A DNA stretch of 64,000 nt from Oscillospiraceae bacterium (GTDB lineage Bacteria > Bacillota > Clostridia > Oscillospirales > CAG-272): NCBI GenBank assembly GCA_015064355.1, contig SVSJ01000005.1:1-64000 (forward strand). The letters are read 5' to 3'. The notes under the pieces are model-generated. The model saw nothing but the letters and a program-made list of their open reading frames with translations. It had not been told where the DNA came from and ran no database searches. Made by a program: the position numbers and the translations under genes. Of this stretch, positions 1 through 64,000 are shown piece after piece (position 1 is the first letter of the stretch; every line of letters begins with the position of its first letter).

Positions 1-2274
1 CCCTCTGCTCACTTTTCAAGAACACTCAAACTTGTAAGACTTATCCGCACCATGTTTGACAAGGATGAGGATGAAGGTCCCGCAATCGGTCAGCTTGACG
101 ACGGTATCCTCAAGGTTTACGTTGCTGCCACCGGCAAATCCGGTGCCGACGGTACTGCAAAGAATCCTTTTGCAACAATCGAAGCGGCTCGTGACGCTAT
201 CCGCGACGTTAACAAGTCCGATTTTGACGGCATTGACGTTATTGTTAAAAAAGGTACTTACTCCATTAAAGAAGCTATCGTTCTTACCGAAGAAGACAGC
301 GGTACAAATGACTGCCCCATCCGTTACATCGGTGAAGACGGTGCGACCATTGTTGGCGGTGTTTCCTTTACTGCAAAAGATTTCGCTCCCGCAACAGGTA
401 AGGATGCAAAATACTTCCCTGAAGCTGACAAGGTAGTTCAGATCGATCTCGGTCAGTTCGGTTATACACCCGAAGATATTAAAGCTTACCTTTCCAATAG
501 AAGCTATCTCAGAGTTGTTCCCTTCCTTTCCGCTGATGCAAAGAGACAGACACTCTGCCGTTATCCCAACGACGAGTGGATCAACATTGACAGCGCTACT
601 ATGATCGACTACAACGGTAATGAAACTCACTATACCGACAACGACCCTGTTGACGTGCAGTATCAGCCTGACGTGGTTGTTATCGACTACGGTGACGAGC
701 ACATTGAAACCGTAAACGGCTGGACGAGCGAAGGACACAAGTACATCGCAGGTCATCTCCGTTATCTCTGGTGTCACGACCAGACAAACATTCTGGATAT
801 TGATAAGGAAAACGGACTTGTAACAGTCGACTATACCGGTTCTTATGATCCTGTTCCCGGTATGATCATTTACTTCTACAACATTCCCGAAGAGCTTGAT
901 GTTCCCGGTGAATACTATATCAGCGAAGATGCTATTCTCTACTATTACCCCGGCGAGAACTTTGAAACAGCAGTATTCTCTCTTCCTGTTGTTGAAAATA
1001 TTCTCTCTATAGAGGGTGCTGACTACATTACTCTCGAAAGACTCACATTTACATCATCCGAAAATAATGGTATCGTCTTTGAGGATGCAGACTATCTTAC
1101 AATTAAGGACTGTACTGTCTCCTCAATAAAGAAGCAGGCAATCCGCGGTGAAGGTCTTTATCTCACAATTGAAGGCAACCATATTTTCGATATAGGTGAC
1201 TCCGGTATCGTTATTGATAGTGGTGACCTCTACATACCTGAAGATTACAAGAACGTCACAAACGTTAACAACAACTACGTTCACGACTGGTCTATGACAG
1301 CAGTTATTAGCTATGCTATTGACGTATCCGGTATTGGAATCACAGTTGCCCACAACACTCTCTGCGATTCCGGCTCTAAAGCAATCAATACAAATCTGGC
1401 TGTAAACACACTCGTTGAGTATAACTTGGTATTCAACGTACTCCGTACCACAGAAGACTCCGGCGCTCTTGGCGGTGGCGGAGCTTGGAGCAGCGCTCAC
1501 ACAACATACAGATACAACTACATTTACAATTGCGGTCCTACAGAAATTCTTGATAGTATCAAGGCAAAGAACCCTGAATACGATGTAATTGGCGCTGCCG
1601 GATTCTATTTCGATGGTCACGGTTCATTTGTTGACACTTACGGTAACGTAATCGCAAATATCGACGGTAATGGTGTACTTATCAATGGCGGTCGTAACAA
1701 TAGTGTTACCGGAAACCTTATAGTAAACTGCACTCAGGACTATGTTTGGGGTTGTGAGCTTTCGTATGGCGACAAATTCGACGATGATGGCAAGTATATT
1801 CCCGACACTCTCTCAATTCCTGCTTATGTATATCTTGATGAGTTCAAGGCAGTTAACCCTGTGTCTGCAGAGTTTATTCTTGAACTTGATGAGAACACTG
1901 ATCCTTATGATCCTATGGTTAAGGAAGCTCCTGCTCTCAACGTTATCAAGAACAACTGGTGTCACTTCAATAAGGGTAACAGAAATAATCCGTCCCGCGG
2001 TACCGCTCTTTATCATATTGAAGAGTACTTCTGGCGTTACACAAATGAAGGTGATGTTGACGCAAAGCGCGGTGAGCTTTATAGCGATAACAAAAATCAC
2101 ACCGTTTATAACAGCAAGCGTGATGATGTTGATATTAAAAAGCTCATCACAGAGACCGCTGCAGGCGTTATCGAAATTGACTGGGAAACATTCGAAAAGA
2201 TCGGTATCGATCCTACACAGTGGAGTCTTGATGTTGAGCTTCCCGAAAAAACAATAGTTTTTCCTAAAGGATAA
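1..2274 (+). CDS. Secreted right-handed parallel beta-helix protein, copy 1 (5' truncated)
   Basis: Reading is open from base 1 (P-S-A-H-F-S...), matching residues just after the signal peptide of copy 3, so the start and signal peptide lie upstream and the ATG at 52 is internal. An N-terminal block has the signatures ADGTAKNPFATIEAARDAIR and TEEDSGT..CPIRYIGEDG, typical of beta-helix carbohydrate-active or adhesin-type proteins. Beyond about residue 300 there are repeated short N/G/I-rich PbH1-like turns (DYITLERLTFTSS, DYLTIKDCTVSS). The fold is clear; the activity is not. The layout resembles GH141/GH120-type beta-helix hydrolases, but I cannot place catalytic residues. No LPXTG, SLH or dockerin is visible, so it is probably released. 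A strong terminator follows. It is the first of three tandem paralogues, and the array may continue upstream. Confidence 0.85.
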   Translation, partial: PSAHFSRTLKLVRLIRTMFDKDEDEGPAIGQLDDGILKVYVAATGKSGADGTAKNPFATIEAARDAIRDVNKSDFDGIDVIVKKGTYSIKEAIVLTEEDSGTNDCPIRYIGEDGATIVGGVSFTAKDFAPATGKDAKYFPEADKVVQIDLGQFGYTPEDIKAYLSNRSYLRVVPFLSADAKRQTLCRYPNDEWINIDSATMIDYNGNETHYTDNDPVDVQYQPDVVVIDYGDEHIETVNGWTSEGHKYIAGHLRYLWCHDQTNILDIDKENGLVTVDYTGSYDPVPGMIIYFYNIPEELDVPGEYYISEDAILYYYPGENFETAVFSLPVVENILSIEGADYITLERLTFTSSENNGIVFEDADYLTIKDCTVSSIKKQAIRGEGLYLTIEGNHIFDIGDSGIVIDSGDLYIPEDYKNVTNVNNNYVHDWSMTAVISYAIDVSGIGITVAHNTLCDSGSKAINTNLAVNTLVEYNLVFNVLRTTEDSGALGGGGAWSSAHTTYRYNYIYNCGPTEILDSIKAKNPEYDVIGAAGFYFDGHGSFVDTYGNVIANIDGNGVLINGGRNNSVTGNLIVNCTQDYVWGCELSYGDKFDDDGKYIPDTLSIPAYVYLDEFKAVNPVSAEFILELDENTDPYDPMVKEAPALNVIKNNWCHFNKGNRNNPSRGTALYHIEEYFWRYTNEGDVDAKRGELYSDNKNHTVYNSKRDDVDIKKLITETAAGVIEIDWETFEKIGIDPTQWSLDVELPEKTIVFPKG

Positions 2275-2282
2275 TTGATATT

Positions 2283-2312
2283 AAAAAGAAGACCTACGGG
2301 TCTTCTTTTTTT
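2283..2312 (+). terminator. Rho-independent terminator after beta-helix copy 1
   Basis: A 12-bp stem AAAAAGAAGACC / GGTCTTCTTTTT closes on a TACG loop and runs into a T tract, 8 bases after the stop codon. Nearly the same hairpin follows copy 2. Confidence 0.9.
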
Positions 2313-2368
2313 ACATTGTGTATAGTTTTATGAGGTTTAATTTTTGCAAGTTGACTAATGCTTTTTCC

Positions 2369-2398
2369 TTGCTTTTCACGGGGTGAGTATGGTATAAT
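2369..2398 (+). promoter_or_regulatory. Promoter of beta-helix copy 2 (extended -10)
   Basis: TTGCTT, 18 bases, TATAAT, with TGG just before the -10 giving an extended -10. AAAGGAG and the ATG follow at 2422-2437. The surrounding block of about 120 bases recurs almost unchanged before copy 3. An inverted pair GCAAG/CTTGC (2346-2350 and 2368-2372) overlaps the -35 and could be an operator. Confidence 0.75.
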
Positions 2399-2434
2399 TA
2401 CATATGTAGATCATTTCTCAAAAGGAGAATTTTT

Positions 2435-4705
2435 ATGAAAAGAATCATCGCACTCGTTCTTGTTCTGTGCATGACGCTTGGAATGGTAGTTACCGTTTCT
2501 GCAGCTCCCGGTGCAGGTTTCTCAAGGACACTCAATCTTGTTCGTCTTATCAGAACAATGTTCGCAAAGGACGAAGAAGACGCCCCCGCAATCGGTCAGC
2601 TTGACAAAGGTATTCTCACAGTTTACGTTTCCGCAAACGGCAAATCCGGTGCTGACGGTACTGCCAAAAATCCCTTTGCAACGATCGAAGCGGCTCGTGA
2701 CGCGATTCGAGACGTAAACAAGTCCGGCCTCAAGGGTATCACTGTTCTCATAAAGAGCGGTGAATATCGCATCAATGACACCATCGTATTTACAGAAGAA
2801 GACAGCGGTACTGAAAAGTGCCCCATTACTTACCTCGGTGAAGACGGCACCATCCTCTGCGGCGGTGTTTCCTTCACAAGCACTGCTTTCAAGAAAGCCG
2901 ACGGTTCACTTGTAGAATACTTCCCGGCCGAAGCAAGAGACAAGATCGTTTCCATTGACCTTAAGGAATATGGTTTCACAGTTGATCAGATTGCAAAGCT
3001 TCTCGCAAAAACCGTAGGCAGCTACCAGGCTAACGCACCCGTTGTTGCTGTTAACGGCAAGAATATGACTCTCGCTCGTTTTCCCAACGATGAATGGATC
3101 GAAATGGAACACGGTCAGTTCTACGATGCAAACGGCAATCCCACACAGTATACAGATAATGACAGACATATTCCTAAGGATCAGCAGGCTCACACAACAC
3201 GCGTTGAATACGGTGATGATTACTTCGAAACTGTAACATCCTGGCACTCCTACGAGGACATTTTCGTTGAGGGACGTTTCACTCACCTTTGGGTACACGA
3301 CAACTCCGAGATCCAGAGTATCAACTACGAAACCGACGAAGTCACCGTTCCCTACTCCGGTGCTTATTTTCCTAATGACGGCGGTCTGCTCTACTTCTAC
3401 AACATTCCCGAAGAGCTTGACATGCCCGGCGAATATATCGTTGACAGAGACTGCATTCTCTACTACTATCCCGAAGAAAATTTTGAAACAGCAAGATTCA
3501 CAATGGCTGTGCTCGACAAGAATATGATCGAGCTCGACTCCGATTATATTACTTTCGACAATCTCACCCTCGAATCCGGCCGCAAGAACGGTATCAACGG
3601 ATCTGTAAACAACGCAACTATCCAGAACTGTATCGTTCGCGACTTTATGGTTACTGGTATTAACATTGTTGGTGGATACAACAACTACATCTACTCCAAT
3701 GAAGTTTACAGCATAGGCGGCACAGGTATCGACATCAACGAAGCAGGCGACAGAGAAACTCTCGCAAAATCCAACACTATCGTTTGTAACAACTACGTTC
3801 ACGATTACGGCTTCGGCGGTATCATTGAATATGCCATCCTTTATTCAGGTTGCGGTGTAACAGTTTGCCACAACGAATGCTGCGACTCCAACACTCTCGC
3901 AATGGACAACAGCGGTCCTTACCACCTCACAGAGTACAACTACATTCACGACATTGGTCAGTTCTTCTCGGACGGTGGTGCAATCGGTTCCGGCGGCAGC
4001 CACAACTACGGTTCCATCTTCAGATACAATTATCTTGAAAACATCGGCACTGCTGAATATCCCACAGTTACCCAGCTCGGAGTTCAGGCATTCACAGTTG
4101 ACTGCGACGCAAACGGTCTGACTATCTACTCCAACATCATTAATAAGATAACAGGTTCAGGCGTAGGTGTCTCCGGAGGACGTGACAACAATGTTCACAA
4201 TAATCTGTTCATCTCATGCGGATTCTACGCTTACTCCCTTGATGCTCGTGATTACAATGATTTCAAGAATGCTGGTGTCGCGGCCACTTGCGGCGTAACC
4301 GAATATCTGTTAAGCGACACTTGGCAGGCTGCCTTCTCCGAACTCAGAGGACTCCACGGTAACTATGATCCTGAAAATCCCCTTGACCCTATGTTCGAAG
4401 GTGCTCCAGGTGGTAACAGATTCGTTGATAACTACGGTTACTTCGACAAGGCTAACAGACTTACAAATTATATCGGTAACTACACCTTCCTCTACTATGA
4501 CGATGAGATCATCAATGCAACAAGTGAGATCTTCGCTATTTCTGCTGAAAACGGCAATATGAAGACTTACAATTCTCGCCGCAACGGTGACATCGTTATT
4601 GCTGACGCTCTTGCAGAAGCTGAGGCAGCAGGCTATCCCATTATGACTGTTGAACAATTTAATCAGATCGGCAGAATCGGTGTTGGCCCCAATGCAAGCA
4701 AATAA
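2435..4705 (+). CDS. Secreted right-handed parallel beta-helix protein, copy 2
   Basis: 756 residues. The start is fixed by AAAGGAG 8 bases upstream. Residues 1-24 form a Sec signal peptide (MKRIIALVLVLC..., cleavage after VSA); the residue before Cys12 is Leu, so this is not a lipobox. A conserved basic stretch FSRTLNLVRLIRTMF and an acidic linker precede the DGTAKNPFATIEAARDAIR block and the EEDSGT..CPITY motif. The C-terminal two thirds are irregular beta-helix turns such as NNATIQNCIVRDF and SNEVYSIGGTGIDI. The C-terminus differs from copies 1 and 3, which resemble each other more, so this copy is the divergent member. It is monocistronic, with its own promoter and terminator. The substrate is unknown; a plant or host polysaccharide, or a surface adhesin role, are possibilities only. 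Confidence 0.87.
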   Translation: MKRIIALVLVLCMTLGMVVTVSAAPGAGFSRTLNLVRLIRTMFAKDEEDAPAIGQLDKGILTVYVSANGKSGADGTAKNPFATIEAARDAIRDVNKSGLKGITVLIKSGEYRINDTIVFTEEDSGTEKCPITYLGEDGTILCGGVSFTSTAFKKADGSLVEYFPAEARDKIVSIDLKEYGFTVDQIAKLLAKTVGSYQANAPVVAVNGKNMTLARFPNDEWIEMEHGQFYDANGNPTQYTDNDRHIPKDQQAHTTRVEYGDDYFETVTSWHSYEDIFVEGRFTHLWVHDNSEIQSINYETDEVTVPYSGAYFPNDGGLLYFYNIPEELDMPGEYIVDRDCILYYYPEENFETARFTMAVLDKNMIELDSDYITFDNLTLESGRKNGINGSVNNATIQNCIVRDFMVTGINIVGGYNNYIYSNEVYSIGGTGIDINEAGDRETLAKSNTIVCNNYVHDYGFGGIIEYAILYSGCGVTVCHNECCDSNTLAMDNSGPYHLTEYNYIHDIGQFFSDGGAIGSGGSHNYGSIFRYNYLENIGTAEYPTVTQLGVQAFTVDCDANGLTIYSNIINKITGSGVGVSGGRDNNVHNNLFISCGFYAYSLDARDYNDFKNAGVAATCGVTEYLLSDTWQAAFSELRGLHGNYDPENPLDPMFEGAPGGNRFVDNYGYFDKANRLTNYIGNYTFLYYDDEIINATSEIFAISAENGNMKTYNSRRNGDIVIADALAEAEAAGYPIMTVEQFNQIGRIGVGPNASK

Positions 4706-4712
4706 TTGAATT

Positions 4713-4741
4713 AAAGAAGACCTACGGGTCTTCTTTTTTTG
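4713..4741 (+). terminator. Rho-independent terminator after beta-helix copy 2
   Basis: Stem AAAGAAGACC / GGTCTTCTTT with loop TACG and a T tract, essentially the same hairpin as after copy 1. Confidence 0.9.
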
Positions 4742-4796
4742 CATTGTGCATAGTTTTATGAGGTTTATTTTTTGCAAGTTGACTAATGCTTTTTCC

Positions 4797-4826
4797 TTGC
4801 TTTTTACGGGGTGAGTATGGTATAAT
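4797..4826 (+). promoter_or_regulatory. Promoter of beta-helix copy 3 (extended -10)
   Basis: TTGCTT, 18 bases, TATAAT with TGG ahead of the -10, followed by AGGAG at 4851. It sits in the same conserved block as the copy 2 promoter, with only a handful of base differences and the same GCAAG/CTTGC inverted pair (4774-4778, 4796-4800). Confidence 0.75.
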
Positions 4827-4862
4827 TACATATGTAAATCATTTCTCAAAAGGAGAATCATT

Positions 4863-7214
4863 ATGAAAAGAATTATTGCACTCGTTCTTGTTCTGTGCAT
4901 GGCGCTTGGAATGGTTGTTTCCGTTTCCGCTGCCCCCTCTGCTCACTTTTCAAGAACACTCAAACTTGTAAGACTTATCCGCACCATGTTTGACAAGGAT
5001 GAGGATGAAGGTCCCGCAATCGGTCAGCTTGACAACGGTATCCTTAAGGTTTACGTTGCTGCCACCGGCAAGAAAGACGCTGACGGTACTGCAAAGAATC
5101 CCTTTGATACCCTCACAGCAGCTCGCGATGCTATTCGTGATCTCGACAAGTCTGACTTTGACGGCATTGACGTTGTTGTCAAGAAAGGCACATATTCCAT
5201 CAATGAAGCTTTCGTTCTCACAGAAGAAGACAGCGGCACAAAGAACTGCCCTATCCGTTACATCGGTGAAGACGGTGTTACAATCGTTGGTGGTGTTTCC
5301 TTTACTGCGGCTGATTTCGCTCCCGCAACAGGTGACGACGTAAAGTACTTCCCCGAAGCTGATAAGATCGTTATGATCGACCTTAAGCAGTTCGGTTATA
5401 CCGCAGAAGATATGGCTAAATATCTCGCAGCTGCCGGATACTTCAAGGCTGTTCCCTTCCTTTCCGCTGACGCTGTAAGACAGACTCTCTGCCGTTACCC
5501 CAACTACGAGTGGATCAACATTGACGACGCTTGGCTCGTTGACTCTTTCGGCAATGAAACACCTTACACAGACAACGACAGCCACATCGCTAAGGAATAC
5601 CAGGCTCACACCATCGTTGTTGAATACGGTGACGATCATTTCGACAGAGTTATGTCCTGGAAGAGTGAAGGTCACAAGTATATCAGCGGACGTCTCCGTT
5701 ACCTCTGGTGCCATGACGATACAGAAATCATTAATATCGACACTGAAAAGGACCAGATCACCGTTAAGTATGTAGGCGCTTACGATCCCGTTCCCGGTAC
5801 AGTTATGTACTTCTACAACATTCCCGAAGAGCTTGACGTTCCCGGCGAATACTACATCAGCGAAGATGCAGTTCTCTACTACTACCCCGGTGAAAACTTT
5901 GAAACTGCGATCTTCTCCTTCCCCGTTGTTGACAACATCGTTAAGATTGAAGGCGCAGATTACATCACACTTGAAAATCTTGTTATGACATCCTCCGAAG
6001 GTGACGGTATCAATTTCCGTGACTCCGATTATCTCACTATTAAGGATTGCTCTGTTTCTTCCATTAAGAATGAAGGTATTGATGGCGAAGGTCTGTTCCT
6101 GACAATTACCGGTAACCACGTTTATGACACCGGTGACAATGGTATCAACATCAGCAGTGGTAACCTTAACAACCCTGAAGATTACAAGAACGAGACCGTT
6201 ATCAGAAACAACTACGTTCATGACTGGTCCGAAACAAGCGTTATCGCTTACTCTATCACAGTTGACGGTATTAACATCACCGTTTCCCACAACACAACCG
6301 GCAACTCCAACTCCAAGGCTATTCACGCCTCTACAGGTGCTAACATCACTATAGAATACAACTATGTATTCAACGTACTCCAGGCTGTTGAAGACTGCGG
6401 AGCCATCTCCGGTGACGGCGGAAAAGGCAACGGTAATATGGTATACAGATACAACTACGTTCACAACGTAGGTCCTACAGCAATTCTCGAAACAATCAGA
6501 GAAAAGAACCCCGACTTCTCTAACGTTGGTTCCGTTGGTTTCTACTATGACGGTGCTTCCTCTTACTTCAACACATACGGTAACGTAATTGCTAACATCG
6601 ACGGTCACGGTTGGCTTTCTAACGCAGGTCGCCACAACTACTTCACAGGTAACCTTATTATCAACTGCTCCAAAGACTACGCTTGGGCAAGTGAATACGG
6701 CTACGGTAACGACGAGTTCGACGATAATGGCAGATATATTCCCAGAAAGACAGGCATCGACTCTCACGTATTCCTTGACGAATTCAAGGCGATCAATCCT
6801 GAGCCCGCACAGCTCCTCCTTGAGGTTGACGAAAACACCGACCCTGAAGATAAGATGGTTAAGGAAACTCCCGCTTACATCGTTATCAAAAACAACTGGT
6901 GCCACTTCAACAAGGGTATCAGAGATAATCCGTCTCGCGGTGTGGCTCTCTACCACGTTGAAGAACAGGTTTGGAGATACTCCAACGCCAGCGATTTCGA
7001 CTGCAAGGTAGGACAGCTTTACAGCGACAACGCAAATGTTTCTCAGTACAACAGCAGACGTAATGACCTTGACGTAACAAAGCTGATCAAGGAAACAGCT
7101 GCCGGCGTTATCGAGATCACTTGGGAACAGTTCGAAAAGATCGGCGTTGATCCCGCACAGTGGAATCTTGACGTTGATCTTCCCGAAAAGACCACTTTCT
7201 TCCCCAAGGGCTAA
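4863..7214 (+). CDS. Secreted right-handed parallel beta-helix protein, copy 3
   Basis: 783 residues, the only complete long-type copy. Signal peptide MKRIIALVLVLCMALGMVVSVSA at 1-24, then the conserved basic segment FSRTLKLVRLIRTMF, an acidic linker, the DGTAKNPF.TLTAARDAIR block (about 70-95) and the EEDSGT..CPIRYIGEDG motif (about 120-140). PbH1-like turns follow from about residue 330 (DYITLENLVMTSS, DYLTIKDCSVSS, LTITGNHVYDTGDNGI). Copies 1 and 3 share long near-identical stretches, including the FNVL, NNWCHFNKG and TAAGVIEI blocks. The fold call is firm. A glycoside hydrolase or lyase activity (GH141/GH120 or polysaccharide lyase-like) is only a guess. Codon choice is strongly biased, which produces a long false ORF on the other strand. 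Confidence 0.88.
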   Translation: MKRIIALVLVLCMALGMVVSVSAAPSAHFSRTLKLVRLIRTMFDKDEDEGPAIGQLDNGILKVYVAATGKKDADGTAKNPFDTLTAARDAIRDLDKSDFDGIDVVVKKGTYSINEAFVLTEEDSGTKNCPIRYIGEDGVTIVGGVSFTAADFAPATGDDVKYFPEADKIVMIDLKQFGYTAEDMAKYLAAAGYFKAVPFLSADAVRQTLCRYPNYEWINIDDAWLVDSFGNETPYTDNDSHIAKEYQAHTIVVEYGDDHFDRVMSWKSEGHKYISGRLRYLWCHDDTEIINIDTEKDQITVKYVGAYDPVPGTVMYFYNIPEELDVPGEYYISEDAVLYYYPGENFETAIFSFPVVDNIVKIEGADYITLENLVMTSSEGDGINFRDSDYLTIKDCSVSSIKNEGIDGEGLFLTITGNHVYDTGDNGINISSGNLNNPEDYKNETVIRNNYVHDWSETSVIAYSITVDGINITVSHNTTGNSNSKAIHASTGANITIEYNYVFNVLQAVEDCGAISGDGGKGNGNMVYRYNYVHNVGPTAILETIREKNPDFSNVGSVGFYYDGASSYFNTYGNVIANIDGHGWLSNAGRHNYFTGNLIINCSKDYAWASEYGYGNDEFDDNGRYIPRKTGIDSHVFLDEFKAINPEPAQLLLEVDENTDPEDKMVKETPAYIVIKNNWCHFNKGIRDNPSRGVALYHVEEQVWRYSNASDFDCKVGQLYSDNANVSQYNSRRNDLDVTKLIKETAAGVIEITWEQFEKIGVDPAQWNLDVDLPEKTTFFPKG

Positions 7215-7227
7215 TAAATCAAAAATT

Positions 7228-7254
7228 AAAGGAGACTTTCGAGTCTCCTTTTTT
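7228..7254 (+). terminator. Rho-independent terminator after beta-helix copy 3
   Basis: Stem AAAGGAGACT / AGTCTCCTTT on a TTCG tetraloop followed by T residues. Its sequence is unlike the terminators of copies 1 and 2, which suggests the array ends here. Confidence 0.9.
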
Positions 7255-7268
7255 GTTTAGTTAAATTG

Positions 7269-7304
7269 AAAAGAGCCACCGAATTTTCGATAGCTCTTTT
7301 TTTG
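7269..7304. terminator. Convergent (bidirectional) terminator
   Basis: Stem AAAAGAGC / GCTCTTTT with an inner CGAA/TTCG stem, flanked by T on one side and A on the other. It lies directly after the stop of the minus-strand DHHW gene and serves that operon; it also backs up the terminator of beta-helix copy 3. Confidence 0.7.
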
Positions 7305-7305
7305 T

Positions 7306-8448
7306 TTATCTGAGGGTATTGCTGTTATTAAGGATCAGTGTACTGTAAATGAAGAGTACGTCATCAGCGTTTCTGAAATCCACAAGGGGCGCGCCTGTTC
7401 TGTTGTCACGCATGGAACCGAGAAGTGCGCTCTGTACGTAACGAATGTCCACAACGGTGATCTTCTTATATCCCTCAACAAGAAGAGGAGTAAGGCTTGC
7501 GCCAAAGGAATCACGGAACACGACGAGCTCTTTATCGGTGGAAGCTGAAGGATTCTCGATGGTTACAACTGAAAGGTTACCGCCGAGATACATCTCGTAG
7601 GGGTCCTTGCCGAAAGCTCTTTCCATATCGTAGATTGAGATCTGACGCATATTCTGGTGATCGTATACAATGCAATTCTCAAGCATTGCGTTTGTCATAT
7701 AGTACATATCTTCTGCCGGGAGCGGAAGTGCGCTCTGGCCGTAGTAAACGCCATAGAAGGGATTATCAAGGAGTGTCTGGGTATACTTCTCAGAGAGAGG
7801 TGTGCCCATTTCAGCGCCAATTTTCTGTGCTACATCAAGGAGATTTTCCTGCTTCCAGTGAGTGTCTGTCTTGTAGTAATCAGACAACTCAAGCTCTCCT
7901 GTAATGTCTATATAATCCGCAAAGTCCATTTTTTCCTGCATAAGCGCGAACATTTCGCTGTAATCAAGAGCGAGATATCCGTTCTCTGCTGCGAGGAAAT
8001 ACCCCTTATCGGGAACGATGGAGAAGTACACGTTTGCCCCGTGCTGCTTGATGAACTTGTCGTAGATCGCGCCGAACTTGCCTGTAGCGAAGTCCAGGGA
8101 TTCCTCGTTAAGAGGATACTCAAGCTGCGCGGCATATCCGTCTTCCACGTAGATATTGTTGTTATCCATATGTCCGAAAACGTTGAATGCAACGTAGGAT
8201 TTCAGAGTACGGAACTTATCGCGGAGCGGGAACTGATCGAGGCTATAGGACTCAAACAGCTTCATAAATGTCTTATTGCTGTCTTTGTTGAACACGGTTT
8301 CCGCGTTGAATGCGGGGAACTTCGCAAGCTCACGGCGTTCACTGTCGGAGAAATCGTCTGTGGGCTTGAACCAAGCAAAGAGAGTAAGACCGAAAAGGAG
8401 AACTACCATTACGCAGGTAAGAACGATATTTTTTATTTTCTCTGTCAT
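7306..8448 (-). CDS. DHHW/AlgJ-like SGNH-type protein for surface polysaccharide O-acetylation
   Basis: 380 residues with one N-terminal membrane anchor (about 8-28) and an extracellular SGNH-like domain. The family signature appears as TDTHW (194-198), and the nucleophile motif as FRDSFG with Ser314, giving a plausible Ser-Asp-His set. The family signature is D-H-H-W; here the second position is Thr. Such proteins work with an MBOAT membrane acyltransferase: the MBOAT passes an acetyl group across the membrane and the SGNH partner places it on a surface or secreted polymer. The MBOAT gene lies 12 bases upstream, so the two are co-transcribed. The polymer is unknown. Confidence 0.82.
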   Translation of the reverse strand: MTEKIKNIVLTCVMVVLLFGLTLFAWFKPTDDFSDSERRELAKFPAFNAETVFNKDSNKTFMKLFESYSLDQFPLRDKFRTLKSYVAFNVFGHMDNNNIYVEDGYAAQLEYPLNEESLDFATGKFGAIYDKFIKQHGANVYFSIVPDKGYFLAAENGYLALDYSEMFALMQEKMDFADYIDITGELELSDYYKTDTHWKQENLLDVAQKIGAEMGTPLSEKYTQTLLDNPFYGVYYGQSALPLPAEDMYYMTNAMLENCIVYDHQNMRQISIYDMERAFGKDPYEMYLGGNLSVVTIENPSASTDKELVVFRDSFGASLTPLLVEGYKKITVVDIRYVQSALLGSMRDNRTGAPLVDFRNADDVLFIYSTLILNNSNTLR

Positions 8449-8460
8449 AATGCTACCTCC

Positions 8461-9861
8461 TTAGAATCTGAAGTAAAGGAACGGGCTGAAGGAACCGTCA
8501 ACCAGGTATGCTGTCATTACGAGAATCAGAGCAACGAGGGCGATGGGTTCAAGTACGTTCATGATCTTTGCGCCGGCTGCTTTTTCTTTGATCTTTGTAG
8601 CAACGGTCTTAACAAGAGGTGTTGCACCGATAATGGCAAGAACAAGTACAACAGCGTAACTGCGCAGGTAATATACTGTTTCTGCGTTGATGAAGGGGAT
8701 TCCGCCGGCACCAAAGAGACCGCCAACATTTGCACCCAACTGTGAAAGGTCAACAGATGCAAACAGCACGAAGCTGAACAGCACGAGGACAAGCACGTAA
8801 ATGTGGTTCAGCACCTTCATTTTTTTGAGATGCTTGAGGAGCCACATCTTTTCAATAAGAAGTGCGATTCCAAAGAACACACCCCAGAGGATGAAGTTCC
8901 AGGATGCGCCGTGCCAGAAGCCTGTAAGCATCCAAACAACGAAGATATTGAAGATGTTTCTGAGCTTTGAGCAGCGGTTACCGCCAAGAGGAATATATAC
9001 GTAGTCGCGGAACCATGTACCAAGGGACATATGCCATCTTCTCCAGAATTCTGTAATGCTTCCGGAAATGAAGGGATAGTTGAAGTTCTCAAGGAAATCA
9101 AATCCGAACATTTTACCAAGACCGATAGCCATATCGGAGTAGCCGGAGAAGTCGAAGTATATCTGAAGTGCGTATGAGATACTGTACAGCCAGAAAAATA
9201 CTACCGACTTATCAGCGGATTCGGCAAAGCTTGTACCGAGTCCCGCAAGAACGTCTGCGATAAGGATCTTCTTGCCAAGACCGATCACAAATCTTCTTAT
9301 ACCAACCGCAACTTTCTCAAAGCTGTGGGTTCTTGTTTCAAGCTGCAGGGCGATGTCGGAATATCTTACGATAGGACCTGCGATAAGCTGTGGGAACAAT
9401 GAAATATACGTTGCGAGGTTGATGATATTTTTCTGTGCAGCCACTCCTCCTCTGTATACGTCAACCGTATAGCTGAGGATCTGGAATGTGTAGAAGCTAA
9501 TACCAACGGGCAGAGCGATTCTCAGAAGAGGTACGCCAATGCCTGTTACTGCATTGAAGTTAGAAATAAAGAAATCGGCATATTTGAAGTATGCAAGGAA
9601 TCCAAGGTCTATCACCAATGAGAGGATCAAAAACAGCTTCGACAGCTTTTTGCCTTGGTATTTTTCAATAAGAAGTCCAAGAACGTATCCAAGGATGATC
9701 GTTACTGTCATCAGGACTACGTACTTGGGTTCACCCCACGCATAAAAAACAAGGCTTGCAAGAAGCAAGACCGAGTTTTTTATACATTTAGGTGCGATTA
9801 CATACAGTAATACAACTGCAGGTAAAAAATAATACAGAAACGGGATGCTTGAAAACAGCAT
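8461..9861 (-). CDS. MBOAT-family O-acyltransferase (AlgI/DltB-like)
   Basis: 466 residues with many hydrophobic segments, typical length for AlgI. Conserved blocks are FDFSGYSDMAIGLG (about 236-249), FWRRWHMSLGTWFRDYVYIPLGG (about 272-294) and FWHGASWNF, whose His317 is the usual catalytic histidine. It is an integral membrane enzyme expected to move acetyl groups from the cytoplasm to an extracellular acceptor protein. AGGTGA precedes the ATG. It forms a tight pair with the downstream DHHW protein. The neighbouring lipoprotein is 74 bases upstream and may share the transcript. Teichoic acid D-alanylation is less likely because dltA/C/D are absent and the partner is AlgJ-like. Confidence 0.9.
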   Translation of the reverse strand: MLFSSIPFLYYFLPAVVLLYVIAPKCIKNSVLLLASLVFYAWGEPKYVVLMTVTIILGYVLGLLIEKYQGKKLSKLFLILSLVIDLGFLAYFKYADFFISNFNAVTGIGVPLLRIALPVGISFYTFQILSYTVDVYRGGVAAQKNIINLATYISLFPQLIAGPIVRYSDIALQLETRTHSFEKVAVGIRRFVIGLGKKILIADVLAGLGTSFAESADKSVVFFWLYSISYALQIYFDFSGYSDMAIGLGKMFGFDFLENFNYPFISGSITEFWRRWHMSLGTWFRDYVYIPLGGNRCSKLRNIFNIFVVWMLTGFWHGASWNFILWGVFFGIALLIEKMWLLKHLKKMKVLNHIYVLVLVLFSFVLFASVDLSQLGANVGGLFGAGGIPFINAETVYYLRSYAVVLVLAIIGATPLVKTVATKIKEKAAGAKIMNVLEPIALVALILVMTAYLVDGSFSPFLYFRF

Positions 9862-9935
9862 TTAAATCACCTATTATTATTTACTTAAATGTTCCTAAAT
9901 GCGAATTATTATGATCTTGAAGTCAGTTACAAAAA

Positions 9936-10571
9936 TCAGAGAGCTGCGTCGTGAACTACTACAGCGCCTTCGTAAGTTGCGACAACTGCATCCTTGAATG
10001 CGTTTGTGCTGTCAGCGAGACCGAATGATGCCACTAAGAACCTATCTTCAAATTCAAATGCAACAAAAGTACCATTATTCATATTCATGAAATTGAAAAA
10101 TATTGAAGCACTAATCAGTTCGTTTATATATTCTTCAGGGAAAAGAGTAAGCGAAACAATAGATTCAACATCAGAAATATCAAGCTTGCCAGGTGCATTC
10201 TTAGGCATTTCATAGGAGAATTCTTCCCCAGAGTCAGGGTCTGTTTCAGTCACAGTTATCATTTCTGTGCATGCAAAATATCCCTTTATTTCTTCGCCTG
10301 ATGATGCACCAAAAGCAGGAGCAAGGTTGGAGAGAAAAGTATCGAAGCAGTTATCAAGAATAGCAGACATTTCTTCGGATAGAGGAGATTCTTCATCCTT
10401 TTTTATTTCTATAATTACATAACGTTCTGGAAAACCACACATCCATTCATTGGTCGTAATGTTCTCTTGAAGTTTAGTAATTATAGGGTCGTTCTGCTTG
10501 TTGCCGCATGCTACCATTGCTGTCATAGCAAGGATGAGTGCGAGGATTACGGAGAGAATGCGCTTTGTCAT
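9936..10571 (-). CDS. Predicted lipoprotein of unknown function
   Basis: 211 residues. The N-terminus MTKRILSVILALILAMTAMVAC is a lipoprotein signal with Cys22 in the lipobox MVAC. The mature part is acidic with several short alternating strands (RYVIIEIKKDEES, FVAFEFEDRFLVASFG) and no motif I recognise. It could be a small DUF4358-like extracytoplasmic domain, but the match is weak. GAAAGGAAA stands a little over ten bases before the ATG. It lies upstream of the MBOAT/DHHW pair in the same direction, so a role in surface polymer handling is possible but unproven. Confidence 0.7.
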   Translation of the reverse strand: MTKRILSVILALILAMTAMVACGNKQNDPIITKLQENITTNEWMCGFPERYVIIEIKKDEESPLSEEMSAILDNCFDTFLSNLAPAFGASSGEEIKGYFACTEMITVTETDPDSGEEFSYEMPKNAPGKLDISDVESIVSLTLFPEEYINELISASIFFNFMNMNNGTFVAFEFEDRFLVASFGLADSTNAFKDAVVATYEGAVVVHDAAL

Positions 10572-10901
10572 TTTTTTGTGTTTCCTTTCAAATATTGAAA
10601 AAATTATTTTCTATGTTATAGTTTTCGTGCCGGGCACACATTATATTATGTCCGCCTTCTTGCAAAAACCATACGTTAGACGATATAAAACTAAAAAAGT
10701 TCCCCTGAAAGCTGCGAATTTGATGATTTTTTCGCACTTTGTATGTATACACAAATTCAGAACCACTATTATAAAGCATTATATACCGATTAACCAAGAG
10801 TTATTTTAAAAAATCCCATAATTAACCAAATACAGTATATCAGATCGTTATTAATAACTCCACTTGAATTTATTGACATACTGTTAATTCAATCTTGACA
10901 A
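10572..10901. other. AT-rich intergenic region upstream of the lipoprotein gene
   Basis: No convincing coding potential; the small ORFs here are low-complexity and lack ribosome sites. A short palindrome GTGCCGGGCAC (10627-10637) lies about 55 bases before the lipoprotein start. A minus-strand TATAAT (10768-10773) has only a weak -35 (TTGGTT). No RNA structure is recognised. Confidence 0.5.
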
Positions 10902-10905
10902 AACA

Positions 10906-10928
10906 AAAGCCGCGTTATTTGCGGCCTT
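10906..10928 (-). terminator. Terminator of the DUF1540 gene
   Basis: On the minus strand the stem AAGGCCGC / GCGGCTTT closes on AAATAAC and is followed by TGTTTT. It lies 22 bases after the DUF1540 stop codon. Confidence 0.7.
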
Positions 10929-10949
10929 GTTTTAAGTTAATTTGATAAT

Positions 10950-11153
10950 TTACTTATTGTTGCAACCGGGCTTCCCGCAGTCACGGGAGAGAACGAAAGA
11001 GTTGCAGTCAACGCACTGGATCACTGTGGGGTTCTTCTCGTGTGTTCCGATATATACCTTATCGAGAGCGCAAAAGTCACAGGTCTTTGCGTGGTTAGCG
11101 CACTGGCTAACAGTACATGCGATAGAATGATTGGGCTTTTTGATACTTTCCAT
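10950..11153 (-). CDS. DUF1540 cysteine-rich protein
   Basis: 67 residues with eight cysteines arranged C-x4-C-x6-C-x2-C, then C-x2-C and C-x8-C-x4-C, around the core CTVSQCANHAKTCDFCALDKVYIGTH...CVDCNSF. This matches the small Clostridia DUF1540 family, which probably binds zinc or another metal; the function is unknown. It is monocistronic, with a terminator downstream. It ends in GKPGCNNK, a short tail beyond the core domain. Confidence 0.8.
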   Translation of the reverse strand: MESIKKPNHSIACTVSQCANHAKTCDFCALDKVYIGTHEKNPTVIQCVDCNSFVLSRDCGKPGCNNK

Positions 11154-11252
11154 ATTTACGCACCATCCTTATGATTTTGGAATTCGTTGAGATATTCCTA
11201 TATTATTATGGCCGGATGGAACGGGAATAATACGCGAAAATCAAAATTGCCC

Positions 11253-12347
11253 TTAATCGTGCGGTGTAGCTCTGTCCCCTCTTATGAAGGAATTAAGCTT
11301 TGACATTTCTTCTGCATCTTTTATTTCTGTAGGCTGCCACGGCTTATTCTCGCTGTAGGTCTGGTACGGAGATACCTCGTAAGATGTGGAAACGATCTCA
11401 CCCTTATCAGATCTTATATTCACCTGAAGGATCGCTGTGTAAGGATCAGGGTATCTTGATGCGCCGTCGATCAAAGCACCCAGGGAATATGCGATGAATC
11501 CGTCACCATAGCTCTCAACAGGCTGAATGTTGATACCGTTTGTACCGACGACAACGTCAGCGCCTGCATCAATGAAAGATCTGAACACGCTTTTTTTGTC
11601 TGCCGAGGGGAGGTGTCCCTCTTCCGTGTCGGTTAAATAGATGATAACAAAATCGTTTTTGAGAACTGCGTTTTCAGTCCAGGAGATCATGCCAAGGACG
11701 TTTTTCTCACTGAGCTTTCCGCAGTAGAAGGCTATCTTCAAGCCGTCGATCTCTTTATAGATCGCTCTGCCAATATCACTCCAGACAAGGCCAGCGGATT
11801 CCAAAGATGCTTTCGTATCGGAATATCCACCTGTTCCGTAGTTTGCTGTTCGCGGGCATTCAAGAACAAGTCCGTCAACATAGCCGTCAGTGAATACTTT
11901 TGCGTTACTGCTGCCGCCCAAATACCACTCGGATGCGTTCTCCTGTGGAGTGAGCTCTTCCCTATCACTTAGCACAGCATTACATGATGCGAGGGTAAAG
12001 TCATCTGTTTTAAAAAGTTCAGTAAGGTTGCGGAGGAAATATGTGCTTCCGTTTTGTGCAAGCGCCTCATTGAATGTGCCATATGAGGTGCTGCCAAGCA
12101 TAGATGCCGGGGTACAAGAGCCTAAAATACTGATCGTTGTGAGATTGTATGAGTAGTCCGGCTCGTTCAGATTTGAGATGGGCTCCTCATTGGGTGCTGT
12201 TTGTATACTTTCGGGAGGTTCCATGCCGGCGGAAAAATTGGCGTCGGTAAATACGGCAACATACAAGAACAAAACCAAAGCAACAAGGACTGTTGATACT
12301 AAAATGAAAATGAATCTTTGCGCTCTTATTCTATCAAGTATTGACAT
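11253..12347 (-). CDS. CapA-like (PGA_cap fold) membrane-anchored protein, apparently metal-ligand deficient
   Basis: 364 residues with one N-terminal membrane segment (about 13-33) followed by an extracellular CapA/PgsA-type calcineurin-like domain. Recognisable landmarks are GSCTPASML, IDGLKIAFYCGK, DAGADVVVGTNGINIQPVE and GFIAYSLGALIDG, which align with the usual GADVVIGHHPHVLQ and YSLGNFVF blocks. The residues that normally bind metal are replaced: the NNH motif reads ECPRTANYG, HWG reads TDTEEG, and GHHPHV reads GTNGINI. It may therefore be a binding or structural pseudo-enzyme rather than a hydrolase or ligase. A good promoter lies directly upstream and the gene appears monocistronic. 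Fold assignment fairly sure; loss of activity is inference. Confidence 0.78.
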   Translation of the reverse strand: MSILDRIRAQRFIFILVSTVLVALVLFLYVAVFTDANFSAGMEPPESIQTAPNEEPISNLNEPDYSYNLTTISILGSCTPASMLGSTSYGTFNEALAQNGSTYFLRNLTELFKTDDFTLASCNAVLSDREELTPQENASEWYLGGSSNAKVFTDGYVDGLVLECPRTANYGTGGYSDTKASLESAGLVWSDIGRAIYKEIDGLKIAFYCGKLSEKNVLGMISWTENAVLKNDFVIIYLTDTEEGHLPSADKKSVFRSFIDAGADVVVGTNGINIQPVESYGDGFIAYSLGALIDGASRYPDPYTAILQVNIRSDKGEIVSTSYEVSPYQTYSENKPWQPTEIKDAEEMSKLNSFIRGDRATPHD

Positions 12348-12400
12348 ATTGTCTCCCTCCTTTCGAAAGCTTATCTATATTTCAAATCATAATCAAGATT

Positions 12401-12429
12401 ATTTTACCATATTTCATGGAAAATTTCAA
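12401..12429 (-). promoter_or_regulatory. Promoter of the CapA-like gene
   Basis: Minus strand TTGAAA (12424-12429), 17 bases, TAAAAT (12401-12406) with TGG ahead of the -10. The spacer contains CCAT-N5-ATGG, a small inverted repeat. AAGGAGG precedes the start codon. Confidence 0.7.
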
Positions 12430-12450
12430 GTATTTCGTTTTTATTTCAGC

Positions 12451-13017
12451 TCAGGTAAATAAGGGGCGTATTTGTTTGCCCTCTCTCACGGCATTAACAC
12501 CCTCCCGACAGCAGGAAAAATCTGCCACAAGTGAATGCGGTTTTTTCACCGTATCGTCCTGCTTCATCGGAACAAAATATACGTTCTTTCTATTAAGCAG
12601 CTTGCCGATATTTATGAAGTTTCCCGACATTGCATCATTTGATGCTAAGGCTACAAGCAACGGTCGGTCAGATCTGAGATGGGCTTTCGCCGCCATTGTC
12701 ACCGGAGTATCTGTTATTCCGTTTGCGAGCTTTGCCAATGTGTTTCCTGTGCAGGGGCATATTATCATACTGTCAAGTGGGGACGACGGGCCGAATTTTT
12801 CCGCCTCCGCGATTGTGTTTACGGCTTCCCTGCCGCTGATTTCTTTGATCTTTGCCTTTAGTTCCTCTGCCGTGCCGAATCTTGTGTCGGTTTCTGATGA
12901 TATATACGACAGAATCGGCACTATATCATATTCCTCTGAAAGTTCTTTCATTACCTTGATTGCTTCGCTATGGGTGCAGAACGAGCCGCAAATTGCAAAT
13001 CCAAGCTTTTTTCTCAT
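12451..13017 (-). CDS. dpaB: Dipicolinate synthase subunit B
   Basis: 188 residues, the normal length for SpoVFB/DpaB, a flavoprotein-fold subunit. Motifs are GFAICGSFCTHSEAIKVM at the N-terminus, and IICPCTGNTLAKLANGITDTPVTMAAKAHLR in the middle. With DpaA it makes dipicolinic acid from a dihydrodipicolinate-pathway intermediate in the mother cell; the product loads the spore core with Ca-DPA. The start lies 6 bases after the dpaA stop, so the two genes are one transcript. Its presence says the organism makes heat-resistant endospores and uses the SpoVF route rather than the EtfA-dependent route known in some clostridia. Confidence 0.93.
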   Translation of the reverse strand: MRKKLGFAICGSFCTHSEAIKVMKELSEEYDIVPILSYISSETDTRFGTAEELKAKIKEISGREAVNTIAEAEKFGPSSPLDSMIICPCTGNTLAKLANGITDTPVTMAAKAHLRSDRPLLVALASNDAMSGNFINIGKLLNRKNVYFVPMKQDDTVKKPHSLVADFSCCREGVNAVREGKQIRPLFT

Positions 13018-13023
13018 AGCTTC

Positions 13024-13935
13024 TTACCTCCTCTCAAAATGTCCGTTAAGCTTATCTCGGATAACGGAGCAAATTATTCCACCTGCGCTCTCAGGTGAAG
13101 TTTTCCCGGGTAATGACGGCAAGGGGACTACCTTTATTCCGGAAGTTTCAGCCGCCTCCAAGTCAACACCGGAGTTCCCTGTGGCAAGCTCAAATATTAC
13201 GGTGCCGGCTTTTATTGATTTAAGGAGTTCTTCATTAAATATCAAGTAAGGCACTGTATTAAATATTGCATCGCAAGGTACGGGGTATTCTTTATACTCT
13301 CCCAGCGAGACCGCTACACACCCGTCAACCGCCGCCCAGGATAGATCCTTTACGCTCCTTGCCACCACGTACACCTCGGCACCGAGAAGCTTTAGTCTTG
13401 TGGCGAGTGTTCTGCCGCATCTGCCATATCCAACAACAACAGCCCGCATTCCCGAAACTGTGATCGGAAGATGATTTATACACGCGGCGATCGCCCCTTC
13501 CGCTGTGGGAACGGAGTTTTTAATTTGCAGTTCCTCCGAATTGTAGTAATCATAGGTTTCTATCCCGTGCTCTGCAGCATATTTTACAATGACCTGTGGA
13601 ATCATACCACCAAGAAGCAATGAGCCTATGGGCATTTTTTCACAAATTGCACCGAGCTTCACTCCGGGGGCGTTCTCACGAATCTTTTGTAAGGGGCAAT
13701 TCAAGTATTTTCCGTCCGTTGTGGATGGGAGCGGCAAAATTACTGCATCGGAGCATTTTACCGCCGATTCAAAATCCGCACAGCGCACAGCATTCTTTAG
13801 CTTTTCTTCTTCCTGTGTTCCGTACACAGCGTCAAATCCCCATACGGCACACTCAAAATCTCTGGCAAGACAGTCTGCCATTGCAAGCTGCCGTCTGTCA
13901 CCGCCAAGAATACCAATTTTTATTGTTTCCGACAT
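13024..13935 (-). CDS. dpaA: Dipicolinate synthase subunit A
   Basis: 303 residues from the ATG at 13935. The track starts three codons earlier at a GTG, but GGGTGA lies at the right distance for the ATG (MSETIKIG). The N-terminal domain has GILGGDRRQLAMADCLA; a second Rossmann motif VVVGYGRCGRTLATRLKLLGAEV (about 160-185) binds NAD(P). A run of ENAPGVKLGAICEKMPIG-type sequence is typical of the family. It forms the dehydrogenase-like half of dipicolinate synthase. A sigma-K-like promoter lies 50-80 bases upstream, which fits mother-cell expression late in sporulation. Confidence 0.93.
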   Translation of the reverse strand: MSETIKIGILGGDRRQLAMADCLARDFECAVWGFDAVYGTQEEEKLKNAVRCADFESAVKCSDAVILPLPSTTDGKYLNCPLQKIRENAPGVKLGAICEKMPIGSLLLGGMIPQVIVKYAAEHGIETYDYYNSEELQIKNSVPTAEGAIAACINHLPITVSGMRAVVVGYGRCGRTLATRLKLLGAEVYVVARSVKDLSWAAVDGCVAVSLGEYKEYPVPCDAIFNTVPYLIFNEELLKSIKAGTVIFELATGNSGVDLEAAETSGIKVVPLPSLPGKTSPESAGGIICSVIRDKLNGHFERR

Positions 13936-13988
13936 AATTTTCACCCATTAAGATTTTCTGACGGCAAAAAATAAAGCCGTCTCTCCTA

Positions 13989-14017
13989 TAGGATATGCCG
14001 TAGTTCTTGCCTCGGTC
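13989..14017 (-). promoter_or_regulatory. Sigma-K-like promoter of dpaAB
   Basis: On the minus strand GACC (14014-14017) is followed, 17 bases after the AC, by CATATCCTA (13989-13997), fitting the sigma-K consensus AC-N16/17-CATANNNTA. The -35 overlaps the stop codon of the upstream gene. The expected leader contains a hairpin GACGGC/GCCGTC (13961-13982) before the ribosome site. Sigma-K control of spoVF is known in Bacillus; here it is inferred from the motif. Confidence 0.6.
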
Positions 14018-14873
14018 AAGAAATCCCAGACACCTGCCGTCTCGAAAAGCTGACTACCTTGCCGCTTTTGGGGCTGACAGTTGCACTTATCTCTTTTGAA
14101 CCTGCCACGTAAAGAATGGTGAGGTTACCGGTTGTTTCCTCCTCAATGATTTGCTTTGCTGATTCAAAAGCCAAAGAATCCGCGGGATATAGTATTTTCA
14201 GATATTCCTTTGCAATTTCTTCGCATTCTTCCGGTGTAAAGCTGTAAACTCCTTTGGGAAGTGAGATTGATGCTTCAATGGGAAGGATAGTTTTTTCGTC
14301 AACAAGGACGTATGCGTTGTCACAGGTGAAGAGGTATCTGCCTCCGTCACACCACGTTCCCCTTGCGAAGATATTGCTTCCGCCCACTACGCGATTTGCA
14401 CAGTTTTTCGCTTGTTTGTACTTGGTTACGGCTACCGACGAGGGCTGATATTTCCTCATTTGGGTGGGGAGGCTTCGTGCTTGTTCTGCACTGTTTCCGG
14501 TATCATCAGCAGGGGTGTTGAGAATTTGACGAACATCATTTGCAATTTCAGCGTTTAACTCCCCAATAGTAACTCTCTCTGCCACATTATGAAACTGCAG
14601 GGCAAGTTTACGCTCTCCTGCCCGCAAAGCATAATCCGCCGCTGTTGATGCGTGATGATAGGCTTTCAAATAATCACCTGAGTTCACATCATCTATAATA
14701 CTATAGGCGGCTGTCTCCATTTCAGCGCGATAAGTTGTCGCGGCAGACCGCTCAGCCAAGGACTTAGACCGCAAAACCACCGCGAGTACAGCGAGCAATC
14801 CTATGATCAGACAAAGCATTGTGCACATCACAAGCAAAAACATTTTTGATTTTAACAAACTTTTCATAAACAT
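14016..14873 (-). CDS. Membrane-anchored PepSY/YpeB-like protein, probably spore-related
   Basis: 285 residues. A membrane anchor (about 10-34) is followed by a helical region (about 45-125) and a C-terminal PepSY-like domain: FTPEECEEIAKEYLKILYP, then ILYVAGSKEISATVSPKSGKVVSF. This layout resembles YpeB, the partner that stabilises the spore cortex lytic enzyme SleB, although the protein is shorter than Bacillus YpeB and no sleB is visible. Its position directly upstream of dpaAB supports a sporulation or germination role. AGGAGA stands 7 bases before the ATG. The YpeB link is tentative; membrane anchor and PepSY fold are the safer statements. Confidence 0.6.
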   Translation of the reverse strand: MFMKSLLKSKMFLLVMCTMLCLIIGLLAVLAVVLRSKSLAERSAATTYRAEMETAAYSIIDDVNSGDYLKAYHHASTAADYALRAGERKLALQFHNVAERVTIGELNAEIANDVRQILNTPADDTGNSAEQARSLPTQMRKYQPSSVAVTKYKQAKNCANRVVGGSNIFARGTWCDGGRYLFTCDNAYVLVDEKTILPIEASISLPKGVYSFTPEECEEIAKEYLKILYPADSLAFESAKQIIEEETTGNLTILYVAGSKEISATVSPKSGKVVSFSRRQVSGIS

Positions 14874-14908
14874 TATTTACTCTCCTGTTTAAATGAACAT
14901 TATTATGT

Positions 14909-14938
14909 TTGACAAAAGCACGTGTTTTATGCTATAAT
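14909..14938 (+). promoter_or_regulatory. Promoter of the holB-ricT operon
   Basis: TTGACA (14909-14914), 18 bases, TATAAT (14933-14938), with TG one base before the -10. It lies inside the N-terminal extension of the ORF-track call, showing that the extension is not translated. Confidence 0.85.
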
Positions 14939-14992
14939 AATTTTGTATGGGCGATCAGGAAACACTTTATATATTTTGAGGATTTTTATAAA

Positions 14993-16003
14993 ATGACAGA
15001 GCTGGCACGGAGTATGCTTCCGAATCTTATCGGAAACGAAAAAATCAAAAATATACTCTCTGAAGATCTCGCAAGAGGTAAGTCTGCTCACGCCTATATT
15101 CTTGAAGGTCCTCGCGGATCAGGTAAACACACGGCTGCTATGCAAATTTGCGCCGCTGTCCTTTGCGAAAACAAGGATGATCCCGCCTATTCTCTTCCCT
15201 GTGGCAAGTGTTCATTCTGCCGCAAGATCAATTCCGGTGTATTTGTTGATATGATGACCGTTTCAAACGGTGACAAGGCGTCAATCGGTGTTGATCAGAT
15301 CCGTCTAATTAAAGAGACCTTATATATTACGCCCAACGACGGCAACAAGAAGTTCTACATTATTGAGAATGCACATCTTATGACACCTCAGGCACAGAAT
15401 GCGTTTCTTTTGGCACTTGAGGAGCCGCCTGCATACGTTATGTTCTTGCTCCTTTGTGAGAATTCAGCCGCTCTCCTCGAAACTGTGAAAAGCCGTGCAC
15501 CGTCCATTCAGATGGAACGATTTGCACCGGATTTCATTGAAGAGTATTTGCGCGGAATTTACGGAAGCGGGTCTGCTCTGCATCAGAAAATCGTGCGTGC
15601 GGCTCATTTGTCAGGCGGTGCTCTCGGCTATGCAAAAGAATTATATGAGCACGGAAGCGCTGAAATGAAGCTTTACGAAACTGCAAGCGACCTTGTAGAG
15701 GTGCTTGTGTCAGCAAACAAGTCCGGCGGACTCACTTTTGTACAAGGCTCACTGCCCAAATCCCGCGCTGATACCTGTCAGGTCCTTTCTCTTGCGCGGT
15801 TGGCACTCCGAGATCTTATCTCCGATAAAAAAGGTGGAGACCTTCTGTTCTACAGTTCAACTGACGGCGTACCCTCTTTTGCGAAGAAAGTTTCGGTAAA
15901 GCGGCTTCTTGAATTAAGCTCGGCGGTGGCTGAGTCCGAAAAGCTTATTACCGCCAATTGCTCACAAAACACAGTAATGACATCGCTTATTATGAACGGT
16001 TAA
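14993..16003 (+). CDS. holB: DNA polymerase III subunit delta'
   Basis: 336 residues from the ATG at 14993; the ORF track starts at 14909, inside the promoter. It is a clamp-loader AAA+ subunit. Walker A is GPRGSGKHT (about 40-48), the zinc-finger cysteines are in LPCGKCSFCRK, the Walker B region reads FYIIENAHLM, and the sensor region LLALEEPPAYVMF follows. The usual SRC arginine-finger motif reads SRA (KSRAPSIQ), so its Cys is not conserved, while the Arg is kept. It heads the conserved Firmicutes cluster holB-ricT-...-metG-tatD. TGAGGA lies 10 bases before the start. Confidence 0.93.
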   Translation: MTELARSMLPNLIGNEKIKNILSEDLARGKSAHAYILEGPRGSGKHTAAMQICAAVLCENKDDPAYSLPCGKCSFCRKINSGVFVDMMTVSNGDKASIGVDQIRLIKETLYITPNDGNKKFYIIENAHLMTPQAQNAFLLALEEPPAYVMFLLLCENSAALLETVKSRAPSIQMERFAPDFIEEYLRGIYGSGSALHQKIVRAAHLSGGALGYAKELYEHGSAEMKLYETASDLVEVLVSANKSGGLTFVQGSLPKSRADTCQVLSLARLALRDLISDKKGGDLLFYSSTDGVPSFAKKVSVKRLLELSSAVAESEKLITANCSQNTVMTSLIMNG

Positions 16004-16027
16004 TATTGATTGGAGAATATATATTTT

Positions 16028-16888
16028 ATGGAAAACAAAATTACACCACAGGAAGAAATGGTAGAAATCGTTGGCGTCAGATTCCGCGACAACGGCAAGA
16101 CCTACTATTTCGCTCCCGGAAACATTAAGGTTCAACAGAATGACTTTGTTATTGTTGAGACCACACGCGGCGTTGAATACGGCTCGGTTGCTATCGGAAA
16201 CAGCTTTGTGGATTCTTCAAAGATCGTTTCTCCCCTGCGCCCTGTATTGAGAATTGCCACAGACAATGACAAAGAGCGTTATGCCGCTAACAAAAAACTG
16301 GAGCTTGATGCCTTTGAGATCTGCAAGAAAAAGATCATTGAGCACGGTCTCGAAATGAAGCTCATTGAGGCGGAATACACCTTTGACAACAGCAAGCTTC
16401 TGTTCTATTTCTCTGCTGATGTGAGAGTTGACTTCAGAGAGCTTGTTAAGGATCTTGCGGCAATTTTCAGAACAAGAATCGAGCTTCGCCAGATCGGTAT
16501 CAGAGATGAAGCAAAGATCATGGGCGGTCTCGGCGTTTGCGGTCGTCCCTTCTGCTGCTCAAGCTTCCTTTCGGATTTTGTACAGGTTTCAATTAAGATG
16601 GCTAAGGAACAGAATCTCTCCCTTAACTCATCAAAGATCTCCGGCACCTGCGGCAGACTTATGTGCTGTCTCAGATACGAGCACGAGACCTATGAACAGG
16701 AGATCGCGCTCACTCCCCCGGTTGATTCCACGGTAAAGACCAAAGACGGAACAGGCACTGTTACAGAGATCAGCCCTCTCACCGGATTAATAAAAGTTAA
16801 GTATCAATCCGGGGATATTAAACCGTATCACAGAGATGACGTTACGGTTTTGAAGCGTCCCGCTCGTGAAAAAAACGATAAAGAGTAA
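16028..16888 (+). CDS. ricT: RicT/YaaT, PSP1-domain iron-sulfur protein
   Basis: 286 residues from the ATG at 16028; the ORF-track start is a TTG that overlaps the GGAG ribosome site. The PSP1 domain carries the cysteine-rich block CGRPFCCSSFLSDF and CGRLMCCLRYEH. In Bacillus subtilis RicT joins RicA and RicF in a complex with [4Fe-4S] clusters that steers RNase Y and affects sporulation, competence and biofilm. All expected cysteines appear present. The position after holB is conserved, but the usual yabA neighbour is missing and a ferredoxin gene follows instead. Confidence 0.93.
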   Translation: MENKITPQEEMVEIVGVRFRDNGKTYYFAPGNIKVQQNDFVIVETTRGVEYGSVAIGNSFVDSSKIVSPLRPVLRIATDNDKERYAANKKLELDAFEICKKKIIEHGLEMKLIEAEYTFDNSKLLFYFSADVRVDFRELVKDLAAIFRTRIELRQIGIRDEAKIMGGLGVCGRPFCCSSFLSDFVQVSIKMAKEQNLSLNSSKISGTCGRLMCCLRYEHETYEQEIALTPPVDSTVKTKDGTGTVTEISPLTGLIKVKYQSGDIKPYHRDDVTVLKRPAREKNDKE

Positions 16889-16957
16889 AATTTCACAGGA
16901 TTTCCGCAAATTTTTTTGACTTTTTTTGAAAAACCTATTTTATTTCTGAAGAATATG

Positions 16958-16966
16958 TGATAGAAT
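16958..16966 (+). promoter_or_regulatory. Extended -10 promoter of the ferredoxin gene
   Basis: ATGTGATAGAAT gives TG, one base, TAGAAT, 15 bases before GGAGGT. No good -35 stands 16-18 bases upstream, which is tolerable for an extended -10. The same TGATAGAAT element occurs before two other genes in this window. Confidence 0.5.
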
Positions 16967-16996
16967 TAAAGTATCTTAACACGGAGGTGTATTATT

Positions 16997-17167
16997 ATGG
17001 CATATAAGATTACTGATGATTGCATCGGCTGTGGCGCTTGTGCTGGCGAATGCCCCGTAGGCTGCATTACCGAAGCAGACGGCAAGTACGTTATCAACGC
17101 TGACGAATGTCTTGACTGTGGCGCTTGCGCAGGCGTATGTCCTGTTGATGCTCCTCAGGCTGAATAA
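16997..17167 (+). CDS. 2[4Fe-4S] ferredoxin
   Basis: 56 residues, missed by the ORF track because of its length. MAYKITDDCIGCGACAGECP and a second motif CLDCGACAGVCP supply two C-x2-C-x2-C-x3-C sets for two [4Fe-4S] clusters, as in clostridial ferredoxins. It is a soluble low-potential electron carrier. GGAGGT stands 8 bases before the ATG. It has its own promoter-like element and a possible terminator, so it may be expressed alone and strongly. Its place between ricT and trmN6, where yabA would be expected, is unusual. Confidence 0.95.
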   Translation: MAYKITDDCIGCGACAGECPVGCITEADGKYVINADECLDCGACAGVCPVDAPQAE

Positions 17168-17211
17168 TTCAGTCGGGCAAACATAACGGCAGTTTATTAC
17201 ATAAACATTTT

Positions 17212-17240
17212 GGGGAGTGGGCGAGTTTGTCCCTCCCCTT
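17212..17240 (+). terminator. Possible terminator after the ferredoxin gene
   Basis: GGGGA-(GT)-GGG pairs with CCC-TCCCC across CGAGTTTGT; only three T follow. The stem is strong but the tail poor, so it may be an attenuating hairpin before trmN6. Confidence 0.4.
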
Positions 17241-17271
17241 TGCCATATTAGTATAGAAATCGGAGATTCTT

Positions 17272-18045
17272 ATGACTGGGGAGAATTGCCTTTTTGATCC
17301 TACCACAGAGCGACTTGACGAGATTAACGAAAATCTCTCTCTAATACAGCTGAAAACAGGCCTGACATTCGGAACGGACAGCTACCTTCTCGCGGCTTTT
17401 TCAAGATCGGCGAAAAAAGGTACTATGGTTGAGTTTGGCGGCGGTACTGGTGTTGTTTCTTTACTCTGTGCTTCAAGGGAAAAGTTTTTGCACATACATT
17501 GTGTTGAAATACAGCCGTATTTTGCAGAGCTTATCGGACGAAATGCAGAGATGAACAAGCTCGGTCACATGGTGACTTCCGTTTGTGCTGACGTGCGCGA
17601 GCTTGATGCTGCGGTTTTTGGAGCCGAGGTCAGCTCTGTTGTGTCAAATCCCCCTTATATGATGGCTCAGTCAGGTTTCGACAACGCAACTGCGGAAATG
17701 AACACGGCAAGGCGGGAGGAAAACGGTACTATTGACGATTTTGCCGAATCAGCGGCACGGCTGCTTAAATTCGGTGGGTATTTCACAGTCGTTTACAGAC
17801 CTGACAGGTTAAGTGATCTCATTTACGCCATGAAAAAGCACTCTCTTGAGCCGAAGCGTATGATCACCGTTTACCCAACAGCTGAGTCAAAGCCTTGTCT
17901 TGTTTTGGTGGAGGCAAAAAAAGGGGCTGCGTCAGGACTTGTACAGTCGCGTCCCCTTATTATATACAAAGAAAAGAATTCAACGGAGTATACTGCTGAT
18001 ATGCAGGCGGTGTACGACAACTTTACACTTGAGCATTTATTTTAA
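17272..18045 (+). CDS. tRNA1(Val) (adenine37-N6)-methyltransferase, TrmN6/YabB-like
   Basis: 257 residues. A class I SAM methyltransferase fold with the SAM motif VEFGGGTGVVSLL (about 52-64), the acidic loop IHCVEIQPYFAELI, and the catalytic NPPYM (about 126-130), which marks N6-adenine methylation. The N-terminal LIQLKTGLTFGTDSYLLAAF is characteristic of the YabB/TrmN6 family. It sits before rsmI, as in Bacillus; the small GIY-YIG gene yazA normally found between is absent. CGGAG precedes the ATG. Confidence 0.88.
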   Translation: MTGENCLFDPTTERLDEINENLSLIQLKTGLTFGTDSYLLAAFSRSAKKGTMVEFGGGTGVVSLLCASREKFLHIHCVEIQPYFAELIGRNAEMNKLGHMVTSVCADVRELDAAVFGAEVSSVVSNPPYMMAQSGFDNATAEMNTARREENGTIDDFAESAARLLKFGGYFTVVYRPDRLSDLIYAMKKHSLEPKRMITVYPTAESKPCLVLVEAKKGAASGLVQSRPLIIYKEKNSTEYTADMQAVYDNFTLEHLF

Positions 18046-18061
18046 TTGATCGGAGGCCTAT

Positions 18062-18940
18062 ATGAGCTTGCAAAGCAGTACTCAAAAAGAAAAAAACGCC
18101 GTTTTGGGCGGTGTGTTATATCTTGTGGCTACTCCTATTGGGAATCTTTCCGATATATCGGAACGAGCTCTGAAGGTACTCAGCGAAGTTGATTTTGTTG
18201 CTGCTGAGGATACCCGCAACACAGGACTTATGCTCTCTCGCTTCGGAATATCAAAGCCAATGGTCAGTTATTTCGAACACAACAAGCGCGAGCGCGGGGG
18301 GCAGATTGCCGCTCGTCTTGAGAACGGTGAATCTTGCGCGCTGGTAACTGACGCCGGCACTCCTGCTATCAGTGATCCAGGTGAAGATATAGTCCGTCTT
18401 TGTGCGGAACGCGGTATCACCGTAACAAGTATACCCGGTTGCTGTGCGGCAATTACTGCCCTAACCCTTTCGGGAATTGATACCCGCCGATTCTGCTTTG
18501 AGGGATTTCTCTCGGCAAACAAGGGTGAGCGCCGCGATAGACTTTCCGAGCTTGAGGGCGAAAAACGGACTATGATCTTCTACGAAGCACCTCACAAGCT
18601 GAAGACCACTCTCTCTGACCTTATGAAGCATTTTGGTGAGGACAGGCAGATCGCCCTTTGCCGTGAACTAACAAAGTTGAATGAAGAGGTCTCACGAACT
18701 ACGATAGGCAGCGCTGTGAAGTTTTATGAGGAAAAAGATCCACGCGGTGAGTATGTTCTCATCGTCGCCGGAGCAAGTATCGCAGCGAAAGCCGATTACC
18801 CAGAGGACCCGGTTCTGCACGTTGAAATGCTTGTTGGATCCGGTATGAGCAAGAAAGACGCGATAAAGGCTGCGGCAAAGGCCCGCGGTGTTGCGAAGAA
18901 CGATATTTACTCTCTGGTTATGAAAAAAGATGAGGAATAG
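18062..18940 (+). CDS. rsmI: 16S rRNA (cytidine1402-2'-O)-methyltransferase
   Basis: 292 residues, family length. Tetrapyrrole-methylase fold with LYLVATPIGNLSDIS at the N-terminus, FVAAEDTRNTGLML, LVTDAGTPAISDPG, IPGCCAAITALTLSG, and FYEAPHKLKTTLSDL. It methylates the 2'-O of C1402 in the ribosomal P site using SAM. A short C-terminal helical domain (GMSKKDAIKAAAKARGVAKNDIY) is the usual family tail. GGAGG stands close to the ATG and the gene follows trmN6 by 16 bases, so they are one transcript. Confidence 0.96.
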   Translation: MSLQSSTQKEKNAVLGGVLYLVATPIGNLSDISERALKVLSEVDFVAAEDTRNTGLMLSRFGISKPMVSYFEHNKRERGGQIAARLENGESCALVTDAGTPAISDPGEDIVRLCAERGITVTSIPGCCAAITALTLSGIDTRRFCFEGFLSANKGERRDRLSELEGEKRTMIFYEAPHKLKTTLSDLMKHFGEDRQIALCRELTKLNEEVSRTTIGSAVKFYEEKDPRGEYVLIVAGASIAAKADYPEDPVLHVEMLVGSGMSKKDAIKAAAKARGVAKNDIYSLVMKKDEE

Positions 18941-18983
18941 GAATTTTATTGATTATATATAAATCAAACTTGATATTTTTAGC

Positions 18984-19012
18984 AAAAACGTCTTGTAAAC
19001 GAGGCGTTTTTC
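18984..19012 (+). terminator. Terminator of the trmN6-rsmI transcript
   Basis: Stem AAAAACGTCT / AGGCGTTTTT with loop TGTAAACG. The metG promoter -35 lies inside its loop. Confidence 0.75.
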
Positions 19013-19021
19013 TGTTATAAT
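18993..19021 (+). promoter_or_regulatory. Promoter of metG-tatD
   Basis: TTGTAA (18993-18998), 17 bases, TATAAT (19016-19021), 42 bases before the metG start. It overlaps the upstream terminator. The short leader leaves no room for a T-box. Confidence 0.8.
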
Positions 19022-19063
19022 AAAGTATTAAGATAAAAATTTGACTTGACAGGAGAATATAAA

Positions 19064-21019
19064 ATGGCTGAGAAATTCTATATAACCACCGCGATCGCTT
19101 ACGCATCAACAAAGCCCCACATCGGCAACACATACGAAGTTATCGCAACCGACGCTATCGCAAGATACAAGAGACAGCGCGGATTTGACGTTTTCTTCTG
19201 CACCGGTACTGACGAACACGGTCAGAAAATCGAAAACAAGGCAAAGGATGCGGGCATCACTCCCAAGGAATACGTTGATAAGATCGCTGATGAGATCAAG
19301 GGCATCTGGGATCTGATGAACACCAGCTATGACCATTTCATTCGCACCACTGACGATTACCACGAAAAGAATGTTTCCAATATTTTCAAGAAGATGTACG
19401 AAAACGGTGACATCTACAAGGGTCACTACGAGGGCTGGTACTGCACTCCCTGTGAATCCTTCTTCACTGATTCCCAGCTTGTTGACGGCAAGTGCCCTGA
19501 CTGCGGCCGTGAAGTTCAGCTTGCACAGGAAGAGGCTTACTTCTTCAAGATGAGCAAGTACGCTGACAGACTTATGAAGCACATCGAGGAAAACCCCGAT
19601 TTCATTCAGCCTGAATCCAGAAGAAAAGAAATGATCAACAACTTCTTAAAGCCCGGACTTCAGGATCTTTGCGTTTCCCGTTCCAGCTTTACCTGGGGTA
19701 TTCCCGTTGAATTTGACCCGAAGCACGTTACCTACGTTTGGCTTGACGCGCTGACTAACTATATTTCCGCTCTCGGCTACGATGCAGGAAACGAGACTCA
19801 GCCCGAAAAGTTCAATAAGTACTGGCCTGCTGACGTTCACGTTATCGGTAAGGATATCGTTAGATTCCACGCGATTTACTGGCCGATCTTCCTTATGGCT
19901 CTGGACATTCCCCTGCCCAAGAAGATCTTTGGTCACCCCTGGTTCAATTTCGGCACAGACAAGATGTCAAAGTCCCGCGGCAACGTTATCTTTGCTGATG
20001 ACCTTGCAAAGAGATTCTCCGTCGACGGTGTTCGTCATTACGCCCTTTCTGAAATGCCTTACGCTACTGACGGCTCCATCACTTACGAATCTATCGTAAA
20101 CCGCTACAACACCGACCTTGCAAACAACCTCGGTAACCTTGTAAGCCGTACGGTTGCAATGACAAAGAAGTACTTCGACGGAATAATTCCTGCACCTGCC
20201 GACACTCAAGAGGTTGATGCGGATCTCAAGGATGTTTGCGCTGAATCTGTTAAGGCTTTCGGCGAGAACATGGACACATTCCACATTGCTGACGCGTGCA
20301 CAAACGTGTTCACAATGCTCCGCCGTGCTAACAAGTATATTGACGAGACAACTCCTTGGACTCTCGCAAAATCCGAAGAGACCAAGGGACGCCTCCAGAC
20401 TGTTATCTACAACCTCCTCGAGGTTATCAGAATCGGCGGCGTAATGCTCTCTTCCCTCCTTCCCCAGACTGCAGATTCCATTTTCGCGCAGATCGGCTCT
20501 GACGTGAGAGATTACGATTCTATCTTCCAGTTCGGCGGTCTTGAAGCCGGCAAGCCCACAGGTGAGGCAACTCCTCTCTTTGCAAGAATTGACGAGGCAA
20601 AGCTTCTTGCTGAAATCGAGGCTGAACGTGAAGCTGCAAGAAAGGCTGCAGAAGCGGCTGAAAAGGCTAATCAGAAGCCCGAAAAGCCCGAAGGCCTTGC
20701 CCTGATCGGCATTGAAGACTTTATGGGCGTTGAATTGCGTACTGCACAGATCACAGCTTGTGAAAAGGTGCCGAAGGCCAAGAAGCTTCTCAAGCTGACA
20801 ATCGACTTAGGTTACGAAGAACGCACAGTTGTGTCAGGTATTGCAAAGTTCTATGAACCCGACGCACTTATCGGTAAGAAGATCATCGTTGTAGCTAACC
20901 TCAAGCCTGCAGTTCTCTGCGGTATTGAATCCAACGGTATGATCCTTGCTTCAGGTGAGGAAACAGTAAGAGTTGTGTTCCTCGATCCCGAAACTCCCCT
21001 CGGAGAAAGAGTAAGATAA
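19064..21019 (+). CDS. metG: Methionyl-tRNA synthetase
   Basis: 651 residues from the ATG at 19064; the track begins at a TTG ahead of the AGGAGAA ribosome site. HIGH-type motif PHIGNTYE near the N-terminus, zinc-knuckle cysteines in YCTPCESFF...GKCPDCGRE (about 125-150), KMSKSRGN near 300, and an anticodon-binding helical domain. After a charged Ala/Glu-rich linker (EAEREAARKAAEAAEKANQ) comes a C-terminal Trbp111/EMAP-II type tRNA-binding domain (GIEDFMGVELRTAQI...). It is cytoplasmic. The stop codon overlaps the tatD start (TAATG). Confidence 0.97.
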   Translation: MAEKFYITTAIAYASTKPHIGNTYEVIATDAIARYKRQRGFDVFFCTGTDEHGQKIENKAKDAGITPKEYVDKIADEIKGIWDLMNTSYDHFIRTTDDYHEKNVSNIFKKMYENGDIYKGHYEGWYCTPCESFFTDSQLVDGKCPDCGREVQLAQEEAYFFKMSKYADRLMKHIEENPDFIQPESRRKEMINNFLKPGLQDLCVSRSSFTWGIPVEFDPKHVTYVWLDALTNYISALGYDAGNETQPEKFNKYWPADVHVIGKDIVRFHAIYWPIFLMALDIPLPKKIFGHPWFNFGTDKMSKSRGNVIFADDLAKRFSVDGVRHYALSEMPYATDGSITYESIVNRYNTDLANNLGNLVSRTVAMTKKYFDGIIPAPADTQEVDADLKDVCAESVKAFGENMDTFHIADACTNVFTMLRRANKYIDETTPWTLAKSEETKGRLQTVIYNLLEVIRIGGVMLSSLLPQTADSIFAQIGSDVRDYDSIFQFGGLEAGKPTGEATPLFARIDEAKLLAEIEAEREAARKAAEAAEKANQKPEKPEGLALIGIEDFMGVELRTAQITACEKVPKAKKLLKLTIDLGYEERTVVSGIAKFYEPDALIGKKIIVVANLKPAVLCGIESNGMILASGEETVRVVFLDPETPLGERVR

Positions 21020-21807
21020 TGCTTTTCGATTCACATGCACATTACGATGACGACAGATTCGCCCTGGAATTTGAAGGGGGTACCGACGGTGCTATTGCGA
21101 AAGCAACCCGTGAGGGAGTGTCGTACATCGTAAATGTAGGTTCAAATATAGAAACTTCGAAGAATTCCATTGCTCTTGCGGAAAAGTACAGCTTTATTTA
21201 TGCTGTGGTTGGTATTCACCCATCCGACGCACAGAGGCTCACAGCTGACAAGATTGATTCTGCCCTTTATGAGGTTGAACGCTTGGCGGCACACGAGAAG
21301 GTTGTTGCTGTTGGCGAAATCGGACTTGACTATCACTACGATTATCTCGACAAAGAGCGTCAGGCGTATTTCTTTGATGCGCAGATGGCTATTGCGCGCA
21401 AAGTTCATCTGCCTGTGGTTATCCACACAAGAGACGCTTTCGGCGATACCATTGACATACTGAACCGTCATCCGGACATAACAGGTGTTATGCACAGCTA
21501 CAGCGGCAGTGCTGAATCTGCCCGCCAGCTTTGCGACCGAGGTTGGTACATCTCATTCTCCGGTCCTGTCACCTATAAAAATGCGAACAAGGTGAAGGAA
21601 GCGGCTGCAATCGTTCCGTCAGATAGAATTATGATCGAAACTGACTGCCCATATCTCCCTCCTGTTCCCCATCGCGGCGAGATCAACTATTCGGGATATA
21701 TGAAGCACACTTGCCAGGCAGTTGCGGACATCCGCGGTATTACCTTCGAGGAAGCGGCGCGAATCACCTGTGAGAACGCATCACGGTTCTTTGGAATATC
21801 TTTATAA
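21019..21807 (+). CDS. tatD: TatD-family metal-dependent deoxyribonuclease
   Basis: 262 residues. TIM-barrel amidohydrolase metal motifs are all visible: DSHAHYDD at the start, VGEIGLDYHYD (about 97-107), VVIHTRDA (about 133-140), MHSYSGSA (about 157-164) and ETDCPYLPP (about 204-212). TatD enzymes act as 3'-5' DNA/RNA exonucleases in repair or quality control. The start codon overlaps the metG stop by one base, so translation is coupled. A dedicated radical SAM protein follows. Confidence 0.95.
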   Translation: MLFDSHAHYDDDRFALEFEGGTDGAIAKATREGVSYIVNVGSNIETSKNSIALAEKYSFIYAVVGIHPSDAQRLTADKIDSALYEVERLAAHEKVVAVGEIGLDYHYDYLDKERQAYFFDAQMAIARKVHLPVVIHTRDAFGDTIDILNRHPDITGVMHSYSGSAESARQLCDRGWYISFSGPVTYKNANKVKEAAAIVPSDRIMIETDCPYLPPVPHRGEINYSGYMKHTCQAVADIRGITFEEAARITCENASRFFGISL

Positions 21808-21830
21808 ACTCTCCCTCATTGGAGGTCAAC

Positions 21831-22427
21831 ATGGTAATTACTTATCAAATCGGCGATAGCCTTTATGTTAACATCACAAATCACTGCACCAACAGATGCG
21901 TATTCTGTTTGCGTGACACTCCTCAACCGGAGCCTTACTGCAATCTGTTCCTTGATCGCGAGCCTACCGTACAGGAGATTGCAGATGATCTGGCATCGTA
22001 CAATCTGAACGATTTTGACGAGATCGTTTTCTGCGGATACGGTGAGCCTACTTGTAGACTATATGATATGCTTGAGGTGTGCAGGAGAATCCGTATGTTC
22101 ACAAAAACCCATATTCGTGTTAACACCAACGGACACGCTTCCCTGATTCAGGCTGAAGACACTCCTCATCTCTTTGCGGGACTTGTGGACTGCGTCTCTA
22201 TCAGTCTTAACGCCGCAGATTCAGAAACTTACACCAAGGTTTGCCGCCCACGATTCGGTGAGGACACCTTTGCAGGGGTTGTCAAGTTTGCACGAGAGGT
22301 TGCCAGATACGTTCCAAAGGTTGTTCTGTCAGTAGTTGAAGGAACTATTCCTCCTGAAGACATCGACCGTTGCCGAGACATTGCAAAAAGCGTTGGTGCA
22401 ACCTTCCGTCTCCGTGAAATGCAATAA
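21831..22427 (+). CDS. TatD-associated radical SAM protein
   Basis: 198 residues from the ATG at 21831, which follows GGAGGTCAAC; the track start is a TTG inside the ribosome site. The radical SAM cluster motif is C-x3-C-x2-C in HCTNRCVFCLRDTP (about 18-31), followed by the GGE-like segment VFCGYGEPTCR and IRVNTNGH. It is short, about the minimal radical SAM barrel, and has no SPASM domain. The family is known for sitting next to tatD; its substrate is unknown. The gap to tatD is 23 bases, so they are co-transcribed. Confidence 0.88.
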   Translation: MVITYQIGDSLYVNITNHCTNRCVFCLRDTPQPEPYCNLFLDREPTVQEIADDLASYNLNDFDEIVFCGYGEPTCRLYDMLEVCRRIRMFTKTHIRVNTNGHASLIQAEDTPHLFAGLVDCVSISLNAADSETYTKVCRPRFGEDTFAGVVKFAREVARYVPKVVLSVVEGTIPPEDIDRCRDIAKSVGATFRLREMQ

Positions 22428-22434
22428 AAAAATT

Positions 22435-22462
22435 ACATCCTCACTAAATAATGTGAGGATGT
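22435..22462. terminator. Bidirectional terminator between the radical SAM gene and tmcAL
   Basis: Stem ACATCCTCAC / GTGAGGATGT with loop TAAATAAT; A tract on the left and T-rich on the right. The left arm ends at, and the right arm encodes, the last residues of the convergent tmcAL gene. Confidence 0.85.
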
Positions 22463-23556
22463 TTCTTTATATATTCAGATGCGGGCTTGCCGGTGCAAAG
22501 TGCGTAAAGCTCGTCTGCTTTTTTTGTGATTTCGTACTGCGTTTTTGCCTCAGTAGAGAGTTTGCTGTCATCAGCAGGCTTTGTTATTATTGGAAGGCGA
22601 AGGCTTTTTTTATTCTCCGAGAGATACGCCCTGCCTTTTTCGTTCATACCGAGGAGCACGGTGTAAAGTGGGCGGGATATGCTCTGTTCTGCGCCAAGGA
22701 TCGAGAACAAGATCTCGCGGCGAAGCCTGGCTGTCGTGTACTTTTTCGTAGGGAGCTTCCGGATAAATTCTTCCGGAGTGGCAGAGTCTTTCGCAACCTT
22801 TGATGCATAGGCAAGAATGTCGTTCTCTGCTTCGTTTGCATATATACGGCAGTGGTTAAACAGGAGCTGATTATAAACTTCCTCTCTGCACACTGCTGAA
22901 TTACGGAACACCTCCAGTGCGGCGTCGGGTATAAACTCACCGCAAGAGCCGACACCCTCTGAAAAGATCTTTCCGCGAAGATCTGTGGCACTTTTTATTT
23001 CTGCGATACGGGCTATCGGACAAAACTCAAGGATTCCCAGTTCTCTGCCGAAGCGAATGTACTCGAGTCCGAGCTTATCGTTTGCACCAAGGCTTTCGGT
23101 AATGCCAAAGTACTTCATTACGTCATCAAATATCACAGCACTTCCGAGGTCTCTGGCTTCAGCTTCGGCTTTGACGATCGCATTTTTGTATTCGTCTGAA
23201 GCCTTAATTCGTGCTGCTTGTCCAATGAGGTCAAGCTTCCCTGTTTCAGAGCCGAACACCAGTCTTTGTGTCCCAAGTCCTGCTGCAACAGCGACTCCAC
23301 CAAGGGCGAAGCTCTCTGCCCCTGAGGAGCACCAGGGAAACGGAAGCTCAACTACTATATCGGCACCGCACTTTACTGCAGCCTCGGCACGCGCATATTT
23401 ATCGAAAATTGCCGGTGTTGCACGCTGGGTAAAGTTTCCGCTCATAACGGCAATGTTAACAGAATCCTCACAAGATGCCCCTTTTGCCGAATCAAAAATA
23501 TATTTATGCCCACGGTGCATTGGGTTTAGTTCACAAATCACTGCATTTGTTGTCAT
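22444..23556 (-). CDS. tmcAL: tRNA(Met) cytidine acetate ligase, TmcAL/YlbM-like
   Basis: 370 residues. The nucleotidyltransferase signature is CELNPMHRGHKYIFDSAK at residues 8-25 (HRGH corresponds to HxGH), then AVMSGNFTQRATPAIFDKYARAEAA and GADIVVELPF. TmcAL activates acetate with ATP and transfers it to the wobble cytidine of elongator tRNA-Met, giving ac4C34. The divergent neighbour is acetate kinase, a pairing common in Clostridia and suggestive since both enzymes handle acetate. The family is normally about 400 residues, so the length is ordinary. Confidence 0.9.
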   Translation of the reverse strand: MTTNAVICELNPMHRGHKYIFDSAKGASCEDSVNIAVMSGNFTQRATPAIFDKYARAEAAVKCGADIVVELPFPWCSSGAESFALGGVAVAAGLGTQRLVFGSETGKLDLIGQAARIKASDEYKNAIVKAEAEARDLGSAVIFDDVMKYFGITESLGANDKLGLEYIRFGRELGILEFCPIARIAEIKSATDLRGKIFSEGVGSCGEFIPDAALEVFRNSAVCREEVYNQLLFNHCRIYANEAENDILAYASKVAKDSATPEEFIRKLPTKKYTTARLRREILFSILGAEQSISRPLYTVLLGMNEKGRAYLSENKKSLRLPIITKPADDSKLSTEAKTQYEITKKADELYALCTGKPASEYIKKHPHII

Positions 23557-23593
23557 ATTTTATTATTTTTTCCTAAAAAGTATTTGAAACACC

Positions 23594-23622
23594 TTGTAAT
23601 TTCACAAGTTTTCATATATAAT
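23594..23622 (+). promoter_or_regulatory. Promoter of ackA
   Basis: TTGTAA (23594-23599), 17 bases, TATAAT (23617-23622). A CTTGT-N6-ACAAG inverted repeat (23593-23608) overlaps the -35 and could be an operator. GGAGGAAC follows at about 23668. Confidence 0.8.
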
Positions 23623-23683
23623 TATACTTGATATTTTTTTAACTGTCAAATATTTATCATAATTTTTGGAGGAACTTTTTATT

Positions 23684-24892
23684 ATGAAGGTTTTAGTTGT
23701 TAACGCAGGCTCATCTTCCCTGAAGTATCAGCTTTTTGATACCGCTACAGAGAGCGTTCTTGCAAAGGGTATTTGCGAAAGAATCGGTATCGATGGCAGA
23801 ATCGAACACAGAAAAGGTGAGTCCGGCGAAAAGATCAAGGCTGACTATGCTATGCCTGACCACGCAGTTGCTACTGAGATCGTTATCAAGTATCTCACAG
23901 ACGCTGAAACAGGTGTTATCTCCGATATGAGCGAGATCGAGGCTGTGGGACACAGAGTTGTTCACGGTGGTCCTTACTTCTTCCAGTCCGTTCTTCTCAA
24001 CGATGAAGTTCTTGAAAAGCTTGAACTCTGCCGTGACTTTGCTCCTCTTCATACAGGCGCACACATCATGGGTATCAAGGGTTGTCTCGCAGTAATGCCC
24101 AAGACTCCTCAGGTTCTCGTATTCGACACAGCTTTCCACCAGTCTATGCCCGAACAGGCTTACACCTACGGTATTTCCTATGAAATGGCTGAAAAGTACC
24201 ATATCCGCCGCTACGGTGCTCACGGTACTTCCCACAGATATGTTTCCCGCGAAATGGCTAAGCTTCTCGACAAGCCCGTAGAAGAAACAAAGATCGTAAC
24301 CTGCCACATCGGTAACGGTTCTTCCATCTCAGCTGTTAAGGGTGGCAAGTGCATGGATACTTCCATGGGTCTCACTCCCCTTGAAGGCGTTATGATGGGT
24401 ACTCGTTGCGGTTCTATCGACCCTGCCATCGTTCCCTTCCTTATGGAAAGAGAAGGCTGGACTCCCGCTGAAGCTGATGCTTACATGAACAAGAAGTGCG
24501 GTTTCCTCGGCGTTTCCGGTATCTCCTCTGACAGCCGTGACATCGAAGCTGCTATTCTCGAAGGCGACAAGAGAGCTTATACTGCTGCTTCCACCCTCGC
24601 TTACCAGATCAAGAAGTACATCGGTTCCTACGCTGCAGCTATGAACGGCCTTGACGCTGTTGTATTCACCGCTGGTATGGGCGAAAACAACACCGAGCTT
24701 CGTGAAAGAGTTTGCGCTGATATGGAATTCTACGGCATCAAGCTTGACAACGAGCTCAACGCAAAGATCCACCACCAGGGCAACACAGTTGAGATCTCTA
24801 CACCTGATTCCAAGGTTAAGGTTTACGTTCTTCCCACAAACGAAGAGCTTATGATCGCATCTGACACAGAAGAAATCGTTTCCAAGCTGTAA
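23684..24892 (+). CDS. ackA: Acetate kinase
   Basis: 402 residues from the ATG at 23684; the track starts at a TTG just ahead of the GGAGGAAC ribosome site. Family motifs are VLVVNAGSSSLKYQLFD at the N-terminus, VVHGG, VFDTAFHQSMPEQAYTY, RRYGAHGTSHRYVS, TCHIGNGSSISA and FTAGMGENN. It makes ATP from acetyl phosphate, the last step of acetate fermentation. No pta gene is adjacent. Codon use is strongly biased, as expected for a highly expressed fermentation gene. It is monocistronic, with a strong promoter and terminator. Confidence 0.98.
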   Translation: MKVLVVNAGSSSLKYQLFDTATESVLAKGICERIGIDGRIEHRKGESGEKIKADYAMPDHAVATEIVIKYLTDAETGVISDMSEIEAVGHRVVHGGPYFFQSVLLNDEVLEKLELCRDFAPLHTGAHIMGIKGCLAVMPKTPQVLVFDTAFHQSMPEQAYTYGISYEMAEKYHIRRYGAHGTSHRYVSREMAKLLDKPVEETKIVTCHIGNGSSISAVKGGKCMDTSMGLTPLEGVMMGTRCGSIDPAIVPFLMEREGWTPAEADAYMNKKCGFLGVSGISSDSRDIEAAILEGDKRAYTAASTLAYQIKKYIGSYAAAMNGLDAVVFTAGMGENNTELRERVCADMEFYGIKLDNELNAKIHHQGNTVEISTPDSKVKVYVLPTNEELMIASDTEEIVSKL

Positions 24893-24907
24893 TTCAGTAT
24901 AAACAAA

Positions 24908-24941
24908 AATCCCGAGTGATCAAACACTCGGGGTTCTTTTT
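24908..24941. terminator. Convergent terminator between ackA and the AraC regulator
   Basis: Stem CCCGAGTG / CACTCGGG extended by AAT/GTT pairs, loop ATCAAA, followed by TTCTTTTT on the plus strand. It overlaps the end of the minus-strand regulator gene. Confidence 0.85.
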
Positions 24942-25797
24942 ATTTCTTCTGGCTTTTCCTGTATTCTGTTGGGGACTGCTTCATTTGATTCTTGAAAACC
25001 TTTGAGAAATACAGAGGATCGTGATAGCCTACTGCGGTTGCAACATCTTGGATCGTTCTGGTTGTTTCCGCAAGAAGCACGCAGGCGTGGCCTATTCTGC
25101 AAGATTTAAGATATTCGCTGAATGGTGTATGGAATGCATCAGCAAATTTTCTCGAAAGATACTTGCTGTTGTACCCATACTTTTGCGCGTAGTATTCGAT
25201 GGACAAATCGTGATTGTGGTAGCTGATATCTATGGATTTCCGAATGATCTCGGCTATATTTTCTTCCCGCTTCTGACTCTTGCCGTTAGGCTCGCAAGGA
25301 AGCATTGCAAGTGAATAGTATAAAACTCCCTTTGCAAGAAGCCTCAGATTGCCGGAGTTGCATTTGCCAAGAGCGAGGAACCATATATCTATCAGATCGG
25401 ACACCTTTTTGTAAACAGTCTGCCTTCTGCTGATTCCCACAGATGCCAAAATCAGTTCAGCACCCGCTCCCACAAAATTTACATAAAGATATTTCAGGCC
25501 CTCAATATTCTTGAATCCAAATGGAATCATAGGAAACGTAAAAAATACATCTCCAACCTCTATCTTATGCTCATTTCCCTCTGCCACAAATACGGCACTT
25601 CCGCCCGTGACCAGATGGCAGCCAAAGGCCGGATAAACTATTGAATCTCCAAGCTTTTCCGGAGAGGTTTCATATATGAATCGGGTAGTATCAATTACTT
25701 CGGGATTATCTTGTGTGTATGAACTTGAAAACATACAGACATTTTCATCAGGTATATCAATGTTGAATCTGTTAAATTCGTCATTTACGTTACTCAT
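24940..25797 (-). CDS. AraC-family transcriptional regulator
   Basis: 285 residues from the ATG at 25797 (MSNVNDEF); GGAG lies 6 bases before it, inside the longer ORF-track call. The N-terminal cupin-like sensor (about 25-120; GCHLVTGGSAVFVAEGNEHKIEVGDVFF) is followed by a C-terminal double helix-turn-helix (about 185-282) ending DVATAVGYHDPLYFSKVFKNQMKQSPTEYRK, the classic AraC signature. It is divergent from a Gfo/Idh/MocA oxidoreductase, and two direct repeats at the shared promoter fit AraC half-sites, so it probably responds to a sugar-derived ligand and controls that gene. Confidence 0.92.
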   Translation of the reverse strand: MSNVNDEFNRFNIDIPDENVCMFSSSYTQDNPEVIDTTRFIYETSPEKLGDSIVYPAFGCHLVTGGSAVFVAEGNEHKIEVGDVFFTFPMIPFGFKNIEGLKYLYVNFVGAGAELILASVGISRRQTVYKKVSDLIDIWFLALGKCNSGNLRLLAKGVLYYSLAMLPCEPNGKSQKREENIAEIIRKSIDISYHNHDLSIEYYAQKYGYNSKYLSRKFADAFHTPFSEYLKSCRIGHACVLLAETTRTIQDVATAVGYHDPLYFSKVFKNQMKQSPTEYRKSQKK

Positions 25798-25826
25798 ATT
25801 CTTCTCCATCCAAGTAATGTAAGAAT

Positions 25827-25855
25827 AGTATAAATCATATTTTTTCCGAAGTCAA
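25827..25855 (-). promoter_or_regulatory. Promoter of the AraC regulator gene
   Basis: Minus strand TTGACT (25850-25855), 17 bases, TATACT (25827-25832). It points away from the oxidoreductase promoter in the same intergenic space. Confidence 0.75.
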
Positions 25856-25868
25856 CAATAAATGGTAT

Positions 25869-25897
25869 ATTTCCATAAATATGTCACCAATTTCCAT
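25869..25897 (+). promoter_or_regulatory. Direct repeats, probable AraC-type operator
   Basis: ATTTCCAT occurs at 25869-25876 and at 25890-25897, exactly 21 bases apart (two helical turns). The second copy ends at the first base of the TTGAAT -35. This geometry matches AraC-family half-sites placed for activation. The repeats are seen in the sequence; binding is inference. Confidence 0.55.
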
Positions 25898-25925
25898 TGA
25901 ATATAAGGGATAATAAGTATACAAT
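25897..25925 (+). promoter_or_regulatory. Promoter of the Gfo/Idh/MocA gene
   Basis: TTGAAT (25897-25902), 17 bases, TACAAT (25920-25925), then GGAGG at about 25949. The imperfect -35 fits an activator-dependent promoter. Confidence 0.7.
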
Positions 25926-25958
25926 TTAATTATACAATAAGTACCATGGAGGTATATT

Positions 25959-27251
25959 ATGGCAAAGAAAGTACGCATGGGTGTATTCGGATTCGGCAGA
26001 GGCTATCACCTTGCTCACAGCATTATTGCATCAGGGGCTGAAGTGGTGGCAATCTGCGAAAAGAACGAAAATCAGCACAAGCCCGGAGAGGATTCCCCTT
26101 TCAAGGATGCTGTTTGGTACACCGATTTTGATGAGTTTATCAAGCACGATATGGACGCTGTCCTGCTGGCTAACTATTTTACAGATCATACAGAATATGC
26201 AATCAAGTGTATGGAGGCCGGCAAGCACGTTCTTTCGGAGACTATCAGCAATATAACAATGGCACAGGGGGTACGTCTGGTTCGTGCTAAGGAAAGAACC
26301 GGTATGATCTACTGCCTGCTTGAAAACTATCCTTATTTCAAGGAAAATCTTGAAATGAAGAGAGTTTACGAAACCGGCGAAATGGGCAGACTCGTTTTCG
26401 CGGAGGGCGAATACGTACATCCTATGGATCCCAAAACCTACAACACCCTCTCCCCTGAAAGAACTCACTGGAGAAACTGGACTCCCCGTACATATTATAC
26501 CACCCACGCCCTGGCTCCTCTTATGTTTATGACAGGAGCTATGCCCACAAAGGTTACGGCGATGGCATCATTCAGACCTGAAATTTGCAAGGACACCGCC
26601 CTCAGATTCGGTGACGCGGCTGCTGTTATCCTTTGTCAGACTGACACAGACGCTGTGTTCCGCGTGATCGGTTGGTCACACTTCGCCCCCCACGGCAATC
26701 ACTACCGTCTCTGCTGCACTGACGGCGGTATAGAAGTCAGCCCCACAAACGGTAAGATGAGGCTCACGTTCCACGATTTCACACGCCCCGAAAAGTATGA
26801 GCAGGACTCTACCGAATACGATGCGACCTGGCCCGATGCTGATCTTGGAGAGATCGCAAATCAGTTCGGTCACGGCGGCGGAGACTTCCTTTCCGTTTAC
26901 TACTTTGTTAAGGCTATTGAAACCGGTACTGAGCCTTATTGGGACGTTTACCGTGCAACCAGAGCGGCGTCAGTTGCTATTCTCGCTTGGCGCAGCATCC
27001 TCAACAATAATATGACCTACGATGTTCCCGACTTCCGGAAAGAAGAGGACAGACTGAAGTACGAAAACGACAATATTTCTCCTTATCCACCCAAAGAACC
27101 CGAGAACGGTGTTGACGGGGTTTATGACGTGGATATTCCCTGCTCCTCCAAGCCTTACAATCCTCCAGAGCTTTGGCTTGAAAATCACGATAGAGACTGC
27201 CGCGGTGAAGAGCTTGTTCCAAACGATCTTGAAAAGCAGTTTATAAAATAA
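25959..27251 (+). CDS. Gfo/Idh/MocA-family NAD(P)-dependent oxidoreductase
   Basis: 430 residues. The N-terminal Rossmann fold begins VRMGVFGFGRGYHLAHSI (GxGxxx(H)-type nucleotide motif) and has the family segment CMEAGKHVLSETISN (an EKP-like motif altered to SET). The C-terminal alpha/beta domain holds GEYVHPMDP, THWRNWTPRTYYTTHALAP and FGHGGGDFLSVYYFVKAIETG. The family oxidises sugars, inositols or sugar acids. The EKP lysine that usually assists catalysis is not seen at its usual place, so the reaction may differ. It is controlled from the AraC-linked promoter. Confidence 0.9.
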   Translation: MAKKVRMGVFGFGRGYHLAHSIIASGAEVVAICEKNENQHKPGEDSPFKDAVWYTDFDEFIKHDMDAVLLANYFTDHTEYAIKCMEAGKHVLSETISNITMAQGVRLVRAKERTGMIYCLLENYPYFKENLEMKRVYETGEMGRLVFAEGEYVHPMDPKTYNTLSPERTHWRNWTPRTYYTTHALAPLMFMTGAMPTKVTAMASFRPEICKDTALRFGDAAAVILCQTDTDAVFRVIGWSHFAPHGNHYRLCCTDGGIEVSPTNGKMRLTFHDFTRPEKYEQDSTEYDATWPDADLGEIANQFGHGGGDFLSVYYFVKAIETGTEPYWDVYRATRAASVAILAWRSILNNNMTYDVPDFRKEEDRLKYENDNISPYPPKEPENGVDGVYDVDIPCSSKPYNPPELWLENHDRDCRGEELVPNDLEKQFIK

Positions 27252-27279
27252 AAAAAGAGGCTTTACGCCTCTCTTTTTT
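27252..27279. terminator. Convergent terminator
   Basis: AGAGGC / GCCTCT with loop TTTAC, flanked by an A run and a T run. It serves the oxidoreductase gene and overlaps the end of the convergent pgsA-like gene. Confidence 0.75.
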
Positions 27280-27832
27280 ATTCGTTTTCTTTTATTGCCT
27301 TGAAGCTCTTTTTATACATGATAAAGTACATTACCGCTGCGACTATTGCAGCTGCAAGACAAGCGGAGATCATTGTCCACACAGCCCAGTCCGGAAGTGT
27401 CTTGAACAAAAACAGAACGATCAGTGTGAAATCAATGAGGAATGTTGATATCTTTCCGTGGAGTCTTGCTGCGTGAACGTCCTTTGTTTTCTTATAATAC
27501 ACAAGTCCGACAACTCCCATTCCGATCTCTTTCACGAACAGTACGGCAAACAGTACAGTAAGCTGCGGATAGGTGCTCAAAAGGCACAAAATCATTGCAA
27601 GCTGCATAAGCTTATCAGCGAATCCGTCAAGGCCTTTACCGAACTTCGACACAGCATCATACTTTCTCGCCACCTTACCATCCACCATATCTGTAAGGCA
27701 AGACAGTGCAAGAACAGCTACCGCCCACAAGTGGCAACCCTGTGTGTGATAAAGAATGATTATAGGAATTATGAGAAATATTCTCAAAAAGCTGAGGATA
27801 TTCGGTATTTGTTTAACGAACTTCTTATTCAT
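27278..27832 (-). CDS. CDP-alcohol phosphatidyltransferase, PgsA-like
   Basis: 184 residues with about five membrane segments. The CDP-alcohol transferase signature is complete: DMVDGKVARKYDAVSKFGKGLDGFADK, fitting D-x2-D-G-x2-A-R-x8-G-x3-D-x3-D. N-terminal NIPNILSFLRIF-type sequence (KQIPNILSFLRIFL) is typical of phosphatidylglycerophosphate synthases. It would make the headgroup-phosphate lipid at the membrane. It lies 47 bases after the ABC exporter gene in the same direction. Exact alcohol substrate (glycerol-3-phosphate versus another) cannot be told from sequence by eye. Confidence 0.85.
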   Translation of the reverse strand: MNKKFVKQIPNILSFLRIFLIIPIIILYHTQGCHLWAVAVLALSCLTDMVDGKVARKYDAVSKFGKGLDGFADKLMQLAMILCLLSTYPQLTVLFAVLFVKEIGMGVVGLVYYKKTKDVHAARLHGKISTFLIDFTLIVLFLFKTLPDWAVWTMISACLAAAIVAAVMYFIMYKKSFKAIKENE

Positions 27833-27879
27833 GATTTTCTCCTGGAGAACTCAAAAATTTTACAAAGATGACAATTTGA

Positions 27880-30879
27880 TTACTCTGTTCTGAGGGCAAC
27901 AACAGGGTCCTTCTTTGCGGCACTTCTTGAGGGAATAATACCGGCAATAAGAGTAAGAACAACGCTGATTATTACAAGAACAATTGCAGCTTCGATGGGC
28001 AGATATGTCTTCAGATTTGCAAGTCCTGTAAGATGCTGGAGGATCATATCAATGGGTATGCAGAGGAGATATGTGATCACTACGCCAAGGAGACCTGCTG
28101 TGAATCCGATGATAACTGTTTCTGCATTAAAGAGGCTGGAGACATTCTTCTTCGACGCGCCGATAGCACGAAGGATGCCGATCTCTTTAGTTCTTTCCTG
28201 AACAGAGATAAGGGTAATTACACCTATCATAATCGCAGAAACCACAAGGGAAACTGCTACAAAGGATATAAGCACGTAGGTGATTGCATCAAGAATTACT
28301 GTTATGGAGCTCATCATAATGCCCACGTAATCAGTATAACTTATTTTTGACACTTCGTCTACAGTTTCGTTGTATTTTTCTATGGCTGATTCAATAATAT
28401 CTTTATTTGCGAAGGTGGATGCAAACAAATTTACGGTTGAGGGGGAATCTATATCCACGTTACCGAGGAGTCGAAGATTATCCTCATAGGTTGATGGGGA
28501 AAAGTCAAGAACCGCATCATAATAATCGGCGCACTGCTCCGTGGTATATGTGGTAAGCTCTGCGTCAAATATCATAACAAGCTGCTCAGGGGGATACTGT
28601 GACATCTCAGCTCTGACACCGGCAACGTACTGCATTGTGAACTGTTCAACCACAGACTCGGCGTAGAGCTTTGTTATTTCCTCGTCAGGCATTGCCTGGA
28701 TATAGCTTCTGATCTCAGACTCTGCCATACCTGTCTGAGCAACGATGCCGGCTATCATCTGCTCCTCCACTGCTGCTCTGTTGTAGTCCTTCATTGCATT
28801 CTGAAGAGCAGCATTGATCTGCTCGTCACTCGGGATGCTTTTGATCTTTACAATAGCTTCTGCTTTTTCGGCAGGTGTAAGGGCTTCGGCGTACTCCTTG
28901 AATTTCTCTGCCTTATACTCTGCTGTTACCTCGTCAGTTTCCGGCTTGAAAGGCAGACCGGTGAAAATATCAACGGTGGGATCTGCAAGCTGTGCAGCAA
29001 TGGATTTAGATTCGCCGGAGCGGTTTATGATATACTCTGTCAGCTCTGAAGTGTATGCAATAGAACCTGTGAGCATAGAGGAAACAGATTCATCGTTAGG
29101 TCTGATAATACCCGATACCTTTAGCTTAAGCCCGTTATCATAGAGATATCTCAGCCCGGCGTTGGTTTCGCGGAGATCCTTATATACACCTGTACTATCG
29201 TCATATGAATAGCATTCGGAGCTTAATATAACTCTGAATTCCATGTCGCATATTTCTTCGTAAGTCCAAAAATCCTCTGACTTTTCAACAGTTGAACCGT
29301 CGATGGCAGACTGCATAATGGCTTCAATATCCTTTTCAGACTTAAGGCCAAGAGCATAAAGGGTCATATCGGACAGTTCGTTATTCTCGTCAAGCACAAG
29401 GACTATTTCGTCGTACTCCGTAGGCCATGTGCCGTAGACCAGGTCGTATTGCTTTTCAAGGAGAGCATTGATCAGCTTACCGTTTTCTCCCGGGAGCATC
29501 TCCTGCCACAGATTAATTCCGCCTGACATCATGGGGGTCATCATACTGTTCGATGATGCGGCATTCATGTTCTCTGCCATTGCCGCACCCATATTCTTTG
29601 CAATAAGATTTCCGACAAGGGTGTTAAGATCGGAGCGGATTATCGTTCCGTCAATACTTTCGGTATAAACAAGGAGGTCAATGTTGTAAGTATACTGAAC
29701 ACCGCTCAGGGCATTGGCGAGGTCAAATTCGCTTTCAGGGTTTTCACGCTCACGCTCGATAAATTCCTTGAATGATTTTAGGTCGTTTGTGTCAGTTTCA
29801 ATGCTGTTCATAGCATTCACAAGGTCGTACAGGGCGGCCTTCTGATAAACTGCGTCCTTATCGTGAGAGAAAGATGATTCCGCTGACGCAATGAAAGTTT
29901 CCATAAGGGAGCCGAGATTAGCGTGTTCCTCTTCGATCACAAGGGGATAAGACGCAAGGGTGTCCTCCTGGACTGAATTGATAAACGCCGTTGCTCCTTG
30001 AGAAACCGCGAGAATAAGCGCGATTCCGATAATACCGATGCTTCCCGCAAAAGAGGTGAGAATTGTTCTGCCCTTCTTTGTGAAGAGATTTTTCATTGAA
30101 AGGCCAAATGAGGTTGCGGGAGACATTGAGGGCATTTTTTGCTTTCCACGCTTTGCTGTCTTTTCTGTTGCGGCAGCAAGCTCACGGGATACTTCCTCAT
30201 CGGTAAGGGGGGCACTATCATCGGTAATGACGCCGTCGAGCATGCGGACGATTCTGGTAGAGTACTTCTCTGCAAGCTCAGGGTTATGTGTTACCATAAT
30301 TACAAGGCGGTTTTTTGAGATTTCTTTAAGGATCTCCATTACCTGCAGGCTTGTTTCCGTGTCAAGAGCGCCTGTGGGCTCGTCTGCGAGGATTATGTCG
30401 GGATTGTTGACAATTGCGCGGGCGATCGCAACACGCTGCATTTGGCCTCCTGACATCTCTGAGGGCTTCTTCTTAAGCTGATCCCCAAGTCCTACGTCAC
30501 TGAGTGCTTTTATTGCTTTTTTTCTGCGTTCAGCCTTTGATACACCTGACAAAGTAAGCGCAAGCTCAACATTCTGAAGAACTGTCTGGTGAGGGATAAG
30601 ATTGTAGCTCTGGAAAACAAAACCAACAGAATGGTTACGGTATGAGTCCCAGTCTCTGTCCTTATAGTCCTTTGTTGAACGGCCGTTTATGATAAGATCG
30701 CCGCTTGTGTAGTGATCAAGGCCGCCGATAATATTCAACATTGTGGTTTTACCGCATCCTGACTGGCCGAGAATTGATACAAACTCGCTGGAGCGGAATT
30801 TCAAGTCAATGCCGGCGAGAGCATTTACTACCCCGTCACCTATTGGGTAGTCCTTTTTAATTTGCTTTAATTCGAGCAT
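27880..30879 (-). CDS. Fused ABC ATPase-permease, MacB/FtsX type exporter
   Basis: 999 residues. Residues 1-225 are an ABC ATPase: Walker A GQSGCGKTT, Q-loop FVFQSYNL, signature MSGGQMQRVAIARA, Walker B IILADEPTGALD, H-loop VTHN. After a linker come one membrane segment (about 270-295), a large extracellular domain of about 550 residues, and three C-terminal membrane segments with the FtsX motif ERTKEIGILRAIGASKKNV. This is the four-helix MacB (type VII) plan, which drives work outside the membrane rather than bulk transport. The partner two-component genes lie directly upstream in the same direction, so peptide-antibiotic sensing and resistance is the likely role; substrate unknown. Confidence 0.88.
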   Translation of the reverse strand: MLELKQIKKDYPIGDGVVNALAGIDLKFRSSEFVSILGQSGCGKTTMLNIIGGLDHYTSGDLIINGRSTKDYKDRDWDSYRNHSVGFVFQSYNLIPHQTVLQNVELALTLSGVSKAERRKKAIKALSDVGLGDQLKKKPSEMSGGQMQRVAIARAIVNNPDIILADEPTGALDTETSLQVMEILKEISKNRLVIMVTHNPELAEKYSTRIVRMLDGVITDDSAPLTDEEVSRELAAATEKTAKRGKQKMPSMSPATSFGLSMKNLFTKKGRTILTSFAGSIGIIGIALILAVSQGATAFINSVQEDTLASYPLVIEEEHANLGSLMETFIASAESSFSHDKDAVYQKAALYDLVNAMNSIETDTNDLKSFKEFIERERENPESEFDLANALSGVQYTYNIDLLVYTESIDGTIIRSDLNTLVGNLIAKNMGAAMAENMNAASSNSMMTPMMSGGINLWQEMLPGENGKLINALLEKQYDLVYGTWPTEYDEIVLVLDENNELSDMTLYALGLKSEKDIEAIMQSAIDGSTVEKSEDFWTYEEICDMEFRVILSSECYSYDDSTGVYKDLRETNAGLRYLYDNGLKLKVSGIIRPNDESVSSMLTGSIAYTSELTEYIINRSGESKSIAAQLADPTVDIFTGLPFKPETDEVTAEYKAEKFKEYAEALTPAEKAEAIVKIKSIPSDEQINAALQNAMKDYNRAAVEEQMIAGIVAQTGMAESEIRSYIQAMPDEEITKLYAESVVEQFTMQYVAGVRAEMSQYPPEQLVMIFDAELTTYTTEQCADYYDAVLDFSPSTYEDNLRLLGNVDIDSPSTVNLFASTFANKDIIESAIEKYNETVDEVSKISYTDYVGIMMSSITVILDAITYVLISFVAVSLVVSAIMIGVITLISVQERTKEIGILRAIGASKKNVSSLFNAETVIIGFTAGLLGVVITYLLCIPIDMILQHLTGLANLKTYLPIEAAIVLVIISVVLTLIAGIIPSRSAAKKDPVVALRTE

Positions 30880-30965
30880 TTAGTTACCTTTCATAATTAT
30901 ATAATATTATTCTTCTTCATTATTTTAGGATGTTATTCAGCCGTCCGCATAGATAACGTAATGAT

Positions 30966-32003
30966 TTATCTCTTGAGAGTTACTGTGAATATACAGCCTC
31001 CGCTCGGCTTATTTTCAGCCTGAGCTCTGCCGCCGCACACGTCGAGAATCTGCTTTACAAGAGCAAGGCCAAGGCCGTTCCCTTCTTCTTTATGTGAGCT
31101 GTCTGCCTGATAGAACTTATCGAAAATATGATTGAGCTTATCTGCTGGAATACCGGGGCCGTTGTCTTCAACTGCAACTGTTATACTGTCGCCAGCGCAC
31201 GATGCTGTGATCGCTATGGCACCCTCGTCCGGGCTGAACTTTACTGCGTTATCAATAATATTCGTCCAAACGTGGAGCATTATGCTTTCGTTCCCGTAAT
31301 ATTCTATTTCGTCGAGTTCAAGATCAAAGTCGATTCCTTTGCTCGACCACTTCTCCTCAAGGAGGAGGATTGCCTGGCGAATCTGCTCGTCAAGGCGGTA
31401 ATTAACGGGCTTTGTCTGGATCGCTTGATTATCAACTTTTGAAAGGAGCAGAATGTTTCCCACAAGGTCTGACACACGTCTTGTGTTATGTAGGATCTTG
31501 TGGACGTACTTGTTTTTCTCCTCTTCCGTAAGACTGCCGTCCTGGAGGAGAGTTGCATATCCCTCTATTGCATTGATCGGGGTCTTGAATTCGTGAGAAA
31601 CGTTTGAAACAAAATCACTCTGGAGCATTTCTGTGTTCGCCAGTTCCTTTGTCATAAGATTATAGCTGGCGTACAGCTCCTTGATCTCTTCTATTATGCT
31701 ATTGGTTTCAAGAGTATTACCGAACTCCCCTTTTGCGACACTCTTCATGGCTTTGCTCAGTCGTGTTACCGGTCTGAAGAAAAAGTAATTCATGATTGTA
31801 GTCAAAACCGCGCCAATAACAATGCTGATCAAGGTAAGCCACAGCGCCGGAGGAATATGGATCTCGATTCCGAGCACCTTCTGGACAAGCACGTCTGTTA
31901 GTATTGCGAAAATTACAGTCAGCGCAATTTCGGTAAGGGTTATTATGGTAATATAAAAGTGGAGGCTGTGTGGCCAATTCCTAATGGCACGTAATAGTCT
32001 CAT
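30966..32003 (-). CDS. Sensor histidine kinase with very short extracellular loop
   Basis: 345 residues. Two membrane helices (about 15-35 and 53-73) are joined by only about 17 residues, so there is no room for a ligand-binding domain and sensing is probably within the membrane or through the ABC partner. HAMP follows (about 74-125), then HisKA with His137 in VSNVSHEFKTPINAIEGYA, and HATPase motifs NIIDNAVKFS, VEDNGPGIP and GNGLGLALVKQI. The start overlaps the response regulator stop by four bases (ATGA). BceS-type kinases share the short loop but usually lack HAMP. Confidence 0.93.
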   Translation of the reverse strand: MRLLRAIRNWPHSLHFYITIITLTEIALTVIFAILTDVLVQKVLGIEIHIPPALWLTLISIVIGAVLTTIMNYFFFRPVTRLSKAMKSVAKGEFGNTLETNSIIEEIKELYASYNLMTKELANTEMLQSDFVSNVSHEFKTPINAIEGYATLLQDGSLTEEEKNKYVHKILHNTRRVSDLVGNILLLSKVDNQAIQTKPVNYRLDEQIRQAILLLEEKWSSKGIDFDLELDEIEYYGNESIMLHVWTNIIDNAVKFSPDEGAIAITASCAGDSITVAVEDNGPGIPADKLNHIFDKFYQADSSHKEEGNGLGLALVKQILDVCGGRAQAENKPSGGCIFTVTLKR

Positions 32004-32671
32004 TGTTTTACCACCTTGTATCCAAGTCCGCGGATCGTGACGATCTTAAAATCCCGGTTGTCACGAAACCTGTCGCGGAGTCTGCCTATATGCACGTCAA
32101 CCGTGTGGGTATCGCTGTCGGATTCATATCCCCAAATGTCATCCATAAGCTGCTGTCTGGTGAATATCTTTCCGGGATATGCGGACATTTTGTAAAGAAG
32201 CATAAACTCTTTCTGTGGAAGGATCACGCTCTCTCCGCCGGTCGTTACAGTGAGTGAATCGCACTCAAGAACCGTGTCGCCGATTATCTGGCGTCTCTCA
32301 TTTGCCATTTGTGCTCTGCGAAGCAACGCGCTGACGCGGAGGACCATTTCATTAACGTTTATTGGCTTTACCATATAGTCGTCGCTGCCGGAAATAAAGC
32401 CAAGTCTCATATCGTCAAATGCGTCTTTCGCGGTGATCATAAGCACGGGAGTTGTATTGCCCGCAGCCCTGAGTGTGCGTACAAACTCGTACCCGTCCAT
32501 CTCGGGCATCATTATATCGGAGATGATAACGTCATAGTATGTTTCGTCAAGCTCCCTGAGGGCCTCCAAGCCGTTCTTGACACCTGTAACGGAGTAGCCG
32601 TTTTTCATAAGCACGTGGCGGAACAGCTGCAAAAGTTCTTTATCATCTTCAGCTATCAAAATCTTGAACAT
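32000..32671 (-). CDS. OmpR/PhoB-family response regulator
   Basis: 223 residues. The receiver domain has the acidic pair ED at 8-9, the phosphoacceptor Asp52 in VIISDIMMPEMDGYE, a Thr/Ala switch in MITAKD and Lys in DYMVKPIN. The C-terminal winged helix (about 130-222) ends TVDVHIGRLRDRFRDNRDFKIVTIRGLGYKVVKQ. GGAG stands 9 bases before the ATG. It is first of a three-gene unit with the kinase and the ABC exporter and probably activates that unit. Confidence 0.95.
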   Translation of the reverse strand: MFKILIAEDDKELLQLFRHVLMKNGYSVTGVKNGLEALRELDETYYDVIISDIMMPEMDGYEFVRTLRAAGNTTPVLMITAKDAFDDMRLGFISGSDDYMVKPINVNEMVLRVSALLRRAQMANERRQIIGDTVLECDSLTVTTGGESVILPQKEFMLLYKMSAYPGKIFTRQQLMDDIWGYESDSDTHTVDVHIGRLRDRFRDNRDFKIVTIRGLGYKVVKQ

Positions 32672-32865
32672 ATATAATACTCCAGTAAATGTTAACTACT
32701 CATATTATAATGGGTAAATGTAAAATAAGTATAAATTATATCTCAATTATTGTTGATATTAGTAAATTTCGGCTACCACCCCTTATTATACTAAAGGGAA
32801 TTTCACTTGTCAAGAAATGCTATAAATGTGCTTTTGCAATATTATTAGAAAATCAGTTAAATTTG

Positions 32866-32894
32866 TTGACAATCAACCTACTGTATGATAAAAT
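32866..32894 (+). promoter_or_regulatory. Promoter of the zinc-ribbon membrane protein gene
   Basis: TTGACA (32866-32871), 17 bases, TAAAAT (32889-32894), with ATGGAG before the start codon. The 259-base divergent gap (32672-32930) holds this promoter and, presumably, the minus-strand promoter of the two-component operon; a minus-strand TATAAT lies near 32735. Confidence 0.8.
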
Positions 32895-32930
32895 TTTTCT
32901 ATAGAGAATCATCATTTATGGAGATCGATT

Positions 32931-33707
32931 ATGAAAAGGAAGAATTACGACGGTAGCGAATATATTGACAGACCGGATCTCAACAAGTGCCCTGACTGCG
33001 GCTGTTATTTCGGCGGTCAGAACTGCCCTCTCTGCGGCAAGCCCTGCCCTGAGGAAATGAAAGCCGGAAACCGCAAGCCTGAGGCTAAACCGAAGCCGCA
33101 AAAGGTCAAGGTTGTAGGTTCCTTTGCCTGGTATCATACCTGGTGGTTTATTGCTGTTATGATGTTTATCTCACCTGTTATTGGCATAATCCTCCTTGCA
33201 ACAAGCCCGCGAAAGACTTGGGTGAAGATCTTGGTTTCGCTCCTCATTATTTCCCCATACATAATTTTAATTGCGACTACCTACGGCTCTTTACTCTTCA
33301 TTGGGCTCTCTAATAAGACTCAAGTACCCGTTGACACATCTTTAACGCGGACTGAATATATTGAGGCGTGTGATGAAGTTGATGTTGAGGCCTTCTACAG
33401 AGATTATTCCGAATACGCAGAAGACTATGTTGCCCTCAACGTTATAGTTGAAGAAAAGATCACTGATTCGAACATCGACTCATTCGGCAGCGAGTATAAT
33501 GTTTACTACCTCTGCTCTCCTGTGGGCGGCGGGGACTACAAGATTCTTGTTCGCGACTGTGTTCAATCCGCAAAGAGAAACTATATCTCGGGAGACGTGA
33601 TCACGGTTTACGGCGAAGGTGCCGGGCAGATCACCGTTTACGGTATGGGCAATACTCCCGTCTCTGCCCCCTGCGTTTATGCCGCGCACATTGATGTTGA
33701 AAAATAA
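32931..33707 (+). CDS. Zinc-ribbon, two-helix membrane protein with C-terminal beta domain
   Basis: 258 residues. The N-terminal zinc ribbon is CPDCGCYFGGQNCPLCGKPC (about 20-40), then a basic linker, two membrane helices (about 72-92 and 100-120, WWFIAVMMFISPVIGIILLA and ILVSLLIISPYIILIA) and an extracellular domain of about 130 residues. The latter ends DVITVYGEGAGQITVYG...VYAAHIDVEK, reminiscent of small OB-fold modules in Firmicutes surface proteins. Function unknown. It is convergent with another zinc-ribbon membrane protein. It is monocistronic, with clear promoter and terminator. Confidence 0.8.
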   Translation: MKRKNYDGSEYIDRPDLNKCPDCGCYFGGQNCPLCGKPCPEEMKAGNRKPEAKPKPQKVKVVGSFAWYHTWWFIAVMMFISPVIGIILLATSPRKTWVKILVSLLIISPYIILIATTYGSLLFIGLSNKTQVPVDTSLTRTEYIEACDEVDVEAFYRDYSEYAEDYVALNVIVEEKITDSNIDSFGSEYNVYYLCSPVGGGDYKILVRDCVQSAKRNYISGDVITVYGEGAGQITVYGMGNTPVSAPCVYAAHIDVEK

Positions 33708-33711
33708 AAAC

Positions 33712-33748
33712 AAAAAGTACGTATCCTAAAAGGTTACGTACTTCTTTT
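33712..33748. terminator. Bidirectional terminator between two zinc-ribbon protein genes
   Basis: Long palindrome AAGTACGTA / TACGTACTT with inner CCT/AGG pairs, A run on the left and T run on the right, so it ends transcripts from both sides. Confidence 0.9.
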
Positions 33749-35271
33749 TATTCAAAAATTATCTCTGCCGATTCGTATGGCGTGTTTTCCTGGGCTACAG
33801 TAGGCTCTGACCATTCTGAACGGTCGAATCTGCACACTATACTCGCAAGCGAATCGCATCCCGACAATGCATACTCGCCAATATGAGTAATGGGCGACGA
33901 GATTACGATCTTTTCGAGAGCTATGCAGTTTGAGAAAGAATATGCCTCGATTGATGTAATGCCGCTGCCAAGCTCGATGCTTTTAAGATTAACACAATTA
34001 TTAAAGGCACGATGTCCAACGGCTCTGACACCGTCGTGAATGGTCACTGTTTCAAGTGAGCTGCAGTTTATAAATGCACGTGGCATGATCGTTGTCAGGC
34101 TTTTGCCAAAATGAATGGACTTAAGTGATGTGCAGTTCATGAACGCCTGCTCGCCAATAACTTCGACTGTGTCGGGAATTATGATTTCGTTAAGGGAGGT
34201 TGCGTTCAAGAATATGTTTTTCTCAAGCTCCCGCACTACGATTTCATCGACAACATGGGGGATCTCAAGATCAGTATAGTCTCCCTCATACTTGTTTTCC
34301 ACAAATGTAAGTACTCCGTCATCACTGATACCAAACCACGGTTCCTCGCCGGAATCTGTTATATACAAGTCTGAAACCCCTGTGAGGTTAACAAATTTCT
34401 CGTATGTAAACGACTCCACAAGTTCTTTGGAGTTTTTGAAATTGCCAAGGTCTTGGAATATCTCGATAGCACGATCGTAGTCTCCAAGCGTTGCAAGCTT
34501 GTGGGCTTTATTATATCGCGATTGGGGAATGATATAGACCACTGACAGCAGTGTAAGAATAACAACAAGTATAAGGGATGCGAGAATCAGGGCCATCTTC
34601 GTTTTGTCGGAAACCGCTTTCTCTGCTTCCTTTTTCTTTACCCTATTTACGGGAGTGGGCTTTTTGCCATCTTCAACGATGTCCTTTTGGCTCTCCAGGT
34701 ATTCTCTGTCGAAATTTGAGTCAAGCCAGGACTTAATAACACCGCATCCGGCACAGGAGCGGGACTCGCTTACGTTGATACTTCCGCAGGTGCATCTCCA
34801 GCCGCCGTCCACCTTATCGGGATAGTATTTTGCCTCAGTCTTTCCGCGGCAAATGGTTTTGATCACAGGATAAAGCGTATCGGTCTGCCAGATTATCTTC
34901 TGCTCGGGAAGCTCAACTCCTGTGTCAGAGGAAACATTCTCCCAGAATCCTCCGTCAGAATAGTTGACTCTATTAATGATCGCTACGGCATATGCAGCAT
35001 CGGACTTCTCCGCTTTGACATAGCTGTAGCCAACATTAAGCTCTGTCAGAATCTCCTCGCAGATAAGTTCGCGACGGCTGCTATAGTACTGAATGTTAGC
35101 CGAATAGCTGTCAATTTTCCGATCTGTGCAAAGCACTGATGCGATCCCAAGATAAAGCTCGTTTTCCTTAGAGGCGCACAATTTCACCTCAGTGATCTTT
35201 ATGGGACAGCCCCTTAACCAAGCCGACTGCTTGCGACTGCTTATTATTTTCATATTCTTTTCGTCGGTCAT
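33748..35271 (-). CDS. Zinc-finger, single-pass membrane protein with BspA-type leucine-rich repeats
   Basis: 507 residues from the ATG at 35271 (MTDEKNMK), preceded by GAGGA; the longer track call reads through a promoter. Order: an N-terminal domain of about 155 residues I do not recognise; a four-Cys RanBP-like ribbon WRCTCGSINVSESRSCAGCG (about 168-188); a membrane helix (about 228-250); a TPR-like pair LATLGDYDRAIEIFQDLGNFKNSKEL; a short beta domain; then five or six LRR_5 repeats such as LNEIIIPDTVEVIGEQAFMNCTSL. The repeats are probably outside the cell for binding; the ribbon and N-domain are inside. The combination is unusual. Function unknown. Confidence 0.82.
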   Translation of the reverse strand: MTDEKNMKIISSRKQSAWLRGCPIKITEVKLCASKENELYLGIASVLCTDRKIDSYSANIQYYSSRRELICEEILTELNVGYSYVKAEKSDAAYAVAIINRVNYSDGGFWENVSSDTGVELPEQKIIWQTDTLYPVIKTICRGKTEAKYYPDKVDGGWRCTCGSINVSESRSCAGCGVIKSWLDSNFDREYLESQKDIVEDGKKPTPVNRVKKKEAEKAVSDKTKMALILASLILVVILTLLSVVYIIPQSRYNKAHKLATLGDYDRAIEIFQDLGNFKNSKELVESFTYEKFVNLTGVSDLYITDSGEEPWFGISDDGVLTFVENKYEGDYTDLEIPHVVDEIVVRELEKNIFLNATSLNEIIIPDTVEVIGEQAFMNCTSLKSIHFGKSLTTIMPRAFINCSSLETVTIHDGVRAVGHRAFNNCVNLKSIELGSGITSIEAYSFSNCIALEKIVISSPITHIGEYALSGCDSLASIVCRFDRSEWSEPTVAQENTPYESAEIIFE

Positions 35272-35298
35272 CCGGCCATCCTCGTTTTCGTATTTGTT

Positions 35299-35326
35299 AT
35301 TATATAATACCACAAAATAAGGACAA
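35299..35326 (-). promoter_or_regulatory. Promoter of the leucine-rich repeat protein gene
   Basis: Minus strand TTGTCC (35321-35326), 16 bases, TATAAT (35299-35304), about 28 bases before the corrected start. Confidence 0.65.
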
Positions 35327-35347
35327 TATCAACCGGATTTTCCCAAT

Positions 35348-35899
35348 TCACGCAAGTCTGCCAAGTTTTTCTGCTGCTTGTTCTCCGCAAATTACGTCAC
35401 AATGCTCGTTTATGTAATAGTAAGTATAACCCGGGCACAAGCTTCCCATATTCTCTCCCGCAATGTGGGTTTCGTTGTCAAGCATCAGATAATAATTATG
35501 TCTGTCGCGGTCAACATACGCGGTGCTTGCACCCAAGTAGCCGGTTTGCCAAAGTCCGTAGCAACAGCCGAGAAGATACGACATCTCATCAAAGGAATAA
35601 ATTATCCTTTTTTCTTTTGGAATATATTTCTTATATTCTGCAAGTGCTCTCTCTTCCCCTCTATGCATCTTAATATTGTCGTGATGCTCAAGTTTTGTAA
35701 CAAATAGCTCGCATCCACCTTCACGGGAGGGATACATCTGTATGAACACGCGGCCTGAAATCGGTGCGTATCCGCATTTTGTCTGGGCATCGTTTATTAT
35801 TTCCCTGAGTATTTCTTTCGTGTTTCCTGTATATGAAGCCATATCTGACGAGGTCAGCATAAGCTTGAATTTTGAATCGCTGATTACAATGAGTTCCAT
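35348..35899 (-). CDS. MecA-like adaptor protein
   Basis: 183 residues. The N-terminal half matches the MecA substrate-binding domain: MELIVISDSKFKLMLTSSDM, ILREIINDAQTKCGYAPISGRVFIQMYPSREGGCELFVTKLE. The C-terminal half (SFDEMSYLLGCCYGL, LMLDNETHIAGENMGSLCPGY) fits the ClpC-binding domain, with a reduced middle linker; the whole is shorter than Bacillus MecA (about 218). MecA hands substrates to the ClpCP protease. GGTGGAG stands 6 bases before the start. The gene is flanked by unrelated genes and seems to be alone. Confidence 0.82.
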   Translation of the reverse strand: MELIVISDSKFKLMLTSSDMASYTGNTKEILREIINDAQTKCGYAPISGRVFIQMYPSREGGCELFVTKLEHHDNIKMHRGEERALAEYKKYIPKEKRIIYSFDEMSYLLGCCYGLWQTGYLGASTAYVDRDRHNYYLMLDNETHIAGENMGSLCPGYTYYYINEHCDVICGEQAAEKLGRLA

Positions 35900-36021
35900 A
35901 AAATCTCCACCTTAAATTCTTGATACACTAACATTATAATCTCATAGCCTCAAAAATGTAACCCCTAAATTTATGGAAAGAGAGGCAGGAAAAACGGTTA
36001 CAGCTCCAAAAATTAGATAAT

Positions 36022-36059
36022 AAAAGGACCAATCCGAGCCATTTCGGACTGATCCTTTT
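36022..36059 (-). terminator. Terminator of the pcrA-proS-rodA unit
   Basis: AAAAGGA / TCCTTTT with an inner TCCGA / TCGGA stem, directly after the rodA stop; minus-strand tail TTTTATT. Confidence 0.75.
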
Positions 36060-36062
36060 CTA

Positions 36063-37181
36063 TTATTGGGTTTCTCTTTCGAAATAATATTTTTTGTTGT
36101 GGGTACATATGCTTTGCAGAATTCCCACGCAGATATACATTGACAGAATCGACGACGCGCCGTATGAGAAGAACGGCAACGTGATTCCGACTACGGGAAG
36201 AAGTGCTAAGCACATTCCAATGTTCTCAACTGCCTGTGCGATGAGCATTCCCGCAATACCTACGCAAATGTAAGAGGCGTATTTCTTGCGGGTTTGTCTT
36301 GCCAAAAGCAGAATACGGATTATCAGGGTAACGATGAGAACTATGTAGAGTAGCGTTCCAAGGAATCCGAACTTTTCAGCAAGAACGGAGAACAGAAAGT
36401 CTGACTGACCGCCCCACAGCTTTGCGTACTGTGTACCACCGGAGAAGCCTGCCCCTCTGAATCCGCCTGCGATTATTGCGTCACGGCTTCGCAGAGCATG
36501 CCATCCGCTTCCGAGGGGGTCAAGCTCCGGGTTGAAGCCTGCGATAATTCTCATTTGCTGTTTCTCGGTAAGTACGGACCAGGCAAAAGGTGATGCGATC
36601 AGCACCATTCCCGCAACTCCGGCGAAGTACCACATTGATACCCCTGCACCGAAAAGCATAAATGCCATAATTGCCATATACACCAGTGCCATACCAAGGT
36701 CGCCCTGCCAAAGTACCATACCGATTATAAGTCCGGCATGGAGTGCAAGCTGGAGGATGGACAGAGGATGGTTGATCTTATCCTTTACCCTGTCAAGATG
36801 GAGAGCAAAGGTGATCATAAACGTAACCTTTACAAGCTCCGTAGGCTGAATAGAAACATTACCGAATGAGATCCAGTTTTCGTTACCGTTACTGCCTGTG
36901 CCCCAGATTTTTACTATGATGATAAGAATAATTGAGGCGGCGAAAAACGCGAATTTCAGTTTCTGGAAAAGGGCGTCGTAGTCGATAAATGTTATTACGA
37001 ACATAACCAGAATGCTCACAACAGACGCAAATATCTGCACCTTAACGTACCAGGAGCCATATGCGTCTGCGGCGGAGGCCAAGGTGATTATGCTAAGAAT
37101 ATTCATTCCAAGAACGCAAAGAAGGATAACCGGGTCGATTCGCCTGAATTTCTCACGGTTTGAAATCGAAAACTCTCTCAT
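36063..37181 (-). CDS. rodA: RodA/FtsW/SpoVE-family peptidoglycan glycosyltransferase
   Basis: 372 residues with about ten membrane helices. Motifs are ENWISFGNVSIQPTELVK (the SIQPSE block), WQGDLGMALVY with the presumed catalytic Asp, IIAGGFRGAGFSGGTQ, AEKFGFLG and LPVVGITLPFFSYGASSI. SEDS proteins polymerise lipid II glycan strands together with a class B PBP. GAAAAGGAGG precedes the ATG. Gene order pcrA-proS-rodA is close-spaced (70 and 34 bases), so they may be one transcript. RodA versus SpoVE cannot be fully separated by eye; RodA is favoured by length and the lack of division genes nearby. Confidence 0.88.
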   Translation of the reverse strand: MREFSISNREKFRRIDPVILLCVLGMNILSIITLASAADAYGSWYVKVQIFASVVSILVMFVITFIDYDALFQKLKFAFFAASIILIIIVKIWGTGSNGNENWISFGNVSIQPTELVKVTFMITFALHLDRVKDKINHPLSILQLALHAGLIIGMVLWQGDLGMALVYMAIMAFMLFGAGVSMWYFAGVAGMVLIASPFAWSVLTEKQQMRIIAGFNPELDPLGSGWHALRSRDAIIAGGFRGAGFSGGTQYAKLWGGQSDFLFSVLAEKFGFLGTLLYIVLIVTLIIRILLLARQTRKKYASYICVGIAGMLIAQAVENIGMCLALLPVVGITLPFFSYGASSILSMYICVGILQSICTHNKKYYFERETQ

Positions 37182-37215
37182 GTTATCCTCCTTTTCGTAG
37201 GTTATTTGTATTTAA

Positions 37216-38652
37216 TTAATAAGCGATACCCCAGTAGAGCATGTGCTTTGCAGGCTTGCCGCAGCAAACGCAAGTGTCAGAGATGTGTTCCTGATCGAAG
37301 GGAATGCAGCGTGAGCCAACGCCGGTCAGCTCCTTAACCTTGTCTTCGCATTCCTCGTCACCGCACCACATTGCCTTAACAAGGCCGTCGCCCTGCTTCA
37401 TGGATTCGATAATCTCGTCGATTGTTGTGCAGGAGTATGTCTTCTTTTCACGGTTTTCAAGTGCCTTTGCATACATACCGTCGCGAACTTCCTTGAGCTT
37501 TTCAGCTACAACTTCTTCGATATTGTCAATGGAAACGATCGTCTTTTCCATATTGTGACGGGTTACGATCACGCACTGGCCTGCTTCGATGTCGCGGGGA
37601 CCCATTTCGATTCGTACGGGTACGCCCTTCATTTCATATTCAGCGAACTTCCATCCGGGGCTGTTGTCGCTTGTGTCAAGCTTTACGCGGAACTTGTCCT
37701 TGAGACGGTCGTAGAGAGCTGTATTAGCCTCAACAACGCCTTCCTTGAACATAGCAACGGGAACGATCACTACCTGGATAGGTGCAACTGCGGGAGGAAG
37801 AACGAGACCGTTGTCGTCACCGTGGGTCATAATGATACCACCGATCATACGGGTTGTTACGCCCCATGATGTCTGGTGAGGATAACGAAGCTTGTTTTCA
37901 TTATCGGTAAACTGAATGTCAAAGGCTTTTGCAAATCCGTCGCCGAAGTAGTGGGATGTGCCTGCCTGGAGAGCCTTACCGTCATGCATCATTGCTTCGA
38001 TGCAGTAGGTGTCTTCAGCTCCTGCGAACTTGTCAGAGGGGGTCTTTACGCCCTTGATAACAGGGATCGCAAGGTCATTAATGTGGAAGTCAGCGTACAC
38101 GTTGAGCATCTGAATGGTCTCTTCACGAGCCTCTTCAGCAGTTGCGTGCATTGTGTGACCTTCCTGCCAGAGGAATTCACGGCTGCGGAGGAAAGGACGG
38201 GTGGTCTTTTCCCATCTTACAACGGAGCACCACTGGTTATAAAGCTTGGGCAGGTCGCGGTAAGAGCGGATGATATTTGCGTAATGTTCGCAGAAGAGTG
38301 TCTCGGATGTAGGACGAACGCAAAGCTTTTCGGTAAGTCTTTCGCTACCGCCGTGTGTTACCCAAGCAACCTCGGGAGCAAAGCCTTCAACGTGATCCTT
38401 TTCCTTCTGAAGGAGGGATTCGGGAATGAACATAGGCATATACACGTTTTCGTGGCCAAGTTCCTTGAAGCGAGTGTCGAGGATCTTCTGAATGTTCTCC
38501 CAGATAGCATAGCCGTAGGGACGGATGATCATGCATCCTTTTACGCTGGAGTAGTCAACCAGGTCTGCCTTTTTGCAGATGTCGGTGTACCACTTAGCGA
38601 AATCCACATCCATTGATGTGATGTCTTGAACGAGTTTCTTATCATTTTTCAT
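37216..38652 (-). CDS. proS: Prolyl-tRNA synthetase, archaeal/eukaryotic type
   Basis: 478 residues from MKNDKKL at 38652. The track start at 38700 has no ribosome site, while AAAGGA lies 12 bases before the chosen ATG. Class II motifs: [28 protein letters not shown] (motif 1), [26 protein letters not shown] (motif 2) and [13 protein letters not shown] (motif 3 region). There is no editing insertion between motifs 2 and 3. The C-terminal zinc-type domain ([10 protein letters not shown]..., [18 protein letters not shown]) ends in Tyr as in the archaeal-type enzyme. No T-box leader is visible. Confidence 0.95.
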
Positions 38653-38721
38653 GATACTGATGGGTCCTTTCCGCCGTTTTTTCTCGGCAAAAGATGTCAT
38701 ATTTAAATTTTTTTAAACGAA

Positions 38722-41136
38722 TTATAGTTTTTTCAGCTTGGCGTAGGTTGCCATAAGCTTCTTTGTGCCAACCTTTTCAAAGGTGATCTCGTAAAGCACG
38801 TCACCGCCCATTGGTCGAGCTGACATAATAATGCCGTTACCAAAGGTCATATGGCGGACTGTATCTCCCACATTAAACTGTGGTGTGCCGCTTGTGCCCG
38901 GATCAGATTTGAGCTGTGTGAGCGCAGGAGATTTTTTGGAGGTCTCGTTAACAAAATAGTTGACGGGCTTTTGCTTCTGCATTCTCTGACGCATAATGGA
39001 AGCGTCAAGGTCTCCACGGCGGTCTTCTTCGCGGTTAACGTATTCAGCCGGGATCTCGCAGGCAAAACGGGAGAGCTGATTTGCACTGGTTCTGCCGTTG
39101 AGCATTCTGTCTCTTACATGAGTGATGTAGAGATTCTTCTTTGCTCTGGTTATTGCAACGTAGGCGAGGCGCCTCTCTTCCTCAATCTCTTCCTGATTTA
39201 TCATTGTCTGGAAGCTCGGGAATATGTTTTCTTCCATACCGGGGAGGAACACCTCTGGGAATTCAAGTCCCTTTGCGGAGTGTATGGTCATAAGCACCAC
39301 AGCATCTGCGGTCTCGTCGTATTTATCAACGTCGGAAACAAGTGCAACGTCTTCGAGGAACTCAACAAGATTTGGCTCGTCAGCCTGTTCTTCATACTGC
39401 TTTGCAGTGGAAATAAGTTCGCCGATATTGTTGATTCGGTCTTCCCTCTCGCTTCTGTCCTGGATCTCGGACACCATTTGTGCGTAACCGGTCATATCGA
39501 CAACGGTTTCAATGAGAGAGGAAACGCTCATCTGGCTTGCCGCCTCACGGAGATTGTCCATCATATAAGCAAAGCTTACCATTTGGTTAGCAGTAGCGGC
39601 GGATATTGCGGGATAGCGCTTTGCGCGGCGGAGGAATTCAAGCATCGGGCAGCCTTCCTCGTAAGCGAGAGCTTCAGCGATCTGAACCGATTTTTCACCG
39701 ATTCCGCGGCGTGGGGTATTTATAATTCTGCGGAGGCGGAGGTCGTCGGTGGGATTATTGATAACCGCAAGGTATGCGATTATGTCCTTGATCTCCATTC
39801 TCTCGAAGAAGCGCATACCGCCAAGCATACGGTATGGGATACCGCTCTTTGCGAATACCTGCTCGATGGGTCGGGACTGGGAGTTCATTCTGTAAAGAAC
39901 TGCGTAGTCCTTGAATTTCTTGCCGTTTCTGATTCCTGCAGAAATGGTATCGGCAATGTATCTGCCTTCGTCGTTCTGGTTACCCAGCTTTTTGATAACT
40001 ATCTTATCGCCGGTCTCACCGCTTGTCCAAAGAGTCTTACCCATTCTGCCCTGGTTATTCTCAATAACCTTGTTTGCGGCGTTGAGAATCGTAGAAGTTG
40101 AACGGTAGTTTTCTTCAAGCTTGATAACGGCTGTGTTTTCGTAGTTTTTGCTGAAGTTAATTATATTATCAACAACAGCGCCGCGGAACTTGTAGATACT
40201 CTGGTCATCGTCACCAACAACCATGATGTTCTTATATTTCGCTGACAAAAGAAGGGTCAGCTCAAGCTGTGCGAAGTTTGTATCCTGGAACTCGTCAACA
40301 GAAATGTATCTGTATCTGTTCTGAAGAGTGGTGCGAACATCCTCACACTCGGTAAGAAGGCGCACAGTCTGCATAATAATATCGTCAAAGTCAAGGAGAT
40401 TCTGCGCCTTGAGCTTTTCGGCGTACATTTGATACACCTGAGCGATATGCTTATACTTTACGTCAAAGCCTGCTTTTGCGGCGTATTCTTCGGGGCCAAT
40501 AAGCTGGTCCTTTGCGTGGCTGATCGCATTCTGAACAGTCTTCACGGGCAGCATCTTATCGTCGATATTAAGCTGCTTCATGCAAAGCTGGATCTGTTTT
40601 TTGCTGTCATCGGCATCGCAAATGGAGAAGCTTCTGTCGTATCCGATCTGCTCACCGTATCTGCGAAGGATCTGCACGCAAATGGAATGGAAAGTGCCTG
40701 TTCTGATGTCGCGGACTTCTTCGCTGTCTTCACCGAAAATTGATGCGATTCTTGATTTGATCTCCCCTGCTGCTTTGTTAGTAAAGGTGATACCCATTAC
40801 CTGCCAAGCGGGCGGTGGGTTTACGCTGAAGCGGGTAAGGTAATCTCCCAGTTCATCGTAAGGAAGGTCGAGTGCATCATTCATCTCACGGATTGTTTCT
40901 TCTGTTACGTCGAAAGGAACAAGCTCTGAATTATATGCATCGCCGTATCTGATAAGATAAGCCAAACGGTTAACAAGCACAGTGGTTTTTCCACTTCCCG
41001 CACCTGCAAGAATAAGGAGCGGGCCGTTAATGCAGTACACCGCTTTTCTTTGCATTGGGTTGAGCTTTTCAAAGTACTTATCAAAGAGGACGCGTTTTGC
41101 TGTAAGATAGGATTGTCTGAGGCTTTGGTCTAACAT
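38722..41136 (-). CDS. pcrA: ATP-dependent DNA helicase PcrA/UvrD
   Basis: 804 residues. SF1A helicase motifs in order: Q motif LNPMQRKAV, Walker A AGAGSGKTT, Ia ITFTNKAAGEI, II VDEFQDTN, III VVGDDDQSIYKFRGA, IV ENYRST, V MTIHSAKGLEFP, VI AYVAITRAKKNLYI. About 40 extra acidic residues sit between motifs I and Ia (YGDAYNSELVPFDVTEETIREMNDALD), a feature seen in related Clostridia. The C-terminal Tudor-like domain (FNVGDTVRHMTFGNGIIMS), which contacts RNA polymerase in Bacillus, is present. It removes RNA-polymerase and RecA blocks and works in repair. Confidence 0.96.
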   Translation of the reverse strand: MLDQSLRQSYLTAKRVLFDKYFEKLNPMQRKAVYCINGPLLILAGAGSGKTTVLVNRLAYLIRYGDAYNSELVPFDVTEETIREMNDALDLPYDELGDYLTRFSVNPPPAWQVMGITFTNKAAGEIKSRIASIFGEDSEEVRDIRTGTFHSICVQILRRYGEQIGYDRSFSICDADDSKKQIQLCMKQLNIDDKMLPVKTVQNAISHAKDQLIGPEEYAAKAGFDVKYKHIAQVYQMYAEKLKAQNLLDFDDIIMQTVRLLTECEDVRTTLQNRYRYISVDEFQDTNFAQLELTLLLSAKYKNIMVVGDDDQSIYKFRGAVVDNIINFSKNYENTAVIKLEENYRSTSTILNAANKVIENNQGRMGKTLWTSGETGDKIVIKKLGNQNDEGRYIADTISAGIRNGKKFKDYAVLYRMNSQSRPIEQVFAKSGIPYRMLGGMRFFERMEIKDIIAYLAVINNPTDDLRLRRIINTPRRGIGEKSVQIAEALAYEEGCPMLEFLRRAKRYPAISAATANQMVSFAYMMDNLREAASQMSVSSLIETVVDMTGYAQMVSEIQDRSEREDRINNIGELISTAKQYEEQADEPNLVEFLEDVALVSDVDKYDETADAVVLMTIHSAKGLEFPEVFLPGMEENIFPSFQTMINQEEIEEERRLAYVAITRAKKNLYITHVRDRMLNGRTSANQLSRFACEIPAEYVNREEDRRGDLDASIMRQRMQKQKPVNYFVNETSKKSPALTQLKSDPGTSGTPQFNVGDTVRHMTFGNGIIMSARPMGGDVLYEITFEKVGTKKLMATYAKLKKL

Positions 41137-41171
41137 TTATTATAACTCACTTCATTAGAATAATCAAATAC

Positions 41172-41200
41172 ATTATATCACATTTTTTGTTTTTTTTCAA
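41172..41200 (-). promoter_or_regulatory. Promoter of pcrA
   Basis: Minus strand TTGAAA (41195-41200), 17 bases, TATAAT (41172-41177), with TG one base before the -10. Confidence 0.8.
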
Positions 41201-41314
41201 TATTTTTGAAAATTCCTCTGTTTTTTTGATAATATTTTCGGGGTCCGGGAAGCTTATTTCGCATTAATGCTTCAAGAGGAGAATATATTACATAAAAAAG
41301 CCATTGAGGTTACT

Positions 41315-42652
41315 ATGCTCTTTCTTGATTTCCTGGCTCGTTTTCTTGGCACAACCGTCGCGCCTGTCGCTTTATTTATTTCCTCCGCTGCAATTTCCCC
41401 GGTGATACATATATTGAAGATCATGTCACCGAAGCGTTTTTTCCGCGCATTGGCAGATCAGTCTGAGGGCTCTCGCGGGTCGTCCCTCAAGGCTCTGTCT
41501 CTTGCTCTCGCGGGCACTCTCGGAGTCGGAAACATTACAGGAGTGGCGTCTGCTTTGATCTCCGGAGGGCCTGGAGCAATTTTCTGGATGTGGGTTGGTG
41601 CAATCCTTGTAATTCCAGTAAAATATGCGGAAGTGAATCTGGCTGTTCAGTTCAGGAAGAAAAACAATGGCGGATTTTTCGGAGGGGCTATGTACTATAT
41701 CCGTGACGGTCTTGGGCAGCTTTTCCGTGGGAAATTTCCGGCTATTCTCGGAGGCACTTTTGCCCTGCTATGCTGTACAAATTCTCTGATAACGGGGAAT
41801 CTGGTTCAGTCGAATGCGGCAGCGTGCATATTCCCGGAGGAGCACAGGCTTACCTGTGGGATCATTCTCGGCATATTGGTTCTCGCTTCCCTGCTTTTTG
41901 GTACGCGAAGGATAGAGATGATAACGTCGTCCCTTATCCCCCTGCTGACCGGTGGATATATTGTTATATCTCTATTTATAATATTGTCGAACATTAGCCT
42001 TGTGCCGTCTGTGTTTGCTGGGATCGTTAAATCTGCGTTTAACGGACGTGCAGTTTTCGGCGGGGCTTTAGGCTTTGGGGTTCTCCGGTCTATGCGGTTT
42101 GGGATTATGCGAGGAATCTTCTCAAACGAGGCCGGTTGCGGTACCTCTCCCATAGCACACGCTTCAGCCAACACGAAAAGTCCCCATCATCAGGCTTGTT
42201 TCGGGATATTTGAGGTGATTTTTGACACGTTAATCCTTTGCACGTTAACTGCACTTGTGTTGCTTATTGGAGAGGCAAGGTTTTCCCTTATTCCTTGGAG
42301 CAGCACTGCCGATGCAACCCCTGTCACAATGGAAGCCTTCGGCATGTTAGGCGGTTCGGTAATATACTACACCCTCGCTGTGTCAGTTGTTCTTTTCGCT
42401 TTTGCAACTATAATCGCACAGATATATTACGGCGTGATCTCGGTGGGATATTTGACGAAAAGAAAAATACCGCAGGTCATATACTCCGTTTTGTCAGTTG
42501 CCGTGACGGTGATGGGATCTGTGGTGTCATCCCCCGTCATGTGGAATCTTGCTGACGTAATTATTGGAATTATGACTGCGGTAAACTGCTTTGTAATTAT
42601 TATTCTGCGGTCTCGGCTGAAATCACAATATCAGATTTTCTGCCCTCGTTGA
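41315..42652 (+). CDS. Sodium:alanine/glycine symporter (AGCS family)
   Basis: 445 residues from the ATG at 41315, which is 5 bases after GAGG; the upstream ATG at 41267 has no good site. About ten membrane helices. Family blocks: LAGTLGVGNITGVASALISGGPGAIFWMW, VKYAEVNLAVQFRKKN, GGAMYYIRDGLG, GIFSNEAGCGTSPIAHA, and FATIIAQIYYGVISVGYL. It imports alanine or glycine with sodium. The last 53 bases overlap, on the other strand, the end of the DUF6179 gene, so the two transcripts are antisense at their tails; no separate terminator is visible. Confidence 0.92.
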   Translation: MLFLDFLARFLGTTVAPVALFISSAAISPVIHILKIMSPKRFFRALADQSEGSRGSSLKALSLALAGTLGVGNITGVASALISGGPGAIFWMWVGAILVIPVKYAEVNLAVQFRKKNNGGFFGGAMYYIRDGLGQLFRGKFPAILGGTFALLCCTNSLITGNLVQSNAAACIFPEEHRLTCGIILGILVLASLLFGTRRIEMITSSLIPLLTGGYIVISLFIILSNISLVPSVFAGIVKSAFNGRAVFGGALGFGVLRSMRFGIMRGIFSNEAGCGTSPIAHASANTKSPHHQACFGIFEVIFDTLILCTLTALVLLIGEARFSLIPWSSTADATPVTMEAFGMLGGSVIYYTLAVSVVLFAFATIIAQIYYGVISVGYLTKRKIPQVIYSVLSVAVTVMGSVVSSPVMWNLADVIIGIMTAVNCFVIIILRSRLKSQYQIFCPR

Positions 42653-43229
42653 TCTCGAGAAGCTGATTTAACACGTCCACAGCTTCGTCAATATGATACG
42701 CTCCCTTGATGCCAAATCTGGTCAAGGTAATGTATATCTTATCCTGCGCTGTGAACATTGGATTATAGTCCTTAAGATAGTTGTGGAAGTACTTGTCGAG
42801 GGTTCTGTCGTATGCGTCTCCACCATTTTTGAGTCTGGTGAAGCGAACCTTTCCGTAGAGATGCTTAGCATCATCAAAATGCTTTTTGTTTATCAGGTAT
42901 CCCCGGCCGTATGATTCGATTGCCCGGCGGTCCTTGAGTGTTGCAAGGGCAAGTTCGTGATTTGCCAGAGAATACAAGTAGGTGTCGATGTTATACATCA
43001 TTGAAAGAGAAAGCTTGCGGGCGGTTTCTTTTTTGACTGACGATGATTCGTTTTTTGTAAAATAACCGATAACGTCGGCAAGAGCATTCATAAGCTCTAC
43101 TCTGATAAGATCTACGTCTGTATCGGTAAGAAGGCCTGCTCTCTGTGCCTCTGCTACAAGACTGTTTGTGTAATCTTTTCTTGAGATATTCTCTTCACGA
43201 ATGGCGTTTTGGCTGATAATATCACTCAT
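42600..43229 (-). CDS. DUF6179-like protein of unknown function
   Basis: 209 residues from the ATG at 43229 (MSDIISQN), which follows GGAGG by 9 bases; the track start is 8 codons longer. The protein is all-helical, with ESSSVKKETARKLSLSMMYNIDTYL (about 65-90), which I recall as the DUF6179 core, and QDKIYITLTRFGIKGAYHIDEAVDVLNQL near the C-terminus. It overlaps the end of the DUF6323-like gene by 8 bases, so translation is coupled. The pair is found together in Clostridia; no function is established. No membrane or signal segment, so cytoplasmic. Confidence 0.72.
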   Translation of the reverse strand: MSDIISQNAIREENISRKDYTNSLVAEAQRAGLLTDTDVDLIRVELMNALADVIGYFTKNESSSVKKETARKLSLSMMYNIDTYLYSLANHELALATLKDRRAIESYGRGYLINKKHFDDAKHLYGKVRFTRLKNGGDAYDRTLDKYFHNYLKDYNPMFTAQDKIYITLTRFGIKGAYHIDEAVDVLNQLLEINEGRKSDIVISAETAE

Positions 43230-43953
43230 CTTTGCCGTCCTCCTCGTCATCAAGATTATCTTTTTTTGCCTTTATACTCTTTTCGGCTTCTGCAAGACGG
43301 TCGAGAAATTCGTCAAAGGCGTCTATATCGAAGTGGTCATTCTCATCTTCACGAGCCGCGATCTCCTCTGAGTCAGCTTCATACTTGTCGTGGTCAGCGG
43401 GAGAATCGGAATTATTGAAAAACTCGTTTCCGTATGCATCCAGTGCAACGTTTGAGGGGGCTTCTCTTGCGCCACGTGATTCATCGTAGTCAAGCTCATC
43501 ACGGTCGGTGTACCATTCTTTATAATGCTCACCGCTGTTGATCTTTCTGATGATACGCTCCACTTCCCTGCCTGCAAGTGTGTCAATACTGCCGTGGCAC
43601 CAAAGCTCGAATCTGTTGAACAGCTCGTCAATAAGTGCCTGGTCGCTGATACCGTCGTCAGTTTCGGTTTTGATATAGTAGAACAAGTATGTGACCTCGT
43701 TGAGTACGTATGCGTAGTTTTCAGGGTTAACGTAATGAGAGGTGCAGAAACGCTTTATTATCTCGCAAACAGTACCTGTGCCCATCTCTATTCTTTCGTT
43801 TTCGTTCAGGGCGGTGTTTCTCATATCGGAAAGCTCCCGCGCCTCGTCCTCTGTCAGAACAAGTCCGTACTGTGAGGAAACTTCGTTCAGTTCAAGAATC
43901 TCTCTTGACACAGGCTGCAGAGCAAAATTTTCAAATGAGATAAGTCCGTTCAT
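43222..43953 (-). CDS. DUF6323-like protein with acidic C-terminal tail
   Basis: 243 residues. The N-terminal domain (about 1-155) is helical, with YGLVLTEDEARELSDMRNTALNENERIEMG, VCEIIKRFCTSHYVNPENYAYVLNEVTYLFYYIKTETDDGISDQALIDELFNRFELWCHGS, which fits DUF6323 as I remember it. Residues about 155-243 are a charged, low-complexity tail rich in D, E and A (ADSEEIAAREDENDHFDIDAFDEFLDRL, DDEEDGKDE), probably disordered. GGAGG stands 7 bases before the ATG. It is translated just ahead of, and overlapping, the DUF6179-like partner. Function unknown; cytoplasmic. Confidence 0.72.
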   Translation of the reverse strand: MNGLISFENFALQPVSREILELNEVSSQYGLVLTEDEARELSDMRNTALNENERIEMGTGTVCEIIKRFCTSHYVNPENYAYVLNEVTYLFYYIKTETDDGISDQALIDELFNRFELWCHGSIDTLAGREVERIIRKINSGEHYKEWYTDRDELDYDESRGAREAPSNVALDAYGNEFFNNSDSPADHDKYEADSEEIAAREDENDHFDIDAFDEFLDRLAEAEKSIKAKKDNLDDEEDGKDE

Positions 43954-44023
43954 TCGTTATCCTCCTTTGTTTTTTCTTAGCTGTAAGATTATATCACCGA
44001 AGGCCGTATATGTCAATGGGGGA

Positions 44024-44764
44024 TCATTTAATGGGGGTTGCTTCAAGCATCTTGATATTGATTCCCTTTGCGGTAAAGTTTCGCTCGTATTCGGTTACGA
44101 TATTGTCATCCGCTCTCTCGGAATTGTGCAGGTCGCGAGTCATATACTTGATCTCAAATCCGCATTGCGGGAGCATTTCAACCGTGTAATCAAAAAGGGC
44201 GTCATTGTCGGTTTTGAATGAGAACAGGCCGCCAGGGACAAGCACTCTCTTATAGTTTTCCAGATATGCGGGGTGGGTGAGGCGGCGCTTTTCGTAATTG
44301 CACTTTCTTGCCCACGGGTCACTGAAATTAGCGATGATTCCAGCAAGGGTATTGTCTGGCATAAGTGTAATAACGTCATTTGCTTCGCCTACAATAAAGC
44401 GGGCGTTTCCTCTCATTTCAAGGGGCATATCCCAAACGGCACCATCCTTGTAGAGAGTTCCGTCAGGAGCAAGCCATCCACCGTTTGAGCCAAGCTTTCC
44501 AAGGTTACGGCTGCCTGCGTATTTTTCAACTGCGCACACCGCAACGTCGGCTACCCTCTCAAGGGCGATATAGTTGAATTCTGTGTCTCTTGCGGAAAGT
44601 GCGGTAACGTAATCTCCCTTGCCGCAGCCTATCTCAAGCTTCACCGGGTTATCATTTCCAAAAACTTCAGAAGGAGAAACGAAGGTATTTTCGGAATTTG
44701 GATATAAAAGAGCAGATAATGCGAGAAGTCTTTCATTTCCGTGACGTTTTTTTCTCATTCTCAT
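44024..44764 (-). CDS. trmB: tRNA (guanine46-N7)-methyltransferase
   Basis: 246 residues. SAM motif KLEIGCGKGDYVTAL (about 42-56), then NYIALERVADVAVCAVEKY, and the family motif around NFSDPWARKCNYEKRRLTHPAYLENYKRVLVPGG, where Pro and Lys of the usual NFPDPWPKKRH are replaced. The end TEYERNFTAKGINI matches the TEYE-F-G substrate motif. A 30-residue loop (SNGGWLAPDGTLYKDGAVWDMP) extends the middle. It modifies G46 in the variable loop of many tRNAs. The start lies next to the promoter of the divergent HAAS-domain gene. Confidence 0.9.
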   Translation of the reverse strand: MRMRKKRHGNERLLALSALLYPNSENTFVSPSEVFGNDNPVKLEIGCGKGDYVTALSARDTEFNYIALERVADVAVCAVEKYAGSRNLGKLGSNGGWLAPDGTLYKDGAVWDMPLEMRGNARFIVGEANDVITLMPDNTLAGIIANFSDPWARKCNYEKRRLTHPAYLENYKRVLVPGGLFSFKTDNDALFDYTVEMLPQCGFEIKYMTRDLHNSERADDNIVTEYERNFTAKGINIKMLEATPIK

Positions 44765-44765
44765 A

Positions 44766-44794
44766 TTGATTATTTCTCCGTTTTTTGATAGAAT
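44766..44794 (+). promoter_or_regulatory. Promoter of the HAAS-domain gene
   Basis: TTGATT (44766-44771), 17 bases, TAGAAT (44789-44794) inside TTGATAGAAT. The leader to the start at 44933 is about 130 bases and contains a hairpin TTTGTTC/GAACAAA (44824-44845). The -35/-10 pair is the same as before the divIVA-domain gene. Confidence 0.6.
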
Positions 44795-44932
44795 ATATAT
44801 AAGTTATATTTTTATGGTGATATTTGTTCTTTTTTGGGAACAAACAGCATTATTATTCGTCTTATAGTATTATATCACATTATTAAATAAAAATCTACAC
44901 TTAAAATTCTAAAAGAGAGGTGAGTTTGTAAA

Positions 44933-45769
44933 ATGGAATTGAGCATTTTCATGAAAGAACTCGAATCTGCTTTAATTGAGAGAGGGATCCCCGCAGAGCT
45001 TGCACACAAACATGTGTCAAGTATACGCCGCACTTTCACAAGTGCTGATCTCTCCGAAATTGCTTCAATAAAGAGCAAAAACTCTATTGACAGCCTCGCT
45101 GACAGTATTTCCACGGTGCTGAAAAAAAAGATGCTTGCAAATAACGGGACTCAGAATCCACCGGTGAAGACAGTAACGGCTCCCGAGCACCCTGCCCCCG
45201 CCCAAAGTCCGAGTGCTCCCGTTCAGGCCAAGAGACCTCAGCGTCCAAAGCCTCTTGAGGATGAAACTTTCGCCAAGCCCGCACCTGCGAAAACTCAGAG
45301 TCAGCCATTTGACATGAATGACGATTATTTCTCTCATTCAAGTGAAGTTGATAATTCCAAGGGATCAACTGTATTCTGGGTAGGACTTATTGCTACCCTA
45401 CCTATCACCCTTGCACTCCTTGCAATTATCTTCGGAGCCTTTGCAGCATTATTCATTGGACTTGTTGGCATTATTCTTTTAGGCATCCTTCTGCTTATCG
45501 GTATTGTTGGCGCAGGATCTGTCCTTTCTCTCGTTGGTATCATCTTCGGCGTAACGCAGCTGTTCTCCTTCGTTCCAGCCGGTGTTTACGAAATAGGCCT
45601 TGGTGTGATCATTGCGGGAATCATGCTCTTTGTTTCGGTTCTCGTTTACAATATCATCATTCGCTTTATTCCTTGGCTTATTAAAAAGGTGGCAAAGCTT
45701 CTCGTTTATGTTTGCGGAAAGCTCAAGGACCTTTTCTATTACGTAAGAAAGGAGTGCTATAAGCTGTGA
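44933..45769 (+). CDS. HAAS/DUF1700-like membrane protein
   Basis: 278 residues. The first 65 residues resemble the HAAS/DUF1700 module (MELSIFMKELESALIERGIP...), followed by a proline-rich linker (about 80-125), and four to five membrane helices (about 145-250; GLIATLPITLALLAIIFGAFAALFIGLVGIILLGILLLIG). In Firmicutes such genes sit with a PadR regulator and a DUF4097 protein, as parts of an envelope-stress type module. Here the DUF4097-like gene follows with a GTGA overlap, but no PadR gene is upstream. Function unknown. Confidence 0.72.
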   Translation: MELSIFMKELESALIERGIPAELAHKHVSSIRRTFTSADLSEIASIKSKNSIDSLADSISTVLKKKMLANNGTQNPPVKTVTAPEHPAPAQSPSAPVQAKRPQRPKPLEDETFAKPAPAKTQSQPFDMNDDYFSHSSEVDNSKGSTVFWVGLIATLPITLALLAIIFGAFAALFIGLVGIILLGILLLIGIVGAGSVLSLVGIIFGVTQLFSFVPAGVYEIGLGVIIAGIMLFVSVLVYNIIIRFIPWLIKKVAKLLVYVCGKLKDLFYYVRKECYKL

Positions 45770-46707
45770 AACCTGCATCAATTATTTCTCTGATCGTTGC
45801 CGTGTTCATCGTTGTGGGCGGTATTATTACCTGCAACGTTGCACAGAGAATGGCTGATGAAAGCGGTCAGTCGATTTTCTCGGAAATTGAATCCGGCGAA
45901 GACAACACCCGCCTTTTTGAATTTGGCGACGCAAAGATCAACAAAATTCTCTTGGATCTTGAAAATGCCGAAATTACGGTAATCGGCGGTGCTGAAAAGT
46001 CCTATATTGAGTTTATCAACTTCAAGGACAACTACTACTCCCTTACGTCAACCTCTTCCCTGGTAAGCTTTGACGAAACCCCCGATATTACAGCAATGCT
46101 TACTTTCTGGGAAAGCGGCTTCTCCTTCAAGGGCATAAGATATATGCTCAACGTTAACAAGGATGACACCGACCACACTGCGAAGAAGGAAGTCAAAATT
46201 CATCTCACAGGTGACAGCACTGTCAAGCAAATTGAGATCAATGCTTCGACCTGTACCATCAATGTCAGCAATATAGCAACCGACACCGATTACTTTATTA
46301 CAGCTGACAATATCACTCTGAACACAGCGAATCTTATGACCTCCTCTGCTCTGAACATCAACACAGGCAAGGACATTCCTGCGGCAAAGAGTGTAATATT
46401 CAATTCTGATCTTGACTACATAACAAATATAAATATCAATGCGGAGCATCTTCAGTTTACCGCAAAATCCTTTATGTGCTCCGGTAACGCTTCAATCAAC
46501 TGCGAAAGCGGTTATGTTAATCTGGAATCCGGCGGAAATATGAAGTTTGATCTTACATCTGAAACCGGTAGTATTTTTGTTAACTCTGCGCCGGTTACAA
46601 GTCCCTGCACCGTTGGCACAAGCGGCGGAAGCGTCAATATTACAGCTAAGTCTGCTGACATTAATGTTACCACCGGTGCTCTGACAAACCAAACAGTAAA
46701 CAACTAA
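45766..46707 (+). CDS. DUF4097-like membrane-anchored beta-repeat protein
   Basis: 313 residues, starting at a GTG that overlaps the preceding stop (GTGA). One N-terminal membrane helix (about 5-25), then an extracellular beta-solenoid-like region with irregular repeats: KINKILLDLENAEITVIGG, VKQIEINASTCTINVSNIA, ITLNTANLMTSSALNINTGK, ASINCESGYVNLESGG and TSGGSVNITAKSADINVTTG. The pattern fits DUF4097 (adhesin-like beta strand repeats). Cysteines are sparse. It is co-translated with the HAAS-domain protein and probably works with it in the envelope. Confidence 0.75.
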   Translation: MKPASIISLIVAVFIVVGGIITCNVAQRMADESGQSIFSEIESGEDNTRLFEFGDAKINKILLDLENAEITVIGGAEKSYIEFINFKDNYYSLTSTSSLVSFDETPDITAMLTFWESGFSFKGIRYMLNVNKDDTDHTAKKEVKIHLTGDSTVKQIEINASTCTINVSNIATDTDYFITADNITLNTANLMTSSALNINTGKDIPAAKSVIFNSDLDYITNININAEHLQFTAKSFMCSGNASINCESGYVNLESGGNMKFDLTSETGSIFVNSAPVTSPCTVGTSGGSVNITAKSADINVTTGALTNQTVNN

Positions 46708-46731
46708 ATCTCGAAAGGATATACAAAAATA

Positions 46732-46983
46732 ATGAAGTATACATACAACACAAAAGGCACATGCTCACAGGTTATTGAATTTGAAATTGGAGACGACGGA
46801 ATCATCACAGACGTTTCCTTCAAGGGCGGCTGCAATGGCAACCTTAAGGCGATCTCAAAGCTGGTTAACGGCAAAAATGCAAAGGAAATCGCTGATACAC
46901 TCCGCGGTAACACTTGCGGTCCTCGCTCCACATCCTGTGCTGACCAGTTGGCTCGCGCTATTGACGAGGCTCTGGCAGGCTAA
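46732..46983 (+). CDS. TSCPD-domain protein (TIGR03905-like)
   Basis: 83 residues. MKYTYNTKGTCSQVIEFEIG begins the family; Cys residues in GTCSQ, GGCNGN, TCGPRSTSCADQLARAI complete the TSCPD pattern, with the family name visible as TSCADQ. The domain occurs at the C-terminus of class II ribonucleotide reductase and as a stand-alone small protein; the role of the stand-alone form is unknown. AAAGGA precedes the start. It lies 24 bases after the DUF4097-like gene, so it may be co-transcribed by read-through. Confidence 0.9.
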   Translation: MKYTYNTKGTCSQVIEFEIGDDGIITDVSFKGGCNGNLKAISKLVNGKNAKEIADTLRGNTCGPRSTSCADQLARAIDEALAG

Positions 46984-47004
46984 TAGCAAGCAGAAACAAA
47001 AATT

Positions 47005-47036
47005 AAAACGGACCAGTCGTTTGGCTGATCCGTTTT
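47005..47036. terminator. Convergent terminator
   Basis: AAAACGGA-C-CAG pairs with CTG-A-TCCGTTTT around TCGTTTGG, followed by T on the right; minus-strand tail starts after TTTTAATTTTTG. It ends both the TSCPD gene and the minus-strand spoIID-like gene. Confidence 0.85.
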
Positions 47037-47040
47037 TTGT

Positions 47041-49131
47041 TTATCTGAAGTTATCTGTGTCCTTGTAGTGCATAATCTCAGCATCTGTGAAATATGCAAG
47101 GAGGATTTCGGTATAGCCGTATCCCATCATTGCAAGGTCGTAAGAACCGTACTGGCTGATACCAACGCCGTGTCCCCATCCCTTACCAACGAAGATAAAG
47201 TTATCAGGATCTTCTGCATATGCTATCTTATATGTAACCTCGGCACTGGACTTGTCTTCAACGATCTCAGTGTCAAACTTGTCTTCGTCCTTTTTATCTT
47301 CGATAGTTACGTATTCGAGATAGTCGTCTCCGAGGAATGCCGCCGCGCTCTGGCGGGACATTACGAACACGTCTTTCTTCTCGTGGTCAATCTCGCCTTC
47401 CCCTGTCATAATCGAAACAGAGTCATCGCGGTAAGCTTTTTCCATGGAATTGGATGAGATTACATAGTATGTATCAAGGTCGATGTAGCCGTATGACTTA
47501 TCAAGCACGTCGATATCTTCTTCATAATCATCATCTTCTTCGTAACGTTCATCCTCTTCGGGTTCGTTATAGTTGTCGTTGACATTATCGTTGCCCGGGT
47601 TAGCGAGGCTGTCGTACGGAGTTTCCAATGTATACTCAACGCTTCCTCTGCCTACAACAAAGTTTGCACTGTTGGTGTATGGCGAAAGTGAGGTTCTGAC
47701 CTTATCTGTATTACGGATCGTAATGGAATTGCCGTAGATATCTGTAACCTGAAGTCCTTTAACGTAAGTTGAATTAGAAGCAAACTCAACTATTGCAACG
47801 TCTTCAACAGCACCACGTAAGGAGGTATAGCCCGCCTTATGAAGTCTCTCGAGAAGCGCCTCGGGGGAGATTTCGGAGATCCAGAAGCCATTTGAGTGGC
47901 CGGCGTAGTCTTCCCAAGGAGTTTCTTTTGCCTGAAGATACGGTACTTCACCGCCGCCCCAAGCGTCCTTTGCGGATACTGTCACGCCACCCATTGTGGA
48001 AGAATAATACGCTGTAATGATCTTATTAGCATAAGTGATTACCTGACCCTCTGTGTCAAGTATCGCTTCCATAACCTTTGAGTTAACTCTGCCGGCACCC
48101 TTGTAGATCTGGCAGTCGGTAGTGTTACACAAATCGAAGTCATACTGGCTGTGCTTATTGAAATGAGTGAGGGTGAAGGAACGTACTGTTACTGCAAATT
48201 CCTTAAGAACTTCAATTGGCCAGTTGTTGTCGACCTCAAAGGGGAGTACGCCTGCGAGATATGATTCAAGGGGGAGAATGTTAATAAGAGAAACGCCGTC
48301 AACGGAGCCGTTGTTATATCTCTTGAAGCAGAAAACGCCGTCATACACGTTACCGGCAGGGGTGCCGATATATGTATTGCCGTTTGAGTCCTCTTTTGCC
48401 TCGAGGCCAAGCTCTCCCGATCCGCCACAGTCAAATTCAAAGAGGATCTTGTCTGTGTAAGGATTTACAAGTGATACTGCTGTTGCTGTGGGGGAAACGA
48501 TGCTAACGTATCTGTCGGGGTAGATCTGCTTGACGAGGTCGAGGTAGACCTGGGCGTCGTTCCACGTTGCAAAGTCGCCGATTCTAATAGCGTATCCCGT
48601 GTAGATGTATGCGGGGATCTGGTAGAGGCCAAGGTTTGATACCTGCCACTCTGTGTCGCTCATAAGATCAACGAACTGCCATCTGTTAATATCGTCGCAG
48701 TCAACCTGGATGTGATAACCGCCGAGAAGTGTGCTGTAGTAGTCCCCTGTTATGGTATATGTCATACCGTTTTTCGCAATATTTGCGTCAGACATTGCAG
48801 CGATAGAGGTATCGTAAAGATCCCAGATCTCATAGAAATCACGGTCACCGTCAAGGTGCTGAAGACCGACTGTGTATCCGTTTGTGCTTGTAGTCTGGAA
48901 GCTGGTGGTAATATTACTGCCGAACATCAGACCTACACTTATCAGAACATCCCCGCTGTTTTTGAGCGAGGATGTGTTAATTACTGTCGGAGTTTCTGCT
49001 TTAACGTCCCAAGCAAGTGTATAGAGAAGCGTAGAAGCCACGCCAACAAGCATGAGCGCAGCCATAATTATGCATACTATACGTACTGCTCTTTTCTTCT
49101 TTTCCTCTCTGGATATTTTAGTTCTTGACAA
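47041..49131 (-). CDS. SpoIID/LytB-domain protein with SPOR-like region and acidic insertion
   Basis: Up to 700 residues as a GTG-start ORF (49143); the TTG at 49131 is preferred because GAGGTG lies 9 bases before it, giving 696. Order: a cytoplasmic basic tail, a membrane helix (about 20-44), a SPOR-like region (YTGYAIRIGDFATWNDAQVYLDLV), the SpoIID core (SYLAGVLPFEVDNNWPIEVLKEFAVTVRSFTLTHF..., catalytic-type Glu in FEV), an Asp/Glu-rich insertion of about 130 residues (EPEEDERYEEDDDYEEDID), then the final SpoIID motif GKGWGHGVGISQYGSYDLA. SpoIID cleaves denuded peptidoglycan glycan strands. The insertion splits the catalytic domain near its C-terminal motif, which is unusual. It overlaps the exported partner gene by 14 bases. 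Confidence 0.86.
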   Translation of the reverse strand: MSRTKISREEKKKRAVRIVCIIMAALMLVGVASTLLYTLAWDVKAETPTVINTSSLKNSGDVLISVGLMFGSNITTSFQTTSTNGYTVGLQHLDGDRDFYEIWDLYDTSIAAMSDANIAKNGMTYTITGDYYSTLLGGYHIQVDCDDINRWQFVDLMSDTEWQVSNLGLYQIPAYIYTGYAIRIGDFATWNDAQVYLDLVKQIYPDRYVSIVSPTATAVSLVNPYTDKILFEFDCGGSGELGLEAKEDSNGNTYIGTPAGNVYDGVFCFKRYNNGSVDGVSLINILPLESYLAGVLPFEVDNNWPIEVLKEFAVTVRSFTLTHFNKHSQYDFDLCNTTDCQIYKGAGRVNSKVMEAILDTEGQVITYANKIITAYYSSTMGGVTVSAKDAWGGGEVPYLQAKETPWEDYAGHSNGFWISEISPEALLERLHKAGYTSLRGAVEDVAIVEFASNSTYVKGLQVTDIYGNSITIRNTDKVRTSLSPYTNSANFVVGRGSVEYTLETPYDSLANPGNDNVNDNYNEPEEDERYEEDDDYEEDIDVLDKSYGYIDLDTYYVISSNSMEKAYRDDSVSIMTGEGEIDHEKKDVFVMSRQSAAAFLGDDYLEYVTIEDKKDEDKFDTEIVEDKSSAEVTYKIAYAEDPDNFIFVGKGWGHGVGISQYGSYDLAMMGYGYTEILLAYFTDAEIMHYKDTDNFR

Positions 49132-49654
49132 TTGTATATTCACCTCTAATCATTACGAATACAGAAGCGGATGTCGCTCTGAGTCCTCTGCCGTCACCTC
49201 TGGGGATAAGGCAAAGATGGTTCTTTGTGAAGCCGTAACCGTTAAGCAATTCTGCGCCATTCTGAAGGTCTGCAACGCCTTGATTTGCGTCGGGTGCAAT
49301 CGCTACCGCAGTACCGGCACGAAGAATAATGTCGCAAGCGGAAACAGCATAAAGCTCGTCGCCTGTTTTAAGCTCGATTACTTCCCAAACATATCCAGCA
49401 GACTGATCTGTTGTGCTTGGAGGGTTGGAGGGTGTGTCCGGGATCTCAATATTTTCGAGAGCATCTCTGATCTCCAGAGCGAGATCGTCAAATTTTTTCT
49501 CAATTTCTTCGAGAATTTCTTTTTTGAAAATATCGTTCAGATAGCTGAGAGAAATAAGCGGGTCTTCAGAGCTGTCGTATGCCGCAAATACTGTGATAGT
49601 TGATGCGAGAATCAAAGCAAGCACAGACACGATGATTATGACTTGTTTCTTCAT
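49118..49654 (-). CDS. Exported coiled-coil protein upstream of and overlapping spoIID-like gene
   Basis: 178 residues from the ATG at 49654 (MKKQVIII), about 10 bases after AAAGG; the track start is three codons earlier with no spacing. Signal peptide to about residue 24 (cleavage near VFA), then a charged amphipathic helix DIFKKEILEEIEKKFDDLALEIRDALENI, a Pro-rich linker, and a compact C-terminal domain GYVWEVIELKTGDELYAVSACDIILRAGTAVAI...CLIPRGDGRGLRATSASVFVMIRGEYTIV. I believe similar C-domains precede SpoIID-type genes in other Clostridia, but have no name for them. The 3' overlap with the spoIID-like gene implies coupled translation and a shared role at the wall. Confidence 0.75.
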   Translation of the reverse strand: MKKQVIIIVSVLALILASTITVFAAYDSSEDPLISLSYLNDIFKKEILEEIEKKFDDLALEIRDALENIEIPDTPSNPPSTTDQSAGYVWEVIELKTGDELYAVSACDIILRAGTAVAIAPDANQGVADLQNGAELLNGYGFTKNHLCLIPRGDGRGLRATSASVFVMIRGEYTIVKN

Positions 49655-49703
49655 TGTTATCATACCTTTCGGTTAATTTTGACGGTTTGCACCAATCAAA
49701 CGT

Positions 49704-49732
49704 ATTATACACTTTTTCTTCCATAATTGCAA
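49704..49732 (-). promoter_or_regulatory. Promoter of the exported protein/spoIID-like operon
   Basis: Minus strand TTGCAA (49727-49732), 17 bases, TATAAT (49704-49709), some 50 bases before the start. Confidence 0.75.
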
Positions 49733-49809
49733 TAGAAATGTTAATTATATGTCGAAAGTTTACATTTTATCTGCAAAATTGGATAAATTTGGTGAATATC
49801 GTTCTCAAA

Positions 49810-50430
49810 TTACCAGATTTTTTCGGTTCCAAAAAAGATTTTATAGGCTTTATATCCGATAAAATAGAATTCTTCACGAGCGAGAAAAGGCAATTTTGTC
49901 TTTAAACTAACGTATTTTGAGGTCTTTGTGGGAGATGAAAAAGCCTCGATTCCGTAGTCTTTTGCCATGAGCATTGCCCTTTTCATATGCAAAGGATCGC
50001 TGACGATGAGGGCGGTTTCAATGCCGTTTTCGTCCATGATCTTCTTTGCGTTGTTAATGTTTTCCTGGGTGATATGCGACTCGGTTTCGGTGAGAATGTC
50101 CTCCCCCGGCACGCCCTTTTCGCAAGCATATGCTTTGGCGACGTCGGCCTCGGACAAGGTATCACCCTCACTGATTCCGCCTGTGAAGATCAGCTTTTTT
50201 ACGTATCCATTTTCGTAAAGCAAGACTGCGTGATTGATCCGCTCCGTAAATACAGGTGACGGCTCATCATCCCACACGCCAGCCCCGAGAACAATTGCAC
50301 AGTCAGCCACGCGAGTCTCGTCAACCTTGCTGTATGCAACAATGCTTATGGCTGTTCCGATAACGTACAAAGCCACAAGGGCCACCACAGCAAGGAGGAC
50401 AGTGAGGATTATTTTATTCTTTTTCTTCAT
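49810..50430 (-). CDS. SanA/YdcF-family membrane protein (DUF218)
   Basis: 206 residues. One N-terminal membrane helix (about 7-30), then the DUF218 fold: ADCAIVLGAGVWDDEPSPVFTERINHAVLLYENG, LIFTGGISEGDTLSEADVAKAYACEKGV, ILTETESHITQENINNAKKIM and ALIVSDPLHMKRAMLMAKDYG. The family includes SanA and ElyC, linked to envelope barrier and peptidoglycan precursor handling; the chemistry is not settled. It lies 16 bases after the parC-like gene, so is likely the last gene of the prfA-tsaC-parC unit. Confidence 0.88.
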   Translation of the reverse strand: MKKKNKIILTVLLAVVALVALYVIGTAISIVAYSKVDETRVADCAIVLGAGVWDDEPSPVFTERINHAVLLYENGYVKKLIFTGGISEGDTLSEADVAKAYACEKGVPGEDILTETESHITQENINNAKKIMDENGIETALIVSDPLHMKRAMLMAKDYGIEAFSSPTKTSKYVSLKTKLPFLAREEFYFIGYKAYKIFFGTEKIW

Positions 50431-50446
50431 TAAATTGTCTTTGGTA

Positions 50447-52675
50447 TCAGAAGCTCAACTGCTCTGAGGTGTTAGTGTCGATAGTCACGCCTGTTGCCGG
50501 GATCTTGTGCTTGCGGCAGCGTGAGGATCTTTCGGGGTCGATTCCCTCGCCAAAGGTTACTTTCGTTACCTTAACTCCGGCCTTCATTGTAAACAATGTG
50601 ACGCCCTGAGATGAGCGAGTGGATTTAATTGGAATCATTGAAGACTTAAGGAGTATTCCCTTGCCAAGGCTGTTTTCAATGAAAATGTCGAGAGGCTTAT
50701 GCTCGTATATAACCGCAACGATCGGGGATGTGTCCGAGAATGCGCCTGTGAGCTTCTTACGATTGGATTTTGTCTCGTAAGCGGATGCGGAGATTCTGAC
50801 GCCCTTACCGTTTTCAAAGATGAAGATGAAGTTATCATTGGGGTCGTAGCGAGTGAGGGCCTTCATCATAACAGGGCGCTCGTCGTCAGCAAATGACAGC
50901 TTTGGCGCGATGAATTCGCCAAGGGAGGATGCCTTCACAGGTGCGAAATCAGCAGCCTTGCACTTGTACGCCTGAGCTTTGTCTGTGAAGAAGATAAGCT
51001 CGGCAATGTTTTCGGTTTCCTCGGTATTTGCGATCTCGTCGCCGTCCTTCAGCTTTTGCTCATCAGCACGCATAATGGACTGCTTGGTAATCTTCTTGAA
51101 GTAGCCTTCCTTTGAAAGCACCACAACGATGGGATAGTTTTCAACAGTTTCTTCCTTGGGTGCAATGTCTTCCTCGGTCAGGGTGATAAGCTGTGTCTTT
51201 CTGGGCTTGCCGTACTTCTGCTTGATTGCCTGAAGCTGTGCGGCAATTACGCCCTTGATCTTAATATCGTCAGCGATAATCGCTTCAAGGTTTTCGATCT
51301 CTTTCTGGAGGGCTTCGATTTCCTTAATCCGCTCGATAATGTATTCTCTGTTCAGATGACGGAGCTTGATTTCAGCAATGTATTCCGCCTGGATCTCATC
51401 AATTGAGAAGCCTGCCATAAGGCGCGGAACAACGTCTGCCTCACGCTCTGTTTCGCGAACGATCTTGATCGCCTTGTCAATGTCGATAAGGATCTTTCCA
51501 AGTCCGCGGAGGAGGTGGAGCTTATCCTTTTTCTTGCCAAGCTCGTAAGTAAGTTCACGTCTCACGCAACCGATTCGGAAGCTGATCCACTCGGCAAGGA
51601 TATCCTTTACGCCAAGCTGACGGGGGGATCCGTTAATCAGCACGTTGAAGTTACAGCCGAAGCTGTCCTCAAGTGTGGTCTGACGGAACAGCTTTGCCAT
51701 AAGAGCATCGGGGTCTGTGCCACGCTTTACGTCAATGGTAAGCTTAAATCCGGACAGGTCGATCTCGTCGCGGATGTCGGATATTTCACGGAACTTCCCC
51801 TGCTTGATAAGCTCGGTGATCTTATTGATTATCATTTCGATGGAAGTTGAATATGGGATCTGTGTGATCTCGATCATACTTCTCTGCTTATCGAAATTGT
51901 ATCTTGCACGCATCTTGAAGGTTCCGTTGCCGGTTTCGTAGATCTGTTTCATCTGTTCGCGGTCATAGATGAGGTTGGCGCCGCCTGCGAAATCGGGAGC
52001 TTTGATTATGTCAAGAAGCTTATCCGTTGTGGTCTTGGGATTCTTGAGAAGCGCTATGGTACCGTCGCATATCTCACCAAGATTAAAGGAGCAGATCTGA
52101 GACTGGAGTCCGACGGCGATACCCATATTGGGAGACACAAGAATATTGGGGAAAGAGGTAGGCAGGAGAGTTGGCTCCATCATGGTATTGTCGTAGTTGG
52201 GGATCATATCAACTGCGTCTTTGTCAATACCGCCAAAGAGCTCTGCGCAGATCTTATCAAGCTTAACTTCAGTGTAACGGGGTGCGGCAAACGCCATATC
52301 ACGGCTGTACTGCTTACCAAAGCTTCCCTTTGAGTCTACAAAAGGATGCAGAAGTGCCTCGTTACCTCTGGTGAGGCGCACGAGGGTTTCGTAAATAGCC
52401 ATATCTCCGTGAGGATTGAGACGCATTGTCTGGCCTACCACGTTTGCACTTTTTGTTCTCGCACCGGTGAGAAGTCCCATTTTATACATAGTATAAAGAA
52501 GCTTGCGGTGTGAGGGCTTGAAGCCGTCGATCTCGGGGATAGCACGGGACACGATAACGCTCATTGCATATGGCATGTAGTTCTTCTCGATGGTATCGGT
52601 TATGTGCTGGTCCTTGATCTCCGCTACGGTAGTAGCTTCAAATTCTTTTATGGTTTCTTTTTTCTTTCTTGCCAT
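50447..52675 (-). CDS. Type IIA topoisomerase subunit A (ParC/GyrA-like)
   Basis: 742 residues. The breakage-reunion domain has SVIVSRAIPEIDGFKPSHRKLLYTMYKMG, the quinolone-region PHGDMAIYETLVRL, and the active-site Tyr134 in AAPRYTEVKL. A coiled-coil tower (about 370-470) follows and then a reduced beta-pinwheel (about 500-740). The GyrA box (QRRGGKG) is not seen, so ParC-like decatenation or a short gyrase A paralogue is more likely than true GyrA. No ParE/GyrB gene is adjacent in this window, which is unusual as the pair usually sits together. Confidence 0.9.
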   Translation of the reverse strand: MARKKKETIKEFEATTVAEIKDQHITDTIEKNYMPYAMSVIVSRAIPEIDGFKPSHRKLLYTMYKMGLLTGARTKSANVVGQTMRLNPHGDMAIYETLVRLTRGNEALLHPFVDSKGSFGKQYSRDMAFAAPRYTEVKLDKICAELFGGIDKDAVDMIPNYDNTMMEPTLLPTSFPNILVSPNMGIAVGLQSQICSFNLGEICDGTIALLKNPKTTTDKLLDIIKAPDFAGGANLIYDREQMKQIYETGNGTFKMRARYNFDKQRSMIEITQIPYSTSIEMIINKITELIKQGKFREISDIRDEIDLSGFKLTIDVKRGTDPDALMAKLFRQTTLEDSFGCNFNVLINGSPRQLGVKDILAEWISFRIGCVRRELTYELGKKKDKLHLLRGLGKILIDIDKAIKIVRETEREADVVPRLMAGFSIDEIQAEYIAEIKLRHLNREYIIERIKEIEALQKEIENLEAIIADDIKIKGVIAAQLQAIKQKYGKPRKTQLITLTEEDIAPKEETVENYPIVVVLSKEGYFKKITKQSIMRADEQKLKDGDEIANTEETENIAELIFFTDKAQAYKCKAADFAPVKASSLGEFIAPKLSFADDERPVMMKALTRYDPNDNFIFIFENGKGVRISASAYETKSNRKKLTGAFSDTSPIVAVIYEHKPLDIFIENSLGKGILLKSSMIPIKSTRSSQGVTLFTMKAGVKVTKVTFGEGIDPERSSRCRKHKIPATGVTIDTNTSEQLSF

Positions 52676-52733
52676 TATGACCTCTGTTATTTCGGTTGTA
52701 TTTTTATTTCAGGTGTTTCTCTAATTCAGTATG

Positions 52734-53774
52734 TTATTCAGGTTTTACTATTTTTCCGCCGGATGCGCGAATGAGTCGGTTATAAAGGGCGAGATACTCC
52801 CCTTTTGCCTCGGGCAGCTTGATATATACCCTCTCAAGTCCCATTTCGTCTGCCTTGCGCAGGAGATGGAACAGGCTTTTTGATTCGTCACGGGCACTTG
52901 GATGCTCGCCTGTTATGAGAGTTGCGGCAGAAGTAAAGTGGGTTCTGTATTCGTTGGAAGAAAACACGCCGCACTTGTTGTCCGAATTTGCGTTAACGTA
53001 AGCAACAAAATCAGTCATATTCGCGTCAACGAGGATAACGTCAGCCTTCGGTGAGTAATGCTTGTATTTCATTCCGGGAGATTCAACACGCTCTTCTGCG
53101 GCAACGGACGGCTCAATAACTGCCTTTGCAACGGTTACAACATCGCATACCTCAGCAAGCATTTCTTCGGTTACAGCACCGGGACGGAGAATAACGCAGC
53201 CGTCGTCGGTAAGCTTGATAACTGTTGATTCAAGTCCTATGTCGCACTCGCCGCCGTCGATGATCATATCAATTCTGCCGTCCATATCGGTGAGAACGTG
53301 CTCTGCCTTTGTTGGGGACGGAATGCCTGATCTGTTTGCACTGGGTGCGGCGATTGGGTGACCGGAGGCTTCGATAAGCTTGTGTGCTATATCGTTTGAC
53401 GGGCAGCGGATGGCTACGGAGTCAAGGCCTGCGGTAACCTCATCGGGAACTATTCCCTTTTTCGGCAGGATCATTGTAAGGGGGCCTGGCATAAATCTTT
53501 CTGCCAGTTTATAATATGCATCGCAGGTGTAAGCGAGAGTTTCCGCTTCTTCCGGCTTTGCTATATGCACAATGAGGGGATTGTCGGCAGGTCTTCCCTT
53601 TGCAGAGAAGATCTTTTCAGCAGACGTGGGGATAAGTGCGCTTCCCGCAAGTCCGTAAACGGTCTCCGTGGGGATTGCCACAAGTCCGCCGTTTTGTATA
53701 ACACGGGCTGCGCGGTCGATTACTTCGGCGTCGTTGTAATGCTCGCCCGTTATTTTCAAATATTCTGTGTTCAT
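52734..53774 (-). CDS. tsaC: L-threonylcarbamoyladenylate synthase (Sua5/YwlC type)
   Basis: 346 residues: an N-terminal YrdC domain (about 10-200; NGGLVAIPTETVYGLAGSAL, KGRPADNPLIVHI, PIAAPSANRSGIPSPTKAEHV, DGGECDIGLESTVIKL) plus a C-terminal Sua5 domain (about 230-346; SPGMKYKHYSPKADVILVD). It makes threonylcarbamoyl-AMP for the t6A37 modification of ANN-decoding tRNAs. It follows prfA by 16 bases, a common Firmicutes order, though prmC is missing between them. Confidence 0.95.
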   Translation of the reverse strand: MNTEYLKITGEHYNDAEVIDRAARVIQNGGLVAIPTETVYGLAGSALIPTSAEKIFSAKGRPADNPLIVHIAKPEEAETLAYTCDAYYKLAERFMPGPLTMILPKKGIVPDEVTAGLDSVAIRCPSNDIAHKLIEASGHPIAAPSANRSGIPSPTKAEHVLTDMDGRIDMIIDGGECDIGLESTVIKLTDDGCVILRPGAVTEEMLAEVCDVVTVAKAVIEPSVAAEERVESPGMKYKHYSPKADVILVDANMTDFVAYVNANSDNKCGVFSSNEYRTHFTSAATLITGEHPSARDESKSLFHLLRKADEMGLERVYIKLPEAKGEYLALYNRLIRASGGKIVKPE

Positions 53775-53790
53775 TTTTGGAAAATCTCCG

Positions 53791-54870
53791 TTATGCTTGG
53801 TCTGCGCCGCTGTTTTTCAGCTTTTCTGCGGTATCAGCGGTGGCAAGGGCATCAATCATACCCTCGATATTGCCGTTGATGAAGCTCTCGAGAGAATAGA
53901 CAGTAAATCCGATACGGTGGTCTGTGATACGTCCCTGGGGATAGTTATAGGTTCGGATTCGCTCACTTCTGTCGCCTGTTCCAACCTGTGAACGGCGTTC
54001 ACTTGCGATCTTCTCGTTCTGCTCTCTGGTTTTCATATCAAACAGCTTTGCGCGAAGAAGCTTCATAGCCTTGTCGCGGTTTTTGAACTGGCTTCGCTCG
54101 TCCTGGCACTCGATAACGATACCTGTGGGCTTGTGTATCATACGGATAGCGGACTCGGTCTTGTTAACGTGCTGACCGCCGGCGCCACTTGACTTGATGG
54201 TCTCGATTTCAAGATCGTTCTGGTTGATCTCGATTTCAACGTCCTCGGCCTCAGGGAGTACTGCAACGGTTGCGGTTGAGGTATGGATGCGTCCGGAGGT
54301 TTCGGTTTCCGGAACGCGCTGAACTCTATGCACACCGCTTTCATACTTGAATCGTGAATAGGCGCCCTGACCTGTCACCATAAATGATATCTCTCGGTAA
54401 CCGCCGAGACCTGTTTCGTTGGCGCTGATAAGCTCGGTTTTATATCGCTTTGTATCTGCGTACATTGAGTACATACGGTAAAGAACTCCGGCAAACAAGG
54501 CAGCCTCTTCTCCGCCTGCTCCCGCACGGATTTCAATAACAACGTTTTTCTCGTCGAGGGGATCCTTAGGGAGAAGCAGGATCTTCAGCTCCTCTTCAAT
54601 ACGGGCGATGTCCGCCTTTGCCTGCTTATATTCCTCATCAGCCATTTCGCGAAGCTCGGGATCGTCTTCCGTATCAAGTATCTCACGTGCACCCTCTGCA
54701 TCAGCTACGGTCTTTTTGTATTCGCGGTATTTCTCAACTACAGGCGCAATATTTGCCCTCTCCTTGAGAAGTGCGGTATATTTCTCAATGTCAGCCATAA
54801 CAGAGGTGTCCATCAGATCGGCTTCGATGACGTCAAATCGTTTTTCGACTTCGTTAAGTCTTTCAAGCAT
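53791..54870 (-). CDS. prfA: Peptide chain release factor 1
   Basis: 359 residues, the usual length. The catalytic GGQ lies in SSGAGGQHVNKTESAIRM (about 225-242). The codon-recognition tripeptide region reads HRVQRVPETETSGRIHTSTATVAVLPE, with P-x-T as expected for RF1 (UAA/UAG). The acidic N-terminal coiled coil is present. It heads a minus-strand group with tsaC, a parC-like gene and sanA-like gene. Confidence 0.97.
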   Translation of the reverse strand: MLERLNEVEKRFDVIEADLMDTSVMADIEKYTALLKERANIAPVVEKYREYKKTVADAEGAREILDTEDDPELREMADEEYKQAKADIARIEEELKILLLPKDPLDEKNVVIEIRAGAGGEEAALFAGVLYRMYSMYADTKRYKTELISANETGLGGYREISFMVTGQGAYSRFKYESGVHRVQRVPETETSGRIHTSTATVAVLPEAEDVEIEINQNDLEIETIKSSGAGGQHVNKTESAIRMIHKPTGIVIECQDERSQFKNRDKAMKLLRAKLFDMKTREQNEKIASERRSQVGTGDRSERIRTYNYPQGRITDHRIGFTVYSLESFINGNIEGMIDALATADTAEKLKNSGADQA

Positions 54871-54915
54871 AAATAATTCTTCCGTTTTGTATTATGATTT
54901 TGATTCTCATTAAAA

Positions 54916-54952
54916 CGATACTCCGGAGCAAGTGTGTTGCACCGGAATATCG
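54916..54952 (-). terminator. Terminator of the M18 aminopeptidase gene
   Basis: A 16-position stem CGATATTCCGGTGCAA / TTGCTCCGGAGTATCG on the minus strand with two mismatches and loop CACAC, followed by TTTTAA. It separates the aminopeptidase from prfA. Confidence 0.85.
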
Positions 54953-54969
54953 AGCGGGTTCTTTTTTTC

Positions 54970-56382
54970 TTATTTGCAGAATGCGGCAAATGCGCGATGA
55001 GCTTCGTAAAGGTCAGACTTGGAGATAAGCTCGAAGGGAGCGTGCATGGAAAGTACAGGTACGCCTACGTCAACGGTGTCAATATTGCGGTTTGCAATAT
55101 ACTTTGCAACGGTACCGCCGCCACCCTGGTCTACCTTACCAAGTTCTGCTGTCTGCCAAATAACTCCTTCGCCGTCAAAGAGGTTGCGAACAAAGCTTAC
55201 AAATTCAGCAGGACAGTCGTTTGTGCCGCCCTTACCGCCGGAACCGGTGTACTTGGACATACCGATACCGCAGTGAAGGATAGCTGCATTGCGCTTTTCG
55301 GATACTTCGGGATAGTTGGGATCATGGCATGCTGTTACGTCAGCGGAGAGGCACTTGGAGTTCATACGAACAACATTTGTGTTACCGCCAAGGTTCTTTG
55401 CAAGCTCGTCGATGATATCGAAGAGGAGACAGCTCTGCATACCTGCAACACCGTCGCTGCCAACTTCTTCCTTATCAGCAAGAGCTACAACGCAAGTCTT
55501 TGCGGAATCAGCAGCCTCAATGATACCTGTGAGTGCGGGGTATGCACAAACTCTGTCATCGTGGCCGTATGCGCCGAGGAGCCATCTGTCAAGACCAACG
55601 TCTACGGTATTCTGTGCGGGAACGATTGAAAGCTCTGCGCTGATAAAGTCGGATTCGGTAATGCCGTACTTTTCGTTGAGCATGATCATAATGTTGAGTT
55701 TTACCTTTTCGTCGGAGGGGGTAACCTTACCGTCTTCCTCGAAATAGGGGCTTGTTCCGAGGATTACGTTAAGGCCTTCGCCTGTAAATGCCTGGCCGAG
55801 AGGTTTCTGGTTCTGGTCCTTTGCGAGATGAGGGAGAAGGTCAGTGATGCAGAGAACGGGATCACCTGCTTCGTCACCGATTCTTACGTTGACAGTCTCG
55901 CCGTTTGCCTTGAGAACTACGCCGTGAAGCGCAAGGGGAATTGTCGCCCACTGGTACTTGCGGATACCGCCGTAGTAGTGTGTCTTGAAGTATGCAAAGC
56001 CGTCATTCTCAAAGAGAGGATGCTGTTTGAGGTCGAGTCTGGGAGAGTCGATGTGAGCTGCGCAGATACGCACGCCGTTTTCAATGTTTTCAGTACCAAC
56101 CTTGATCGCGAAAAGGCCCTTGCCTCTGTTGTTAAGGTAGAGCTTGTCGCCGGCGCTTATCTTATCGCCGAGGTTGTATGCCTTGTAGCCTGCCTTCTCG
56201 AGAAGCTCGATAGATGCAAGCACTGCTTCTCTTTCTGTCTTGGATGCGTCAAGGTATTCTGCGTAGCCTACAGCGTAATCCTTTGCAGCCTTGAGCTCAT
56301 CCTGTGTCTTTGTTTCAAAAGCATTTTTCTTCTTGTAGAAGAGTTCTTCTTTCATCATTTGGCCTTTTGTCTTATCACTCAT
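54970..56382 (-). CDS. M18-family metallo-aminopeptidase
   Basis: 470 residues. Zinc-site motifs of the M18/M42 clan are in order: ICAAHIDSPRLDLK (His and Asp), YGHDDRVCAYPAL (bridging Asp), ADKEEVGSDG (catalytic Glu-Glu), ADVTACHDPNYPE and VPVLSMHAPFELISK (final His). The length and the long central insertion (about 115-260) fit M18 (aspartyl-type) rather than M42. It is cytoplasmic and trims N-terminal residues from peptides. It is monocistronic, with GAAAGGAATT before the start and a strong terminator after. Confidence 0.94.
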   Translation of the reverse strand: MSDKTKGQMMKEELFYKKKNAFETKTQDELKAAKDYAVGYAEYLDASKTEREAVLASIELLEKAGYKAYNLGDKISAGDKLYLNNRGKGLFAIKVGTENIENGVRICAAHIDSPRLDLKQHPLFENDGFAYFKTHYYGGIRKYQWATIPLALHGVVLKANGETVNVRIGDEAGDPVLCITDLLPHLAKDQNQKPLGQAFTGEGLNVILGTSPYFEEDGKVTPSDEKVKLNIMIMLNEKYGITESDFISAELSIVPAQNTVDVGLDRWLLGAYGHDDRVCAYPALTGIIEAADSAKTCVVALADKEEVGSDGVAGMQSCLLFDIIDELAKNLGGNTNVVRMNSKCLSADVTACHDPNYPEVSEKRNAAILHCGIGMSKYTGSGGKGGTNDCPAEFVSFVRNLFDGEGVIWQTAELGKVDQGGGGTVAKYIANRNIDTVDVGVPVLSMHAPFELISKSDLYEAHRAFAAFCK

Positions 56383-56435
56383 GGTATATAATTCCTTTCG
56401 TAAATAAATATCTATTTTTTCCGCACCCTGCGGGA

Positions 56436-57011
56436 TCAGTCAAGATAATATAGCTCTCTGTATATATCAAGCTCTTTTTCTACGGTTTCCACGTATTTGG
56501 CGGTATGGGAATCGGGAATCGTCACGAGATTTCCGTTTTCGTCAATGCATTTCTCGTCTTCCATCCATTCCGCGACCGCATCTGCCCCCGCATCGTACAC
56601 CGCAAGTACGGTTTTCCAACGGTTATGCTGTGTGTACAGGTAAGAAAGCATATACGTACCGTATTTTATGTTTGTTTCAGGATCGTAAAGAATGCCGCTT
56701 TCAAGCTCTTCCTTGGTCAGCGAAGTGAGCCAGCGGAAGGTTTCAGGAGAAAGCTGCATAAGCCCGATCTCTCCGTCCTCTGACACCTTATTGCTTGTGA
56801 AATCACTTTCGGTAAGAATGATAGCGTAAACTATGTATTCGGGCACGCCGTATTCAGCGGAGTATTTCTCAACGTATTCGGTGTATTCTCTGGGGTGGCC
56901 GGCAATATCGATCTTGTTGCCGATAATGTGGGACACATATCCTATAAGGATCGAGAGCAAGATAATTGTGACAATTACGACGCTTCTTTGTGCCGCGTTC
57001 TTAAAATTCAT
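56436..57011 (-). CDS. Lytic transglycosylase, SLT/GH23 type
   Basis: 191 residues. One N-terminal membrane helix (about 8-30), then an SLT domain: YSAEYGVPEYIVYAIILTESDFTSNKVSEDGEIGLMQLSPET with the catalytic Glu in LTESDF (about residue 69), and a later YGTYMLSYLYTQHNRWKTVLAVYDAGADAVAEWM that holds the expected NxG/YDAG-type motif. It cleaves peptidoglycan glycan strands outside the cell. It lies 17 bases after coaE, a common Clostridia pair. Confidence 0.92.
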   Translation of the reverse strand: MNFKNAAQRSVVIVTIILLSILIGYVSHIIGNKIDIAGHPREYTEYVEKYSAEYGVPEYIVYAIILTESDFTSNKVSEDGEIGLMQLSPETFRWLTSLTKEELESGILYDPETNIKYGTYMLSYLYTQHNRWKTVLAVYDAGADAVAEWMEDEKCIDENGNLVTIPDSHTAKYVETVEKELDIYRELYYLD

Positions 57012-57028
57012 ACAAAACCTCTATGGTA

Positions 57029-57652
57029 TCAGTTGTATTCTCGGTTACGGATAGCGAAAAGCTCCCGGGCGCAGGCCCTAACTCGATTGATAAGCTCGTC
57101 TTTTTCGCAGTCGTTGTGGATTACAAAGTCAGCTTTTTCGAGAAGCTCGGTGGCGGAAAGCTGAGTTTTCAGACGTTTTTCGGCATCTTCTCGAGATATA
57201 CCGTCGCGACGGATAATCCGTTCGATTATGGTATCTTCCGGAGCAGTAACCGAAATGACGCACCGGCATTTTTTGTCAAATCCGCTTTCGTAAAGGAGAG
57301 GTGCATCAACGAGGACTACGCCGTAGCCTGATTCAAAGTAGTACTCGGCGATCTCTTCGGTCTTTTTGAGAATGTGCTTGTGTGTGATGGAATTGAGGTC
57401 GGAGAGTGCCTGTTTATCATCCCCGAACACGAGAGAGCGCATTGCTACTCTGTTCAGTGAATTGTCAGGGTTGATCACGCAGGTGCCAAACCGCTCGACA
57501 AGCTCCACCATACATTCGGAGACAACGTCTGACGCCGACGTCATTTCACGGTACACGGCATCTGTATCAACAGAGGGGATCCCCTCCTTCTGAAACAGGG
57601 CTGAAACATATCCCTTGCCTGAGCCGCTGCGACCGCAAAGGCCAACCAGCAT
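57029..57652 (-). CDS. coaE: Dephospho-CoA kinase
   Basis: 207 residues from the ATG at 57652 (MLVGLCGRSGSGKG); AAGGAG lies just before it, while the longer track start has no site. P-loop GLCGRSGSGKGYVSALF at the N-terminus, VDTDAVYREM (DxD motif), LNSITHKHIL, VLVDAPLLYESG and the DGISREDAEKRLKTQ lid region are family features. It phosphorylates the 3' hydroxyl of dephospho-CoA, the last step of CoA synthesis. The lytic transglycosylase gene follows, while polA, commonly its upstream neighbour, lies 6 kb away. Confidence 0.95.
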   Translation of the reverse strand: MLVGLCGRSGSGKGYVSALFQKEGIPSVDTDAVYREMTSASDVVSECMVELVERFGTCVINPDNSLNRVAMRSLVFGDDKQALSDLNSITHKHILKKTEEIAEYYFESGYGVVLVDAPLLYESGFDKKCRCVISVTAPEDTIIERIIRRDGISREDAEKRLKTQLSATELLEKADFVIHNDCEKDELINRVRACARELFAIRNREYN

Positions 57653-57807
57653 TACTCCTTCCCTTTTCAATGCACACACATCCTCATTATAATCATATTT
57701 CATATTATTTTATCACAAAACCGAATATTTTTCAATATGTTTTTATTAAATATTGCAGGTCCTTACAATAAATATATATAAATATATATTCTTTTGGAAA
57801 ATAAAAA

Positions 57808-57833
57808 ATCCCTTGTACCGAAGTACAAGGGAT
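57808..57833 (-). terminator. Terminator of the tRNA-Lys gene
   Basis: Stem ATCCCTTGTAC / GTACAAGGGAT on a TTCG loop (minus strand), followed by TTTTTATTTT, starting two bases after the tRNA 3' end. Confidence 0.92.
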
Positions 57834-57835
57834 CA

Positions 57836-57908
57836 TGCTCCATCGGAGAGTCGAACTCCGGACACCTTGATTAAAAGTCAAGTGCTCTACCATCTGAGCT
57901 AATGGGGC
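57836..57908 (-). tRNA. tRNA-Lys (UUU)
   Basis: 73 bases folding as a cloverleaf: D-arm GCTC/GAGC, anticodon stem CTTGA/TCAAG with loop CTTTTAA (anticodon TTT), variable GTGTC, T-arm CGGAG-TTCGACT-CTCCG, discriminator A. The acceptor stem GCCCCAT/ATGGAGC has a C3-A70 mismatch. The 3' CCA is not encoded; TGA follows, so CCA must be added by the nucleotidyltransferase. Confidence 0.93.
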
Positions 57909-57935
57909 ATACGCCGTCCCGTAGACAGCCATTGT

Positions 57936-57964
57936 ATTATATCACAACAGGATAATTTTGTCAA
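57936..57964 (-). promoter_or_regulatory. Promoter of tRNA-Lys
   Basis: Minus strand TTGACA (57959-57964), 17 bases, TATAAT (57936-57941), both perfect consensus hexamers, with TG before the -10. It ends 27 bases before the tRNA 5' end. Confidence 0.9.
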
Positions 57965-58044
57965 TATCTTTTTCTCAATTTTTTTAAAGCATTCCCTACA
58001 TATTATTCCCGGCCAAAAGCTGAATATACATCAACAATTACAAA

Positions 58045-58074
58045 TCTCCGACACGCTGGTGAGCGCATCGGAGA
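58045..58074 (-). terminator. Terminator of the gltX-glnS operon
   Basis: TCTCCGA/TCGGAGA outer stem with inner CGCT/AGCG and a small loop, some 13 bases after the glnS stop, followed on the minus strand by TTTGTAATT. Confidence 0.75.
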
Positions 58075-58086
58075 CTGTGATTCTGA

Positions 58087-59730
58087 TTATTCAACCTTGA
58101 AGCTACCCTTGAGAGATACTACTCTGTTAAAGGTGTTCTCGTTCTTGGTGTCCTTTGAGAAGTAACCGATTCTGACGAACTGGAACTTTTCGCCGGGCTT
58201 TGCATCAGCGAGGCAAGGCTCGATCTTGATTCCGTCGATCTTTACTGCAGATTCCGGGTTAAGGAAGTCAACGTAGGACTTGCCTTCGGGAAGATCGTTC
58301 ATGTTTTCTTCGGTAAAGAGGCGGTCGTAAAGGATAGCATTAGAGGTTTCTGCATATTCAGCAGAGAGCCAATGGATAGTTCCCTTTACCTTTCTGTCGG
58401 TGGGAACGCCTGTGCCAACCTCAAGGTCAGCAGTACAATGGATCTCAGCAATAGTGCCATCCTCGTTCTTTACAATCTCACCGCACTTGATGATGTAAGA
58501 GCCCATAAGTCTTACTTCACCATCGGGCTTGAGTCTGAAGAACTTCGGCGGGGGTACCTCAGCAAAGTCGTCGGCGTCAATGTAGAGGACCTTTGTGAAA
58601 GGAACCTTTCTTGTGCCGGCTTCGGGATCGTTGGGGTTATTGCTTACGTCAAAGTATTCAACCTTATCTTCAGGATAGTTGTCCACAACGACCTTGATAG
58701 GCTTGAGAATAGCGATTCTGCGCTGTGCCTTCATGTTCAGTTCTTCTCTTACGCAATGCTCGAGGAGGCCGATGTTTACCATGCTGTTTGCCTTGGAAAC
58801 ACCGATTCTGTCGATAAAGTCAAGGATAGATTCGGGTGTATATCCACGTCTGCGGAGGCCGCAAAGAGTGGGCATTCTGGGGTCATCCCAACCGTCTACA
58901 ATGTTATTCTCAACGAGATAACGGAGGTATCTCTTGGAAAGAACGGTATTTGTGATGTTAAGACGGGCAAACTCGATCTGACGGGGTGTTGAGGGAACGT
59001 CGCAATGCTCGATTACCCAGTTATAGAGGGGTCTGTGATCCTCATACTCAAGTGAACAAAGGCTGTGTGTAATTCCTTCAAGTGCGTCCTGGATAGGATG
59101 AGCAAAGTCATACATGGGGAACACGCACCACTTTGTGCCCTGGCGATGATGCTCGATATAGCGAATTCTATAGAGAGCGGGGTCGCGCATATTGAAGTTG
59201 CCGGACGCAAGGTCGATCTTAGCACGGAGGGTGTACTTTCCTTCCGGGAACTCCCCTGCTCTCATTCTCTCGAAAAGGTCAAGGCTTTCTTCAATAGGTC
59301 TGTCTCTGTAAGGTGAGATTGCGGGGTGAGTAAGGTCTCCTCTGTATTCCTTGAACTGTTCGGGTGTCAGCTCACAAACGTATGCGTCGCCTTTCTTGAT
59401 AAGCTCAACTGCAAGCTCGTAAGTCTTTTCAAAATAGTCAGAGCCGTAATAGAAACGGTCATCCCAGTCAAAGCCCAGCCAGTGGATATCTTCTTTGATA
59501 GCGTCAACAAATTCTGTATCCTCTTTAGCGGGGTTTGTGTCATCCATACGGAGATTACAGATACCGCCGTACTTCTTTGCAGTACCGAAGTCGATGCAAA
59601 GTGCCTTGCAGTGACCGATGTGGAGGTAACCGTTAGGCTCAGGGGGGAATCTTGTGTGGATCTTTGTTACCTTACCCTCGGCAAGGTCTTCGTTTATAAA
59701 TTCTTCAATGAAGTTGGAAGCTTCAACCAT
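58087..59730 (-). CDS. glnS: Glutaminyl-tRNA synthetase
   Basis: 547 residues, class I. RFPPEPNGYLHIGHCKALCIDFG holds the HIGH motif, NLRMDDTNPAKEDTEFVDAI follows, MYDFAHPIQDALEGITHSLCSLEYEDHRPLYNWV is the GlnRS/eukaryotic GluRS signature, and VLSKRYL is the KMSKS equivalent. The C-terminal beta-barrel anticodon domain is complete (from about 340). It makes Gln-tRNA directly, unlike the amidotransferase route used by many Firmicutes. It lies 16 bases after gltX in one unit. Confidence 0.96.
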   Translation of the reverse strand: MVEASNFIEEFINEDLAEGKVTKIHTRFPPEPNGYLHIGHCKALCIDFGTAKKYGGICNLRMDDTNPAKEDTEFVDAIKEDIHWLGFDWDDRFYYGSDYFEKTYELAVELIKKGDAYVCELTPEQFKEYRGDLTHPAISPYRDRPIEESLDLFERMRAGEFPEGKYTLRAKIDLASGNFNMRDPALYRIRYIEHHRQGTKWCVFPMYDFAHPIQDALEGITHSLCSLEYEDHRPLYNWVIEHCDVPSTPRQIEFARLNITNTVLSKRYLRYLVENNIVDGWDDPRMPTLCGLRRRGYTPESILDFIDRIGVSKANSMVNIGLLEHCVREELNMKAQRRIAILKPIKVVVDNYPEDKVEYFDVSNNPNDPEAGTRKVPFTKVLYIDADDFAEVPPPKFFRLKPDGEVRLMGSYIIKCGEIVKNEDGTIAEIHCTADLEVGTGVPTDRKVKGTIHWLSAEYAETSNAILYDRLFTEENMNDLPEGKSYVDFLNPESAVKIDGIKIEPCLADAKPGEKFQFVRIGYFSKDTKNENTFNRVVSLKGSFKVE

Positions 59731-59746
59731 GTCAAAAACTCCTTTG

Positions 59747-61435
59747 TCAAATCTTTTCAGCCATTGCTGTGATTCTTGCTTTTACTTTTTCTTCTCCGAG
59801 GATCTGCATTACTGCGTACATATCGGGAGAGTTCATTTTACCTGTTACTGCAATACGGAGGAACATTGATACGTCACCTACGTTGCCCTTGAATGCGTCG
59901 GGATCGGCCTTGTATGCCTTCATATCGGGGGTGTAGCCGATAGAAGTACCGATCTCCTGGATCTTACCGAACCAGGTGTTCATGTCATCCGCAGGATCGA
60001 ATGTTTCGATAAACTTATCATAAACTGCCTTGATGTCAGCCCGGTCGAACTTTTCGGGGATCTGATCTTCGATCTTGAAGAGACTATCGTAGAAGAAGCC
60101 GATGAAGGGCTTAACGTCAGCAAGTGTTGCGAAGTCCTTTCTGGGCTTCTTGCCGCCTCTGCCGATAGAAAAGATCTTCTTTGCGTACTCTGGATCAGCT
60201 GTGAGAAGAGCACCGAACTCGGGGTCGAACTCGTTTGCCCAGTCTGCGGTCTTTTCGTAGATCTCCTCTGCTGTCATCTTGGAGAGCACGTTCTTTGATA
60301 CGTCTGTAAGCTTGTTAAAGTCAAGGAGGCATCCGGAAACGCTCATCTTTTTGATAGAGAACGGGAAATCTGTAGGCTTCTTATCGGGATTCTGTGCGTG
60401 CCATTCCTCGTAGTTGGAATTAAGAAGGGTCATAACGTACTCGGTTACGCAGGAATCTGTGTATCCCATTTCGCGGTAGTCCTCAACGTTTGCGCCCATG
60501 TCGCGCTTGGACAGCTTTTTCTTGTTGCCGTTTTCGTCAAGACGCATGATCTGCGCGATGTGCATATACTTGGGAAGCTTGAATCCGAGGAAATTAAAGA
60601 GCATTATATGTCTCGGCAGGCTGGGGAGCCATTCTTCACCGCGGACCACGTGAGTTGTTCCCATAAGGTGATCGTCGATAGCGTGTGCGAAGTGGTATGT
60701 GGGAATACCGTCGCTCTTGAGAAGAACTTCGTCCTTGTCGTTTTCGGGAAGCTCAAGGTTGCCCTTTACAAGGTCAGTGAACTTGATCTTCTTTTCAGGA
60801 TCCCCGTCAGCCAGCATACGGAGCACGAACTTGTCACCATTCTTAAGGTGTTCTTCAACCTCTTCTATGGTGAACTCGCGCATCTTCAGCATTTCTGCCT
60901 TCTGTGCAGCTTCCATCTCCGCTGTCCATTCGCGGGATTTAACCTCTGCCTTCTTGTCGGTTTCCTTCAGTGCGTCAAGCTCTTCTTCTGTGGTGAATAC
61001 GGGATAAGCTTTACCCTGCTGCACCATCCATTTTGCGTAAACGTGGTATATTTCCTTACGGTTGCTCTGCTTATAAGGGCCATATGCACCGTTGTCGATA
61101 ACGTTATCGTTTTCGTCAAGAGCCGCGCCCTCGTCAAAGGTAATACCGAACTTTGCGGTAGTTTTGATCATTCCAACAGCCGCGCCGTCAACCTCACGCT
61201 TAGAGTCTGTGTCCTCGATTCTGAGATAGAAAACACCGCCGGACTGTCGTGCAAGTCTTTCACAAACAGTTGCCGGGAACAGAGTTCCAAGGTGTACAAA
61301 TCCTGTGGGGCTGGGTGCGATTCTCGTTACCTTTGCTCCCTCGGGCAGATTGCGGGGGGGATATTTTGCTTCGATGTCTTCCCTGGTCATGGTGACGTGG
61401 GGGAAAAGCAGGTCGGCAAGACGATTGTAGTCCAT
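59747..61435 (-). CDS. gltX: Glutamyl-tRNA synthetase
   Basis: 562 residues, class I. The HIGH motif is in RIAPSPTGFVHLGTLFPA (here HLGT), RIEDTDSKREV follows, GIPTYHFAHAIDDHLMGTTHVVRGEEWLPSLPRHI is the bacterial GluRS signature, and KKLSKRD is the KMSKS equivalent. The protein is longer than average (about 480), with extra residues around EELDALKETDKKAEVKSREWTAEMEAAQKAE and near the C-terminus. It charges tRNA-Glu. ATGGAG precedes the start. First gene of the gltX-glnS unit. Confidence 0.95.
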   Translation of the reverse strand: MDYNRLADLLFPHVTMTREDIEAKYPPRNLPEGAKVTRIAPSPTGFVHLGTLFPATVCERLARQSGGVFYLRIEDTDSKREVDGAAVGMIKTTAKFGITFDEGAALDENDNVIDNGAYGPYKQSNRKEIYHVYAKWMVQQGKAYPVFTTEEELDALKETDKKAEVKSREWTAEMEAAQKAEMLKMREFTIEEVEEHLKNGDKFVLRMLADGDPEKKIKFTDLVKGNLELPENDKDEVLLKSDGIPTYHFAHAIDDHLMGTTHVVRGEEWLPSLPRHIMLFNFLGFKLPKYMHIAQIMRLDENGNKKKLSKRDMGANVEDYREMGYTDSCVTEYVMTLLNSNYEEWHAQNPDKKPTDFPFSIKKMSVSGCLLDFNKLTDVSKNVLSKMTAEEIYEKTADWANEFDPEFGALLTADPEYAKKIFSIGRGGKKPRKDFATLADVKPFIGFFYDSLFKIEDQIPEKFDRADIKAVYDKFIETFDPADDMNTWFGKIQEIGTSIGYTPDMKAYKADPDAFKGNVGDVSMFLRIAVTGKMNSPDMYAVMQILGEEKVKARITAMAEKI

Positions 61436-61497
61436 ATCTATTCTCCATTCGATATTAATTTCTTCAAAATAAGCTTTACTAGATATTTAACTTGATT

Positions 61498-61526
61498 ATT
61501 ATACCACATTTTTTCTGATTCGTCTA
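61498..61526 (-). promoter_or_regulatory. Promoter of gltX-glnS
   Basis: Minus strand TAGACG (61521-61526), 17 bases, TATAAT (61498-61503), with TGG before the -10. The leader of about 60 bases is too short for a T-box. Confidence 0.75.
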
Positions 61527-61641
61527 TATTAATATTCCATATTTTTTAGATTTATATCAGGTTTTGTTTGGTTCAATACTCAAAATTGGCGGGGAAAGTA
61601 AATATTTTTTACTTTATTTGCTCATATATTGTCGTGCACGC

Positions 61642-61670
61642 TTGATTTTTGTTATTTTATGTGATAGAAT
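61642..61670 (+). promoter_or_regulatory. Promoter of the DivIVA-domain gene
   Basis: TTGATT (61642-61647), 17 bases, TAGAAT (61665-61670), in TGTGATAGAAT. It matches the element before the HAAS-domain gene base for base in both hexamers. GGAGG follows at 61699. Confidence 0.7.
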
Positions 61671-61708
61671 ATAGTGAATAAATGTTTACATTAATTTTGG
61701 AGGTATCT

Positions 61709-62764
61709 ATGTCAAGCGAAACCACAAAAATGTTCAGAACCCAGATGGGCGGATTCAACCGTGACGACGTTAACAATTACATCAAAGAAACAGATCTCAA
61801 GCATTCCGAAGAGATATCTGCTCTCCGCAGTCAGCTTGATGAAATCGAATCTAAAGTTAATGATCTTGCAACACAGTGCATTGACCTTGAAGAGGTAAGC
61901 AACAGCCTTATCTCCGAAAAGGAAGCGGCTCTGAAGCGTGCTGATGAAGCAATTGAGGCTCTTTCCGAAAAGGATAAACTTATCGCGGAGCTTGAAAAGA
62001 AGGCAGACTTCTACAAGAGTGAGGCTGAAGCTCAGATCAACGTAATGAACGAGCTGAAGATAGAAACCAAGCGGCTTGCAGCAGAGCTTGAATCTGCTAA
62101 CAATGCTGACACTGATTCCACTGCTGATGAAATCGCAAGACTTACTGCGCTCAATGAAGAAAAGGACGCAATTATTGTAAGCCTCAACGACGAGATCGAG
62201 AGAGTAAATGCGGAGAACATTGCTCTTGCGGAAAGCTCCAAAAATGCTATCGCAAATTCTCGCATGGGAGATATTACCGACACCACGAGTAATGCATACA
62301 AGCTTGACACCTACAACAAGATCAGCGCACAGCTCGGAGATATTCTCATTAACGCAAACCGTAATGCCGACGAAATCGTTTCCACGGCTCGCGAAAATGC
62401 AAATCAGATTTTGATGGAAGCGGAGCTTGAAGGTGCAAAGAAGAAAGAGGACGCTATTCTTGAAGCAATGTCCCTTCGTGAAAAAATCGAACTCATTTCT
62501 GATGAGGTTGTTCTTGCAGTAAATGAGGATCTTACGGGCAGTATTGAAGGCTGCATGAAGGAAATCTCCACCTGCATTGATGATATGAAGTACGAGATTC
62601 AGACCATGATGACTAAGCTCAGTACACGTTCTGACGAGATCAACCAGAAGCTCTCATATTATCGCGCAAACGCCGCAGAGAGTGTAAGCAAAAAGGTAGC
62701 AGATATGGAGTTCGAATATACAAATCTGCTCTCTGATAATTCCGGAGACGAGAACAATGACTGA
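61709..62764 (+). CDS. DivIVA-domain coiled-coil protein
   Basis: 351 residues from the ATG at 61709, five bases after GGAGGT; the track start is nine codons upstream and lacks a site. The N-terminus MFRTQMGGFNRDDVNNYIKETDLKH fits the DivIVA/GpsB membrane-binding domain. Long coiled coils follow (about 35-185, ISALRSQLDEIESKVNDLATQCIDLEEV...), then a GDITDTTSNAYKLDTYNKISAQLGDILINANRNADEIV segment typical of DivIVA-like proteins of Clostridia, and a second coil. It probably marks curved membrane or cell poles and septa. Its stop overlaps the next gene by 8 bases. Confidence 0.88.
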   Translation: MSSETTKMFRTQMGGFNRDDVNNYIKETDLKHSEEISALRSQLDEIESKVNDLATQCIDLEEVSNSLISEKEAALKRADEAIEALSEKDKLIAELEKKADFYKSEAEAQINVMNELKIETKRLAAELESANNADTDSTADEIARLTALNEEKDAIIVSLNDEIERVNAENIALAESSKNAIANSRMGDITDTTSNAYKLDTYNKISAQLGDILINANRNADEIVSTARENANQILMEAELEGAKKKEDAILEAMSLREKIELISDEVVLAVNEDLTGSIEGCMKEISTCIDDMKYEIQTMMTKLSTRSDEINQKLSYYRANAAESVSKKVADMEFEYTNLLSDNSGDENND

Positions 62765-63641
62765 TTTTGACCGAAAGCTCGGCCAAAAGATACGGGAGGT
62801 ACGCATAGCAAAAGGTATAACCCAGCGGGAGCTTGCAGGAGACAAGATCACAAGGAATATGCTGAGCCTTATTGAGAGCGGCAACGCTTCCCCCTCCATA
62901 TCAACTCTCAGCTATCTGGCAAAGAGGTTGCAGACCCCTACCGGATACTTCTTCGTTACAACTGACGAAGAGGAGGGCTTGTTCAACAAACTTCTTATGA
63001 TTGAAGAGCTGAAAGCCTTATTTAATGACGGAGATTATGCCGGATGCGAAGCTCTTATCAATTCCCTGCCCCCATCCGCTTGTGATGACGAGGTAAATTA
63101 CATATTGGCCGTGTCAGAGCTCAACCTGTCAACGGAATGTGCCGCTGAATTCAATATGCGAAAAGCTGCTGAACGGCTGGCAAAGGCGGAGGTGCTTTCG
63201 TCAAATTCCATTTACTGCGGTGAGCAGTTCTCCCTTGCCGTCGAGTTCTACAGTGAGCTTTACCGGGAGCTTTGCAGCACGGAAATATCGCGGGTGCTTT
63301 GCTCCACAAAGGCAAGCGGAGATTACGTACCCCACGAAATGATCGAGTATTTCTGCGTGCTGAAGCTTCTTTATCAAGGGGAGGAATCGCAGATCAACCT
63401 GCCTCGCGGCTCATATTACGAAAAGCACGTGACTGCCCTTGAATTATATATGGACGGGCGCGTTACGGAGGCTTTAAAGAGGCTGAATAATCTGGCTGAG
63501 GACTCGTCTCTTCCCTACTTTATGCAGTTTCGCGTGTTGACTGATCTTGAAAACGCCGCCAATGTTACAGGAGACGTGCGTATTGCGTATATCGCTTCAA
63601 AACGAAAGCTTGAGCTTATTGAAAAGTATAAGGTTAACTAA
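62757..63641 (+). CDS. XRE-type HTH regulator with TPR-like C-terminal domain
   Basis: 294 residues. The N-terminal helix-turn-helix (about 5-62) reads LGQKIREVRIAKGITQRELAGDKITRNMLSLIESGNASPSISTLSYLAKRL. The rest is helical and repeat-like (AGCEALINSLPPSACDDEVNYILAVSELN; KHVTALELYMDGRVTEALKRLNNLAEDSS), fitting TPR regulators of the RRNPP type that bind peptides or partner proteins. The ATG lies inside the end of the divIVA-domain gene (8-base overlap), so translation is coupled. The regulated genes are unknown; a terminator follows. Confidence 0.88.
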   Translation: MTDFDRKLGQKIREVRIAKGITQRELAGDKITRNMLSLIESGNASPSISTLSYLAKRLQTPTGYFFVTTDEEEGLFNKLLMIEELKALFNDGDYAGCEALINSLPPSACDDEVNYILAVSELNLSTECAAEFNMRKAAERLAKAEVLSSNSIYCGEQFSLAVEFYSELYRELCSTEISRVLCSTKASGDYVPHEMIEYFCVLKLLYQGEESQINLPRGSYYEKHVTALELYMDGRVTEALKRLNNLAEDSSLPYFMQFRVLTDLENAANVTGDVRIAYIASKRKLELIEKYKVN

Positions 63642-63647
63642 AAACAA

Positions 63648-63676
63648 AAAAGTGACTGAGTTATTCAGCCACTTTT
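63648..63676. terminator. Convergent terminator between the XRE gene and polA
   Basis: AAAAGTGACTGA / TCAGCCACTTTT with one mismatch and loop GTTAT, T-rich to the right and A-rich to the left, serving both strands. Confidence 0.85.
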
Positions 63677-63681
63677 ATTTT

Positions 63682-64000
63682 TTATTTTGCATCGTACCAG
63701 GTCTCGCCGATTCCGAAGTCAGCGGTAAGGGGCACTGCCACCTTTACTGCGTTTTCCATTTCACGGACAAGGATCTCAGCCGCAAGGTCAGCCGAGTCCG
63801 CTTTGGCCTCAACGATCAGCTCGTCGTGGACCTGCATAATAAGTCTCGCGTCGATCCCCGATTCCTTTAATGCACGGCTCACGTTGATCATGGCGATCTT
63901 GATAACGTCTGCGGCTGTTCCCTGGATAGGGCTGTTCATCGCAACACGCTCGCCGAATGCCTGCAGATTCCTGTTCTTTGACGCAAGCTCGGGAATATTT
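63682..64000 (-). CDS. polA: DNA polymerase I, C-terminal end (cut by window edge)
   Basis: 106 codons are in the window; the frame continues past base 64000. NIPELASKNRNLQAFGERVAMNSPIQGTAADVIKIAMI is the O-helix-downstream region of family A polymerases, and MQVHDELIVEA is motif C with the catalytic His-Asp-Glu. The end DFGIGETWYDAK is the usual C-terminus. The ORF-track entry starts at an internal Met (63939). It fills gaps and removes primers. It faces the divIVA-xre operon; coaE, its usual downstream neighbour in Clostridia, is not next to it. Confidence 0.95.
   Translation of the reverse strand, partial: NIPELASKNRNLQAFGERVAMNSPIQGTAADVIKIAMINVSRALKESGIDARLIMQVHDELIVEAKADSADLAAEILVREMENAVKVAVPLTADFGIGETWYDAK

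Follow-up and report, generated by a model that had tools for sequence, protein, structure and literature searches.

How three secreted beta-helix genes came to stand head to tail in a gut bacterium, two of them behind nearly the same promoter, bears on how families of glycan-active enzymes are built and expressed. The window, meaning the whole 64,000-nucleotide stretch analyzed here, opens contig C44 in the genome of an Oscillospiraceae bacterium (G000; 2.17 Mb, 57 contigs, approximately 80% complete). The closest named proteins come from Oscillospiraceae and "Ruminococcus" MAGs from the rumen or elsewhere in the gut (SIG667, RUG11111, RUG12901, and RGIG3705), and the host is a gut bacterium of ruminant type. 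As described in an initial annotation, ORF calls in the window place three secreted right-handed beta-helix proteins head to tail, all on the plus strand (1-2274, 2435-4705, and 4863-7214). On one side of the array lies a divergently oriented gene encoding a 641-residue protein, and on the other an acetyltransferase pair. The features of the locus are as follows.

C37 end, 18879-19020: start of copy 1 (first 24 codons and promoter), joined to C44 by a 70-bp exact overlap
1-2274, plus strand: copy 1 ORF, GH141-type beta-helix protein, truncated at its 5' end where the contig begins
2271-2434, plus strand: terminator-promoter block 5' of copy 2, matching 4695-4935
2287-2312, plus strand: copy 1 terminator, intrinsic, made up of hairpin GAAGACCTACGGGTCTTC and a T run; by eye, the same hairpin as at 4713-4736
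approximately 2391-2398, plus strand: extended -10 GGTATAAT in the copy 2 block, which also holds an AAAGGAG ribosome site
2435-4705, plus strand: copy 2 ORF, 756 aa, of another subfamily than copies 1 and 3
2435-2635, plus strand: copy 2 leader (signal peptide, cationic helix, acidic linker), from alignment and family-wide search
4706-4862, plus strand: promoter block 5' of copy 3, near-identical to the copy 2 block by sequence comparison
4713-4736, plus strand: intrinsic terminator of copy 2, from a terminator scan, AAAGAAGACCTACGGGTCTTCTTT and T run
4863-7214, plus strand: copy 3 ORF, 783 aa, AlphaFold pLDDT 85.7, closest solved fold BT_1002 (GH141)
4863-5063, plus strand: copy 3 leader, identical to copy 1 at 35/36 fourfold sites
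6393-6395, plus strand: codon of copy 3 D511, aligned to BT_1002 catalytic D523
6549-6551, plus strand: codon of copy 3 D563, aligned to BT_1002 catalytic D564
7228-7251, plus strand: copy 3 terminator, from the scan, with a sequence unlike the terminators of copies 1 and 2

The array has three members

The window begins inside copy 1, and the initial annotation had allowed for a longer array upstream. The last 70 bases of contig C37 are the first 70 of C44, and it is on C37 that copy 1 has its promoter, start codon, and signal peptide. In the leader search, C37:18879-19019 and C44:1-123 were the only cut copies of the genome, each completing the other. The gene for the 641-residue protein (C37:16793-18724) lies 5' of the copy 1 start. 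In the related species G005, the C37 genes up to this gene are followed by a single gene for a 350-residue membrane protein, acyltransferase-like by inspection, and then by genes for a DHHW protein and an MBOAT O-acyltransferase, the pair that lies at C44:7309-9861 in the window's genome; this order confirms the C37-C44 join, and G005 lacks the three-gene array at that site. Because the C37 end carries the copy 1 start with a different promoter, and the G005 order agrees, the array comprises exactly three members. A longer upstream array was rejected, since C37 ends in the copy 1 start behind the divergent gene, with no further copy. With no upstream copies and with unrelated promoters in relatives, the locus does not bear out the suggestion of an expanding array. 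The DHHW/MBOAT pair (window 7306-9861, minus strand) is kept in G005 beside the array-less site.

The encoded proteins are predicted GH141-type enzymes

Pfam recognized only a generic beta-helix in family members. Profile matches were found to 9rx2 (5e-81) and to 5mqp, the structure of BT_1002 (9e-34), and in a Foldseek search with the copy 3 model 5mqp was again top (E 6e-22, TM 0.68 to target), the next best family being 3vst (E 3e-9). BT_1002, an RG-II alpha-L-fucosidase of Bacteroides thetaiotaomicron (PDB 5mqp), is the founding member of GH141, a family with fucosidase, xylanase, and endo-fucanase activities. The window proteins share with it the right-handed beta-helix, an N-terminal YVSPxGxDxxxGT segment, and both catalytic aspartates; they differ in whole-length identity of only about 16%, a special leader, no clear match to the GH141 insertion domain, and 16 copies per genome. 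For that domain (PF21231), the lowest E value was 0.25, reached by 2 of 14 members, and the corresponding part of the model is occupied by other strands. The catalytic aspartates of BT_1002 are D523 and D564 (PMC10154630, PMC12786026). In the alignment to profile A3, D528 and D569 of the BT_1002 chain align with D511 and D563 of copy 3; because D528/D569 and D523/D564 are both 41 apart, the chain numbering is offset by 5.

Equivalents of D511 and D563 are kept in 15 of the genome's 16 copies, and a set of 20 sequences drawn from several phyla shows no variation at the catalytic aspartates. Because these residues are conserved, enzymes are favored over binders, and the three proteins are probably GH141-type secreted glycosidases, as predicted from sequence and fold. 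This agrees with the glycan-enzyme possibility, GH141 included, raised in the initial annotation and lends nothing to its suggestion of tuneable binders. A reading of the family as noncatalytic proteins that bind glycans or mediate adhesion, diversified by recombination to serve as surface binders, could draw on the many members per genome, on the surface-type N termini of relatives, and on the enzyme role being a prediction from sequence and model; it is nevertheless quite unlikely given the invariance of both aspartates across phyla and nearly all own copies, the sole exception having also lost more than 200 residues. That exception (C11:28731-30299, L032) carries a lipoprotein signal and has Glu at both catalytic Asp positions, and it is probably an inactive, noncatalytic derivative. 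Asn occupies the first catalytic Asp position in an SLH-type homologue of RGIG3705 (L088:4362-7130).

Reported GH141 genes number at most two per genome (review PMC10154630). Characterized members include the Wenyingzhuangia endo-fucanases Wf141_1 to _4, several paralogues in one gene cluster (PMC12786026), and the Clostridium thermocellum xylanase Xyn141E (PMC5593877). These enzymes have the same family-level fold as the window proteins, and Wf141_1 to _4 are likewise clustered; their activities, however, are proven, whereas the window proteins are known from sequence and model. The available text of these reports mentions no shared leader or homogenized promoter.

The trio combines two old subfamilies

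In a tree of 54 catalytic domains, with the N-terminal region removed, copies 1 and 3 group together with two genes on G005 contig C46, and copy 2 is the sister of a G005 gene on C65 in a separate subfamily (100/100). The branches uniting the copy 1/3 group and the copy 2 pair have 100% support. As the tree places them, copy 2 comes from a different old subfamily than its sisters 1 and 3, and the trio was put together from two old branches of the family, not by simple copying.

Positions 4695-4935 match 2271-2505 at 93% identity (E 6e-95), a match spanning the block and the signal peptide. Over the 150 bases upstream, copies 2 and 3 are 95% identical, compared with about 50% for copy 1 against either; the near-identity of the copy 2 and copy 3 blocks is far beyond chance. 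The repeated block holds the terminator hairpin, the extended -10 element GGTATAAT, and a ribosome site (AAAGGAG). Thus, the block of roughly 150 bases and the separate terminators and promoters before copies 2 and 3 were correctly noted at the outset, whereas the same cassette does not precede each copy: the copy 1 promoter, on C37, is unrelated. Upstream identity for other within-array pairs of the genome is 49 to 65%. A genome search did not find the block at full length before other family copies, and an upstream comparison of family copies found no other pair in the genome with such a common block. The independent expression proposed for the copies fits the separate promoters of copies 2 and 3. 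It is not a family rule, because two members at C37:549-5144 (L034) lie 22 bp apart without a terminator between them.

Gene 5' ends are homogenized within arrays

In within-array pairs, fourfold sites of leader codons 1-66 agree at 70% (367 compared) versus 49% in the bodies, whereas in same-species pairs outside arrays the values are 43% for leader and 41% for body. Copies 1 and 3 agree at 35/36 leader sites and at 112/202 body sites (Fisher P = 2e-7). A trio on C11 is mosaic, with copy 41210 like 36140 in the signal peptide and like 38658 in the helix. In G005, the within-array leader signal is weak and one pair runs the opposite way, so homogenization is not universal. Gene conversion or unequal recombination appears to be the simplest cause of the front-end identity, as judged mainly from one genome, and the copy 2/3 promoter block would be a further conversion tract. 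Family-wide silent-site conservation of the leader was rejected, as leaders outside arrays are as random as bodies. Nor does the genome's family resemble an antigenic-variation cassette, with one expression site and silent copies: no silent cassette was seen in it, every copy possesses a start codon, a ribosome site, and a leader, and most are served by a separate promoter or lie within an operon.

Three other origins of the locus can be weighed against this evidence. Plain tandem duplication, in which two rounds of copying of the terminator-promoter-gene unit were followed by divergence of the bodies under selection for new specificities, would account for the head-to-tail order, the sister relationship of copies 1 and 3, and the common promoter block. 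We consider it unlikely: copy 2 and its G005 relative fall in a well-supported subfamily whose split predates the species split, silent sites are near saturation between bodies but not between front ends, and copy 1 has a different promoter. The placement of copy 2 and the copy 1 promoter likewise contradict the initial proposal that the unit was duplicated whole. Selection on a DNA or RNA element (regulatory or at the translation start) could instead have kept the front ends identical without recombination, and the leader is indeed conserved in most members, with the promoter block directly upstream. This is very unlikely; conservation of the leader is confined to the protein level (fourfold agreement of 0.43 outside arrays versus 0.41 in bodies) and the upstream regions of other copies are unrelated. 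Selection on DNA was excluded as the cause because unlinked copies show no such silent-site conservation. Finally, the assembly is fragmented and C44 starts within a repeat, and near-identical blocks might have led the assembler to misplace copy 2. Such an artefact is highly improbable, given that the longest exact run common to both blocks is 36 bases, shorter than the 70-base contig overlap, and that the G005 gene order agrees with the C37-C44 join.

Family size and glycan context

The genome encodes 16 family members, on C11 (six), C24 (two), C27, C29, C37 (two), C44 (three), and C50. Among same-genus relatives, G005 has 18 matches, four genomes have 8 to 10, and the others have 0 to 4. With respect to copy number across relatives, then, the array is missing at the G005 site, but the family is strongly expanded (16 here; 0 to 18 in the genus). 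Copy numbers in other genera were obtained by a recount in eight genomes: with the broad GH141-type profile A3, each genome of genus g47 (G132, G253, G281, G301, and G317) gives 22 to 44 matches and that of genus g58 (G081) gives 21, many in frames of about 900 residues and several in tandem runs. These expansions exceed that of the window's genome, and with up to 44 matches in other genera of the taxonomic family, expansion itself is recurrent. The g47 and g58 families resemble the window's family in their A3 matches and tandem clusters; they differ in that no full-length leader was found in them, and the expansions are independent. A literature search found no report of this gut GH141-type expansion. 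The C11 cluster has a counterpart in G005 (C46:7960-28978, L139 and L140) with the same two lipoprotein genes, beside which two of three leader-type genes are different paralogues: the address is the same, and the occupants are exchanged.

On C24 (1166-6196, L149), a family member is followed after 40 bp, on one strand, by a GH151-type alpha-L-fucosidase gene, whose product is a full-length relative of GH151 6tvk (E 6e-246), and then by a D-lyxose isomerase gene; the three likely form an operon. The GH151 neighbor was not seen beside the G005 orthologue of the C24 member. On C11, a gene for a pectate-lyase-like beta-helix protein adjoins family members. This context favors complex plant glycans, possibly fucosylated. 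Across the genus, counts of GH29 alpha-L-fucosidases do not track GH141-type counts, and therefore no substrate can be read from them.

A lineage-specific leader stands where sister species have SLH domains

The leader comprises 67 residues: a signal peptide ending in SVSAAP, a cationic helix (FSRTLNLVRLIRTMF), and an acidic linker, the signal peptide being followed by FSRTLNLVRLIRTMFAKDEDEGPxIG. AlphaFold predicts the helix at 32-47, with low model confidence and apparently outside the folded domain; its charge is +3 to +4 and its amphipathicity only moderate, with the acidic stretch after it. The leader is present on 13 of the 16 members, and three C11 members carry lipoprotein-type signals (...IVAC, ...LTAC, and ...FASC). 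The full leader occurs on 13 genes in this genome and about as many in G005, only on the GH141-type family; among the best 15 candidates per genome in 395 genomes of the taxonomic family, it was found in full in no species but these two. That it is common to other secreted proteins of the genome was rejected, as other matches cover the signal peptide only.

SLH domains (PF00395) are absent from all 16 own copies and present in sister-species homologues. The SLH-anchored beta-helix proteins of RUG11111, RUG12901, and RGIG3705, which are same-genus gut MAGs, share catalytic subfamilies with the window family but bear N-terminal SLH domains where the latter has its short leader. Within the larger subfamilies, G000 and G005 members begin with the leader (or with a lipoprotein signal); most of those from the three MAGs have SLH domains. 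The 54-domain tree requires at least six switches between leader and SLH types. As one catalytic domain carries either type, the N-terminal module has been swapped repeatedly; by this comparison, that module follows species and the catalytic domain follows subfamily. A lost SLH system was rejected as an explanation for the leader, since G000 and G005 retain 26 and 23 SLH domain matches, respectively. The C termini (for example, ...TTFFPKG and ...GPNASK) show no LPXTG-type signal with hydrophobic tail; the genome has sortases.

From its position and conservation, the leader helix probably keeps the enzymes at the cell surface, which is the weakest step of our account; alternatively, it may aid folding or secretion. 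A more specific proposal, that the leader is a compact new surface-retention module, standing in for SLH domains throughout a GH141-type family of one lineage and spread among paralogues by front-end conversion, so that a species changes the anchor of all these enzymes in concert, is tentative and rather doubtful.

Implications

Taken as a whole, we regard as fairly likely the explanation that the locus is a mosaic GH141-type trio, shaped by front-end gene conversion, that encodes exported enzymes held at the surface. Homologous recombination would have gathered paralogues from elsewhere at this site, after which short 5'-end conversion tracts would have equipped different catalytic bodies with a working promoter and export leader, such that each enzyme would be transcribed from its own promoter. 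Once exported, the enzymes may cut different linkages of complex glycans, probably of the plant cell wall and perhaps fucose bearing, while the leader helix, in place of the SLH domains of sister species, probably holds them at the cell surface. What is new here is a family of GH141 type in which paralogues are clustered, apparent gene conversion is local to the 5' ends, and the export leader is specific to the lineage. GH141 has few characterized members with at least three activities, and the 16 to 18 diverged copies per genome form a natural panel for mapping specificity, which is enlarged by genera elsewhere in the taxonomic family whose genomes hold as many as 44. The exchange of N termini on old catalytic lineages, together with homogenization within clusters, makes the re-anchoring and re-promoting of a whole enzyme family testable.
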